The notes under the pieces were generated by a model. It was given only the letters and a program-made list of their open reading frames with translations, made no database searches and was not told where the DNA came from. The position numbers and the translations under genes are program-made. A stretch of DNA of 64,000 bases from Ulota crispa (taxonomy: Eukaryota > Streptophyta > Bryopsida > Orthotrichales > Orthotrichaceae): the NCBI GenBank assembly GCA_963920765.1, contig OY987242.1:28792002-28856001 (forward strand), in the 5' to 3' direction. Positions 1 through 64,000 of the stretch are shown here, piece by piece (within the stretch, counting starts at the first letter, position 1; each line of letters begins with the position of its first letter).

Positions 1-879
1 TTATCAAAAATGGGGAATTATAAGATTTGTGTGGGCATCTAATTTTTTCTTTATTCTAACATTTATTAAAGAAGATATGCATGGATACCTGGAAAACAGG
101 GAAGAATCAGGCATAACATAAAAAATAAAAAATAAAAATAAAAACTGCAATTTTTTAAAATAAAATCTTGAAATTGGTTCTCTAAATCTTTATGTACTTG
201 AGAAGTTTTGAATCATTCAATTTTGATTGATGAGATGAAAGTTATGAGAAGTTTTAGTTTGCGGGTAGGTATGGGACTCCCAAACCTCCATTCATTTTCC
301 CCCTTGTAAAACTTGTTGTTTTACTTTTTTGAGCTCTTTGTGTTTTTTTTTTTTTGACTTATTTTTTTCGTAAGTTGTAGTAGACTAAGATTCCATGGTT
401 TTCACCATTTGGATCAAAGTAATTCAAGTTTCTAAATTTTACATAAATCCTCCAATTTTGCCTAGTGTATGTGCAAATTTCATGACCTTCCGATATTGCA
501 GGATTTTACAAAGTATGATCCAGACCTCCGTTTCATTTGAAAATTCTCCCACACTTACCTAACTTGGTCTTCTACATGAAAAAAATAAAGCTTGACTTTG
601 TGTAAAGCAATTTTTTTGATATAGGAGAGGTCAAAGGCTTCTGAAATTTTTGGGCAGCAGTGAAAAAACTTTTTTTTCACTTCAGATGTGAGTATCTCAC
701 TCCTCTACAACTAGAATGAGCTGATTTTTTTCCCGCAAGTACCTCCCATAGTCTAGGGCAAGATCCTACGGTTGGATTTCCAAGAAAACTTTATTTCCTA
801 AATTTCTATTCATTCCCCTAAAGTGGCAATTTTCAGTGATTTTCACAAAAAAAAAAAGGCTTGGTCCTTTAGGGGTTAA
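1..879 (+). mobile_element. A1: TTAA MITE, family A, left end outside the window
   Basis: The right terminus CCTTTAGGGG plus TTAA lies at 866-879. The interior matches the other family A copies throughout (for example the block with CAAGATCCTACGGTTGGATT). Compared with full copies of about 930-960 bp, only the first tens of bases are missing. No coding frame is present. Confidence 0.85.
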
Positions 880-1433
880 AACTCTTTGTAATTATAAGTA
901 TAGGGGTGTTAGGAAAGAAATTACAAAAACAAATTTTAGTTATTCTTTGCCAAAAAACAATTATCACCATTCAAAATTAATTACTATTTAATATTTTACA
1001 CTAAGAGGGCAAAGAATTGACTACCCTAGCATGAGTTGTCCCAATATTAATAATTAGTTTAGATTAAATTACCTAGTTGAAAAAAAATTATAGAAATCCA
1101 AAAAAAATCACGCTATGTGTTAGGGCATTTATGTCCATCATACCAAATCTAAAAGGTCCCATATGGTTTTTGGGGCAAGTCTGGATAAATACTCAAGAAA
1201 AAATATGCCCAAGGAGTTCGGCAGCTTACAAGAGTTGCTAGTTTATGCTGTCTCGCATGGTACTGTAGTATGTCTTGTCCGTGCCTTGCAGTGTCTCTTT
1301 CATGATTTATGGTGATTTTTCACTTTCCATTTTCTCCCTTTTCCTTCCCCTCTCAAGTTTCTAACAAATTTTATCCTCTCTTTCCCTACTTTTCCTTTCC
1401 TCCTTCTTTTTGTAAATCTTATATAGTAATCAT
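880..1433. other. Unassigned AT-rich DNA
   Basis: No gene or recognised repeat. A pyrimidine-rich stretch lies at about 1318-1405. Confidence 0.5.
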
Positions 1434-1800
1434 GTTTTGTTATTTGACTCATACACTATAATTACATTTGCATCTTTGAGCATGACAATATGTTTATTTA
1501 GCCAAGCATTAGTGAAAAAATAGAGATATCTATTTTACAAAATTTGGTCCTACTATACCACACCCCATGTTGATTTCACATTGATTTCTTTGTATGCCAT
1601 GTTTTTGCTACTTAATTATATTTATTATAACATGAAAAAGGTACATATGGATGTTTCCTACACTTTTATGCAATCAAATCTCAAAAATTCATCACCAATA
1701 TTTTTCAATCAGTTCCCACATGAGTTTTTATGTAAATTGACTCTCCAAAAATAGAGTTTTGAATTTTTAAAACTAAAATTTGATATGCTTGATTAGGACA
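1434..1800 (+). mobile_element. FB4: fragment of a foldback element
   Basis: This is a divergent match to the right half of the foldback family seen at 3130-3400 and 40500-40870, including CAATCAAATCTCAAAAATTC and TTTGATATGCTTGAT. The inverted left arm is absent. Confidence 0.6.
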
Positions 1801-2138
1801 GCATAAAAATTACAAAATTGTAATGCAAGGGCGAGAAAATGCAAATTATATTCTATATTATGCATAGCTGTTTGAACCGTAAAATAGGCCTGAGTGTATA
1901 CTTGTTGAGGGTTATTGTATAAGAAGTCCATTGAGCAAATTAAAGAAATTCCCTAGAACTAGATGACATATTAGTTTCAAAATCTCACGCTCAAAGATAG
2001 TCAATCCAATGCATTCACATCAATTGGAATCGTAAGCATTGTTTTAGGGTTTGCTTGGCGCTATCTTGAAATTGTCCACCCAAACAAGCTAAAAATTATG
2101 ATGTTGTTCAAACAATAAAAAATATGAACATTAAATGT
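1801..2138. other. Unassigned AT-rich DNA
   Basis: Nothing recognisable was seen between the foldback fragment and the next TTAA element. Confidence 0.5.
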
Positions 2139-2496
2139 TAACCCTTAAACGTCGGGCCCACCCCCATGGTCAGCCCACTAGAGTGATTTCAACAATGTTT
2201 TTCAAGAATTCTAGAATTATGATTGGTGTAACAAGTGCCTAGCTAGCTCTAAAAGTGTATAGTGCTGGTTGATCTCACAAAATTTGTAGGAAGGACAGCA
2301 TGGATCTTCTCACAATTTGGATTGTTTAAAAATATGAGTGTATTTGATGAAGTTACTTTTTACCTTCCATGAAGGAGCATGTATTTATGATCACTTCTAA
2401 GAAAAAGTCAAATGAAAATTTGTTTTCCTCTACCATGCATAATGTTTTTTCAAAAGCAACGGACAAAAATCGTCTTCTTAGATGTTTAGGGGTTAA
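2139..2496. mobile_element. Small TTAA element, 358 bp
   Basis: The left end is TTAACCCTTAAACGTCGGGC; the complement of the right end is TTAACCCCTAAACATC. TTAA sits at both boundaries. A 64-codon frame crossing the right end (2369-2563) is not meaningful. Confidence 0.6.
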
Positions 2497-2601
2497 ACTA
2501 GCACAAACACCAACTTCGATAACAACCTCCCACTCCGCAACTGCCAGGGTTGAAATCCAGTGAAGTTAAATCTAGCTTGGAATACTAAAAAAAATCTTGT
2601 A

Positions 2602-3529
2602 AGTACAGTGGCCTCGAACAAAGATTGTCGGGCCTTGTATTTGCATTGAGAGGTCATGTCAAACATGACACAGAAATGAGGTCAATTGGCCACTTTTTTT
2701 TCTTGTATTTTTTATATCCCATTCTTGCCCCCAATCCCAACTAAGCATACCAAATTTCAACTCCAAAAGATCAAAATCCAAATTTTGATAAATTGTTTTG
2801 TGCCACAAATCATGGTTTTACAAGAAAATTGATTGAAAAACATTGATGATGAATTTTGGAGATTTGATTGCATGGATACAGAGGTAGCATCTATATGCAC
2901 ATCCATATGCAAATCTTCCATGCTAAAGAAAATCCCTTAAGTAAACCAAAATTAATCTTTGAAGGGTTTAGTGTGACCCGTGATATGTCCAAATTTTGTT
3001 AAACATATGTTTTTAATTTTTAGTTAGTTTTTCACCAAAGAAACACAATAGCATGTTCAAAGGTACAATCTTAGTATCAATGTAAGAGTTAAATAGAAAA
3101 AATTGGTTATCATAAGAAAATATATATTTTACAAAATTTGGACATATCACGAGTCACACTAAACCCTTCAAAGATTAATTTTGGTTTACTTAAGGGATTT
3201 TTTTAGCATGGAAGATTTGCATATGGATGTGCATATAGATGCTACCTATATACCCATACAATCAAATCTCCAAAATTCATCATCAATGTTTTTCAATCAA
3301 TTTTCTTGTAAAACCATGATTTGTGGCACAAAACAATTTATCAAAATTTGGATTTTGATCTTTTGGAGTTGAAATTTGGTATGCTTAGTTGGGATTGGGG
3401 GCAAGAATGGGATATAAAAAATACAAGAAAAAAAAGTGGCCAATTGACCTCATTTTCATGTCATGTTTGACACGACCTCTCAATGCAAATACAAGGCTTG
3501 ACAATCTTTGTTTGAGGCCAATGTATAGT
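2602..3529. mobile_element. FB1: long foldback element with about 400-bp arms
   Basis: The left arm (about 2602-2999) and right arm (about 3129-3529) are near-perfect inverted copies, separated by a spacer of about 130 bp. The outer ends read GTGGCCTCGAACAAAGATTG and the complement of CAATCTTTGTTTGAGGCCAA. Small frames within the arms are by-products. Similar arms occur singly elsewhere in the window. Confidence 0.9.
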
Positions 3530-4254
3530 ACACTACTATGACTCCTCCTTGACCAATAGCACATTTGCACTCTAAAATTGGAGAACTAGAAATTCATAAA
3601 GCCAAACAAATACAAAAATACACTCAGAATATATAAGAGCCCTATTCAATAAATTGGGTTTAATAAGTTTATAGATTCATGAGTAGTACATTAGTAACAA
3701 AGTTTAGTGTTATGATACTTATAATGTCATCTACCCTAACTCCTATCATTCAATTCATTTTTATTTTCATTTAATTGAAAAATTGTGTTCATGTTGACAA
3801 TCAGGATGAATGTTGGGTACTACTTTAATGCATGCTAAACTATTGTGATACTTATTCAAAAAATTAATGAAATTTTAGTTAACAAATAATGTTCATGTTG
3901 ACATTTAGTATTGAAGTTCATAGTTGGTGTTGGCAACACTAAATTTCATTACTAGTGTAGTGATTTCAAAGTAGAAATATTTCCCACTTTGGATTGATGA
4001 AGCACGTAATGGAACATGTGCACTAGCCTCCAAACTATCCACTTGAAAAACGTAGTGTAAGTCAAAAAGGTAGTGTACTTGATTTCTCACCTCATCACCT
4101 ACATGCAATTATATTTTTTTGGAATTGTGAATTTAAGATTGGTTGACAAATGAACTTGTTACTGTTATTGGATAAATGTTGTGTGTCCAAATCGGCAAAT
4201 TTAATATGAAGAAAATATTTAATTTAAATTGATTTGTATGTAAACAAATTATAA
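3530..4254. other. Unassigned AT-rich DNA
   Basis: No gene. The motif TGTTCATGTTGACA occurs at about 3786 and 3889, a weak direct repeat about 103 bp apart. Confidence 0.45.
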
Positions 4255-5342
4255 ACCCTCAAAGGTCTGTGCATCCAAAAGGTGGATGTGTCTTGGTCAA
4301 TCCTAATTGTAACTTTCAAAATATTAATTTTTGGTACATGGTTCAAATTTGGAAAAGGAAACTTGACAAGTTTCCTTTCTATTCCGTTTAATTTTTTTGA
4401 AAAAAGTCAAAAATCAAAAAAGTTATTGCCATTGAAAGCTCCAAGTGTTAGAATCCAAATAACACAATATAGTGTGTTTTTCATTCATGTTTTCTACACT
4501 TTAAATGTATTTAAAATTTAAACTACAAAACTATGTTTCTCATTCTACCATTCATTTATGGTAGAAAGTATAGATTTTTTTAATACATATTCCACTTGAT
4601 ATGATTTTATTTCCACATTCAGCTTTAAAAAATCACAATAATTCAAATAGTCCATCAAGTTTATTGAAAAATTTACCATAAATAAAAAATGAATGCGTCT
4701 TCTAGCAAAAAATATCAAAAATTTATACATTAATTAACTTTAAGGATAAACGTGGTTTGCAATGAATGGGGAGAGCTGAAAAACAATAGAAAGTCAGCCA
4801 AATGAAATGAGCAAAAAAACGATTGAAATCTAAATAAATCGGCTCAAAACTGACCAAGTTTTTGGAAAATTTCCAATTATAGTGTAGGTATATGGTGAAT
4901 AGCTGGTGCACCCACTGAAAAAATCAGACAAAAATGAGAAATGTAGACTTTTAGCCAAAAAAGCTCTAAATCTCCCCACACACTGGTGGTTTGATAGTCA
5001 AAATTGTCTTTAAAATCTTTTTAGTGGCTATTTTGGGTGTAAAAAATAAAATAACCAATTGAAATTTTTTGATACTAATCTTTAATAATGCTTGTACCTC
5101 TTAAAAAAAATTCAAGTAATTTGGACTGTTTTTGCTATTTTAACTTATTTATGTTCATTTTTTGAAAAGAAAATGAAAACAATTACAAATTTTCATGAAA
5201 CAAATTGAAATTTTTTGCAGTGATATATTATTCATAGTTTCAAGCAATAATTTTTTTTGTTTGAACACACTTTAAAAGGCAAATTTTAGCTTAGACATGA
5301 AGTTTGACCATTTCAAAATGAATCAAGTCCTTTAGGGGTTAA
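4255..5342. mobile_element. Possible old TTAA element, 1.09 kb
   Basis: The right terminus is clear (GTCCTTTAGGGGTTAA, 5327-5342). The proposed left terminus ATAAACCCTCAAAGG near 4251-4265 is degenerate and lacks a clean TTAA. The interior does not match the other families well. Boundaries are tentative on the left. Confidence 0.35.
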
Positions 5343-5493
5343 GATAGTTGTATGTAATGGATGATTTGATTCAAATACAAAGTCTATGAGAATATTGCTA
5401 GTGGTTAAATGTGCAAAGAATGATTGTAAAATTGTAACATTGTTTGTGATTATGAAATCAAGAACTTGAAATTGAAACGGAGAAAATAGAAAC

Positions 5494-6145
5494 CAAACCC
5501 CTAAATGCCCAAGGCACCACATTTTGGTGCCAACAATATTTTGAAGTTCAATAAATTATTGCTAAGCTGCTATTTTTAGTATTTAGTATTTTAGGATGAT
5601 TTCTTTTGAAGTCTAGTTCTAGCATCAAAAATCCAATTTTGAAAATTATTAATTGTGAATTTTCAATTCAAGATTTTGTGCAAGGGTGTCCATTGCAAGC
5701 TTGACTTTTTTAGTGTTGAGAGCTCATGAAAATGAGCCTCAAATACACTAGATCTTGGAGAAAGATTCATATTAGAAATTCATTTTAAGAAATTGTAAAA
5801 GAGATTTTGAAAAGCCATAAATGGATTGGAGTTATGTATGTTATGTCCTTTAACCTCATATTTTTTGGTGATCAACATTTTAGATTTGAGATATGAAAGA
5901 GGATTCAAAGGCTTGAAGTCATTCTTTCAATTTTAACACCCTCTTAATTAAACATTATAATCTTTCAATCCATAAGCAGTATTGTTATGTTTTCTTTTCC
6001 TATGTGATGTCTAACATATCTTGTTTGAATTTGTACAGTTACAATTTTTAAAAAATTAATATAACTTACCAAATTGTTGGCTTTTTGATCAGTTCAAGGC
6101 ATAGTTCTAAAAGTTCAAAAAAGGCCTTGGGCATTTAGGGGTTAA
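5494..6145. mobile_element. B1: TTAA MITE, family B, 652 bp
   Basis: The left end CCCCTAAATGCCCAAGGCAC (from 5498) is preceded by CAAA instead of TTAA. The right end is CCTTGGGCATTTAGGGG then TTAA (6142-6145). The end sequences match B2 and B3 but the interior is shorter and divergent. Confidence 0.7.
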
Positions 6146-6792
6146 AGAATATGAGTAAGAGTGTTGAGTTGAGTAAAACTTGACAATTCGTTTCCAAATT
6201 GTTGCTAAGAAATTGCTGTTCTTTAATTGAATCGATTGATGCGGTTTTGGATGTATGGTTTGTCTAAGCTTTTTGTTTGAATTTGGGCTACACAAAACAC
6301 TAAAGGAAATCTCAATGTTTAGGTAAAACATCATAGAAGCAAATTATTAAAAGACCTTCTATTAAATTTGGAAAGTAATGGAAAATATCCGAGTACGTAT
6401 GCAAAATATCCATAAAACCCTCTCCCTCTCTTGTTTTGCATATGTCTTCTAAAAATAGAACTGGATTATGATTTATGGACTTTGAAATAACCAAAATTGG
6501 TTAGGTGTGGCTTGTAAACCTAGTGGATAAGGATCTAGGTGTTTTATCTTTTAAAAAATTGTGCGATTGGTACTACAAAGAAACATTCCAAATTGGGATT
6601 TTAGAGATATAAAAAACATCAATCATGATTTGCTTTAAACTGTTGGAAATCAATCAAAGTTGAGGGGCGAAGAATTTTACCCACCCACGTTGAATTGAAA
6701 GAAGTCATATTGAATTCAAGTGTGAGTTTCTAACCTAGTTCAAGGTGAAGTAAAATGAAGTGGAATTTGGGATCAAAGGATAACCATGCATA
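6146..6792. other. Unassigned AT-rich DNA
   Basis: No gene or repeat family recognised between B1 and D1. Confidence 0.5.
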
Positions 6793-7122
6793 TAAGGTAG
6801 GAGGCTCATGAATGGACCATCTAAGGGTTGAAACTGAATTTTGGGGAGGTGAAACTTCTTGAACTATTTTTCAGTAAATTTTCCTTGAAACACAAGAAGA
6901 ATTGACATCTAACGCAAGTTGTTTCATATTTTTTGGAGTTTTATGGAATTAGTTATAAAATTTTGAAGTGAAAAGGCCATAGGGCTCTATAACATTCCAC
7001 CTTCTCAAATGTACATTGCTTGTACATTTTTGAAACCTATGAAAAATAGCATGTACACACAAGATACATTTGAGAAGGTGGACCAATTTTGAGCCTGTGC
7101 AGAATATGAGCCGCCTACCTTA
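6793..7122 (+). mobile_element. D1: TA MITE, family D, 330 bp
   Basis: It begins TAAGGTAGGAGGCTCATGAA and ends GCCGCCTACCTTA, with TA at both ends. It is almost identical in length and sequence to D3. An inner hairpin (6983-7095) pairs CCACCTTCTCAAATGTAC with its complement. Confidence 0.9.
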
Positions 7123-7238
7123 GTTTGTTGAAGAGCTTGCAGGCAAAGTTGAAGAAGTTCAATCAAGCAAAGAAGAGCTCAAGTACCTAAACAAAAAAGA
7201 CTCGACAAGTGGAAGATAATGAATGAATATATCAAGTT

Positions 7239-8156
7239 TTAACCCCTAAATGCCCAAGGCACCAAATTGTGGTGTCCAAAAAATTTCAAGAAACTTTGAA
7301 ACCCCGTTGAGAGCATAGATTTTATTGTTTTCAAGTTTTTTTTTTGGAAAAGTTGCACGCTAAAGTTGGCTTCACCGTTCAAATTCAACTTCCTCCGTAT
7401 CTTATTCGATTTAATTTTGGTGGAAGGTTAACTACAAGCATACATTTTCTATTATGAATAGTGTCGTGAATAGTGTCATGAATAGTGTCACAGAGCCTAT
7501 GAGAAGTTGCCACATTGAAAGACAGGCATCAAGTTCAGCAAAAGGTGAAGATTTCCCTTGGGCACTCCCTTGGGCAATAAGGGCCTTTTTACTGAAATTT
7601 TGACATCTAACAAAATCTAAAAGTGATGTCAGACTAATTTCACTTGGAATGTCTTTGTTATAGAAATTAGGATCCTTTCACCGTTGAATTTTCTTTCATT
7701 CATTATGATTCTTGGTCAATAATTGAGGTTGAAAATTTCTTTGTATTAGGATGTTGCATTTTGACAGTTGCGTTGTAGGCTCATTTGTGAAATTGTGGTC
7801 ATGGATTTGGAAGAGGGGCCATTGGTTCTGAAGTAACAACAATAAACACTAAAGCATCCTACGTGGTTGTTTCCTAATTTTGTATCCAAAAGTTGCCAAT
7901 TTGCATCAGAAGTTTTGGGCAGCTCCAAAAAAAGCAAAAAAATCCATAATCATCATCATTCAATCACAAATATTTTCAAATTGGCATGGCCATTTTGGAT
8001 TCTTTTTGGGTAGTGCCATCTAGAAACCTTGAAGTTCAAGATTCAACGGTTACAATTTTGTTTTGATGTTTAATAATGATCTTACAAATACGATTTAAAA
8101 ACCTTCAAAACTACCTTCCAAAAACGAGAAAACACCCTTGGGCATTTAGGGGTTAA
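7239..8156 (+). mobile_element. B2: TTAA MITE, family B, 918 bp
   Basis: The left end is TTAACCCCTAAATGCCCAAG followed by a subterminal GGCACC...GGTG palindrome; the right end is CCCTTGGGCATTTAGGGG plus TTAA. The interior holds three 12-bp units close to GAATAGTGTCRT (7458-7490). B3 at 49.9 kb is a full-length copy in the opposite orientation. No transposase frame is visible; a 63-codon minus-strand frame (7746-7937) is unrecognised. Confidence 0.9.
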
Positions 8157-8238
8157 GAACTCGGTTTTTATTATCATTGTGTCAGGTCAAGGATGAAGGT
8201 TATTTTAGAGGAGGAAATTATCCATTTTTTAAATTCAT

Positions 8239-9162
8239 TTAACCCTTAGATGACCATTGTCCCTTTGTAGGACAAATGGGAATTTGGTCATGTACCTATA
8301 GCTAAACTATTTTGTGTGATTTTTTGAAATTTTCATGAAAAGTGGGGAATTCAATGACTTATGTGGGTATTTAATTCTTTCTTCATTTTGATATTTAATG
8401 AAGTAGTTATGCACAAATATATCAAAACATGGCTAGAAGGGGCAGTTTGTGCAAGGCCTCTCCTTTGTAAGTGGGCGTTGACTCAAAAATAGGTCAGCCC
8501 TTACATGCACAACTTGTGGACACTTGAGCAAAGGGGAGTGGAGCAAAAAGAACCCGTCTTGGGAGACCCCCAATCCTCTATTCTTTTTGCCCCTCGTAAT
8601 AATTGGTACTTTAGTTTTTTAAAGCAATTTGTGTAGTTTTTTTATTAACTTGTATTTTTTCCAAGCTATATTGGGCTAAGAGTCCTTGCTTTTGACTGTT
8701 TAGATTACTATGATTCAAATTTTTGAATTGTACACGAATCCTCGAATTTTGCCTAGTGTATTTGCAAATTTCAAGACCTTCTAGCACTCAAAGATTTTTT
8801 GAAGTATGTTGTACACCTCTTATTCATTTGAAAATTCTACTTGACTTGGTCTTCTACATGGAGCAATTAAACCTCGACTTTGTGTGGAGTAATTTTTTTG
8901 CTATAGGAGTTGTCAAAGGCCTCTAAGTTAGTTGGGCAAGAGTGGAAAAACAAAAATCTTCACTAGAGATGTCAATATCTCACTCCTCTCCTTCTAAATT
9001 GGGCTGATTTTTGTTCTACAAGGTTCCTAATGTAATCTTAGCAAGATCCTATGCTTGAATTTTCAAGAAAATCTGTTTTTCCTACCTTTTTACTCATTCC
9101 CCTAAAAACGGCAATTTTTAGTGACTTTCACAAAAAAAAAGCCTTGGTTTTTTAGAGGTTAA
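8239..9162 (+). mobile_element. A2: TTAA MITE, family A, 924 bp
   Basis: The ends are TTAACCCTTAGATGACCATT and TTTTTTAGAGGTTAA. The subterminal hairpin TTGTCCCTTTGTAGGACAA is typical of the family's left end. It is full length and collinear with A1. Confidence 0.9.
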
Positions 9163-9414
9163 GACAATTTTGAGACAAATTTGAGAATGAATCTAGTAGG
9201 AATTTGTAGTATATCTATATGTTAGCCTTCCTTGGGTAGAGTTTAATTTACAAATCTTAAGCATTTTTAATTTGATAATTTTGAATCATTGTTAGAACTA
9301 TATTTTCGTAGGGCTTAAGTCAATGCATTGTTCATATCAAACTCATTAATCTAATAAGGGAGAAGTCCCTACAAAGTTATGTCATTTACCTCATAATTAT
9401 TATTACCATCACTG

Positions 9415-10364
9415 TTAACCCCTAGAAGACAATTGTCTGTTCAACAGCGAGTTGGAAGTTTGGGTACGTTCCTATGAAGTTTAATTTTGACGGATGTTTT
9501 TGAAATTTGGAGACAAGGTGCACACAATAAACGCCTTTGTGTGGAAAAAAAAACGTTGATCAGATGTTGGAATAAAATGTTATGATGTCCAAAAGAATTT
9601 GGGCACCTTGGGAAGTTTGGGCATTTTTGGAGAATTTTATGCTTAAACTCTCGTTAACTTTTGAAACTTGGCATATATGTAACTAATAAAATATCACTAT
9701 GACTGTCAAACAAAAGAAATGAGCTCACAAATCATAGTCTAAGAGGAGTCACTTTGTTAACTATGTCCATGTGGTTTCAAGAAAAAATAGTTTTTTCTAA
9801 CTTCAAGCCCTATTATCTTGCATTCCATAAATTCAAAGTTCTTGAAACTTTTTTCACATGTTTCAAATGTTTGCCTCTAACTTTCCACCACTCTAATTTC
9901 ATATAATAGACTTATTCAATGCACAAGAAATTATGAAGTAACAACTAGTGTATTGCCAATTCACTAAACCTCTTTGCATAGCAGGGTGATTTAGAATAAG
10001 CTAGATTCTACATTTGCTTCTAATCATTTTCATGAGTTGACCTAACATCATATTCTTGTGAAGAGTCAAAAAATTTGTTTTTATGTAGAGCAAAAAATTT
10101 ACTTTAGGAGGGCTCAAAAGTCTACTGATCTTATTTTGCACAAATGAAAAATAATTGTTTTTCTCACTTCAAATGTTATAACCTTATAATCTACGCGGTC
10201 AAATGGGCTGAAGTATTTCTCACACATTCCCTTACTTGTATATTACACTTCCATTCCGTATGGTTGAAACTATTAAAAAAAATTGAATTTCAAACAAATC
10301 ATCCCTAAAAATGGCAATTTTGATTTTATTTTCTCTGCAACATCCTTCGGGATTTAGGGGTTAA
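9415..10364 (+). mobile_element. C1: TTAA MITE, divergent subfamily C, 950 bp
   Basis: The left end is TTAACCCCTAGAAGACAATT; the right end is CCTTCGGGATTTAGGGGTTAA minus its first base. The layout resembles family A (a subterminal TGTC...GACA element and an AAATGGCAATTTTGA block near the right end), but the sequence is clearly diverged. C2 at 22.7 kb is a partial relative. Confidence 0.85.
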
Positions 10365-11697
10365 TAGGTTGAGTTGAAATGACCTCTTCATTGCCCCCCC
10401 ACATGGATGAATGGAACCAGGAGCTAGGTCAATTGTTTTCTGAGTTTGTGGGGCCACAGTTTAACCCCTAAAGGATCAAGCCCTTTTTTGTTTGAAAATC
10501 ATTGAAAATTGTCACTTTTGGGGGAATGAGTAGAGAAGTAGGAAAAAAGGTTTTTTTGGAAATTCAACTTTAAAATCTTGCCTTGGATTATGGGAGGTAC
10601 TTGTGGGAAAACATTTAGCTCATCCTAGAAGTAGACAATTGAGATATTGACATTTGAAGTGATTTTTTTATTTTTATTTTTATTTTTAATTTTCCCTATT
10701 GCCCAAAAATTTCAGAAGCTTTCGATTGCTCTTATATCAAAAAAGTTGCTCTATGCAAAGTCGAGGTTTAATTTTTCCATGGTGAAGACCAAGCTAGGTA
10801 TGTGTGGGAGAATTTTCAAATGAATTGGAGGTGTGGACCATACTTTGTAAAATATTGCAATGTTGTAAGGCCATCAAATTTGCATATACACTAGGCAAGA
10901 TTGGAGGATTTATGTAAAATTGAGAAACATGAGTTACTTTTATCCAATGGTGAAAACCAAGGAATCTTAGTCTACTACAACTTAGAAAAAAAATTAATTA
11001 ACTAATTAATTAAAGCACCAAATTTTACAAGGGGCAAAAGGAATGGAGGTATGGGAGTTCCATACGTGCCCGCAAACTAAAACTTCTCACTCATCAATCA
11101 AAATTGAATGATCAAAACTTTCCACATATATAAAAATTTAAAGAATCAATTTTAGATTTTTATTTTTTTGAAAAGCAATTTTTAAAGAAGTTTTTTGGAA
11201 TGCCTAGATTGCCTGGATTGCCAGCCCTCCCCCGTTTTTCAAAAATTCATGCATAACTTCTTCAATAAATGTCAAAATGAAGAAAAAATTAGATGTGCAC
11301 GTACATTTTTGAATTCCCCACCAACCTCAAAAGTTTCAAAAATTCATAAAAACTAGTTTAGTCATAGGTACATGCCCAAGATCCATTTGTCCTCCAAGAG
11401 GAGAGTTGGTCCTTTAGGGGTTAAATGCTTTGCTTTTCCTCTTTCAAATATTTTAAGAGTTCAGAAAAATACCACTAGAAGACCAAATTTTGGGATCTTG
11501 AATTCAAATTAGGATTCAAAAACCATGATTTGGGTGAAGAAATATGGGAGGGGATAAAATTGTCCAACTCCTGAAGAAGGACAAATTGCAGTTAATTGTA
11601 AAAAACTGAAACTTTTCATCCTAACCCAAAAACACAAAAAACGCCTGATAGACAAAGCTCTTGGCCTTATTCATCCAAATGGGGGGCAAAGTGAGGG
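10365..11697. mobile_element. E1: family E element interrupted by A3
   Basis: The left part (10365-10460) carries CTTCATTGCCCCCCCACATG; the right part (11425-11697) ends with ATTCATCCAAATGGGGGGCA in the opposite sense. That is the inverted CATTGCCCCC/GGGGGCAATG end pair of family E. A3 sits between them. The outer boundaries are approximate. Confidence 0.6.
10461..11424 (-). mobile_element. A3: TTAA MITE, family A, 964 bp, inside E1
   Basis: It starts TTAACCCCTAAAGGATCAAG and ends GGTCCTTTAGGGGTTAA. The interior is the reverse complement of A1 and A2. TTAA is intact on both sides. Confidence 0.92.
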
Positions 11698-12630
11698 TTA
11701 ACTTGTAAAGGACGTTGTCCCTACAAGGGACAAATGGGATTTTAGGCATGTATCTATGGCTAAACTACTTTTTGTAGTTTTTGAAAATTTTATGTAAGAT
11801 GGGGAACTCAGATATCTACATGGGCATCTAATTTTTTCCTCACTTTGATATTTGACAAAGAAGATATGCAAGAATTTTTGCAATCCAGGGGGGAGGGCAA
11901 TATGGGCAGTCCAAAAACTTTTTTAAAATTTACATTTAAAAAAAATTAAAATCTGAAATTGGTTCTTTAGATTTTTTTTGATACGTAGGAAGCTTTGAAT
12001 CATTCAATTTCAATCAATGAGATGAAAGTTATGAGATGTTTTAGTTTGTAGGCAATCACGGATCCTCTACTCTAAAATTAACTTTGAAGTCTTTTATTTT
12101 CCACAATTTTCAATATTTTGGAATAAATACTAAACTTAAGGAATTAGATTGTTTTTACAACATCATATGCATTGGAAATTGTATTTTTCATTTTAATAAT
12201 GATATTCTTAACAATTTAGTGACTTGACCCATTCTCTACTTCTTTTTACTTACTACTTTTTTCCCATGTGTTGTATAGTTCCAATTGATTTGAAAATTCT
12301 ACCACAAAAGCCTAACTTAGTTTTCTACATGGAAAAAATAAACCTCAACTTTGTGTAGAGCAATTGTTTTCATGTAAGAGTGGTCAAAGGCTATAAATGT
12401 TTTGGACAGCATGGAAAAAAACCTTCACTTCAGATGTAAATACCTCGGCCCTCCTCTCCATGTAGAGTGCCTTGATTTTTTTCCCACAAGTACCTCTTCC
12501 AGTCTAAGGCAAGATCCTACAGTTGGATTTCCCAGAACAAAACAAAAAAACTCTACCTTCTTACTCATCTCCTAAAAGTGGCAGTTTTCAATGATTTTGA
12601 CAAAAAAGAGCTTGGTCCTTTAGGGGCTAA
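11698..12630 (+). mobile_element. A4: TTAA MITE, family A, 933 bp
   Basis: The left end is TTAACTTGTAAAGGACG; the right end is CTTGGTCCTTTAGGGG followed by CTAA instead of TTAA. The right boundary is shared with the start of D2, which may explain the altered base. Confidence 0.85.
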
Positions 12631-13451
12631 GGTAAGAGGCTCGTGAATGGACCACCTAAGGGTTTGAGGGCATATGTGAGGAAATCAAGGTAGGCTAATG
12701 ATAATGGGTATATTTTTGGCAAAGAAACAAGGAAGAGGGAAATCTATGGCCGCTTTAAATATAATTTTCAAAGTTGGTAGTAATTTACTACAATTTATTA
12801 AAAGCCAAAGCTACGTAGGTAGCTAATTTGGAGAGTAGGACCTAGTAGTGAGGGTGTAAACCAACTTGTGAATTGATGGAGAAGTTGCTTAAATCCATGC
12901 ACTCCACAACATTGTTAACCAATGCTAGAGGGCTCCTTTTGCTCCCAGCACAAGCAAGACCCCCCCCCCCCCAACGCTACAGTCTAGTAGCTCAACCACT
13001 CATCGTAAGTATGTTATAGCTAAAATGCCCCCTAGGTATATGAGGAGGAATATACCTCCACCCGGGGGAAGAACCAGCCCAGTTAACAATGTTATGTCTC
13101 AACCTTAAAGGGCTTCTAAACCGGTTGTATGTTGGACATATAAATATCTCATTTTACCCATTCCAAATTCCAATGCAAAAGTTATAATGGAGACTCACAT
13201 TGATTTAATTGGTCTAAGGTGCAACATGTATCTTGTTAAGATGAATTGACAATTTTCGGCCTAATTACGGCTTAAAAAAATTGTTAAGTTGCACTACTTA
13301 TTCATTTGGGGCTCTAAAATCACTCATTCATTGTAAGTAGAGTTGCAAGATACGCGAAGCCTAGACAATTTTAAAACCCTCATGCGCTATTTTTGGGAAT
13401 CCTACATGGGCGGTTTTAAATGCCCTAACGGAATTTGAGCCTCTTACCTTA
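12628..13451. mobile_element. D2: long TA MITE, 824 bp
   Basis: It begins TAAGGTAAGAGGCTCGTGAA and ends TTGAGCCTCTTACCTTA. The interior differs from the 330-bp D copies and includes a C run (12959-12972) and part of a family E-like block (TCAAGGTCCTTGAATCC). It may contain a nested element. Confidence 0.65.
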
Positions 13452-14115
13452 GTTCAAGATCTTATCAAGACACACCTTGGACTTAACAACTCTCACACCT
13501 TGTTTTTTTGTTAAGGTAAAATATGCCCATTATTTTAGGAATCAAGAAAAAAAAACAGGAATTGCTCCCTTTTTGAGGATTGGTTGTTTTTATTCCTTTA
13601 CGTGGTTTCCGTACTAAATCAAGGTCCTTGAATCCAGATTTTGATTTCAAACTTCTAAACTCAAACTTGTAAGGGTAAATTTTAAAACTCTCACACGTTC
13701 TATAATCTATAGCAAAGAAAATAGCTGAGATATTTCACTTTGGCCCGACAGATAAAGAGGGTGTCAGAGTCATTAAGTCCAGCGTGAGTTTTGGTGTGCT
13801 CAGTCAGTTCACTCAGGTCGGTGACTTGGTATTAATGTACCCTCGGGGTTAAAATGTGCATATTTAAAAGGGATAAACATTACAAAGGGCGGCAAACATA
13901 AAGACTGTTGTGAGTCACAAGTTCACAACTTGTGCTTAGAAAGGCCATGATGTTATCAGATCGTACAACCAGTACCATTCTGAAGTAAAGACGCTTTTGC
14001 AGGCGATCAGGCCTTCATCATGTGGCCATGTGGGTGAGGCCGGTGAGGTCCTCATACACGACAGAGCATCGATGCAGTTGCAGAGTTGCTCTGCTCCTTT
14101 ATGCAACTTTTAAGC
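13452..14115. other. Low-repeat segment, possibly the 5' region of the candidate gene
   Basis: No known repeat family was recognised here. From about 13740 the DNA is less AT-rich than its surroundings. A TATA-like TATTTAAAAG lies near 13862, on the same strand as the candidate exons at 15.2 kb. No convincing reading frame is present. Confidence 0.2.
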
Positions 14116-14335
14116 TTAACCCCTAAAGGGCCCTTCGGTTATAGAGATACGATACCAAATATGGTTGCAATCAATATTCAGAAGTTTGAATCAGCTGAAA
14201 ATTAAGTGGTACAATCATATATATTGAAAGGTTGTATGATGGTGGGTGCATAATTTTTTTTGGAAAGTCCTCATAGCAGCTCAAATACGGCCGTACATAT
14301 GGTCGGAGATGGCCGATGGGCCGTTCAGGGGTTAA
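14116..14335. mobile_element. Small TTAA element, 220 bp
   Basis: The left end is TTAACCCCTAAAGGGCCCTT; the complement of the right end is TTAACCCCTGAACGGCCCAT. TTAA is present on both sides. No coding capacity. Confidence 0.8.
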
Positions 14336-14528
14336 CTTACATGACGTTCGTCTATTATTGGCAAATAATGGAATCTTCTACCCTTTTGTAATAGTTTAAT
14401 ATTAACTTAATGCTAGGCCCTTCCAAGTTTCCAACATCAAAGTGATCAAACCCCCTGTCATCAACACTTTCTAGAATCCAAAATGGATCCGATGCACAAT
14501 ATCTCTTAGAGCCGATTGATTGTGTCGA

Positions 14529-14859
14529 TAAGGTAGGAGGCTCATGAATGGACCATCTAAGGGCTGAAACTGAATTTTGGGGTGGTGAAACTTCTTGAAC
14601 TATTTTTCAGTAAATTTTCTTTGAAACACAAGAAGAATTGACATCTAACGCAAGTTGTTTCATATTTTTTGGAGCTTTATGGAGTTAGTTATAAAAATTT
14701 TGAAGTGAAAAGGCCATAGGGCTCTATAACGGTTCACCTTCTCAAATGTACACTGCTTGTACATTTTTGAAACTTATGAAAAATAGCATGTACACACAAG
14801 ATACATTTGAGAAGGTGGACCAATTTTGAGCCTGAGCAAAATATGAGCCGGCTACCTTA
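14529..14859 (+). mobile_element. D3: TA MITE, family D, 331 bp
   Basis: TAAGGTAGGAGGCTCATGAA opens it and GCCGGCTACCTTA closes it. It is nearly identical to D1, 7.4 kb away, so the two are recent relatives. The inner hairpin spans 14720-14832. Confidence 0.92.
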
Positions 14860-15195
14860 GTGGTGATTTCGATTTACAAGTTCGTGCAATAACTCACAAC
14901 TCAACTTGTTTGCAACCAAGGGTGGATTTGTAGATGGAAAGATTTGAAACCTGGATGTACAACTTCATATTTGTCAATACGCAGCTCCCTCCCTACCATT
15001 CATCCATATCCGACCTTTTAACAAGGTCTCCCCAATTCCGACCATATGTACCCATGGTGGATATTTCAGAACTGAACCCTGGGTACATTGACGGTCGGCC
15101 AAGGGGAGGGGTCGGATTAGGGTGTGTAGTTCAAACTGCACAAACCTATCCAAACATCGATATCTTATCAGTACTGTACGTCAGAGTGTGAAACG

Positions 15196-16296
15196 ATGGG
15201 TCTCGGAGGCAGGAAAATTTCAACAAGTTCTGGAAGCTGGATTATAAAATCTGATATTAACGGACAAGGCGCTGCATGCAGCAGGTTCGATGATGTCCAT
15301 CAACAGGCAGTTAGAATAGCGACATCCGCAGAACAGCTGCCAGAGTTATCTGACACGCACGCAACCACTGACAAATCTATGCAGGTACGTCTAAATTATG
15401 TTATTATTAGTCACGGGATTTACGGAAGCGATGGAACGCCGATGGACCCCCCCTGGCCCCCCTGCTAAGGTAGGATGCTCTAATTTGAAGTTTCGAATCA
15501 TGCTCTACGGTAGGAGCACCCATAAACTTCAAACTAAGGGTTTTGAACATGATGACTATTAATAAAAAACTAGCAAGTTATAGGATCCTATTAGAAACAG
15601 AAAAAAATATTAAGTTTGCACTTTTGAACTTTTGAATATATATTATTTGGATACTATGAGAATAAGTTGTGAATTTTTAAAGAGCAAATTGCCATTGCAC
15701 CCATAACCACTTTTAAGATTTCATGTTCACATATTGTATATCCTTGTAATTATATCTATTCATTTCCACAGATTTTTTAAGATTTCAGATGTGACAATTA
15801 TGGGGACAGTGACACTTATGGGTGTTCCTACCTTAAATCGGACCACTTCTAGGAAGGGTTGGCATTTTAGATCAAATATCTTTTATTGTCATTGATGAGT
15901 TAGGTGAGATTAGTAAACTTGCTAAGCTCACCTAACTCATCAATGACAAGAGATATTTGATATAAAATGTCAGCACTTCATAGAGCTGGTCCAAATTAGA
16001 GCATCCTACCTTAACCCTTAAGCGCCCTAGCGACGGGATCATGTCGTTGGGGCCCACAACTTGATCTCATTTTTTCTCTTAATTTGTACGGTGAAAATAG
16101 TCGTGATTGGTCGCCATCAGCAAAGAAGGTAGTCCTATTTCAAATCCCTATGGTCACTTTTTCTGAATGCAATTTTCCAAGCTCTAGTGGCCATTAATCC
16201 CCATTTTCTCCTAAACCATAAAACAACTCTGGGCGCTTCATGGATTAAGCATGTTCCTTGCAGATACCGTCAGTGATGAACGCTGGAACTAGATAG
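15196..16296 (+). CDS. Possible small two-exon gene of unknown function
   Basis: Candidate exons are 15196-15384 and 16264-16296, giving 73 residues ending in IPSVMNAGTR. The first exon runs into a consensus donor (CAG then GTACGT, 15385). The last is preceded by a good acceptor (TTCCTTGCAG, ending 16263) and stops after 10 codons in the same phase. The intervening 879 bp consist almost wholly of two MITEs (15466-16013 and 16011-16247); without them about 97 bp would remain, a normal intron size. The frame is open upstream to 15130, and a separate 85-codon frame lies at 14934-15191, so the true 5' structure is uncertain. Composition is less AT-rich than around it. No domain is recognised. It may instead be a non-coding RNA or gene remnant. 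Confidence 0.3.
15466..16013. mobile_element. D4: palindromic TA MITE, split by M1
   Basis: The outer ends are TAAGGTAGGATGCTCTAATT and AATTAGAGCATCCTACCTTA. Without M1 it is about 220 bp and folds almost end to end, with the inner arms CATTGATGAGTTAGGTGAG and CTCACCTAACTCATCAATG. It matches D5 in plan. It lies in the intron of the candidate gene. Confidence 0.88.
15506..15835. mobile_element. M1: TA MITE nested in D4, 330 bp
   Basis: The ends are TACGGTAGGAGCACCCATAA and TTATGGGTGTTCCTACCTTA. The interior matches M2 at 60.15-60.47 kb in reverse complement (for example TTTGGATACTATGAGAATAA). Its position interrupts the arms of D4. Confidence 0.85.
16011..16247. mobile_element. Small TTAA element, 237 bp
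   Basis: The left end is TTAACCCTTAAGCGCCC; the complement of the right end is TTAATCCATGAAGCGCCC. The left TTAA is built from the last bases of D4 plus A. It lies in the intron of the candidate gene. Confidence 0.75.
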
Positions 16297-16807
16297 GGTT
16301 TCTAGAAGGCAGAGATTAGAATGTCTTTTTTCATTGTTACTGACAGTCTTTAAAAAGTTGGTGAATTTTTGCCAAAACTTTACCTAGAATCATGATTGGT
16401 TACTTTAACACTATACAAATTTGGTAATTAAATGGATGAAATCGCCAATCCCCACCCCAACTAATACTAAGTTTACCAAAATGTGGATGAAACATACTAA
16501 AATTAGAAAGATTTATGGATGAACGTGCATACTTCATTGATTGTATCTATTTCTGTCCAAATTTTCCTTACCTTCTTGCACCGAGGGGTGCCTGTCGCGC
16601 TACCAACGAAAAAACCAATTTTAAAGGCTGGTTACTGGAGATCTGGACTAGTTCTGTAGTGCCAGTATCGGAGTATCCCATGCAGGCCGTCAGTAGATAT
16701 GCTGCAGCTGAGCGGTAGATCCCATCCGTACTTTTGTAGCTTCCAGGCTTTCCGACTCTGCTTCTCGTGATTTATGACGAGGCTGGTGTCTGCTTCTGTA
16801 TTTCAAG
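16297..16807. other. Unassigned, moderately GC segment
   Basis: A 67-codon plus-strand frame (16515-16718) ends in YAAAER and contains an acceptor-like ATGCAG at about 16685. It could be a further exon of the candidate gene, but no domain or homology is recognised, so it is not called as coding. Confidence 0.2.
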
Positions 16808-17019
16808 TAAGGTAGGTTGACCTAATCCCAACCACGTACCTAATGCTGTCACTATGTACCCGTGTGGTCATGAGAACTGAAATTTAGGATTTTTATAGGT
16901 AGCTTATTATTTATGTCAGAAATGATAGGCTATCTCTAATTTTTCTAAATTTCAATTCTGAAATGATCATTATGGTATCGGCATGAGGTACATGATTGGG
17001 ATTGGGTAAACCTATCTTA
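16808..17019. mobile_element. D11: TA MITE, 212 bp, foldback-like
   Basis: It begins TAAGGTAGGTTGACCTAATC and ends with the near complement GATTGGGTAAACCTATCTTA. The arms around 16820-16930 and 16930-17010 pair well. It abuts a TTAA element start at 17017. Confidence 0.75.
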
Positions 17020-17755
17020 ACCCCTTAGGGCCCCAATGCCTTAAACATTGCCTCTCACAATTTCAAAGCCTTGTTTGAGGAGTTGCATTTAATTTTTTAA
17101 TCTTGCTATAACTACAATTATGAAGGCATTCAAGTTGTCCATGCCAATGGAGTAATGGTGAGGAAAGTCAAATGTTGATGTACAAGTGCTGCAAGAGATT
17201 TGATTGGGTAAAACACCACACGGGGTGTGGTGACAAGTAGCGTTGTACAGGTTGCAACCGTTCAATATCCCTTGCAAGCTTCCTTGTGTAAGCTTTGTGG
17301 TAGGGATAAAGTTGTTGGCAAGGATTCAAGCATGTTCTAGACCCTTATTATGGCAACTGTTGGCAATAGCGATTTGAATCCCTAAGACTTAACATAAAAA
17401 GAAGTGCAATTTTCAATAATTTACAAGTGTGTGCATTCACATCTAATCTTATTGCTCACAAATTTAAAATGAAGCAAGGGCTTATGGAATATTGTAAAAA
17501 TCATCAAATAACAACTACCTACCAAAATATGAGATTTTGTCATCACATGTTGTTTGATCAAATGTGATAATCTCCTATCTCCCACTATTAGTTGTCCCCA
17601 AAATTTGCAAGCCATTTTCTAAGTATGTGTTCCATTATTTTCAAAGGTTACTTTTTTTGAATTATCCAATTGACTAAGATAAGATGCATCAAAATTGACG
17701 ATCTCTAGAAACCCTGATTTTGGTGAAAACAGCCTGGGCGCTCCGGGGTCGAATG
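17017..17755. mobile_element. Possible TTAA element, right end unclear
   Basis: The left end TTAACCCCTTAGGGCCCC is clear. A candidate right end is GGGCGCTCCGGGGTCGA (about 17737-17753), which recalls the GGGCGCTTC end of the 237-bp element at 16.0 kb but lacks TTAA. The 64- to 78-codon frames at 17.6-17.9 kb are overlapping frames with no family match. Confidence 0.35.
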
Positions 17756-18391
17756 TTGTTTTTGTTCTGAATTGGCTTCTGGATCTCTCGGCAAACTTCT
17801 GGTACAAGGTTTTCTCCGTTTTTTTTTTATTGGTAGAGGAATCTGCACCCAGCAATGCAAAGCAAGTAAGAATTGGATACGTTGGATAGAATCAACAATA
17901 TGTGCAAGTACATCCATATACCCAGACATCCATACATCCATAATATCAATAAGTTAAATTTCATCAAAAATCTGACAAATGTGGTATTTGCTTGGGGAGG
18001 AAGTTGGCAGTTTCACCCATATTCTCATTGAAATATTTAGTGGTACTGTACAATAGATAGTGACAAATTGAGGTAAATTAATGTTTAGGCAAATTGCTAG
18101 GAATAAAAGAAACCCTGCTTGGGGGCTTGGTGCCTAAGGGAACACGCGCTTGCGTGATCTAGATTTTCTGGTCTCTCTCATAAAATTATGTGGGTTTAGT
18201 TCTCATTTCTTAATTCTTCAACTACATAAGAGGAGTGGTAACCATAGGATTTTTCTTTGCACAAGAATAAGGTGGAAGCACCCATTGCCACCACTGCCTC
18301 ATTTCCAATCAATAGGGTGTGCTATTTCCACCATGAATAAGGATAGGTGCTTTGGAATACGTTTTTTTGTCTTTTTCAAGGTTGGGGCTAC
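17756..18391. other. Unassigned DNA
   Basis: Short overlapping frames occur at 17695-17957 and 18150-18395, but none has a recognisable domain. Confidence 0.4.
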
Positions 18392-19305
18392 TTAACCTCT
18401 AAAAACCCAAGCCCTTTTTTATGTGAAAGTCACTCACAAATGTCACTTTCAGGAGAATGAGTAGAATGGTAGGAAAAAAAGTCTTAAAAAAAATCCAACT
18501 GTAAAATCTTGCCCTAGACCATGGGAGGTACTTGTGAGAAAAAAATCATTTCATTCTTGATGTAGAGGAGTGACATACTGACAACAAAAGTGAAAAAAAA
18601 TAAATCCTTGCTGCCCAAAAATTTCAAAGGCCTTTGACCGCTCCTATACCAAAATAATTACTCTATGCAAAACCAAGGTTTTTTTTCCCAAGTAGAAGAC
18701 CAAGTTCGATAAGTGTGGGAGAACTTTCAAATGAATTGGAAGTGTGAATCATACTTTATAAAATCTTGCAATGCCAAAAAGTCATGAAATTTGCATATAC
18801 ACTAGGCAATGGAGGATTTATGTAAAATTCAAAAATTTGAATTACTTTGATCCAAATGGTGAGAACTAAAGAATCTTAGTCTACAACAACTTGGAAAAAA
18901 AAAGAGTCAAAAAACAAATATACAAATTGCTCAAAAAAGTAAAGCACCAAATTTTACAAGGGGCAAAAGGAACGGAGGTTTGGGAGTCCCATACCTACCC
19001 GCAAACTAAATCTTCTCATAACTTTCATCTCATCAATCAAAATTGAATGATTCAAAGCTTCCCACATATCTAAAAATCTAAAGAACCAATTTCAAATTTT
19101 TATTGAAAAATAATGCAAACTTTTTTTTTTGGCTGCCCGCTTCTTCCTTGTTTTTTAGTTATTCATGCATAACTTCTTCAATAAATGTCGGAACAAAGAA
19201 AGAACTAGTTATATAGATCTTTGAATTCCCCATATTCCATAAAAGTTTCAGAAAATCACATAAAGTAGTTTACCTGTAGGTACATGCCCAAAATCCCACC
19301 AAAAA
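18392..19305 (-). mobile_element. A5: family A TTAA MITE lacking its far end
   Basis: TTAACCTCTAAAAACCCAAG opens it. The interior is collinear with A3 and A9 up to TACATGCCCAAAATCCCAC (about 19280-19298), then homology stops before the expected terminal hairpin and TTTAGGGGTTAA. The end is deleted or replaced. Confidence 0.8.
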
Positions 19306-20696
19306 GGGTCCCAAGGCATGTTCTTCTTACAATAAACAGATCACTAATCCCCTATTTCCGCTCACCCTTTGAATTCAATGCAATCATGAAAAGTATACTA
19401 TTATGTTATCTCTATTGGACAAAAAGTATGGGTACAAATATACAATAGGAACATAAGTTCTACTTTACTCTACTAGTCTACTTGAATAAATGAGTAAGTA
19501 CTTGGATAGTGAACACTGAGTACATTTACATATTTTATGAGTACAATGCAATTTTTTATTGTTTTGGGTTGTAAATGTGGCCTAAGTCCATCATACAAGG
19601 TAACGATGGGTATGAGTGTCCTTTTCTTGTACCCATGCTAGCCAATTAATAGCTTGGTTTGTAAAATCTCAAGGGCTCTTAGAGGGCTCAAAACTTTGCT
19701 AATGGTAGTCTAAGGAGGGACTCTTTTCAACTCACCTTAATGCGGGTAATTTATTGCTCTTTCATGCGATATCAAATTCTTTCATGTTTTGCTTGCAATG
19801 TGATGTAAGAAGTTTGAAGCATTCCAACCCAAATTTCAATTTAATTTTTCTAAGATAGGTGTTTCTTTATTGTGATTGGTCATGTCTTCATTGTGATTGA
19901 TCATGTATCCGTGCCCTCTATATTTGTTTATGTGCTTTTTGTGATTCTTGGACTACCTCGCCATGGCCTAAAATGGCGTTTAAGGGTTAATCCCTTACAG
20001 ATGAAGCGTGCAGCGTGCAGATACCAACTATTTTTAACAAATGTAAGCAAATTTCAACCACACAAAAAATCATCTATCCACATGTTAATAGATTTTTGGG
20101 TATGTTGTTAGCGCTTGTTTGGTAGAGTGTGCACTTATTTCATTATTCAACTAGTACACCTTTTTCCTCATAAAAATTAAAGTTTTCCAATTAAAACAAT
20201 GAAAGTTTGAATTTAATTAAACTAGATAAATTATTATAAAACATTGTAAACAATAACCACGATTAGAACTGAACACCAGAAGCATTTCAAGAAAAACTGT
20301 TGTGAAAATCACATTTTGATTTTGAAATTATCTATAAAAGAATATTGAAATATTTGTTTAAGATCTTATTGATATTAGTTGTGATTATGATGATAAATGA
20401 TGTGATTCATAAATCATGCTTTACAACTTCTATTGAAAAGCTATCATTTGCTATTCTACTAAATGAAATTTACAACCTACCTTTGATTTAAAATTTGTCA
20501 TTTGGCAAAAATTCAATTTCAAAAACATAAAATTGAGAATAAGTATTTTAGTTTATATCATCAAAAATTCATACATGTATTTTTTTTATCATCCATTTGA
20601 AAATTTCTTCATTTGTTGATTGATCTTTTATTTTAAGACAACATTCCTAGTTGCCATTCTAGTTATATTCCAAAATTTGTAAGAAAGTTCATGATA
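19306..20696. other. Unassigned AT-rich DNA with one TTAA element end
   Basis: A terminus-like GGCGTTTAAGGGTTAA lies at 19975-19990, but no left partner was found. No gene is seen; the 79-codon frame at 19872-20111 crosses this terminus. Confidence 0.4.
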
Positions 20697-21800
20697 AGAG
20701 CATCTGCACCTTTACACCCCAGGGGTCTAACACATGTAACACTTGAAAGATAAGTGCTCCGGGCTCCTCAAGATGACACCCAAACCAAGGGTGTGTTAAC
20801 TCCTAAAGGACTGTTGTCCCTTTGGGGGACAAGTGGGAGTTCGGGCATGTACCTTTGGATAAGTTACTTTGTGTGATTTTTTGAAACTTTTATTGAAGGT
20901 GGGGAATTCAAATATCTAAGCAGGCATCTAATTTTTTCCTCATTCCAACAATTATTGAAGAAGTTACGCAAGAATTTCTAAAAATTTGGGGAGGATTGCC
21001 CGCCCGAGGAGCCCAAAAACTTCTTTAATTAAAATAAATAAATAATATGAAACTGGTCCTTTAGATTTGTTTTATAGGTGAGAAGCTTTTAATCATTCAA
21101 TTTCAATCAATGAGATCAAAGTTATGAGGAGTTTTTGTTTGCAGGCAGTTATGGAATCTCCACTCTACAATAAACTTTGAAGTCCTTTATTTTACTTGAT
21201 TTTTATTATTTTGAAATAAAAATAAACCAAAGGAAGTAGATTGTTTATCACCACATTTCAATCATTAGGATTTGCGATTTTCATTTTAATAATTAAATTC
21301 TTAACAATTTAGTGATTTGACTCATTCTCTACTTCTTTTTACTTACTAATTTTTCCCATGTGTTGTGTAGTTCCAATTGATTTGAAAATGCTCCCACACA
21401 TAGCTAACTTGATCTCCTACATGGGAAAAATAAAGCGCAGAGTTGCATAGAGCAATTATTTTCATGTAAGAATGGTCAAAGGCTTTTGAAATTTTGGGGC
21501 AGCATGAAAAAAAACTTTCTTTCCACTTTAGATGTAAATCTCTCACTCATGTCCATCTAGAATGACTTGATTTTTTTCTGCAAGTACCTAATCTAGTTTA
21601 GGGCAAGATCCTATGGTTGGATTTCCCAAATTTTCAAAACAAAAAACCTTTTTACTAACCCCCCAAAAGTGGCAATTTTGAGTGATTTTCACTGAAAAAA
21701 TGGCTCAGTCCTTTAGGGATTAACCTCTCATCGCCTGAAGTCCAAAGACGCTTACCAACCTCTTTACCTTTCAAGTGTTGTAAGTCTAAACCTCAATAAA
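20697..21800. mobile_element. Q1: element interrupted by A6
   Basis: The left end AGAGCATCTGCACCTTTACA resembles GAGCATCTCC ends of PIF/Tourist MITEs and the inverted copy at 27922-27944. An inverted pair flanks A6: ACACTTGAAAGATAAG on the left and CTTTCAAGTGTTGTAAG on the right. The right boundary is approximate. Confidence 0.45.
20796..21723 (+). mobile_element. A6: TTAA MITE, family A, 928 bp
   Basis: The ends are TTAACTCCTAAAGGACTG and CAGTCCTTTAGGGATTAA. The left subterminal hairpin (TTGTCCCTTTGGGGGACAA) is well preserved. The small minus-strand frame at 21346-21546 is incidental. Confidence 0.9.
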
Positions 21801-22689
21801 GCATGTAAATCTCAATTGTACAGTCTTGTAGTGTGCTTGTTGTAGATCATGTTGATCAAATTTAAGGTGATTTGACCATGTAGATTGAAAGATTATAATG
21901 TTTTAGTGTTGCTAAAAGATGCTAAAATTTCCTACAAACATATTTGGAGGCAAATTCTAGTTTCTAAACTTGCTCAAATGAAAAAATTCAAAACACAAAG
22001 TGATTCAAAACTAGTATACATACAAATTAGCAAAAAAAATTACTCAAAAAAAGCATTGTGTTTGCAACATTGTTTTGAAATGTCAAAAATTAGTGAAAAA
22101 AATAGCAAAAAATCACATCTATGGCTAAACCTTGCTCTACTAAAATGCTTCTTATTCACTTATAACTTCCTAGATTGATATAAAATTTTAACAACAACTA
22201 CAAGACTAGTATGAGCAACTTTTCCAACTAAAATTATTGAAAATGGACGTTGTATGAAGAAGTTATAAGCCACCAAAGTTCACAATAACAAAGATATGTG
22301 TAGATTTTGAACTTTGAGTTGCTCCCAAACATTCAAAACAACTTGGATTGACATGAAAATTCTACTACAATTAGTAAACTTTAGGGGAAAGCAAGACCCA
22401 ATAAATTTTATTGAAAAAAAACATTTGTTGAAAAAGATACAAGCTCCCGAAGTTGCAACCATCATAATGCAATGTAATGAACTCAAATTAAACCTATAAA
22501 CTTTCAATGACTTTATCAAACTAAATATGTATTAGATTGATTTGAGAATTTCACTATAGAAACTAGACTTGTATTTGCAACTTTATCAAGAAATTTTGTT
22601 GAATTCAAAATATCAATACAAAAGTTACAGATCTTTGTGTTATATTGATACAATAGGAGAGGACTCATTTTGTCCCCTCCGGTGATGAG
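21801..22689. other. Unassigned, strongly AT-rich DNA
   Basis: Overlapping short frames occur on both strands (for example 21885-22178 and 22280-22519), none with a recognisable product. Repeated phrases such as ACAAAATTT-type runs suggest old repeat DNA. Confidence 0.4.
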
Positions 22690-23060
22690 GGGTGAACCTG
22701 CAAAAGCCAAAGGGTGTCTTGGAAAAAAAAAGGATTTCCAAAGCCATTATTTTTTTGATGATTCAATCAAAATCTAAAATTTTTTCTTGAATTCCAACCT
22801 TACAAAAGTGTAATAAACAAGTAAGATAATGTGTGGAATTATTTTCAGCCCATTTGACCATGTTGATTAAAAGATTATACATTCATAATTCCAAAAAAGC
22901 TGTTTCTAGCCCTGCCAAAATAGACATCAGACTTTGAGCCCCCTTAGCTAAAACTTGTTGTTCTATACGCACTTAAGGATTTGGGCCAATTATAAGCATA
23001 TAATGTTAGGTTCAACCATGAGAAATTTCATGTGCAGAAAAGATGTTTAACTTGTTTTAA
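22690..23060 (-). mobile_element. C2: partial family C element
   Basis: The block with TTTCAGCCCATTTGACCATG and ACTTTGAGCCCCCTTAGC aligns with the reverse complement of the right half of C1. The left terminus (near GTGAACCTGCAAAAGCC) is eroded, and the far end is missing. Confidence 0.6.
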
Positions 23061-24539
23061 ATGAGTCTGCACTACAAGATAGTTAAAGAAAACAACTATA
23101 CACTAGCCAATCTTTAGAAATTTTGTTCATAATCATTTTTTTTTTGCAAATCCAAACAAATAAATGATGTAATCCCATATCATCTATAAGTAGGATTTGT
23201 TTTATCAAGAAAATAATAATAACTTGCAAAGTTATGCTAATTCAAGCTTTGCCACTATCCATGATATTCAAATCTCCATTATAAATCATAAAAGATAAAG
23301 GGGAAGATTGACTTTCTAAATGCCATCTTGTTCAATAAAGCAAAAAAACTTGGTATCAGTCCCATGCTTCAATAATAAACTACCATACTTGTTTGATATA
23401 ATGATCCAAATAAATTGATAATTGCTCAAATAATTCATTACAAATGGCTAATGTTGGCTTCCAAAAAAATACTAAACACACAAACAAAAAATTAAAAAGC
23501 CACTTGCACTTTTTTCCCTTTAAAGATGAAGATTACTGTGACATCTTTCAAAAAATCCCATATGGCCGCACATATATTTCCCATTGCAATTTTGGCAAAA
23601 TGTGTGAGGCCATGTGTGAGTGCTCCAAAACCCCCCCTATGGTAAGTGCAAAACACAATCGAGTTCTAGAAGTAAATGAAAAAGGGAAAGGGAAAAAATG
23701 CGTTGTGAAAAGTCCAAACTAAAATGCTTTCCAAGCAGTGAATCTCTTTTTATGTTTTTTGTTTATTTTAAACTGATTAGATAGAAGGGAGAAGTAAAAA
23801 GTACGCAAGTGAATATTTTGCAAGTAATGTTTAGTTTGTCAAAGTGAAAAATAGAGAAAAAGGAGAGGGTTGGTTCATCATACCTTGTCCGTGTGGGGTG
23901 CGGAGCCCTTGTTGGGGTCAAGCGCTACCTCCATCCCCAATATCGTAGGTCAGATCGTCCAACAAGTCCCTTGTGCATTACTCTAACTTTTACACTCTTT
24001 CCTCCTATATCCTCTCTTGCCTTGTATCCTCTTTTTGTAACCTATTTTACTAGATCCTTCAATTGCTATAATAGTTTTTCATTGGGTTGTGATCAATTTC
24101 TAGAAGCTAATAGTCAATAAAGCATGATACCTTTGTATTTTTCAATATCAAAAAGACACAAGCACCCTCTATCCTATAGCTAGCGTAGTCAATAAAACAT
24201 GACGTCATGGAAGGGGTGTTTATGGGTGAAAAGACGAAAACTGGAAAGTCAACAATCATATTTTACATGAGTTCCTTATTGCCTTCTCCTTCCTTCTAAA
24301 GACTCCTCTTTCTCCTCACTCACTTCAATTGTATGTCAATGTTTGTGTGTGTGAGCTCCCTTCCATCTCTTCCCTCTTACATTCAAGTTTTCTTTATTTA
24401 AGATTAAGTAGAATTTTTGAGAGGAAATGATCCAACTTTGATCTTGTTATAATTTTGCTTTTTTGGTATAAGTCAGAAGAGAAGAGAGAGAATTAGATGG
24501 ACACTAAGGAACAATTGTGATCTTAAGTTCTCAACCCTG
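23061..24539. other. Unassigned DNA
   Basis: A 92-codon plus-strand frame (23444-23722) is Lys- and Cys-rich but matches nothing I know. From 23880 to 24100 the DNA is less AT-rich, with a pyrimidine-rich stretch. It could be an old LTR or gene remnant. Confidence 0.3.
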
Positions 24540-25075
24540 GCCCCATTTTTTTTTCTTAAGGCCTGGCGTGGTCACCTAGAGCTTGCAGCCCCTAGTCTCG
24601 GAGCTCTTGCAACCTCTTAGAACTCGGCACTGGTTTAGGATCCCGTGATTGCGCTGACCTAACTGTAGCTGCGAACTGTATTTCCCGGTAGCTCTCATCC
24701 GGTCAGCCCTGCCCCGTGACCCCGTCGATGCATGCGTCTCATAGTTGCGCCATCCTCCGTAGTAACATGTGGAATTCTTGGCTCGTTCTCAAGCGTTTGT
24801 TGCGCTTGGTTTTCCAACGCCTTCGGGGGCCAGTCACTCGCCCTCGTGGCTTTGTCATTTGCTATTGTGGCCTGCCGCGTGGTTGCCGATACTCTAGTAC
24901 CCCAGGGCTCATTGCTGCAGCTTGCAGTTGTTTCCAGCAGCTCATGATTTAGGATACGCAACCCTGCTGCTAACCTCTCATTCTCTGTTTTCTGGCCGAC
25001 CTTTTGCTGGTCCAAGGCCCCAATTCAACTCATAACCAAATGCTCAGCCCCTTGTCCTTTCATTTTTTGGAATTT
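24540..25075 (-). pseudogene. Possible Gag-like fragment of an LTR retrotransposon
   Basis: This GC-rich island carries a minus-strand frame (25015-24695, 106 codons) beginning MDQQKVGQKTENERLAAGL. It is charged and Gln/Glu-rich, suggesting a short coiled coil such as often opens plant retrotransposon Gag regions. It ends RRMHRRGHGAGLTG and is then broken by stops. No zinc knuckle, protease, reverse transcriptase or integrase was found downstream, so the element is truncated. The assignment rests on composition and context only. Confidence 0.35.
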
Positions 25076-27110
25076 AATCTTAGTTCTAGATTAAGCTTTG
25101 ATGAATGATCAAAGTGAATAAGGAAAAGAAAGGACTTGAGGCTCAGAAGTCCTAACAAAAGAAATCCAACCAAACATATGACGACTTAATTCACTGAAAC
25201 TGGCTATGTCAAATTGGACATGTCCTAACTAATATAACAAGAAAAAATTGGAAAACTAACACTAGAGATTGTCATAGCAACTTAGCCATATCTTGGACCA
25301 ATTTAGGAACATAAAAGAAGAATTCCAAACATGGACTCTAGGGGATCTTTGCTAGCGACATCGTTGGTCACGACCAAGATTTTCCTATGATTAGTATGAC
25401 TCTCAAGCAAAAGAAACTAGGAGAATAAAGAGAAATGCTAGTGCCTACTCGGCTCTAGATGGGTTAGTATGAAAACTCCAAAATAAACGAAAGAAAGAAG
25501 ATGTCAGGGCCTAACTGGCCCTATACTAGTTAGTACAAGGTTAACAAAGTAAAATACAAAAGGAAATAAACTTTTAATGCCTTGAAGGCACCAGTGGTCC
25601 TTCAAGGCTTCTATATTTGCACAAGAGAGAAGGCTCCAAAAACAATGTGGACACAAAAATAGACTAGAGCTTGTATATTCTAAGGACTCAACACTTGAAC
25701 ACAATAACAAGAGGCTACTTAAAACTAATGCGGGTGGAATGGGAGAGGAAATGGGCGTTTTTATACATCCCCAAGGTTCTCTCCTTGAATTTATTTCTTG
25801 ATATTTCAGAAAGTTACTTAATTCTACCTTAATTGGTAAAAACAACTAAAAATATGAATTATTGGCCATAAAAAGGCTAACTTTTGGAGAACAACTTCAA
25901 ATCACACATGAATGGTGTTATTGGATTTCTTGACCTTAAAATAGTTGGTTTTGGTTGTTCAAACTTTCAATTCCAAATTACAAGTCATCAGGAATCTAAA
26001 TGGAAGGGTTTTGGGTGGATGAATGAAAAACCCAAAATTGGGAGTTCATTCCATTTTCTGAAATTAACTTCCTGAAGTCTTTTGAAGATGTCGGAGGAGC
26101 TAAAAAGTACTCCTTGCTTCCGTCAATTAGATTCCGGATGGTTGATATCTTGTAATTTGATGTCGCGTGAAGTATTGATTTTAGTTGGCTGTTGTCGTTC
26201 GAGGCCTTGCCGCTATCAGAATCTTATGAAATTTGTCAAGGAGCTCTAGTAACTCTAAAAATTGTATCTAGAATTTTGGCAAGATTTTACTTCTAAATGC
26301 TGAATTCTTGCTGTATTTAAACTAGAAATTCGACTAGTTAATCGTCTGAAACCAAGTCTTGCACTATGCGTAAAGATTTGGAAATTTCCAAGGATACTCC
26401 CACAGAGGTCCACGAAACAAAGTTAAACTTACTAAAACTAATGATGCACGGTCAAAGTAGAGGATGCCAACTTTGCCGTGAAGCTCTTGGCGGATAATTG
26501 AACTAAGAAAGAGGTAACAAACTAATGAGGCACGATCATAGCAGATTAATCTGGCTTTGCCGTGAAGCTCTCAGCAGATAATCACGTCAAGAAAAATAAA
26601 CAACTAATGGTGCACATTCAAAGCGGGTTAGGCCCACTTTGTTGTGAAGCTCCCGGCAGATAATCACGCCAAGAAAATAGACAATCTAAACTACTGGAGC
26701 CGTGGGGTTTTGGTTTGGATCTAGTGTTGCGATTTTTGGATCCCTCTTCCTAACTAACTTTTGGAGCTAGGTAGAACTATTTTTAGAATATGGTGTTGTT
26801 TTTCCAAATTCTCCATTCTTACTACATTTCAAGGTCCATTAGGTTAGTTTTCACTGCATACTTGGTAAAATAGGGATCTAGGTTTCAAATATAGGTCATG
26901 CCTTGAAAGTCCTAGAATCTCCTATTTCGGACTAAACTAGTGAAATTTGGTGTAAAACAAGCTGGGATAAATGGGGTACATCTAACTGTTTGTTGTTTCG
27001 CTCATAACATCATTTTTAGTGTTTTTCTGGTTAAAAGTGCTCTTCAAAGTAATTAAGATTCCAAAAAAGAAAGCTTTGAGATCTTGGTGCTAAACTAGGG
27101 GCTCACACCA
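25076..27110 (-). mobile_element. Probable LTR and leader of a truncated LTR retrotransposon
   Basis: On the minus strand this region lies upstream of the Gag-like fragment. It includes a triplicated block (26437-26685), as is common in the promoter part of plant LTRs, and a long run without other repeat families. A second LTR was not found in the window and exact TG/CA ends could not be fixed. It may be a solo or truncated copy. Confidence 0.35.
26437..26685. repeat. Three-unit tandem repeat of about 83 bp
   Basis: Units start at 26437, 26521 and 26603, each with ACTAATG. Each contains a core close to TTTGCCGTGAAGCTC followed by GGCGGATAAT or a variant. The units differ at many positions, so the duplication is not recent. 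It lies within the presumed LTR. Confidence 0.85.
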
Positions 27111-28397
27111 TGTCCTGCCATCATTGCAAACCACACAATCTCTTCTCAAATTAGAAGTTGAGGGGTAATAATATCCATTACAACTTCTTGGTTTTTTGCA
27201 ACCTTGTCATCTCCAATCATATAAAATAATTTGCATAATTATAAACAAAATTGGAAATGCATTACTGGTTTTTGTTGCTCTTTCCATTCTTACACTTGTG
27301 AACATACATAGCAAACTTGTTCACCATTATCATGTCTAATATAAAGGAAAAAACACTTTACCAAATTAGACCCTTGCCAATACCCCCGCCAAGACTTTGC
27401 CAAGATCCTCACCTAAACCACCACCAAGATTATAGTTGAAGCTAATTTTGGGCAATTTATTTTGTTGTTGGCCTCCATTTGCTCCATGATTGCCCTAGTA
27501 ATTTGCATTATTTTGAGCATCATAACCTTTCACTTGGGCATCTAATTTAAGGTTTTTTTTTTTCATACAAAGGTATTCATTATATGCACTTTGTCTCCAA
27601 CTTTTAGAAATTTCATACTGAAATTGACTTTTGAAGAACCTATTCAAAATTTTAGTTGTTTGTTCAACTAACAATTGTGTTTAGGGGTTAAGCAATGGCC
27701 CTTGAAATCTCTATTCATCTTGAGTTTAGTGAGCTCTACCCTATATTGGACTAGATGACTAATTGATTGAATGTATATATAGGACATGTTTGAAGTGCAT
27801 GTTTAAAATGCAAGATAGAAAACAAGAATCTTGAGGACTCTTTAAAAATAAACATAATCTCTTAAAGTGTTTAAGTTGAAATACAACTCTAGAGATGCTC
27901 TTAACGAGTCAAAATTTGTGTGTAAGGGTGCGAATGCTCTAAACACAAGACTCACCCTTCATCACTTCCAAGCTGGTGTCTTGCAAACGTCATGCACAAG
28001 CCAAGCAACATTGATTTAGGCAATTAGTGAAGCTGCAAAATTGGGGTCACTTCAAAATCGTTTTTCTTTTCTTTTGTAATGTACAAATGAGTATAATATG
28101 TAATTTTCAACATGCACTAATTGAGATGTATAATAAAGAGAGCGTCTGTTTTACTATTGCCAGCTCGAAGAGTATCACCTTAGGGGTCTCGAAAAAGTGA
28201 AAAATTATCACAAATGGAAATCATGCATTTTGAGGCTCAACAACTTTTTTCGGGAAACTGGAATTTTTGGAGAAGCATATTTGCATGGGGTGGCACAAAA
28301 GATGAACAAAGTTAACTAAAGACCTCGATATGCTGGAGTGTAAGATACTCCGTAACTGTTTTTGTTTTGTCTGGAGGAGGACCTCAGAAAAGCGGTG
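27111..28397. other. Unassigned DNA with two element ends
   Basis: A TTAA-element right end (GTGTTTAGGGGTTAA) lies at 27667-27681, and an inverted copy of the Q end (GTGTGTAAGGGTGCGAATGC) at 27920-27939. No complete element or gene is visible. Confidence 0.4.
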
Positions 28398-29747
28398 TAA
28401 GGGCATCTCCACCCATACGCGTGGAATCAGAGGCTGAGGAGCGTTTAGACGCTTTAGAGAGGCCTTTTTGCTACTCACGGGCCGGTTGGGTTGCTGATGT
28501 CCACCGGATAGCTGGATTTCAACACGCGCAGACATTAACCCTTTAACAACCACACCCATTTTCACAGAATCCACTGAAAATAGGGGCTGTAAGCTTAGAT
28601 TTGGAATTGATTCAAATATGGACCCATTTTCAATAATCCAGCCTTACAAATGGGAAGTACACCTTGTTTATTGTAAAACACCAAAAGTTCAGCTAAATCT
28701 ACCGTTGGAGGTGAAATATTGTAATGATTGAGTGAGCTGTATGCAGAAAATCTCTTGTGTTTCATTCTTGTATAGTTTTGAATGTTAACCTTTCATGCAA
28801 GTTTTGATTGAGAAGAGCCTTACATTTCTAAAAAGCAGGGTTTCCCACCTTTCCAACAAGACTAGTTTCACACAAAATAAACAAAAATAACAATCACAAG
28901 GTGTAGCTAAGTGGACAAAAAGGGTAAAAAAACCCACTTTCTTTGCTACCCTAAAACGGTTCTACAAGAAATTTGATAATTATTTTGGAAAATCCAATTG
29001 GTGAAAACAATCAAGAATTGGTTTTAAATATATGATGACAAATTTTAAAGCCAAAATGACAACAACATTTCAGTAGATCTTCAAATACTACAATTATACT
29101 ACTACCATATACAAAAACAATACAAGCGTATTTCTTAAGCAATTTGAAATTTTTTAGAATTGTGCAATTGAAATTTGACATTATTCTTGCATACTTGATG
29201 TACTGTGTTGTTGCTTTGATCCATCTTTGACAAAAATTGGATACGTATTTTGAAGCCATGCCATATAAACACCATTATTTATCAGCTCACATACCAATTG
29301 CATTGTTATTTTTTTGGATGGATGCAAAAAATTTGTGATCACATGCGTACTTCAAGACCAAATTCCAAATTATTGAGCAATTTCAACCTACAGGCCAAAA
29401 ACCACTTCCAGCGACCAAAATATGGTCGAGTGGTCCTTAAAGGATTAAACACGAAAAGTGGGTTGGTATGAATGACAAAAATCAGCCACTGACTAGCCAT
29501 GTAGGCATGTGGCATGCGACTATTGGGTGAGCAGAGAACCGCAGATATCGCAAGCTCAACTCGAGCGGAAAACAAGCGCACTCAAAAAAAAATTGTATCC
29601 CGTCAGCTCCCCATTTCCAGAGGCTCCTATGGCGTGGCCGCTTAGAAATTTTGCTCGAGCAAGTCTCCGGTGGAATTCCACGTCCGATCAAACAGCTTCC
29701 GGCCACGCTGTCCTCCCATTTGGAATGAACCGGTGGAGATGCTTTAA
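28398..29747. mobile_element. R: GC-rich PIF/Tourist-like element, split by H
   Basis: TAA then GGGCATCTCCACCCATACG opens it; GGTGGAGATGCTT then TAA closes it. The TAA duplication and the GCATCTCCACC end resemble plant PIF/Harbinger-type MITEs. With H removed about 441 bp remain, notably less AT-rich than the flanks. The 100- to 117-codon frames inside are antisense/overlap products with no recognised domain. Confidence 0.6.
28535..29447. mobile_element. H: TTAA element, 913 bp, inside R
   Basis: The left end is TTAACCCTTTAACAACC; the complement of the right end is TTAATCCTTTAAGGACC. TTAA is present on both sides. The sharp change from GC-rich to AT-rich DNA at both boundaries supports insertion into R. 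Confidence 0.78.
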
Positions 29748-30165
29748 GAGTGAGAGTATCTCCTGCAACTCTCCAAATGTCCACGCTCCTCTCAAATTCG
29801 GATAAAAAGCAACCAATTCTAGAGGGGTCAGCTTCTACATTTATCTCCCCCTTTCAAATAAGTCATATTTGAAGGGATCTTTAAACCCTCTTCAAGTTAT
29901 ATTTTTTTGTTGACATAGCTTATTTTATTATTTTTGGAAGTTCCTTGACTTGTGATTGGTTGACACTATATTGAATGGGTTGCATTGTTGGAGATACAAG
30001 TGGCCATGCCCTCTAAATGGATACAGAGAAATTGAAGGGACCTGGATAATTGTAAGGTTGGAGGAGATGCTTCGAGCCAGTTCACCAATTTTGGCCGGCC
30101 AAGATGAATTGGCTTCATTTGGTGCCACTTGGTCAGCCTAGATGAATGGGGCTAGGGGGTTGGTG
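29748..30165. other. Unassigned DNA
   Basis: No gene or repeat family recognised; a 66-codon frame and its antisense at 29.9-30.1 kb are not meaningful. Confidence 0.4.
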
Positions 30166-30561
30166 TAAGGTAGATATACCCATTCTCAAGTGTTTAAGGG
30201 TTTAGAGTACTTCAAGGTCCCAAAAAATTCAGAGAAAAATTGGCAAGGTTAGCCTTTCAACAAGCTATCATGGCATGCCTTTTTTGTGGAAAAAATATTG
30301 TAGAATTTTTATATTAAAGTGCAAAATTATAACTCATAGGGTCCCTAAAAGCAACTCTAAACTAGCCCTAAAACTGCTTGGATGTGTTCCTATAACAGCA
30401 CTTAATGGTCCCAATCCCAACCCTCTCACCTAACATGTTGTAGGATTTGTTTGTGAAAGTAGTATTCATTATTCCATTTTGGGTTCAATAGTATATGGTG
30501 AAACCCTTGGAATCTAGAATGCGGAGTTGGGAGCCGCTTGGGAATGGGTGTCTCTACCTTA
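30166..30561. mobile_element. L1: TA MITE, family L, 396 bp
   Basis: It begins TAAGGTAGATATACCCATTC and ends GAATGGGTGTCTCTACCTTA. The interior matches L2 (44.7 kb) throughout, for example GGTCCCAATCCCAA. TA duplicates at both ends. Confidence 0.85.
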
Positions 30562-30624
30562 TTGCTTTACGAGTTTGTGGGATGCTCAACTTTTTTAAAG
30601 ATAAGAATAAAAAACAAGAATCTA

Positions 30625-31045
30625 CCCCAATGTTAGAGGGATGGGGTGAATTGACCCCCTCATTGCCCCTTGTTTGGATGAATGTGGCTTTGGTGGATTG
30701 TCCACTGCACATTTATGTTTTTGGGCACTCAATAACCCTTTAGGCAAGGATAAAAATAATAATTTGTTCCCTGATTTTGGTGTCGTTCAATTGTACCCTC
30801 CTTTGGTGCATTGGATAAAATAGGGTCTTTGAATTCAAATATGAACTCAAAATTTCAAAATTTTATCTACTAATTGTAAATTTTCAAGATCTCACATTTT
30901 TTAAATGTGATAAAGCACAACTTTTTCACCTTGGCCAAATAACCTAATTTAGCAGTTGACTAAACTCATGGCTCCATTCATCCAAGCCAAGGGTGATGAG
31001 GGGCCGGATCAATTCACCCTAGCCATGTTGGGGTTGGTGGTTTTA
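30625..31045. mobile_element. E2: family E element, about 420 bp
   Basis: The inverted ends are CCCCAATGTTAG...GGGGTGAATTGACCCC and the complement, ending CATGTTGGGGTTGG. Interior phrase AAAATAGGGTCTTTGAAT recurs beside A7. The target duplication is not clear. Confidence 0.6.
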
Positions 31046-32139
31046 CTCCCCTTGTGAGGTTCCTTGTTAACCCCTAAAGGCCCAACTGTCCCCCTGGGGA
31101 CAAATGCATTTTGGGCATGCATCTATAGTTAATTTAGTTTTTGTGATTTTTTTAAACTTATATTGAAGGTGGGGAATTTCAAGACCTACTTGGGTATCTA
31201 ATTTTTTTGTCATTTTGACATTTGACGAAGAAGTTATGCAAGAATTTTTGCTGCCCGCGGAGGGAGGGGCGGACAGCCCAAAAACTTCTTTAAAAACTGC
31301 ACTTTCTAAAAATAGAAATCTGAAATTGGTTTGTTTGATTTTTTCATATGTGGGAAGTTTTGAATCATTCAACTTCAATTGATGAGATGAAAGTTATGAG
31401 ATGTTTTAGTTTGTGGGCAATCACGGATCCTCTACTCTAAAATAAACTTTGAAGTCCTTTATTTTCCACAATTTTCAATGTTTTGGAATAAAAACTAAAC
31501 CTAAGGAATTAGATTGTTTTTTAGAGCATTATAGGCATTGGGATTTGCATTTTTCATTCCAATAATGAAATTCTTAACAATTTAGTGATTTGACTCATTC
31601 TCTACTTCTTTTTACTTACTATTTTTTTCCTATGTGTTGTATAGTTCCAATTGATTTGAAAATTCTACCACAGAAGCCTAACTTGGTCTTCTACATGGAA
31701 AAAATAAACCTCAACTTTGTGTAGAGTAATTTTTTTCATGTAGGAGTGGTCAAAGGCTTTTGAAATTTACTAGCAGCAAGGAAAAAAACCCTTTTTTTCA
31801 CTTTAGATGCGATTACCTCCCTCCTCTCCATGTAGAATGACTTGATTTTTTCCCACAAGTACCTTTTCTAGTCTAAGGCAAGATCCTACGGTTGGATTTG
31901 CAAAACAAACTTTATTTCCTATTTTTCTACTCATTCCCCCCAAAGTGGCAGTAAACAATGACTTTCACTAGAGAAAAGGGCTTGGGCCGGGTTAAAATAG
32001 GGTCTTTGAATCCAAATCTAAATTCAAATTTCTCAAATTCAACATTTTAATGATATGTTTTTTTGTGAAAAAATTCACTCAAACCCCACAAACTTGTAAA
32101 GGATTAAACCAGACCTAGGCCCAATTCATTTAGGTGGTG
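31046..32139. mobile_element. E4: family E remnant carrying A7
   Basis: The short left part (31046-31066) and the longer right part (31996-32139) together align with the middle of E2 (about 30784 onward) and E3. It is fused to E2 on the left and E3 on the right, so the three look like an array. Confidence 0.5.
31067..31995 (+). mobile_element. A7: TTAA MITE, family A, 929 bp
   Basis: The left end is TTAACCCCTAAAGGCCCAAC with a perfect subterminal palindrome TGTCCCCCTGGGGACA (31087-31102). The right end reads GGGCTTGGGCCGGGTTAA, with the usual TTTAGG lost. A 103-codon minus-strand frame (31067-31378) is repeat-derived and not a gene. Confidence 0.85.
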
Positions 32140-32530
32140 GACAATTTTGGTGAGTTGAGCTCACCCTCTCATTGCCCCCTACCTAAATGAATGGAGTTGG
32201 AGCTCTATTTATTGCACATTCATATTTTTATAATGTTTTATACTAAGGTGGAAGAGCTCCATTTTATTACAAATAAGATCAAAAGTAAAAAATTGCTTGT
32301 ACAATGAAACATGTCAATTTTATCCCCTCCCAAAGTTTCTGTATTAAACAAGGTCACCAATTATATATGTGGATTGGAAATTCCCAAATTCAATTTCCTA
32401 ATGGCAAATTTCAACTCTTACAAATGTGGTAGTGAAACAACAAACTTGTAAAGCATCAGACCGAGATCCCGGCCTCATTCATCCAAGTGGGGGCACCGAG
32501 CCGGGTCAGTTCACCCCGGCCAACAATTTC
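32140..32530. mobile_element. E3: family E element, about 390 bp
   Basis: The left end TGAGCTCACCCTCTCATTGC and right end GCCGGGTCAGTTCACCCCGG are inverted relatives of the E2 ends. It retains TTAA (GTATTAAACAAGGTC) where E4 carries A7. Confidence 0.6.
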
Positions 32531-32599
32531 AGATTGGCAAAAAACAAAAAATTAAAAAAAACCCCCCCGAGCTCGAGTAACTTTAAAATTTATTATTTT

Positions 32600-32750
32600 G
32601 GCTAAACGCCTGGTTCAACGTAGTACGCTGAGCTGGCATCCTTATCCACAAGAAAAAGGATTCACCAACCTTGATGCCTGTGTTCGATCCCATCCCCAAA
32701 TCCCTGGTTTACATGGCTAAATTTAGTGAGAACTATTAACATTTTTTCCT
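32600..32750 (+). mobile_element. tRNA-derived SINE-like segment
   Basis: A box A-like TGGTTCAACGTAGT (32611) is followed by a box B match GTGTTCGATCCC (32680-32691), in the order and sense of a tRNA or SINE head. The 70-bp spacing is longer than in a normal tRNA and no cloverleaf acceptor stem was evident. It is therefore called SINE-like rather than a tRNA gene. Confidence 0.35.
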
Positions 32751-34591
32751 TTAAGCCCTGAAGGATGGCGGCCTTTATTTTGTCAAAAGACACTCAAAAC
32801 TGCCATTTTTATGGTAAAGAGTAAAAAGTTTGAAAAGTGGTCATTTAATATATTTAATCATAGGATTTTGACCTAAAGTAGTATAAGAATGTGTAAAAAA
32901 ATTCAAAAACTCCTACCGCATAGATTATAAAACATTTGCTTTTAACCCCTAAAAGCCCAAGTGTCCCCTGGGGGACAAATGGACCTCGGGCATGTACCTA
33001 TGACTAAACTAGTTTTTATAATTTTTTTGAAATTTTTGTGAATGGTGGGGAATTCAAAGATGTATGTGCACATCTAATTTTTTCTTCATTCCAATAATTA
33101 TTAAAGAAGTTATGCATGAACTTCTGAACAACAAAAGAGGGCAGGCAGTCCGCGCAGCCCAAAAAACTTATTTAAAAATTGTATTTTTTAATTACAAAAA
33201 AATCTGAAATTGGTTCTTTTTATTATTATATATGAGGAAAGCTTTGAATCATTTGATTTTGATTGATGACTGAGAAGTTTTAGTTTGCGGGTAGGTATTG
33301 GATTCCCAAATCTCCATTTCTGTTGCCTCTTGTAAAATTCTGTGCTTTAATTTCTTTTTAGCTTTTTTTTTCCAAGTTGGAGTAAACTAAGATTCCTTGG
33401 TTTTCACCATTTGGATTAAAGTAATTTAGAATTCTCAAATTTACATAAATCCTCCAATTTTGCCTAGTGTATAATTATGCAAATTCCATGGCTTTACGGC
33501 ATTGCAACATTTTACAAATTATGATCCACACCTCCAATTCATTTGAAAATTCTCCCACACTTACCCAACTTGGTCTCCTACATGGGGAAAATGAACCTCA
33601 ACTTTGCTTAAAGCAACTTTTTTGATATAGGAGAGGTCAAAGGCTTCTAAAATTTTTGGGCAGCACAATTTTTTTTTAATTTTTGCACTTTAGATGTCAA
33701 TATCTCACTCCTGTACATCTAAAATGAGCTGATTTTTTTTGCAAGTACCTTCCATACTCTAGAACATGATCCTACGGTTGGTTTTCCAAAACAAACTTGT
33801 TTTCCTACTTTTATACTCATTCCTCCAAAAGTGGCAGTTTTCAGTGACTTTTACAAAAAAAAGGGCCTGGGCCTTTAGGGGTTAAAGTGTAAAGTTTTTT
33901 TTTGCGCCTTGCAAGACTAGACTATTTGACATTGAATTTTTTTAACTTAATTTTTTTGCACCACATAGCTTGGAATTTAAATCTTTTTGGTGGAAAATAG
34001 TGTTAAGAATTTTTGGAAAAAAATTAAAACAAAAAATACTAAAAAATAGGTAGAAGAAGGTATGAGATTGAACAAGAACTTGATTTATTAATAACCATTC
34101 AATGGATTTGAAACACAATAATTCCAATGATAAGATTGCTCTAGCAAGCAATCTTCATCCCTTCCAACAATTTAAAAAAAAAAATGTTAAACTTGCATTC
34201 AGAAATGAACTCTTTAAGTTATTTTTTTCAAAAAGATGCTTAAATTGCCCAAAAAACAAGATTGTCCATAACTTGCTCATAACTAGTCCAAACGGAATGA
34301 ATAAAAGCTGTAGATGTAGACAAAAATATAATCTATGACCCAAAAAAAATAGAAAAAAAAGTCAAATTTTTGTAAAATAGTTTATGCTACCTGGTCTCCC
34401 CAAAATTGTGCTTATTTGGGCTAACTTTTGCTACCAAACATAGATTGGAATAAAAGTTATATTCCCCTAAAGCTAATGTGTTTTTCAATCTTTGAAAAAA
34501 GTTTAATAAAATCAAGATAAAAATTGGGGCCATATGTACTTGCCCAAAATCCTACTTGTCCCCAAAGGGACAATAGTCCTTTAGGGGTTAA
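32751..34591. mobile_element. I1: family I TTAA element carrying A8
   Basis: The left end is TTAAGCCCTGAAGGATGGCG, the right end ATAGTCCTTTAGGGGTTAA. Without A8 it is about 900 bp and collinear with I2 (926 bp). Shared interior phrases include GGCCTTTATTTTGTCAAAAG and CCCAAAAAACAAGATTGTCC. Confidence 0.9.
32942..33885 (+). mobile_element. A8: TTAA MITE, family A, 944 bp, inside I1
   Basis: It begins TTAACCCCTAAAAGCCCAAG and ends GGGCCTTTAGGGGTTAA. TTAA occurs on both sides, whereas the matching site in I2 has one TTAA. Confidence 0.95.
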
Positions 34592-34644
34592 AATACAAAA
34601 TAAATGCAAAAGACCATAGCCATAAATTTGAAATATAGTACATT

Positions 34645-34772
34645 TAAGGTGTGTTCACACTTGATGTTAGGAAGGGTATTAGCAATATGAATGTAGTATG
34701 AAGTAGTGTCCAAATGCATTTGATTTTCCTTTGCAAGTACCCCTCCTAACACCAAGTGTGAATGTACCTTTA
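34645..34772. mobile_element. J: small palindromic MITE, about 128 bp
   Basis: Arms AAGGTGTGTTCACACTTGAT and the complement of CCAAGTGTGAATGTACCTT flank a spacer of about 65 bp. TA is next to both ends. No second copy was seen in the window. Confidence 0.7.
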
Positions 34773-34789
34773 GTGAAGTTTTTAACACC

Positions 34790-35752
34790 TTAACCCCTAA
34801 AGACCCAAGTTTTTTTTTTGTGAAAGTCACTCAATATTGCTAGTTTTGGGGGAATCAGTAGAAAGGTAGGAAAAAAGATGTTTCTAAAAATCTAACCCTA
34901 GAGTCTTGCCCTAGACTGTGAGAGATACTTGTGGGAAGAAAACTAGCTCATTCTAAACATAGAGGAGAGAGATATTGATATCTGAAGTGAAAAAGAAAGT
35001 TTTTTTCCCAGCTACCCAAAACTTTTAGAAGCCTTTGACCGCTCCTATATCAAAAACTACTTTACGCAAAGTTGAGGTTTACTTTTTCCATGTAGAAGAC
35101 CAAGTTAGGTAAGTGTGGGAGAACTTTCAAATGAATTAGAGGTGTGAATCATACTTTGTAAAATCTTGCAATGCCATAAGGCCATGAAATTTACACATAC
35201 ACTAGGCAAAATTGGAGGATTTATGTAAAATTCAGAAATTTGAATTACTTTGATCTAAATGGTAAAAACCAAGGAATCTTAGTGTACTACAACTTGGAGA
35301 AAAAAAGAGTAAAAAAAAATTCACAAAGAGCTCAAAAAAGTAAAGTACCAAATTTTACAAGGGATAAAAGGAACGGAGGTTTGGGAGTCCCATACCTACC
35401 CGCAAACTAAACCTTCTCATAACTTTCATCTCACCAATCAAAATTGAATGATTCAAAGCTTCTCACATATATATAAATCTAAAGAACCAAATTTGGATTT
35501 TCATATTTTAAAAAAATGCAATATAAAAAATAAATAAATTGGGCTCCTTGTCCTCCTTTGTTTTTTCAGAAATTTGTGCATAACTTCTTCAATAAATGTC
35601 AAAATGAAGAAAGAATTAGATGCCCACATAGGTCTTTGAATTTCCCATCTTCTATAATTTTTTTAGAAAATCACACAAATTAGTTTAGCTGTAAGTACAT
35701 GCACAAAACCACACTTGGCCCCCAAGGGGCCACTTGGGTCTTTAGGGGTTAA
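34790..35752 (-). mobile_element. A9: TTAA MITE, family A, 963 bp
   Basis: It starts TTAACCCCTAAAGACCCAAG and ends GGGTCTTTAGGGGTTAA. It is collinear with A3 and A5 and opposite to A8. The far-end hairpin (TTGGCCCCCAAGGGGCCA) is well formed. Confidence 0.93.
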
Positions 35753-36744
35753 GTTACACCTGAAATCACTTTTGGGACTATTGTATAGGGCTATAAATTC
35801 TCAAAGTATCCAAATTCTTACCAAATGAAGTTGGATGGCTACATTGTGCATGCATCTACTTGTAAGAATAATTCATAGGATTTAGTTGCTAATTTATGAA
35901 ATGGTTGCATTTTTTAATGTGTTTATTTGTGATTCAAAATGAATTCCAATGCATCAAAGAAAGAATCATTTGAATGACATATGCAAAATTTGTAAGTCCA
36001 TTAGTGGATGTCAAACCTTTGAGTTTTGGTGATTTTTGGATAACGTTATCTTGAAATTCACTCAAAGTTATGGGGTGGTTGCTCATTCAACAATCCACAA
36101 AGTTGTCACGTTTACAAAGTTTCACAAATCACTTGAAATTTGTGATCACTTCCCCGCTTAACTCCTTCCCCTTTTCTCTAGATGCATAATGGAGTGAATT
36201 GTTCATAAAAACTTCAATATTTTAAATATTAAAACTAGATGTTAGCACTTGCTATGTTAAGCATTCACCGTTAGCATTTTATTAGGTTTTTCATATATTA
36301 AATGAAACGCAAGCTCAAAATATCAAGAAGTCTTCAAATTGTATGTATGTGATAATGTCACAAAAATTGAAGATGTGATATTATAAAAGTCACTATGATT
36401 GTATACATAATATCACACAAAGTGGAGATGTGATAACAAAGAGGTTTGGATGTGATATTACATAGGTGATTTTGATTTCAATAGTATGATTAGTAGCAAC
36501 ATCATAAAAACTCACAACAATGCTTCCTAATCACTCATTTTTACATTAGAGGACAAAGATTTTGAAAAGCGTTAGATGACAATAGCAAAGAGAATTAATT
36601 ATAAACAAGCTCAATAACAAAATTGCACAAATCATAATTTACAATTTAGTAGTGGAACGAGGTTAGCTTGTTGGAAGAGAGCTACAAAATCACTTGACAA
36701 TTTTTATAAAAAAAAAGACCACAACTAGTTTGAGTTATCACTCA
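35753..36744. other. Unassigned AT-rich DNA
   Basis: No gene. GTGATATTAT-like and TGTGATA motifs recur between 36350 and 36480. Confidence 0.45.
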
Positions 36745-36940
36745 CCTCTAGAAGTGGGAGATAGAGTTATCAAGTCTGATAACTAGCAAAAGTAGTTTAC
36801 TATTATGGGGTGAACCCTGCAAGTTATTGGGTAGAAAACACCAAAAAACACCTAGGGCACCTCTAGAGGTGGGTGATACAGTTATCAAGTCTGATAACTA
36901 GCAAAAGTGGTTTAATGTTAAGGGGTGAACCCTCCCACAC
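36745..36940. repeat. Two-copy tandem duplication, 115-bp period
   Basis: CCTCTAGAAGTGGGAGATA (36745) and CCTCTAGAGGTGGGTGATA (36860) each lead into a block of about 80 well-matched bases that contains GTTATCAAGTCTGATAACTA. That block is itself a short palindrome (TTATCA...TGATAA). Confidence 0.85.
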
Positions 36941-37883
36941 TTACAGTGATGCCTTGATAAGATGAAAGTATCCGGATAGCATATTCATTTTGTGTAAGGA
37001 AAGCATTCATTGTAACCAAACATATCTTTTGTAACTCCCCAACCGCCAAGGACAGTCATCTCTTTCATCTTAGTTAAGCATTTTTTCTTACAAAGATTCA
37101 TTTTCAAAAGGCACTACTGTATTGGGTAAAAAAACACCCAAAAATACATAGGTTTGACACCCACTATTGGCTTCGTCCCATCATGGTAGAGGCCCCTTGG
37201 TATTTTTTGTGATAATTAATTTTCTACACAAGTCTCAGTTCACTTGACACAAAGATTTTGCAACACGTTTCTTTCCTTTCAATAATTCTCATTATAACAA
37301 TAAAGTGTTGTTCGTAAAAATTCAAATTCCTTGCAAAATCAACTTAAGGAATCTGAAATGATAAATTTTAAATGATATTTCCATCATTATTTAATAATGC
37401 ATTCTTCAAGATTGAATACCAAGTCGTAAGTCTTAATTAGAATCTGAGGGGAGATTTCCTTGTATTTTGGAACACATCACATGCATATGTGTCTTATAAT
37501 GAGGTTACTAGATACTGGTCACACCTTGTTTGTGCATCAACAAAACATGATTGACATACATAAAAATCATTTACGTATTAAATTTTTTATTAGAGATTGA
37601 TTTGGTATGTTCTAATTAGGAAAGTAGATGATTTTTTTTAGAAGTACGTTACTTGGCTACCAATAGAATAACACATCAAACCATTAATTTGATGACATGA
37701 CTAAGAAACATATTTTTCTTAATTCTGATACTAAGATTCAAATTAAAAAACTACAATGATATTGCTAAGAAATTTTAGCTCTACTTTGCAACTTGGAATT
37801 GCAAAGGTGGGACTTTACTCTCCAAAAACTTATTGTGACTAGATTGAATACAACCGTGTTGTGATATTTCAAAAGATCAATAT
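36941..37883. other. Unassigned AT-rich DNA
   Basis: No gene or known repeat family recognised. Confidence 0.5.
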
Positions 37884-37916
37884 TATAAAAATAAAAATAA
37901 AAATAATTAAAACAAA

Positions 37917-37947
<31 letters not shown>

Positions 37948-38042
37948 TAATAAAAATAATAAAAGTAATAAACGTAATAAAAGTAATAAAAATAATAAAA
38001 ATAATGATAATAATGATAATAATGATAATAATGATAATAATG
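37884..38042. repeat. AAT/AATGAT microsatellite
   Basis: About 160 bp of AAT-type units, ending with several AATGAT repeats. It yields an artificial minus-strand frame rich in Tyr, His and Ile. Confidence 0.95.
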
Positions 38043-39504
38043 AAACTCTAAACTGAATACAAAACCATAAAGCAATTTAGTATGAAAATTGAAGGAAGGG
38101 CCAAATAAACCGTGATTTCTGATGACTCGTGGAAACAAATTTAATCATACTTTAAAATTAGCTTAATTAGGGTTTCAAGCTTCAATCTTTTTAACATCAA
38201 ATTTATTCCTGTGACAACCACCTTTATTAGGTGATGTTTTAGCATTATTATGAATCCAATATCTAAATGCAAATAAAGGTTATACAAAAATGTTGGGGTG
38301 TTAAAAATTTATAAACTAATTTGTGTGGATTTCCTCCAATGTAACTTTGGTAATAATCAAAGTCTTGATTAATTTTAGAATGATTTTGGAACTAGTGTTT
38401 TAGAGACTTTACCAATGTATTGTTTTGTGTCTCAGGAGATTTTACTGAACCAAAAAAACTTATACAAGTGTGGTTGACAAGTGTTTTTTGAAAACCAAGA
38501 AAATATTGATCTTGTAAGTGAACCCAACTCTCAAGACGGCATGCAAGACGGATAAGAATTGAAATTTTCCATACTCTCAAGAAGATTAGAACCAAAATTT
38601 AGGGGATGCTTCATTCAAGAACAATAACAATACTCTAATCCCAGAAATCGAAGTTGTATTTGTGATCAAGGACTAGAACAAGAATAATTACAACTAGTGT
38701 TGATGAAAATGAGGAACAATGTCTCTCAACTCTTTACATGTACTACAACTAGACTAGTTTAACAAGCTTTGGACTCAAACCACCTCTAATGTAGTGACTT
38801 CAACCTTAAATTACTTTGTTTGCAATTTAAACAATCCATAAATAACTCCTTGTGAATCAATGCACCGCCATAAATTCCTGGATTTTTTAAGGACGTTCTA
38901 AGCTATAATACATTGCTTCATTTCTTTACTATTGATAGATTGCATGTTGAGATGAGGGTGTTGCCTCGTCACGTACATGACAATGAGTTGTACCCCAAAT
39001 TAAATTTTCACATTAAATGTTACATTTTGGAAATATGTATAGTCCGTTAGTCCATAGGAAGATTAATCAACATCAAAGCGTTTAGCTTTTTTTTTTTCAC
39101 TCATGAAATCAAAATCTTTATATTTTGTGCATGACATTTCAAGGATTGGTTATAATTTTATACGACATCTGATTATTCCAAAAAGTTATAATTTGCACAA
39201 CAGAAAACCCCAATATGCTTCTTACCAAATAAATTCTTGAAACTAGGGGAAGATTCAACATTTAGGATTTGTTTTGATGCATTATCTTTATAAATATTCA
39301 ACAACAAAATAATCTCTCTTCTAAGTCTGACCCTTCTTTTTAGTATTCCCAAGTACTGCATAATTTTCTTTACCAAAATATTGAAATTCTTAACAAAATC
39401 AACACTAAGAATTTGATATCATGTCAATTTTGAAAAAAAACTTCAAATCCTCGTGAATGAGCTATTCATGAACAATTGTCGTTGGGTACAAGAACTTGTT
39501 GACA
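38043..39504. other. Unassigned AT-rich DNA
   Basis: Short frames at 38392-38595 and 39173-39376 (minus) lack any recognisable feature. Confidence 0.45.
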
Positions 39505-39833
39505 TAAGGTAGGAGGCTCAAATTTGGACAGGCTCAAATTTGGAACACCTCTTCAAATGTACTCTTTTTGTACATCTTGTTTTTTATAGCCCTTTAACAA
39601 TGTACAGCTCATGTACATTTGAGGAGGTGTTCCATTATAGAGCCCCATGGCCATTCCACTTCAAATATTCATAACTAATTTCACAAATTCCAAAAAATAT
39701 GAAACAACTTAGGTTAGATGCGGATTCTTCTTGTCTTTCAAGGAAAGTTTTCAGAAAATCATTTCAAGGAATTTCACCTACCCAAAATTCAGTTTCAGCC
39801 CTTACATGCTCCATTTATGAGCCTCCTACCTTA
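39505..39833 (-). mobile_element. D6: TA MITE, family D, 329 bp
   Basis: It begins TAAGGTAGGAGGCTCAAATT and ends ATGAGCCTCCTACCTTA. The interior is the reverse complement of D1 and D3. The inner hairpin lies at about 39542-39632. Confidence 0.92.
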
Positions 39834-40092
39834 GCTGTAAATTTAACTGTAATTTGAAGTATTCAAGTACAAGGACCACGACGGTGATATTATTCAAGAA
39901 TTTGATCATTAGTATCAGGCCCCCATCTAAAAGGATATTGAGGGACAAATTGTACAAATAGAAGTAAAAGTCAATGCCCATAATGAGTGCAATATTGAGC
40001 CAATATTAACTTTGTTACATTAATTTTCAAGTCCACTAGATTGCTACGCTGAATTTTGCATTGAGGTTGACTTGACAATTAGGTTGCCTTAA

Positions 40093-41005
40093 TACAGTAC
40101 AGTACCAAAAAGAAAGAGGGCATAACACCCTTTTATGGCATTCACAGAAGTATGCATAACAAAGAATATAACTCACATTTTTAATATGCAATCTTCATGT
40201 AATCTTGATCAAGCGTATCAAATTTCAATTACTAAAACTCAAAATTCTATTTTTGGTAGATGATTTTGTGTCAAAATCATGGTTTTACAAGAAAGTTGAT
40301 TAATAAATAGTGGTGATCAATTTTTGAGATTTTATTACATGGATATGTAGGAGACATCCATATGCACATCTTCTTTTCAAACAAAAGTTTTTTAAAAAAT
40401 TCAAAATTCCCTCTATGGAGATTTTAATGTTCAAAATTCCCTCTATGGAGATTTTAATGTTAGGGTGATCATGACCAAATTTAGTGAAATACATGTTTCT
40501 TCATGGAAATTAGTTTTTGTTATTTGACTTATACATTGTGATTAAGTAAGTACCTTTAAACATGATGATATATAGTTTTTTGCCAAAAACCAATTTCCAA
40601 GAAGAAATATGTATTTCACTAAATTTGGTCATGATTACCTTAACATTAAAATCTCTACATAAGGAATATTGATTTTTTTTGGAAATGTTTGTTTGAAAGG
40701 AAGATGTGCGTATGGATGTCTCCTACATATCCATGCAATCAAGTCTCAAAAATTCATCACCACTATTTAGTAATCAACTTTCTTGAATAACCATGATTTT
40801 GACACAAAACCATTTACCAAAAATAAGATTTTGGGTTTTAGTAACTAAAGTTTGATATGCTTGATCAAGATTGCATGAGGATTGCATATTAAAAATGTGA
40901 GAATGAAATATTAGTTATGTTTGTTGTTATACATAGTTATACATACTTTTTTGGATGCCATAAAAGGGTGTTATGTATTCTTTCTTTTGGGTACTATACA
41001 GTCGG
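40093..41005. mobile_element. FB2: foldback element, about 0.91 kb
   Basis: The ends are CAGTACCAAAAAGAAAGAGG and the complement TTCTTTCTTTTGGGTACTAT. The arms of about 400 bp are diverged but alignable. A 31-bp block with CCCTCTATGGAGATTTTAAT is repeated twice in tandem in the left arm (40399-40460). Confidence 0.85.
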
Positions 41006-41099
41006 GTACTGGCTATTTATGAATGGATGATTTGAGCTAGTCGCCTTTTTTTGTGTTAAAACATGGAGTATAATTGGTTTATTTTAGTAGGAAAATTTA

Positions 41100-41490
41100 T
41101 CATTGCATCCTTATGCAATATAAAGTAAGTATATCAAATTTCAGTTCCTAAAAATTAGAACTCCATTTTTGGTGAAATCAATTGTTTTGTAATAAATTCA
41201 TGGTTTTACATGATACTTTATTGAAAAATATTGGTGATGAATTTTTGAGATTTGATTCCATGGATATGTAGGAAACATTCATAAGCACATCTTCCATGCT
41301 AAAAATACCCCCTTAAGTAACAAAAACTTGACTAGCAAAAGATTCAATGAAACTTGTGATAGGCCCAAATTTTGTAAAATACATATTTTTCTATGAAAAT
41401 CAAGTTTTGTTGCTTTGCTCAAATGTTGTAACTAAATTTGTATCTCTAAACATCACATTTTGTTAAAAAATAAAAATGTATATTGTACAA
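41100..41490. mobile_element. FB5: half of a foldback element
   Basis: This matches the left arm of FB1 and FB2, including CCATGGATATGTAGGAAACA and TGATGAATTTTTGAGATTTG. The complementary right arm is absent. Confidence 0.65.
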
Positions 41491-42655
41491 AATTTGGGTT
41501 TAGGGTTTCAACAAAAAAAAATCTAGACTCTAGGCTCAGAGCTCACGAATCCCTGCTCGCGATATAGTATTCCACTGAGGTCCTCTACCTCCTGGAAATA
41601 TGCTCAAGTTGCAACATCACAATTGCCACTCAGTGAAGGACCATGTAAGCTTACTGAAAATGTTAATCTCCTTGCTTTGCTTGATCTGATATAGCTAAAT
41701 TTGAGATTGCTCTCACACACTTGAACTTGCTGTATCTAAAGTTACAATGCTTCAAGGCCTGGCTTTCATGATGCTTCTTTTGTGATTATTGCTTCAAATC
41801 ATGAAAGGACTGTTTGGAGTTTGCGATGAGTATACAATAAAAAGTGCTGGATATATAGATGCTCAGCAATGAGCTTTCCCTTCAACCCAGGCCTTTGTCT
41901 TTGTTTTTTGGTTTTAATTGCCCCAGGCTAGCTGGGGTCCGTTGTGTTTTATCTTGGAACGATATTTTGACATAATTTATGTCAAGATAAAAATGAAAAG
42001 TAGTCTGATCAACTGGTTCATTGCACAAGAATTCAGTATATGTCAATGAACACCCTTTGACTTGTACAATACTCTAAAGGTTGCAAGTACACAAACTACA
42101 TTGCTATTATTCATTGATTGGAAGTCAAATATAACGCCAACTCTGGTGATTGAGTACGTAGACGCACAATGATGTAATTGGGCTAAGTACGTTTAAAAAA
42201 AAACAAAAAATAAATGACCCCTTTATAAGATGTTTTTAAGAGAATTTAAAAAAAAAAAACAGCGCGAGGTGCTGTGATACAAAAAATAACTAAAATTCAT
42301 AAACAATTTTCAAAAGTCACATATGTTAGTGCAAACTGTTTCAATGCAACGTGCACTCGGCCAAGTATAGGATTAGATAATTGCGGTATGTTTTGCAAAT
42401 TCCAAGGATTTTGAAGTAATGTTGTTGTACAATGGTCACTATACAAGGGAATGTAAGATACGTTGTAAAGTGCAGAAACAGTACCTTGTCCACTGTGGCC
42501 TTTCATATGACTGTGCGAATTTTTTTAGTAATTAATCATCAAGTGTAGAAATTAATATTTAACATGAAACTTGCAAACAGCGAGCTATCCAGTAACGAAT
42601 GGTGTCTATTTTATTTTCTCTTTCGTGAGCAATTCGGACTTGAAGGTACAATGAA
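41491..42655. other. Unassigned DNA; possible terminal inverted repeat with 43.6 kb
   Basis: The segment 41507-41560 (CTAGGCTCAGAGCTCACGAA) resembles the complement of 43548-43600 (GTGAGTAGTGAGCTGTGAGC). The pair could mark the ends of a 2.1-kb element. No coding frame is convincing. Confidence 0.3.
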
Positions 42656-43056
42656 TAAGGTAGGTAGCTCCAAAGGCGACACTTTAAGGGCTGATCTGCA
42701 TTTTCACGAGCTTTTTAGACAAGAAAGAAATTTGTTCTAGTTTTCAAACATATAGAAATGGATGCCAAATGTAATACAATTTTTTTCATATTTTTTGAAG
42801 CATTATTGAATTTTTGATGAAAATTTAAAGTTCTCTATAGTGGGTACCTATTTGTGATTCTAGGCCTCCCATAAATTGTTCCTTGTATCTTATAAAAAGA
42901 TAAGATGACTTCAAGGAGTGTGATTGACTCTTACAATATAATACACCTTTTCTTTTATGACTAAGGAGGGTTCATTCAAAAATCACCTCATATCCATTTG
43001 AATTACCTATGAGATGCCTTATCTAAGACGGGATGCAATTTGAACTACCTACCTTA
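42656..43056. mobile_element. D10: TA MITE, about 401 bp
   Basis: It begins TAAGGTAGGTAGCTCCAAAG and ends AATTTGAACTACCTACCTTA. It belongs to the same TAAGGTAG end class but its interior is unlike D1. Confidence 0.75.
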
Positions 43057-43151
43057 GTTCCAAACCATAGACTCCATTTTTGTCATGAACTAATTTTCAC
43101 ACTTCATTTTCATGGTATAGTCCAATGTTGGTGAACAATTTTATGTTTGAG

Positions 43152-43203
43152 GTACCGCCTTCGGCGGTACTGGGTAGCACCCAGAAGCCTCCACGAGGGG
43201 CAT
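43152..43203. repeat. GC-rich double hairpin element
   Basis: The stem GTACCGCC/GGCGGTAC (43152-43170) is followed at once by CTGGGT/ACCCAG (43170-43184), then GCCTCCACGAGGGGCAT (43187-43203). The last block matches 15 of 17 bases at 63527-63543, where a CCGCC/GGCGG hairpin also lies just upstream. Confidence 0.7.
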
Positions 43204-43806
43204 TCAGCCAATGTTGGTGGATTTTCGGTTATTTCTTTTTCATCCTTTAGCTTTCAAATGTCCAATTGAAATCTGACCAATGATTCATGAAGCCAAGAAG
43301 GAAACATTAGAATTAGCAATACACGTCAATCATCATTGATAGAAGATTGATAATAACAAGTTTATGAAGCAGATTAACTCCTAACGACTGTTGAATTGGT
43401 TTGAATTTTATCTGCTTTGAATAGCAAGGGAGGAGATTTTGCATCAAGAAGAGTTACCTTAAGGGTACCTTACTTAAGAAGAAAGCTAATGCAAAGCCAA
43501 TCACGGCTGTGCTACAAGGACATACAATGCTATGTTGTGAATAAAGATTCGTGAGTAGTGAGCTGTGAGCTTAGAGTTTTTGTCAAAATATTAAATTTTA
43601 CTTATATAATCATGTACATAGGGTTTTGTAACTTTATGTTTTAAACTTTCTATCTCTTAAAAAACTTGTTGTTTTAGAAGATTATTCATTGATTTTGAGT
43701 TCAAAATTGGTTCTTGCTCATGAAATCTTGGCTCACTGCTAGTGACTCACTGCTCATGGATCACCATTTTAAGCTCATAAAATAGCGTTGTCCTATACAA
43801 GAAAGA
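43204..43806. other. Unassigned DNA
   Basis: No gene or complete element; it includes the right-hand candidate inverted repeat at 43548-43600. Confidence 0.4.
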
Positions 43807-43880
43807 GTCCATACGCCCCCCAAAAGTAATAAAAAAAAGGTTGGGAATTGAATATCATTTTTGGAACGGAGGGACTACTG
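43807..43880. mobile_element. Stowaway-like MITE end or very short element
   Basis: TTTTTGGAACGGAGGGACTA (about 43855-43875) is a close match to the complement of the classic Stowaway end CTCCCTCCGTTCC. A weak partner (TACGCCCCCCAAAAG) lies about 60 bp upstream, so this may be a heavily deleted copy. Confidence 0.4.
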
Positions 43881-44340
43881 TATAGATGAACAATATTGGA
43901 CTTTGGAAAGGATGCAATCGATGTTTGTAAGGATGAGAGTGCCCCAAAATGGTTTTCCTGGGAGTTGGGTGTTCCAAGTTAAATCCTGAGGCTTTACAAC
44001 TACGTTGTGGGAATAGTAGAAAGGGCAGCAATCTTGCACAAATTTCGCCAAATCTTACGAGCCAACGCTCCCATCAAGTTTTTGACTTTTTAAAACTATT
44101 CTTGTTTAATTTTGTTGGGTTCATAATTGCACAATTGAGCATGATCTCTTTCATATGTTTGGTCTTCTACATAGCTCAACATGGAAGTTTCATACCTTGC
44201 AATATTGTGTACGTGATAATAAAGACAATTTTCAAGGTGCAATATTAGGAAGGTATTAATTTTTTGTCTTAGAAACAATGATGTCACTAGGAATAGCAAA
44301 ATTACGTATGTTATTGAACTTAGAGAGGATACACATGTGG
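43881..44340. other. Unassigned DNA with a 99-codon frame
   Basis: The plus-strand frame at 43949-44248 has a hydrophobic C-terminal stretch from translated AT-rich DNA. There is no evidence that it is a gene. Confidence 0.35.
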
Positions 44341-44571
44341 TAAGGTAGGAGGCTCTAATTTGATTTAGGGTTCTAATTGTGTTTGCTTCTATGAATGGGT
44401 GATTTCTTTTTTCAAATATTTATAACTATTATTGATGAGTTAGGTGGACTTAGTCATTGTTAAGTCCATCTAACTCATCAATAATAATTATAGATATTTG
44501 AAAAAAGAAGTCACTCTTCCTATAAGCGAACACAATTAGAACCCTAGACCAAACTAGAGCCTCCTACCTTA
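44341..44571. mobile_element. D5: palindromic TA MITE, 231 bp
   Basis: TAAGGTAGGAGGCTCTAATT opens it and AACTAGAGCCTCCTACCTTA closes it. Almost the whole element is a hairpin, with central arms TTGATGAGTTAGGTGGACTT and the complement. It is an uninterrupted relative of D4. Confidence 0.92.
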
Positions 44572-44723
44572 GTAAAAATGGAGACATGAAACAAAGTTGC
44601 AAGGTGCCAAAAAGGAGCCCGTTCCCTAATAAGGATAACTTTAAGAGTGCAAGAATACTTTCATCAATGTCAAAAACCTTGCATGGAACTTAGAAGGCTA
44701 GTCACTTGTTAACTCCATCTACA

Positions 44724-45130
44724 TAAGGTAAATAGGCCCATACTTGAGCATTTAAGGGTTTGGGGGTATTGCAAAGTCTTGAAAAATTCAAGAATTTTTT
44801 TTGTAGGATTAGCCTTTCAACAAAGTATCATGGAAGGCCATTTTTGTGGAAAAAGCATTGTAATATTTTATATTAAAATGTAAAATTACAACTCATAAGA
44901 CCCTAAAAGCACTTGTAAACTAATCTTGAAATTGCTTCAATGTGTTCCTATAATAGCACTTGACGGTCCCAATCCCAATCCTTATGAACCAACTTAGCAA
45001 TCAACATGTGGCAGGATTGGCTTATACAAGTAGTGTCATTGCTTCATTTTGGGTTCAAGAGTGTATGGTGAACACCTCAAATGTACGGTGTGGAATTGAG
45101 AGCCGCTCGGGAATGGGTATGTCTACATTA
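44724..45130. mobile_element. L2: TA MITE, family L, 407 bp
   Basis: TAAGGTAAATAGGCCCATAC opens it and GAATGGGTATGTCTACATTA closes it, with one mismatch in the expected CTACCTTA. It is homologous to L1 throughout. Confidence 0.83.
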
Positions 45131-46161
45131 TAACAACTTCCAACCAATTGGAAACCTTTGTTCTAAGTCATTGTTTATTACAAACAAACTCTCTACTTGT
45201 AAGCAAAATAGCAACATTTTGAAAGAGTTGTTCAACTTGCCATAAAATTTACTTATATGGACAAGGAAAGAAACACGGAAGAGGAATCCAAGCATTAATT
45301 GTGCACTTTTTTCATTTAAAATTTGAAAATGGTGAGATTTTTTTACATTGCTATGGAAACTTAAAACTATCCTCAAGATGGAACACCTTCCTAAGGGCGT
45401 CCTTCCATGATTAGGAGCGCTAGGCAATAGTAATTCTCCCAATTGATGCTCATGGAAGCAACTTTAGGGCTAAGTTTGTTTGATGACTTTTCACCAATCT
45501 ATTGGTCACTTTAAAGGTCCAATTATCTTCTTTCTTGCTTTTACCAATTGTCACTGAGGGTTTTTTTCCCCAATCCCTTCCACATGGAAGTGCCAAATGC
45601 AAATATTGGTAACTTTGACTTGAGGATTGTCACCCACAACCAGCTTTGTGTTTATGAAACCCCCCACCTCCTCACATGGAAGGAGCCGGGAGGCCCGAAG
45701 TCCAATTCCTATGCCAAAAAGATTGATTGATTCAAACTGCATATGTATGCTACAAATTCTATTGAAGAGCAATATCAGATTCAACCTTTGTTTCATACAA
45801 AACGGTGTGCCATGCTTCCTCCAATAATTTAACATGTATTTCCATGCAGGTTAATGACTTTGACCGCAGGATTCGAGATTTTGCATCGAGAGAAGCAACC
45901 TTGACAAAGTTTGATTAGGAAACTTACTCAAAAACAGGAAGAAGCCTCTCTTAACAGCGTAGCTGCTTGTTTGTTGAGCTCTTGTATGGTATGACAAAAG
46001 TGACTGATAGAAGGAAGAAAAAGTAACAGATTTATACATTCAATGCAAATATGATCAGTTTGCGTTCTCTTCCCACTGTCAATATACACAACACAGCCAG
46101 AAGCCTTTCATCATTAGAAAGGTATATGGAAGATGACGACGTTCTTCATGAATTAAAGTTC
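45131..46161. other. Unassigned DNA
   Basis: Overlapping frames at 45128-45442 and 45548-45835 have no recognisable domain. A short GC-rich stretch lies at 45655-45710. Confidence 0.4.
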
Positions 46162-46477
46162 TAAAAGCATGCAGGCTCTAAAATGGTGCATCTCCTCAAA
46201 TGTACTTTGTTTATACATGTTGCTTTTCATAGCCCTTCAACAATGTATAGATAATTTACATTTGAGGAGGTGTACCATTTTAGAGCCCTATGCCATTTCA
46301 GTTTCAAAATTTCATAACTAATTCCACAAAGCTCCAAAAAATATGAAACAACTTGGGTTAGATTCCAATTCCTCTTGTCTTTCATGGAAAATTTGTTGAA
46401 AATTATTTCAAGAAATTTCACCTCCCAAATATTCATTTTTGGCCCTTAGATGGACAATTCATGAGCCTCCTACCTTA
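46162..46477 (-). mobile_element. D7: TA MITE, family D, about 316 bp
   Basis: The right end ATGAGCCTCCTACCTTA is intact; the left end (CTAAAAGCATGCAGGCTC) is altered. The inner hairpin is long here: GCTCTAAAATGGTGCATCTC pairs with its near complement over about 30 bp (46175-46288). Confidence 0.85.
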
Positions 46478-46597
46478 GGTTTGTGGCTCGATCTTTGAAG
46501 CTGGACAACAAGTATGCAATATGCACCTTTGGTACACCAAAGAGAAGGGTTATCAAATATGATTGCACCTCGGATGAACAATATTTTGTTTGTTCAC

Positions 46598-46838
46598 TTA
46601 ACCCTTAAGGACTGAGCTACTATAATACATAGTATGTATGCTATTGTATAACTAGCATTTGCTACCAACAAAAAGTTTTGATTTGGGATCTTGACTACCT
46701 CACTAGAACAGCATTGATCTATATTCTAAAATCTTTGTTGATCTCAAATGTAATAAAAGTGTAGATGCACTCCAAATACAAGAAAAATATCCCATGTTGT
46801 ACTAGACGCAAAGGGCTATTAAGTTGTTTAAGGGTTAA
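46598..46838. mobile_element. Small TTAA element, 241 bp
   Basis: The left end is TTAACCCTTAAGGACTGAGC; the complement of the right end is TTAACCCTTAAACAAC. TTAA is present on both sides. Confidence 0.75.
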
Positions 46839-46891
46839 TCCAAGCAAATCAATAGTTTTTTTGTTGATCAAGTTATCAAAATTAGCAAAAG

Positions 46892-47031
46892 TAAGGTAAG
46901 AGGCTCAAATTCCATTCAAGCTCAAATTCCGTTTGGCTCTAGGAATGACTAGCATTTGAGGTGAAATATCTAGGACACTTGTTGATGAGTCAGGTAAACT
47001 TAGATGGACGATTTATTAGCTTCCTACCTTA
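46892..47031. mobile_element. D8: short TA MITE, 140 bp
   Basis: TAAGGTAAGAGGCTCAAATT opens it and TTAGCTTCCTACCTTA closes it. It contains TTGATGAGTCAGGTAAACTT, half of the D4/D5 central palindrome, so it is likely a deletion derivative of that type. Confidence 0.78.
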
Positions 47032-47466
47032 TGTTGTTAATTCAAACTGCTGCATTTCCTTGACATTTCAAGGCACTGTTGGCGCGAAAGGGACAGGAAC
47101 ATGAAGAATGGCAGTCGCGGAACAAAGAAGGAAGGAATATCTAGGATTGGCCACCAGCACATGCAACCTGAAGTCAGTTGATCTAAAACATGAAAACCTA
47201 AATTACGCAGCAAGACCTTTCCTCCATTGAAGCACGTACTGTACGCAATTGGAAGGACTTGACTTATAGAACAAAGAGCTATTGCTCTACACGTCCGTCT
47301 CCAAAGAAGTAAGAAAACAGAGTGATTTCTTATGCGCATGCTGTACTTGCAAGAATTTACAATCAAAGTATTTAAATGTTGGTATTCTTCTTTAGTTTGA
47401 GTTTCAGTGTGTCACCTGTGTGAGTAAGAAGACAACGTTGAAACTTGAAAACACGTTTCAGAATCC
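47032..47466. other. Unassigned DNA, less AT-rich
   Basis: A 109-codon minus-strand frame (47037-47366) is Cys-, Leu- and Arg-rich but has no recognised domain. The composition differs from flanking MITEs, so an exon or gene remnant is possible. Confidence 0.3.
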
Positions 47467-48364
47467 TTAACCCTGTAATGCCGCAGGCGCCATTTCGTGA
47501 CGCCCCAGGACGTGGAGAACAGAAAGAAATGATTTTTCATCCATTTTTTGGTGAAGCATATGCATAACCACTTTGTGCAGCACTAGAAATTGACAACTGA
47601 GCCATTGAGTTATTTGTTGCTAACTAAGATTAATTAGTGTAGTAAAAGCCGTTGTAGCCATTTTGTAGCTTCTAGATGATTGATTATTGCTTTGATAGTG
47701 GAATAACATTTTTTCTCATCCAAGATTATGTTGGGATAGGAATAATGCAATTTAGAGCATTTAGATAGATAGCTTTTGCATGTTCACAAAAGGGTCTCGC
47801 TTGCCAATTCAGTGGTAATAATGCACCACCGTGTAGTGTATTTTGAATTTTGAGGATCTTTTTACCAAAACTCAATATGAGTTATTAAAATCATGTGCTT
47901 TTAGTTTGAGCATAATTAGCATTAGAAAGTTCACCAAATTTAGTTTCTCTTTGTACTTTAAGATTTTGAAAAAATTTAAGTTTTGAATTTTTTATTAGTA
48001 TCACAAGTTGAGTACCTATTACCATGGAATGGTTACTTTTTCTAATTTTACCAACATGGAAAGAAAAATTCCATCATGATGATCTTCATCATGATTCACA
48101 TCTATGATCAAAAAATTGGCATAATTGAATACATTTTGTAATTAATATGAATTTCTTTATCATTTGCTTCAAAAAATTACAATAATTTCAAATTTTCACC
48201 AAAATTTATGAACATTTTTTATACATGTAGTATGCACAAAGCCTTCTTCTACAAAAATTATAAGATTGAATTTTGATGTTGATTATAATGCCAAGATAAC
48301 TCCTAGAAGATGATTGCAATTCCATGGAAAACCCATGGTTATAGGCCCGTCCTTTAAGGGTTAA
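47467..48364. mobile_element. TTAA element, 898 bp
   Basis: The left end is TTAACCCTGTAATGCCGCAG; the complement of the right end is TTAACCCTTAAAGGACGGGC. TTAA is present on both sides. Interior lacks clear homology to family A. Confidence 0.65.
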
Positions 48365-48693
48365 GGGGTGATTGAGACTATGTCCCACTTCCCATCTTAC
48401 TAAGTCCCACAAGAGTGCAAAATCCCATCTTTGTGGGCTAGAAAAAATGGGAAAAGATGACTTGGGTCAAAAGATGGGTCTAACATTTTAGTCGACTCAA
48501 ACTTTGAGTGAAGTTCCACTATTTTTGGTGCCAAAACTTTCAAAAGTGATGTCATGTAGGTGCCATGTAAACAAGTGGAATGCGGGACTTGAGGCATAGT
48601 CTGAAATACAAAATCCCATCTTTTACCTCTTCGCCAATCAGATGCTCAGATTGAAGTGAAACTTGGGACGTGGGACATAGTCTGAACCGCCCC
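48365..48693. mobile_element. S: inverted-repeat element, 329 bp
   Basis: GGGGTGATTGAGACTATGTC opens it; the complement of its right end is GGGGCGGTTCAGACTATGTC, continuing CCAC. The inner motif GAGGCATAGTCTGAAA is a further partial copy. It directly abuts the TTAA of the preceding element; no clear target duplication was seen. Confidence 0.65.
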
Positions 48694-48963
48694 AAATTAG
48701 AAGCAGCAAATTAATAGCAGCGAAATGATTCACGTTCACCTTTTCTTCGCCAATCTTGTCTATGATTTCTTAATGAAACAGAGGCAAGTTTGAGAACACG
48801 TCTGAGTACAATTCATGTAGGCGTACAATGCTTTCAATCACAAAAACAAAACAAAAAATGTAAGTTACTTAAGGGTATTTAGGGCTGTTAGAGAAACCAA
48901 ATTTTAGCAAAATCTTGAGGCAATGAATGGCGTTGAAGTCATGATTGATATCTTGCAACGCCA

Positions 48964-49889
48964 TTAACCTGTAAAGGACCATGGCCTTTATTTTGTCAAA
49001 AGATACTCAAAATTGTCACTTCTATGAAAAAGAGTAAAAAAGTTTGAGAATTAATCATTTTGTATATTTGACCATAGGATCTTGTACTAGACTAGTATAG
49101 GAGATTATCATACAAAACTCAAAAACTTTGACAGCACATATTGCAAGATAATTGTTTTTAAAGTGTAAAAAACAGCTTTTATTGCACCTTGCCTAATTAG
49201 ATTATTTGACTTTGAATTTTTTTAACTTAAATTTTTGCACCACAGAGTTTGAAATCCTATTTTTGCATGGTGGGAAGTTGAGTTGGTAATCTTGGGAAAA
49301 AGAAAATAACAAAAAATAATAATTCATTCTTTAAAAAAAACATTAGGTAGAAGCAGGTATGAGATTGAACAAAAACTTAAATTGCTAATAACCTTGCAAT
49401 GGAATTGAAACGCAATAATCCCAATGGTGAGATTGTTCTAAAAACAAACTTTACACTCTCAAACAATTTTCTTTGAAAAAATGTTATACTTGCATTCAAA
49501 AATGAAGTTTATAAGTTATTTTTTCAAAAAGATGCTTGAATTGCCCAAAAAACAAGATTGTCCATAACTTTCTCATAACTAGTCCAAATGGAATGAATCA
49601 AAGCTTCAGATGTAGACAAAGATATAATCTATGAGAAAAAATAAAAATAAAAAATTTCAAGTTTTTATAAGAATTTTTTTTGCTGCCCAGAGTCCCAAAA
49701 TTTATGCTTATTTGGGCATAACTTTTGCTCCCTAGCATCAATTGGAATAAAAATTAGGTTCCCCAAAAGCTAATGTGTTTTTCAATCTTCAAAAAAAGTT
49801 TCAAAAATTAGGACAAAAATTTAGGCTGTTGGTACCTGCCCGAAATCCCATTTGTCCGTTGAACGGACAAGTGGTCCTTTAGGGATTAA
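48964..49889. mobile_element. I2: family I TTAA element, 926 bp
   Basis: The left end is TTAACCTGTAAAGGACCATG; the right end is AAGTGGTCCTTTAGGGATTAA without its first base. It is the uninterrupted counterpart of I1. Its right TTAA (49886-49889) is shared with B3. Confidence 0.92.
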
Positions 49890-50808
49890 CCCTAAATGCC
49901 AAAGGGTGTTTTCCTTGTTTTTGGAAGGTATTTTTGAAGTTTTTGAATTGTCTTTGTAAGATCGTTATTAAACATCAAAATTAAATTGTAACTATATGAT
50001 CTTCAACTTCAAGGTTTTTAGATGGTATTACCAAAAAATTCTCCAAAAAGGTCTTGCAAGATTTAAGATATTTGTAATTGAATGTGGATGAGTATGGATT
50101 TTTTATGGTTTTCTTTTAGCTGCACAATTTTTTTTAAGCAAGAATGGTAAATTTTGAGTACAAAATTGGGAAACAACCACTTAGGATGCTTTAGTATTTA
50201 TTTTTATTACTTGAAAACCAATGGCCCCCCTTCCAAATCCAAGACCACATTTTCACAAACAAGCCTCCAAAGCAACTACCTACTACAAGGAAATTTATTA
50301 GCTTCAATGATTGACCAAAAATCCTTATGAATGAAAGAAAATTCAATGGTGAATGAATTCGAATCTTTATAACAAAGATGTTCCATGTGAATTTAGCCTA
50401 AAAGCACTTTTAGATTTTGTTAGATGACAAAATTTCAATAAAAGGGCCCTTATTGGCCTAAGGGAGTGCCTAGGGGAAATCTTCACTTTTTTCTCAATTT
50501 GATGCCCATCTTTTCAATGTGGCAACTTGTCATAGGCTATGTGACACTATTCACAACACTTTTCATGATATAATTCATGACACAATTCATGACACAAAAA
50601 GTATACTTGCAATTTAGCTTCCACCAAAAACAATTGGAATAAGATATGGAGGATATTAAAATTGAACGCTGAAGCTAACTTCAGTTTGTAACTTCTCCAA
50701 AAAAAAACTTTAAAGCAATCAAATCTATGCTGGCCTTCCATAGGGCTTCAAAATTTCCTAAAATTTTTTGAACACCAAAATTTGGTGCCTTGGGCACTTA
50801 GGGGTTAA
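49886..50808 (-). mobile_element. B3: TTAA MITE, family B, 923 bp
   Basis: The left end is TTAACCCTAAATGCCAAAGG; the right end is GCCTTGGGCACTTAGGGGTTAA shortened by its first two bases. It is the full-length reverse complement of B2, including the repeated ATTCATGACAC units. Confidence 0.92.
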
Positions 50809-51593
50809 GAAAAGATCAGAAAGAAAAGAAAAAGCAAAAACTAGTCATTGTGAATCCAAGAACATGGATATACTTAATATACAAGTTAGAATAAGATTTT
50901 TTCAAATTCTCAAATATATAACACATAAATATGCTTTTTCCTTACTTTGCACAATCTTTACCTTTCTTTTTCACCCTCCCTTTTCCTCTCCCTCCCCCCT
51001 CTCGAATAGAGAATTTCAAATTTCTAGTGCTAACATAGAATTTCAAACTCCTGTCGGATAGACTGACATAATTGAGATTCTATTAACTTACTACCAATGA
51101 ACATGAGCTTCCTTGATTATTTGCATCACACATTACGTGAAAAGAGACTATCTCTTTGTTTTGCTTGAATAATAATATTGGACAAAATGACCAATTTGAC
51201 ATGAGGTGTTAAAGGAAGTGGAAGGAGAGGGAATTTTAAGCAAGAAGGTGCAAAAAAATGTAAAAAGAAGAGGGAAAATTCAATGTGGAAATGGGTTAGT
51301 TGTTTAGGATGAAAATTGAATGAAGATAGGGCTTTTCTACAAGCAAAAATGACAGTTTATAAACGTCAGAAGGTGAGTTTGCAACAAGGATTCATCAAAT
51401 CTACAAAGGATTTCTCTGGAATTGTGTATCTTTTATCCTCAAAAAGACCCTATGAAGTGTTACCTTGCCAAGGAAATTTTGGACATTCAAAATTAAAGCG
51501 CCAAAGTTCTAAGATGTTTTGGCATCCCTCTCAACATGTTTTAGTTTTTTCTAGTTTTGTGAAATTTTATTAATTTCTAAAACACAATTGAAG
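50809..51593. other. Unassigned AT-rich DNA
   Basis: Plus-strand frames at 50768-51061 and 51316-51573 have no recognisable product. A pyrimidine-rich stretch lies at 50970-51003. Confidence 0.4.
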
Positions 51594-51923
51594 TAAGGTA
51601 GGAGGCTCATAAACCGACCATCTAAGGGCTAAAACTGAATTTTGGGGAGGTGAAACTACTTGAAATATTTTTCAGTATATTTTCCTTGAAAGACTAGAGG
51701 AATTGGCATCTAACTCAAGTTGTTTCATATTTTTTGAAGTTTTACGGAATCTGTTATGAAATTTTGAAGTTGAAGTGGTATAGGGCTCTAAAACCGCTCA
51801 CCTCCTCAAATGTACAATGTTTGAACATTGTTGAAACCTGTGAATAATAACATGGACAAATAGAATACATTTGAGAAGGTGGGCAGTTTTAGAGCGTGGA
51901 TGAGTTATGGGCCTCCTACCTTA
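51594..51923 (+). mobile_element. D9: TA MITE, family D, 330 bp
   Basis: TAAGGTAGGAGGCTCATAAA opens it and GGGCCTCCTACCTTA closes it. It is collinear with D1 and D3 and carries the inner hairpin at 51784-51894. Confidence 0.92.
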
Positions 51924-54317
51924 GTATTCGTAAAGCAAGGACAATCAAGTTTTTTTGAAATCAACAAGTACTCAATACATTTCTTGCAAAGTGTCAAATT
52001 TATTGGTCAAGTTGTGTCATTCTAAAGTACATTAAGATTTAAATGATCCCAATTTATTTGACAACATTTTACAATGTAAATCAGAAGGGTTGAATGATAT
52101 TGCCATTGCTATGGCATTGAAAAGTATCATTACGACACAAACCTTGTACCATAAGTGTTTCTTCCAAAAACCTGCTATATTATATACAACTATGTAGGAA
52201 TTGGTAGGATGGTAAAGCATGGATCTTTGCATTGTGCATGTTACAAATTAATCATTCAAAGAAGCAATGTTTGGATTCACCAATTTCATATCTTCTACTT
52301 TAGCTCCTTTACTTGCAAAACATGCTGAAGAGAATTTGACAAGCAATAAGCCACAACCAATTGTGATATGTTTATGAAAGATTTTGAAGCAATCTTCGTA
52401 TTGAGTAGGTCCAGTATGTAGCAGTGTTGACAAATCTGGCTAAATTTAGCAAAATTTCTACCGAGATTTGTTTATTGCTTTAAAAAGAATGCAAATTCCA
52501 AGATGTTAAAGATGGATTTTTAGCACATTTAGCAGTTTCTCCAGTCACTTGAGCTGAATATGAAACGCACATATGGGAACTGATGCCAAAAGAGGAAGTG
52601 CTGGGGTTTAGAGAATACTAGCTATTCTTTTTCAAGCTGGTAGAGGAGAAATTACAAAGCACAGTAAGTTAGGAGGCAAGGAAGACTATGGATATATCTA
52701 TGGATGAAGGAGTCTCCAAAATGCTGCACCAGATTTTCACCAACGTTGCTATTCTCCGAGCTTTGTCTCTTGTGTTACTCAGAATTGTGAAAATTGTTGT
52801 ACACATTTGGAATTTGAAAGCAACCTGTGAGAATTGGCAATCAAATCTTTGCTTGGTTCGAAGGGGTTAGGATGGTTCTTGTAGGGGCTTGAAATGCATT
52901 TGTTCAAAACAATTACTTAGGTACAGTAGAATTCAAAACTGGTAAGATTTACTCAGATTTTTAACTTGCAATTGGATTGAAACTTACTCTCAACCGATTG
53001 CACAAAAAATACATCACATGCTCAGGTGAATGGCCCTTTCAACTTTCGAATGTAAAAAAAAATTAGCACCATTCAATGAAAACATAAAAGTTTAAGGTTT
53101 AGGGTTATGCTTATCATGAAGCTTATGTGAGGAAGTAAAAAAGACCAACAGTTTTAGTCTGAGGGCAAGAGTTGCGATGCTTTCTTTAGCATTTGAGCAT
53201 CATCAATTGAACCATAAGTGACATGTAAATCGCTACTAGAGAAAGAATTGATTCTTGTCCTGGATCCACTGAGTCCGCTGTGCATATACCACAGTAGGCT
53301 ATGATGTTTAGGGACTCATAAATTGTGAAAAATTAAAGCCTTCATTTTGTTACGAGGTAGGAATTGAAACCTTGTAGCTTATCAAATAATTTTTCCTTTG
53401 ATTATCATGGAACCGTTTTTGGATGGCAAGATAATTTATATAAATTATAGGGGTCTAAAGTACATTGTAGACAATGTGTGTTTACTGCATTTGCACCAAC
53501 TAATGCTGCCTACTAAACAAATTTTAATAACACAAGGTCTAAGAATCATCATTGTAGTAGGTTTTATTGGAAACAAATGATGTTGAGATTTCAAACAATG
53601 TGGAATAAACACTAAAAGTGAAGTAGTCATTTACATACAACTTGATGTTTAAACAATGTCTAACTTAGTTTTGAGTTTATTAATACACTATTGGATATCT
53701 GAAAAAGCTCAAACACTTTGCAATAAAAATTGGTTCATATTTGCCAAAGCATGTCTCAATTTATGAAGAGATTGGATGGAAGATAATAACCCTTGCCATT
53801 TACAAGTATAGATTTTGATCTCATGTAATCTCACAAGTTATATAGCCAATGAACTGGAATTCTTGAATTGCAAATGCAAGGGACCTCATATTGTAATTTT
53901 GTTTCTGTATTGTCTTTTTCAAAATTTTCAATTTTGTATTTAAGATTCTCTCAAAAGAGATGCTTTTAAATAAATGAATCTCATAACTTGAAGAGTGATT
54001 TCCATCCCTCTCTCCAGTAATACCAAGAAATTTCAAAAGACAAGAAGACTGGCGTGATATTTCTCCACATACACTTCATTAACATCACATTTTTAGGTGT
54101 ATTACTTGTACATTCACGTAATAGTAATCCCTTGAATCACTAGGGATTGAACATATTTAATCCACTACTTATCTTTGCCCAACTATCATGTCACAAAGAA
54201 CACAAAGAAATTGTATATCTAGAGTCCCAACAAGGTCGAAATATATTTTAAATATACTTTCTTGACTTGCAAAACCTCAACTAAGTAGTTCTTTAATGTC
54301 ACGTTTATAAGCAACCC
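51924..54317. other. Unassigned DNA, 2.4 kb, without recognised MITEs
   Basis: Several 60- to 71-codon frames occur on both strands (for example 52032-52232 and 52248-52433 minus, 52688-52870 plus). None shows a domain I can support. Composition between 52250 and 52870 is slightly less AT-rich; a decayed gene or transposase is possible. Confidence 0.35.
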
Positions 54318-54383
54318 GGCATACTAGTACCGCTTAGTATGCCATATTATCACAGCCTAGAACTTTGGATGCCTAGGCTGTGA
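54318..54383. repeat. Two adjacent hairpins
   Basis: The first hairpin has arms GGCATACTA and TAGTATGCC (54318-54326, 54335-54343). The second has 11-bp arms TCACAGCCTAG and CTAGGCTGTGA (54350-54360, 54373-54383). They lie 6 bp apart, about 640 bp beyond the E3 stop codon. This could be a small mobile hairpin element or a structured 3' end; no second copy was seen in the window. Confidence 0.7.
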
Positions 54384-55025
54384 CATTAGGGAGAGTCCTC
54401 CATGGCATGTTCTGAATTAAAGAATGAGCTCCTATAACAGAAACGAACACTAAAACATGTCTTCACAAAGACACGTTGATATCAGAATTCATGCAAAGAT
54501 GTCTACCAACAATCAGTAATCTCAACAAAGGCAAATCCTGAACTTCTTTCCTGCACCTATCTGCATATCCCTAGCTAGCAAGACAAGAGCATGAACTATT
54601 TCCTGGATCCAAGAGCTGGTGAAATGCTAGTTGAATAGCCATAATCGTTCCATGCACAGATAGCAACCAAGCTGGTAGCTGCAATCTCAGCAGTGTTTTC
54701 AGGCCAGAAACAGACTCACCATCTACCGAAAGGTGGCAGTTCCCAGGTTCCAAAACTCTATCGTTTGATCCCTTGCCAGTGATCACGTAAGTCTTGCATT
54801 AAGCCTGCTCAGACCAGGGACCACGCACCAAATTGCAATGAGCGATCAGTTTGAAACAATCACGCCGTCAAGTGATCAGTTATTCAAATTACCAGGAATG
54901 GTACTTTTTACATGAACGCTTCCGAGGTCGACTTTGGATGCGGAGACGAGAATGGCTTCGAAGCAAAATTTGGAGCCACGAGTTCAGCAAAGAATGAAGC
55001 AGGCGAGCAGGAGACGGTGAGGAGC
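54384..55025 (-). other. 3' flank and presumed 3' UTR of the E3 gene
   Basis: About 640 bp follow the stop codon on the minus strand. Base composition is intermediate between the gene and its surroundings. No canonical AATAAA was noted on the minus strand close to the stop; plant poly(A) signals are often degenerate. A small plus/minus reading frame at 54571-54786 has no recognisable product and is not called as a gene. Confidence 0.35.
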
Positions 55026-57410
<2,385 letters not shown>

Positions 57411-59251
57411 TTTTTAAAGAGTTTGACAACAACAACAAAGCTAAGTAATAATCAAATAGCTACATTCAAGTCATAAACCATGTGAAATTTAAGAATTTAG
57501 AGAGTTAAATCAACCTCAATTGAAATGGTCAAGCAATACGTCATGAGGTAATTATTTAGGGTAAGGCAACCTAATTGTCAAGGCAACCTAAATGCAATAT
57601 TCACTGTAGTGGTTATTTATTGAACATTATGGGGTTTCAACTTTGACATTTTGTGTTTATATCTCTATCATGTAAATGTTTACATCTCACATTTGGGGAT
57701 CGTACATGTCACATTCATGACACATGGCTGATGGCTCCATTCAACTATGAGGTGCTATTAAATCCATTTGTCCTTTGGATAGCATGTTCAATGTCCGCAT
57801 AGTTATCTTTTTCAAATAATATTAGTAGAGAGTATCAAGTTTGAAACATGATAGACACAATGGTTAATTAAAATTAGTATATTCAAAATTTTAAAATTGG
57901 AGTTACTTTCAATTTAATTCGCATAAACACACAACCATATGTTGCTTCAAAATGTACAGTACAAAAGGCCCTCGTGATTGTAACATTTTTACAATAGCAT
58001 AGGAAGGATTGAGATCAAATGCACATTTATTGAATCAATTGAGTGAGTAGTTTAAATTTGTGTTTGGTATTATTATATAATGGAGTCAATAGAATTATTA
58101 TTAATTTCATCATGAAGAAAGAGGAACATGAAGATATTTAAATAAGTAGGTCATTAAATATATTTTTTGGACATGTACATTATGAACACCTTCTCAATAT
58201 GTCATTGTTACCAAGTTTAACTCTAAAGGTAAAATAGGTGTTGCTTATGAACTACACAATACTAATGATAATTAGGAAGTATTGCGTTTTAAACAAATCA
58301 TTCAAGATCAATATTGAATATCATTGAAGTGGTCTCTAAAGTTCAAATTTAAATCCCTTACTAAGTTATTTGTTAGTGCTAAAGTTTTTGTTGTAGCAAT
58401 TCTTTCCTTGATTTTTAATGTTGAATTTGCTTTTGTACAAGCATTTGAGTTTCTAGTGTCCATTGTACTTGGAGTCAGTTGAAAAAAAAAAAAAAAAAAA
58501 AAAAAAAAACTACACCATGATTTATTTGCACTTGAATAGATTGGTTTTCTTTTTTCATATATTGCTTAAAATCATCTTTTTTATATCATGCTTTGTGGAA
58601 AAAGTCAAAGAGGCTACAATCCCTATAATTCAGTCATTATAAAGCATATTTACCAACTTATAAAGATTAGTTTTTATGTCTTTGTTGTAATTTCAAGAAA
58701 CATTCTATATCATAGTTAAAATAATCATACATGTTTGTAACTACTTCAGCTATTATATGTATATCATTGGGATAGTCAAGCTAATCTAAAAAAAATAAAT
58801 GGACATCTTTTTCAATCCATTATGCTTGGAAAAAAATTGGTTGAGTAGTAGAATAAAGGCAAGATGGTTGGTATCTATTTTAGAAGCTAACTACGGAAAT
58901 AGTTTCACTGTTTAATCAAAACTAGAATATTGATTATGTATATATATAGAAACCGTCTAAAGAAGGACACATTAAAGGATTGTGTGAATACATTTTAAGG
59001 TATTTGATATTATTTTTGAATTTCTTGAGATTAATTTGAGGACAAACAACAAATAGATTTTGCTCCTTCTAAGAGCTTACAAGTAGGTGCATTGACGTTA
59101 TAAATTCTAGTATTTCACAATAATTTTTTCAAAATCCCAAACAAAACAAATCCAATTCAAAGCAAGAAAAGTTTTGATATTTTATGTCAAACTACGGTTT
59201 TGAATAACAATATTATGAGAAGTATAGTAGAGGTCTCAATAAATTGTAGCT
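57411..59251. other. Unassigned, strongly AT-rich DNA
   Basis: No gene. A 28-base A run lies at 58482-58509, the kind of tail left by retroposons, but no LINE or SINE head was recognised before it. Confidence 0.45.
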
Positions 59252-59673
59252 ATACATTAGGGAATTGCTAAAGCCACACCCAAAATTGCTAACGCCACAC
59301 TCCTATGAGCATTTAATTTGAGAGTTTAATGCTAATCTTTTTTATTCAAGTGATTCATCATTCATTCAATCACTACATTACCACCTCCTTGAAAGAAAGA
59401 AGGATAGATACACAATTTTATTGATTTTTTATTGCACCATTGCTATATTTTAATTTATTTTTTCTTTAGGTAATGCAAAAGTCCTATATTTTTGGTTTCA
59501 AATTCAAGCACCTCTAATTTTTTTGCATATAGCCTTAGAATGATAGAGGTGCAGCAAATCTTTTGATCCAAATTAGAAAATCAGCATTAAACTCTCACAT
59601 TTCATGCTCAAAGCACACCCTCAGGTGTGGCTTTAGCAATTTCAAGTGTGGCTTTTGCGATTCCCATACATTA
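59252..59673. mobile_element. P: hAT-like MITE with 8-bp target duplication
   Basis: The element (59260-59665, 406 bp) starts GGGAATTGCTAAAGCCACAC and ends GTGTGGCTTTTGCGATTCCC. A perfect 8-bp direct repeat ATACATTA flanks it (59252-59259, 59666-59673). Each end also holds a second inverted copy of the GCTAA...GCCACAC unit. The 8-bp duplication is typical of the hAT superfamily. Confidence 0.85.
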
Positions 59674-60152
59674 TTGTCAAGACTGATTGTAGAGCAAACA
59701 TATGTCCAATGAATACTATGGCTTACACTATCATCCAAATATACCCAAATATAAACATGATGTACTTAGTTTCAATTTTGGAAATTTGAGAATAAAGAGG
59801 GAAAAAAAAGATGAATTTTCTCTTTCGTTCCAAATGGAGTAGTAGAAAACTTTATTAAATTTTCAAATCAAATAACATATGACTCTTGTAATTTCCAAAA
59901 ACCCCATTTTGAGCACACATAGAAAAAATGAAGTTGGCTATTAAAAAAATTGATTAATCTATGCCATCTTCATAGATAATGTAAACTTCCAAATCTCAAT
60001 TTCATATATCTAGCTTTGGAACAAAAGCCGTATTAAAAAGCTTGATTGCATTGGTAGGCATGAATTTCAAGGTGTAAGGATAATCTATGTTTTAAGCAAT
60101 AAAATTTTTACTTGAAATGTAAGACTTTTGCACCTAGAAAAAAAAGGCTTTA
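59674..60152. other. Unassigned AT-rich DNA
   Basis: Nothing recognisable between P and M2. Confidence 0.5.
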
Positions 60153-60471
60153 TTAAAATAGGAACACTCATAAGCGTTAGTGTCCCCATAACCATCTCCT
60201 CTAAAATCTTGGAAAATCTATAGATGTAAATAGATGTAATTATAAGGATGTACAACATGTGAACATGAAACCTTAGTGTTGGTTATGGGTACAATGACAG
60301 TTTGCTCTTTAAAAATTCACAACTTATTCTCACAGTATCCAAATAATACATTCAAAAGTGCAAACTAACTAACTTTATGATGCTAATAGGATTTTGTAAT
60401 TTACTAGATGTTTATTAATAGTCATCATGTTCAAAACCCTTAAACTAACGCTTATGGGTGTTCCTACCTTG
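60153..60471. mobile_element. M2: MITE, family M, about 319 bp
   Basis: The ends are ATAGGAACACTCATAAGCG and CGCTTATGGGTGTTCCTACC. The interior is the reverse complement of M1. The left TA end is eroded. Confidence 0.8.
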
Positions 60472-61359
60472 CTTGGAGATAGAATTTTTATCTTGAGTTA
60501 GGTCCTAGCTATTTTTGGCTATTTTTTGTTATTTTGAACACTATTGTTGATGCAAATCTCATGTCATGAAAAACTAAAAACAATGTAATGGTTTTTGAGG
60601 AGTTATTTGTTTAATTTGTTTTTAAGTTCAGTAAAAATTTGTTTGTAAGATTAAACATTGAAGATTTCAAAATCTTTCTTTTTGGCTGCTCAAAAATTTA
60701 TTTATTATTATTTAGTTTGTTAGCTAAATTTCTTTAATTTATTTTTAAAATATATATTAAAAAATTGTGCATAGTATAAGTAAAAGTAGAAAGAAACCTA
60801 AAACAAGTAAAACATTTTGCAATATTTTGCAATTTTCTAGCACCGTCCATTGACGTCTTTGAATTCCTTTATTCTACTAATTTACAACGTTCTTAAAAAA
60901 TGATTGAAGTATACAATGATTACTTTTTAGCTAAAGCTAGTATTTGTCAATGTTTTGTAAGTTGAAAAATAAATTTGAAATCTGTGCAATAATGAAATAC
61001 CTAATATACCATATAACAAGTTCATTCTTCGGTATACTTTGTGGCAATATTGGCACTTGGCACCCATTTACTTAACCTCATAAGGCTAGAAGAACTTTCG
61101 AATTCAACAAAAATTAAAAAATCTATATACATTCAACATGTAGTTTGCGCATGCCTAATAGAATCATTTAGTTCTACAAAAGCAACATACTTTGATATTT
61201 TTAATGACACAGTTGAATATCAAAATTGTATGTTTCTCAAAAAAATTAGTATCACTACAAGTTTATAATTTTCAACTGTGACTTTAACTAGTTTTCAATT
61301 TGTTTCAATCAAGATCTTATGATTATATGATTCAATCGTAAGTTGTAATTTTCCATTAC
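60472..61359. other. Unassigned AT-rich DNA
   Basis: A 75-codon plus-strand frame (61041-61268) is unrecognised. Nothing links it clearly to the minus-strand frame at 61360-61815. Confidence 0.4.
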
Positions 61360-61815
61360 TTATACTTGCTTTGTTTCTACACAATTTTTATATAATCCAT
61401 TATTTATAATTTGATTATAAATTTTCATACTGAATTTGCCTTTGTTACCAATTTTGAATCCATTAAATTTTTGTAACAAAGCATTATATTTTTGAGAATG
61501 GATCGACCATTCAATATCATTGTCTACAATTGATTCCAAGTTATCAACAGAACCATCTCCAGCATCTAATACTTTGAAAGACATGTTGGATTTTAAACTT
61601 TGATGTCCACCAAATGTCCAAGTGGGTACTATCATGCCTTCATCTTCAACAAAATGTGTTTCTGAACTTATATTTTCACATTCTATATTAGAATCATTAG
61701 GAAAATCATTTTCATGAAAAATGACTTGTTCAGTATTTGTAAGGTTGTTTTCAGAATTCACTTCAACTGTTGAGCTGAGACTCTTGATTTTCATTTGTTT
61801 GACTGACATTGCCAA
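61360..61815 (-). CDS. Hypothetical acidic open frame, 151 codons
   Basis: The frame starts MAMSVKQMK and ends ETKQV. It is rich in Asn, Asp, Glu and Ser in the first 80 residues, with GMIVPTWTFGGHQS in the middle. A frame this long is unusual for DNA this AT-rich. I recognise no domain. It could be an exon of an unannotated gene, an N-terminal piece of a transposon protein, or chance. Stops follow soon after in the same frame and no clear neighbouring exon was found. Confidence 0.3.
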   Translation of the reverse strand: MAMSVKQMKIKSLSSTVEVNSENNLTNTEQVIFHENDFPNDSNIECENISSETHFVEDEGMIVPTWTFGGHQSLKSNMSFKVLDAGDGSVDNLESIVDNDIEWSIHSQKYNALLQKFNGFKIGNKGKFSMKIYNQIINNGLYKNCVETKQV

Positions 61816-62122
61816 AAACTATCATCTTTCTTCTAATTTCAAATATGTGTTCAAAACTTTTAGATTACAACAAAAAAAAGTACTTATCAAAGAGTCAATG
61901 ATGATAAAAATTAGCAACAAAAATAACACTTGATAACATTACATGAAAAAAAGCAATACCAACAAAAGCAAGTTGAAAAGACAAGATGTGAAGCGGTATG
62001 TATTACTACATTGAACACTCCTACATTTGATGGATCTTTAAGATTAAAAATTCAGATTTCAAGGTTGATAAATTTGTTGGTGTTTTCAAAATTTTATGAT
62101 ATGATCAAAATCAATTAAAAAA

Positions 62123-62668
62123 CTGTACACTATAGTACCCTAAAGAAAGAGTACAAAAGTCCTTCTTATGGGATTCAAAGAAGTTTGTACTATAGATAAA
62201 TTATTTTTTGACAAAATAAACATATCATCATGTTTAAAGGTACTTACTTAATCACAATGTATGAGTCAAATATCAAAAACTAATTTCCATAAAGAAATAT
62301 ATATTTTGGTCATGATCACCATAACATTAAAATTTCTATAGAGGGAATTTTGAAACTTTTTGAAAATGTTTGTTTGAAAGGAAGATGTGTGTATGATGTC
62401 TCCTACATATCCATGCAATCAAATCTCAAGAATTCATCACCAATGTTTTTTAATCAACTTTCTTGTAAACCATGATTTTGACACAAAACAATTTACCAAA
62501 AATAGGATTTTGGTTTTTAGTGACTGAAATTTGGTATGCTTGATCATGTTTGCACAAGGATCACATACAAAAAATTTGAGGATAAAAATCCAATTAAGTT
62601 CTTTGTTATACCAACATTTTTGAATGCCATGAGAGGGACTTATGTACTCTTTCTTTTGGGTACTATAC
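62123..62668. mobile_element. FB3: foldback element with shortened left arm
   Basis: The ends TATAGTACCCTAAAGAAAGA and the complement TCTTTCTTTTGGGTACTATA are clear. The right arm is complete and matches FB2; most of the left arm is missing, giving about 546 bp. Confidence 0.8.
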
Positions 62669-63477
62669 ATGGGTGCACAAACACATTAAATTTAAAAAAA
62701 ATAAATTATAAGTTATAAACGGAGATTCATGTCAACCAAAGACCTTATCAAGAATACTTTGTTGCCCTCATTTGCTTGAAAATTTAACATATTTTATTCA
62801 ATGGTTGGTCTTTATACTTTTTAACAAATTTATTTTGTATTGGTAATCACAATTTACTTTGAAAACAATTTTCACCATGCACATTGTTCATTGATATGCC
62901 ATTGAATATTAGCTGGAAAATAACTTAACCTATACTCAATCCATGCTCAGTCTAGTTCAATTCTCATTGTAGATTGTAGTTAAAAGAAATGTCCAATTGG
63001 GGTTGCAAACTCAATCCTAACTCAATACAATCCAATTCCATGTAAGACAAGCGCTTAAACTCAACAAGCACTTTGTTTTGTGATGTCATTGGAGAGTACT
63101 TGAAGGAACATTATTGCATTGGTCCAAATTTGTGAAATATTTCAAAAATTTGTCACAAAAAGAAGAAGTTGTGTATGACATACCATGTAGTTGGGATCAT
63201 GCAATCAAGTATTGACATCTCATCTAAAACTCAACTCAATTCAAATTCCAACTCAATGTAAGCCAACTCAACTTTCTATATAATAGAGAATAAAGATACT
63301 TAAAATATCCTAAATTGAACTAGCTCAATAATATATGTAGGTTATGGTAGTGTTGAAAATACTCAAACTATTGAGTTGAAAATAGGAAAATTTTCACAAC
63401 AAAAAAGGTAAGAAACTACAAAACAATTACTAAGAGGGGCATGATCTCTCAAGTTTTCATGCATTTTACCTATTAAA
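62669..63477. other. Unassigned AT-rich DNA
   Basis: Phrases like AACTCAAT recur at 63000-63060 and 63220-63260; no gene. Confidence 0.4.
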
Positions 63478-63543
63478 CCGCCATTTGGCGGGTCTAGAGA
63501 CGTGACCTTGGCCTCCTAGCCTACATGCCTTCACAAGGGGCAT
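63478..63543. repeat. GC-rich hairpin element related to 43.15 kb
   Basis: A CCGCC/GGCGG hairpin (63478-63491) is followed by a block ending GCCTTCACAAGGGGCAT (63527-63543). On the minus strand, AAGGTCACGTCTCTAGACCC vaguely resembles a tRNA box B region. It may be a decayed SINE or hairpin element. Confidence 0.5.
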
Positions 63544-63853
63544 GATGACAATATTCCTATTTCTTGAGAGGTTTGTGAACCATAAGAGAATTGCCTTCAT
63601 AGCTGGGCAAGGATTGCCTTGAGGATTTCCTTGTAGAAAATGTAATATAAAGGGTCTCAATTTCTATACACATTGTTGTGGTGAGAGTTTAATATTAGAA
63701 AACACAAGGCCTTTTTGCCAAAAGTTTGATTAAGAATAATGTATGTATGTAGAAAATAATAATTAAGAACACTCATAAATATACTCTCTCAACATACATA
63801 TATATTTCATTTCATAATCATAACTCACATGATAATCCTACCCATAATTTATA

Positions 63854-64000
63854 TTAACCCTTTAAGGATTGTATGTATGTGTAATACATGCAAATCGACC
63901 TTGCAAGTTGCATGGTCCTTAACCCCTCAATGCCCCAAAGACAATATACTGTTTTTGGGATTTTAAGAGCTTATTTGCGGAACCAGATCTAATTTTTTGA
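63854..64000. mobile_element. Two TTAA element starts at the window edge
   Basis: TTAACCCTTTAAGGATTGTA begins at 63854 and TTAACCCCTCAATGCCCC at 63919. The first may be a 69-bp remnant ending CATGGTCCTTAA at 63922; the second runs out of the window. Confidence 0.5.

Follow-up and report, generated by a model that had tools for sequence, protein, structure and literature searches.

A non-coding element, A8, was found nested in a second one, I1, at a duplicated TTAA target, and a paralogue of I1, designated I2, carries a single TTAA at the corresponding point in the same window (the whole stretch of 64,000 nucleotides that was analysed). Together with a comparison with longer, transposase-bearing copies elsewhere in this moss genome, this makes it very probable that all three are non-autonomous members of the piggyBac superfamily of cut-and-paste DNA transposons, I1 having inserted first and A8 later by way of a transposase supplied in trans. 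This supports the original prediction about the three elements and adds the superfamily, which it had left unnamed.

The mechanism and the kind of transposon are already known; less ordinary are its host, its abundance and the diversity of its palindromes. Most knowledge of piggyBac, which is in wide use as a tool for gene delivery, comes from animals, above all from insects and bats. A passage in one article states that it was isolated from plants too (PMC10813416), and a table in a fern study lists 1230 PiggyBac copies amounting to 122 kb (PMC6890710). In the literature on plant piggyBac or TTAA elements and on moss genomes, in which subscription journals are thinly covered, no report of piggyBac in a moss was found; the two 'piggybac' matches in a Niphotrichum paper proved to be the word 'piggybacking'. 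The genome analysed here is that of a plant with over a hundred transposase matches and very many non-coding partners.

Nesting of A8 in I1 and the elements of the window

I1 and I2 could be aligned from end to end, with A8 as the sole large interruption (Table 1). The prediction that they are paralogous elements was borne out by this pairwise alignment, in which the sequence flanking A8 on both sides matches I2. The target duplication claimed for A8 was likewise present, as two TTAA copies in I1 against one in I2, and the boundaries of A8 coincide exactly with that single TTAA, which confirms the nesting. Only its location needed correction: the range first given for it, 49145-49160, is about 10 bases too low, and the 16-base string that was quoted for I2 is actually found at 49155-49170. 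I2 is a paralogue at another place and not the allelic empty site of I1.

Table 1. Positions of the elements, target sites and palindromes discussed in the text
Feature	Position	Strand	Remarks
I1, outer non-autonomous TTAA element	32751..34591	-	901 bp without A8; palindromic end is the right one
A8, inner non-autonomous TTAA element	32946..33881	+	936 bp (944 including both TTAA); palindromic end is the left one
Left TTAA of the A8 target duplication	32942..32945		Sequence and I1/I2 alignment
Right TTAA of the A8 target duplication	33882..33885		Sequence and I1/I2 alignment
A8 subterminal palindrome, TGTCCCC-TG-GGGGACA	32962..32977		bp 17-32 from TTAA
I1 subterminal palindrome, TTGTCCC-CAAA-GGGACAA	34556..34573		bp 15-32 from right TTAA
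I2, A8-free paralogue of I1	48964..49889	-	Alignment, DNA search
I2 single TTAA at the point matching A8 in I1	49158..49161		Sequence, alignments
I2 palindrome core, minus strand TGTCCGTTCAACGGACA	49853..49869		bp 17-33 from right TTAA
I3, element of a different TTAA family	49886..50808	-	Abuts I2; matches both ends of e12
A9, A8-type relative directly right of I1	34790..35752	-	Sequence comparison
W1, I3-type element	7239..8156	+	Right 553 bases 84.7% and left 114 bases 76.3% identical to e12 ends
Run of five elements	7239-8156, 8239-9162, 9415-10364, 10461-11424, 11698-12630
Split A8-family copies	G000:C2:32818887-32820110; C6:21228401-21229709; C7:6636380-6637688

Twelve elements of the window measure 901-964 bp (mean 932, SD 19), and I2 and the A8 group have little in common beyond their ends. 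A8, I1 and I2 contain no open reading frame of at least 100 amino acids, and the DNA searches with I2 and A8 returned 40 scored candidates each, most of them near full length. Elements of this type are therefore MITE-like, being short, present in many copies and lacking coding capacity. Genome-wide, 13,446 matches with at most one mismatch were counted for the 20-bp end TTAACCCCTAAAGGACCANG and none for the pattern read in reverse, so the motif is not a product of chance; as an element may bear two ends of this type, the figure is not an element count.

Several arrangements were noted beside these results. Between 7239 and 12630, five TTAA elements lie nearly end to end, with 82 to 273 bases between neighbours. 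I2 directly adjoins I3, and the two have one TTAA in common (49886-49889), which is the arrangement expected from insertion of one element into the other's terminal TTAA. Three A8-family copies are split by inserts of approximately 275-360 bases with query overlaps of 8-9 bases, suggesting that the inserts may be another type of transposon that makes 8-9 base duplications.

The empty site and the order of the insertions

None of the 17 other I-type copies in the alignment, of which I2 is one, contains A8; being the best matches of two DNA searches, in which whole-length alignment favours uninterrupted copies, these give no estimate of how frequently the site is occupied. They comprise I2, seven of the eight loci from the I2 search and nine of the ten from the search with the right part of I1, the one locus omitted from each being the window itself. 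The TTAA at the A8 point was intact in 15 of the 17 copies, again with I2 included, and the remaining two read TTTGAA (L004) and TTCAAA (L058).

The private divergence, as calculated by a three-point comparison with Jukes-Cantor correction, was 0.121 for I1 (against eight relatives, with L053, the most diverged one, excluded), 0.061 for A8 (against five relatives) and 0.049 for I2 (against seven). The lower value of A8 compared with I1 indicates that A8 came later. The predicted order is thus established by the nesting and independently supported by the divergence, which makes the nested pair a clean relative date. If both elements evolve at one rate, A8 would be about half the age of I1, which fits the nesting.

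An empty site has to be read with care. For the insect element, piggyBac excision is described as seamless, leaving no scar (PMC7351741), so a single empty copy by itself is no proof of a pre-insertion state. One could thus suppose that A8 was ancestral to the I family and that I2 and the other copies lost it by such excision. This is so improbable as to be nearly negligible, considering that every one of the 17 aligned copies is empty, that the filled copies which were fetched hold differing elements in differing orientations, and that A8 is less diverged than I1. That the I-type site was empty before A8 arrived follows from the 17 empty copies together with the differing elements at the same TTAA elsewhere.

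These filled copies were found with a junction pattern for the target TTAA of A8, which gave 2167 matches in the genome versus 70 for the control. Ten matches were fetched, comprising all six perfect ones and four with a single mismatch. In six of the ten (L077, L078, L079, L081, L082 and L085), the left part of an I-type element ends exactly at the TTAA and another TTAA element starts there, while the other four (L080, L083, L084 and L086) showed no I copy at this site. The I-type sequence picks up again at the second TTAA in all but one of the six filled loci. The exception is L085: its insert is followed by about 550 bases that do not match I, and an I-type right part starts at C5:21258798, 8 bases outside the fetched region, which means that further sequence intervenes. 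Diverse guests were found: those of L077 and L079 are of the A8 or A9 type, that of L082 is of the W6 type in the opposite direction, and that of L081 is itself an I-type element, i.e., I inside I. The guests of L078 (240-974) and L085 (236-960) carry the palindrome-bearing A8-type end on both sides, inverted, which is a fold-back form.

These loci also bear on the possibility that A8 entered an I-type element elsewhere and that the resulting 1841-bp composite then moved to its present place as one unit. In principle this is conceivable, as the ends of both elements are of the piggyBac type and the outer pair, that of I1, could mobilise the composite. However, among the fetched loci, L077 and L079 have an A-type guest oriented like A8 inside an I copy, and these guests are only 71-79% (L077) and 74% (L079) identical to A8, which means that the two loci are not copies of the I1-A8 composite; the private divergence of A8 is, moreover, half that of I1. 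Joint movement is consequently unlikely compared with the direct insertion of A8 into a resident I1.

With a tighter junction pattern (at most one mismatch), 11 matches were obtained at the TTAA at position 195 of the I family, one at position 418 and none at position 259; with at most three mismatches, the numbers for 195, 418 and 259 were 136, 45 and 95 (controls 1, 5 and 8). Because the pattern for position 259 was set with one T more than the consensus and the copies are unevenly conserved, these counts no more than suggest a possible target preference for position 195. Separately, at G000:C1:13210128-13211603, an I-type right part lies about 720 bases from a junction match, and on the coordinates alone this looks like a further I copy that was filled at that TTAA.

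Transposase-bearing relatives

A search of this genome (275 Mb, 157 contigs) with PF13843, the piggyBac-type transposase model, gave 528 candidates, of which 116 were scored, corresponding to at least 120 matches; stops are present in most of those listed. The same search of 14 control genomes gave no match. Among ten transposase loci that were inspected with wider flanks, four (e09, e14, e12 and e11) have an end pair with a TTAA on both sides. Two more follow by homology: e18 follows e09, its left TTAA not being intact, and e22 follows e12, with the right TTAA not found. In e19, e20, e41 and e42 no end pair could be made out, none being convincing in e19 and e20; in L041, the left end is doubtful. 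Of the end motifs near the L042 transposase, the right one belongs to a separate non-coding element that matches 9415-10362 of the window, for which reason L042 was dropped.

The two most informative copies are e11 (C7:11814404-11822436, 8033 bp, TTAA at both ends, holding a further non-coding element) and e12 (C5:10867266-10873011, 5746 bp). The left end of e11 is 90% identical to the left end of A8 over 40 bp and 84.5% identical to the right end of I1 over 58 bp, and its right end is 84.5% identical to that of A8 over 58 bp, so the likeness is confined to short stretches at the ends. Its flanks match an I3-type element to the left and right of a single TTAA (identities of 76% and 80% to e12, over 100 and 123 bases respectively); a TTAA target duplication is thus also found for e11, within an I3-type element. 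The ends of e12 match W1 (Table 1) and I3 (576 bases at 76.5% and 138 at 72.7%). The idea that e12 is W1 with an inserted transposase element was rejected, as the right break has no TTAA and 251 bases of W1 between the matching parts are unmatched.

Open pieces of both copies match PF13843. Against solved structures, e11 aligned with the Trichoplusia ni piggyBac transposase 6x67 (E 1.8e-17) in such a way that the TIDE, LDNFFSS and GVDVADQ motifs of e11 fall on what we take to be the catalytic aspartates of 6x67, and the best match of e12 was piggyBat 9c0f (E 1.7e-16). Cysteine-rich tails are visible in the frames of both, and none of them was matched by a Pfam model of its own. The terminal inverted repeats start with CCC beside the TTAA, as do the tips of T. 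ni piggyBac; the ends of A8, e11 and e12 begin with CCCC, with single copies departing from this (GCCC at the left end of I1, CCTG and TCCC at the ends of I2).

TTAA duplication is common to piggyBac, Kolobok and Sola3 and on its own does not separate them, which leaves room for an assignment to one of the latter. Given a PF13843 transposase within TTAA-bounded copies with matching ends and a palindrome that is placed as in piggyBac, such an assignment is highly improbable, and we retain piggyBac.

Two further observations concern the interior of these copies. A long simple repeat whose frames read HTYI repeats lies inside e11 (L011, approximately 3031-3650), and an inverted-repeat stretch of about 400 bases at 5907-6322 of e12 (L012 and its flanks) matches e42 and, in part, 31993-32055 of the window.

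Subterminal palindromes and comparison with known systems

In 14 of 17 elements (W1, W2, W4, W5, W6, W7, A8, I1, A9, I2, I3, e11, e09 and e18), one end has a palindrome whose axis lies at bp 23-25, counted from the TTAA, and which in I2 extends over bp 12-38 as a whole; the element-by-element scan found no clear palindrome on this axis in W3, e12 and e14. The scores are only 4-6 in several elements, and those of W1, W4, e09 and e18 (4-5) are common in interior stretches. A position-free test reached a score of at least 5 in 29% and at least 7 in 4% of the interior stretches, so the scores alone are weak and the signal is carried by the fixed position. At their other ends, W2 and W6 have a dyad at axis 33 with a score of 7, which is as strong or stronger and speaks against a strict one-end rule, and weaker dyads occur on further opposite ends.

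The position was also assessed on a larger sample, which consisted of 123 ends from the window and the fetched loci within two mismatches of TTAACCCCTAAAG, with both ends of each element counting, and from which 77 were kept after those at least 80% alike had been removed. Self-complementarity had its maximum at axis 25 (counted in bp from the TTAA), where 13 of the 77 ends formed six or all of the seven possible pairs; across axes 35-90, the number of such ends averaged 0.32 and never exceeded 2. At axis 25, the 77 ends together formed 226 of 539 pairs, while shuffling of the right-hand letters gave a mean of 141.8 and none of the 5000 shuffles reached 226, a statistic in which relatedness among the ends remains. 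Axes 24 and 26 were raised too (z 4.2 and 5.9; control axes 35-79, z at most 2.22). Across the 13 palindromes, the letters vary on both arms, e.g., TGTCCGTTCAACGGACA, GCACCACATTTTGGTGC and GGGCGATAATATCGCCC; they covary between families at a constant place.

This place aligns well with what is described for T. ni piggyBac, in which the palindrome bound by a dimer of the C-terminal domain occupies bp 17-33 of one end (PMC7351741); the palindromes observed here can thus be regarded as putative binding sites of this domain. The insect element (6x67/6x68; PMC7351741) further resembles those of the moss in its TTAA target, in transposase similarity across the catalytic motifs and in the same place of its left-end palindrome, at bp 17-33. 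It differs in that its palindrome is described at both ends, while here it is on this axis at one end, and in that the moss elements have a plant host, palindrome letters varying by family and, in the window, no coding content. In Myotis lucifugus piggyBat (9c0f; PMC11707139), whose transposase resembles those of e11 and e12, an imperfect palindrome occupies bp 19-30 of the left end with none at the right, which is similar to the present elements; its left end has three spaced palindromes, and our scan covered the first 100 bases of each end. Coral MITEs from two genomes (PMC2872659, in which piggyBac is mentioned 57 times) are likewise non-autonomous and have an animal host.

Taken with the known mechanism, these features suggest how A8 would have moved. 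After I1 had inserted, a piggyBac-type transposase would have joined A8 to an internal TTAA of I1, duplicating it. Its source, acting in trans, would have been a longer relative that shares these ends and lies elsewhere in the genome, an e11-like copy most likely, which presumes past or present activity of such copies. The transposase of this copy would have attached to an A8 element at its tips and palindrome and cut it out, with the catalytic core acting on both tips and the cysteine-rich C-terminal domain gripping, as a dimer, the palindrome near one end in the asymmetric complex known for piggyBac. More tentatively, there may have been a moss piggyBac radiation in which each family has its own 17-bp palindrome paired with a diverged C-terminal domain, so that the families would not recognise each other, and in which non-coding members were repeatedly hit by other families at a TTAA serving as a preferred target, namely TTTAAA at I-family position 195; we hold this to be possible rather than probable. 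Varied palindromes at a constant place offer natural pairs of binding site and protein with which the reading of DNA by the C-terminal domain could be tested.

As would be expected of a land plant or a close relative, the genome contains LEAFY-type sequence, with six matches above the cut-off and 103.6 bits for the best, LEAFY not being known outside land plants and their algal relatives; the low G+C is in keeping with a moss. The window also contains a dihydrolipoamide dehydrogenase gene at 55026-57357 on the minus strand, in at least two open stretches. The closest solved structure to its part at 55026-56321 was dihydrolipoamide dehydrogenase 1dxl (600 bits), presumably the pea enzyme, followed by chains at about 450 bits, which we take to be those labelled mitochondrial and human.
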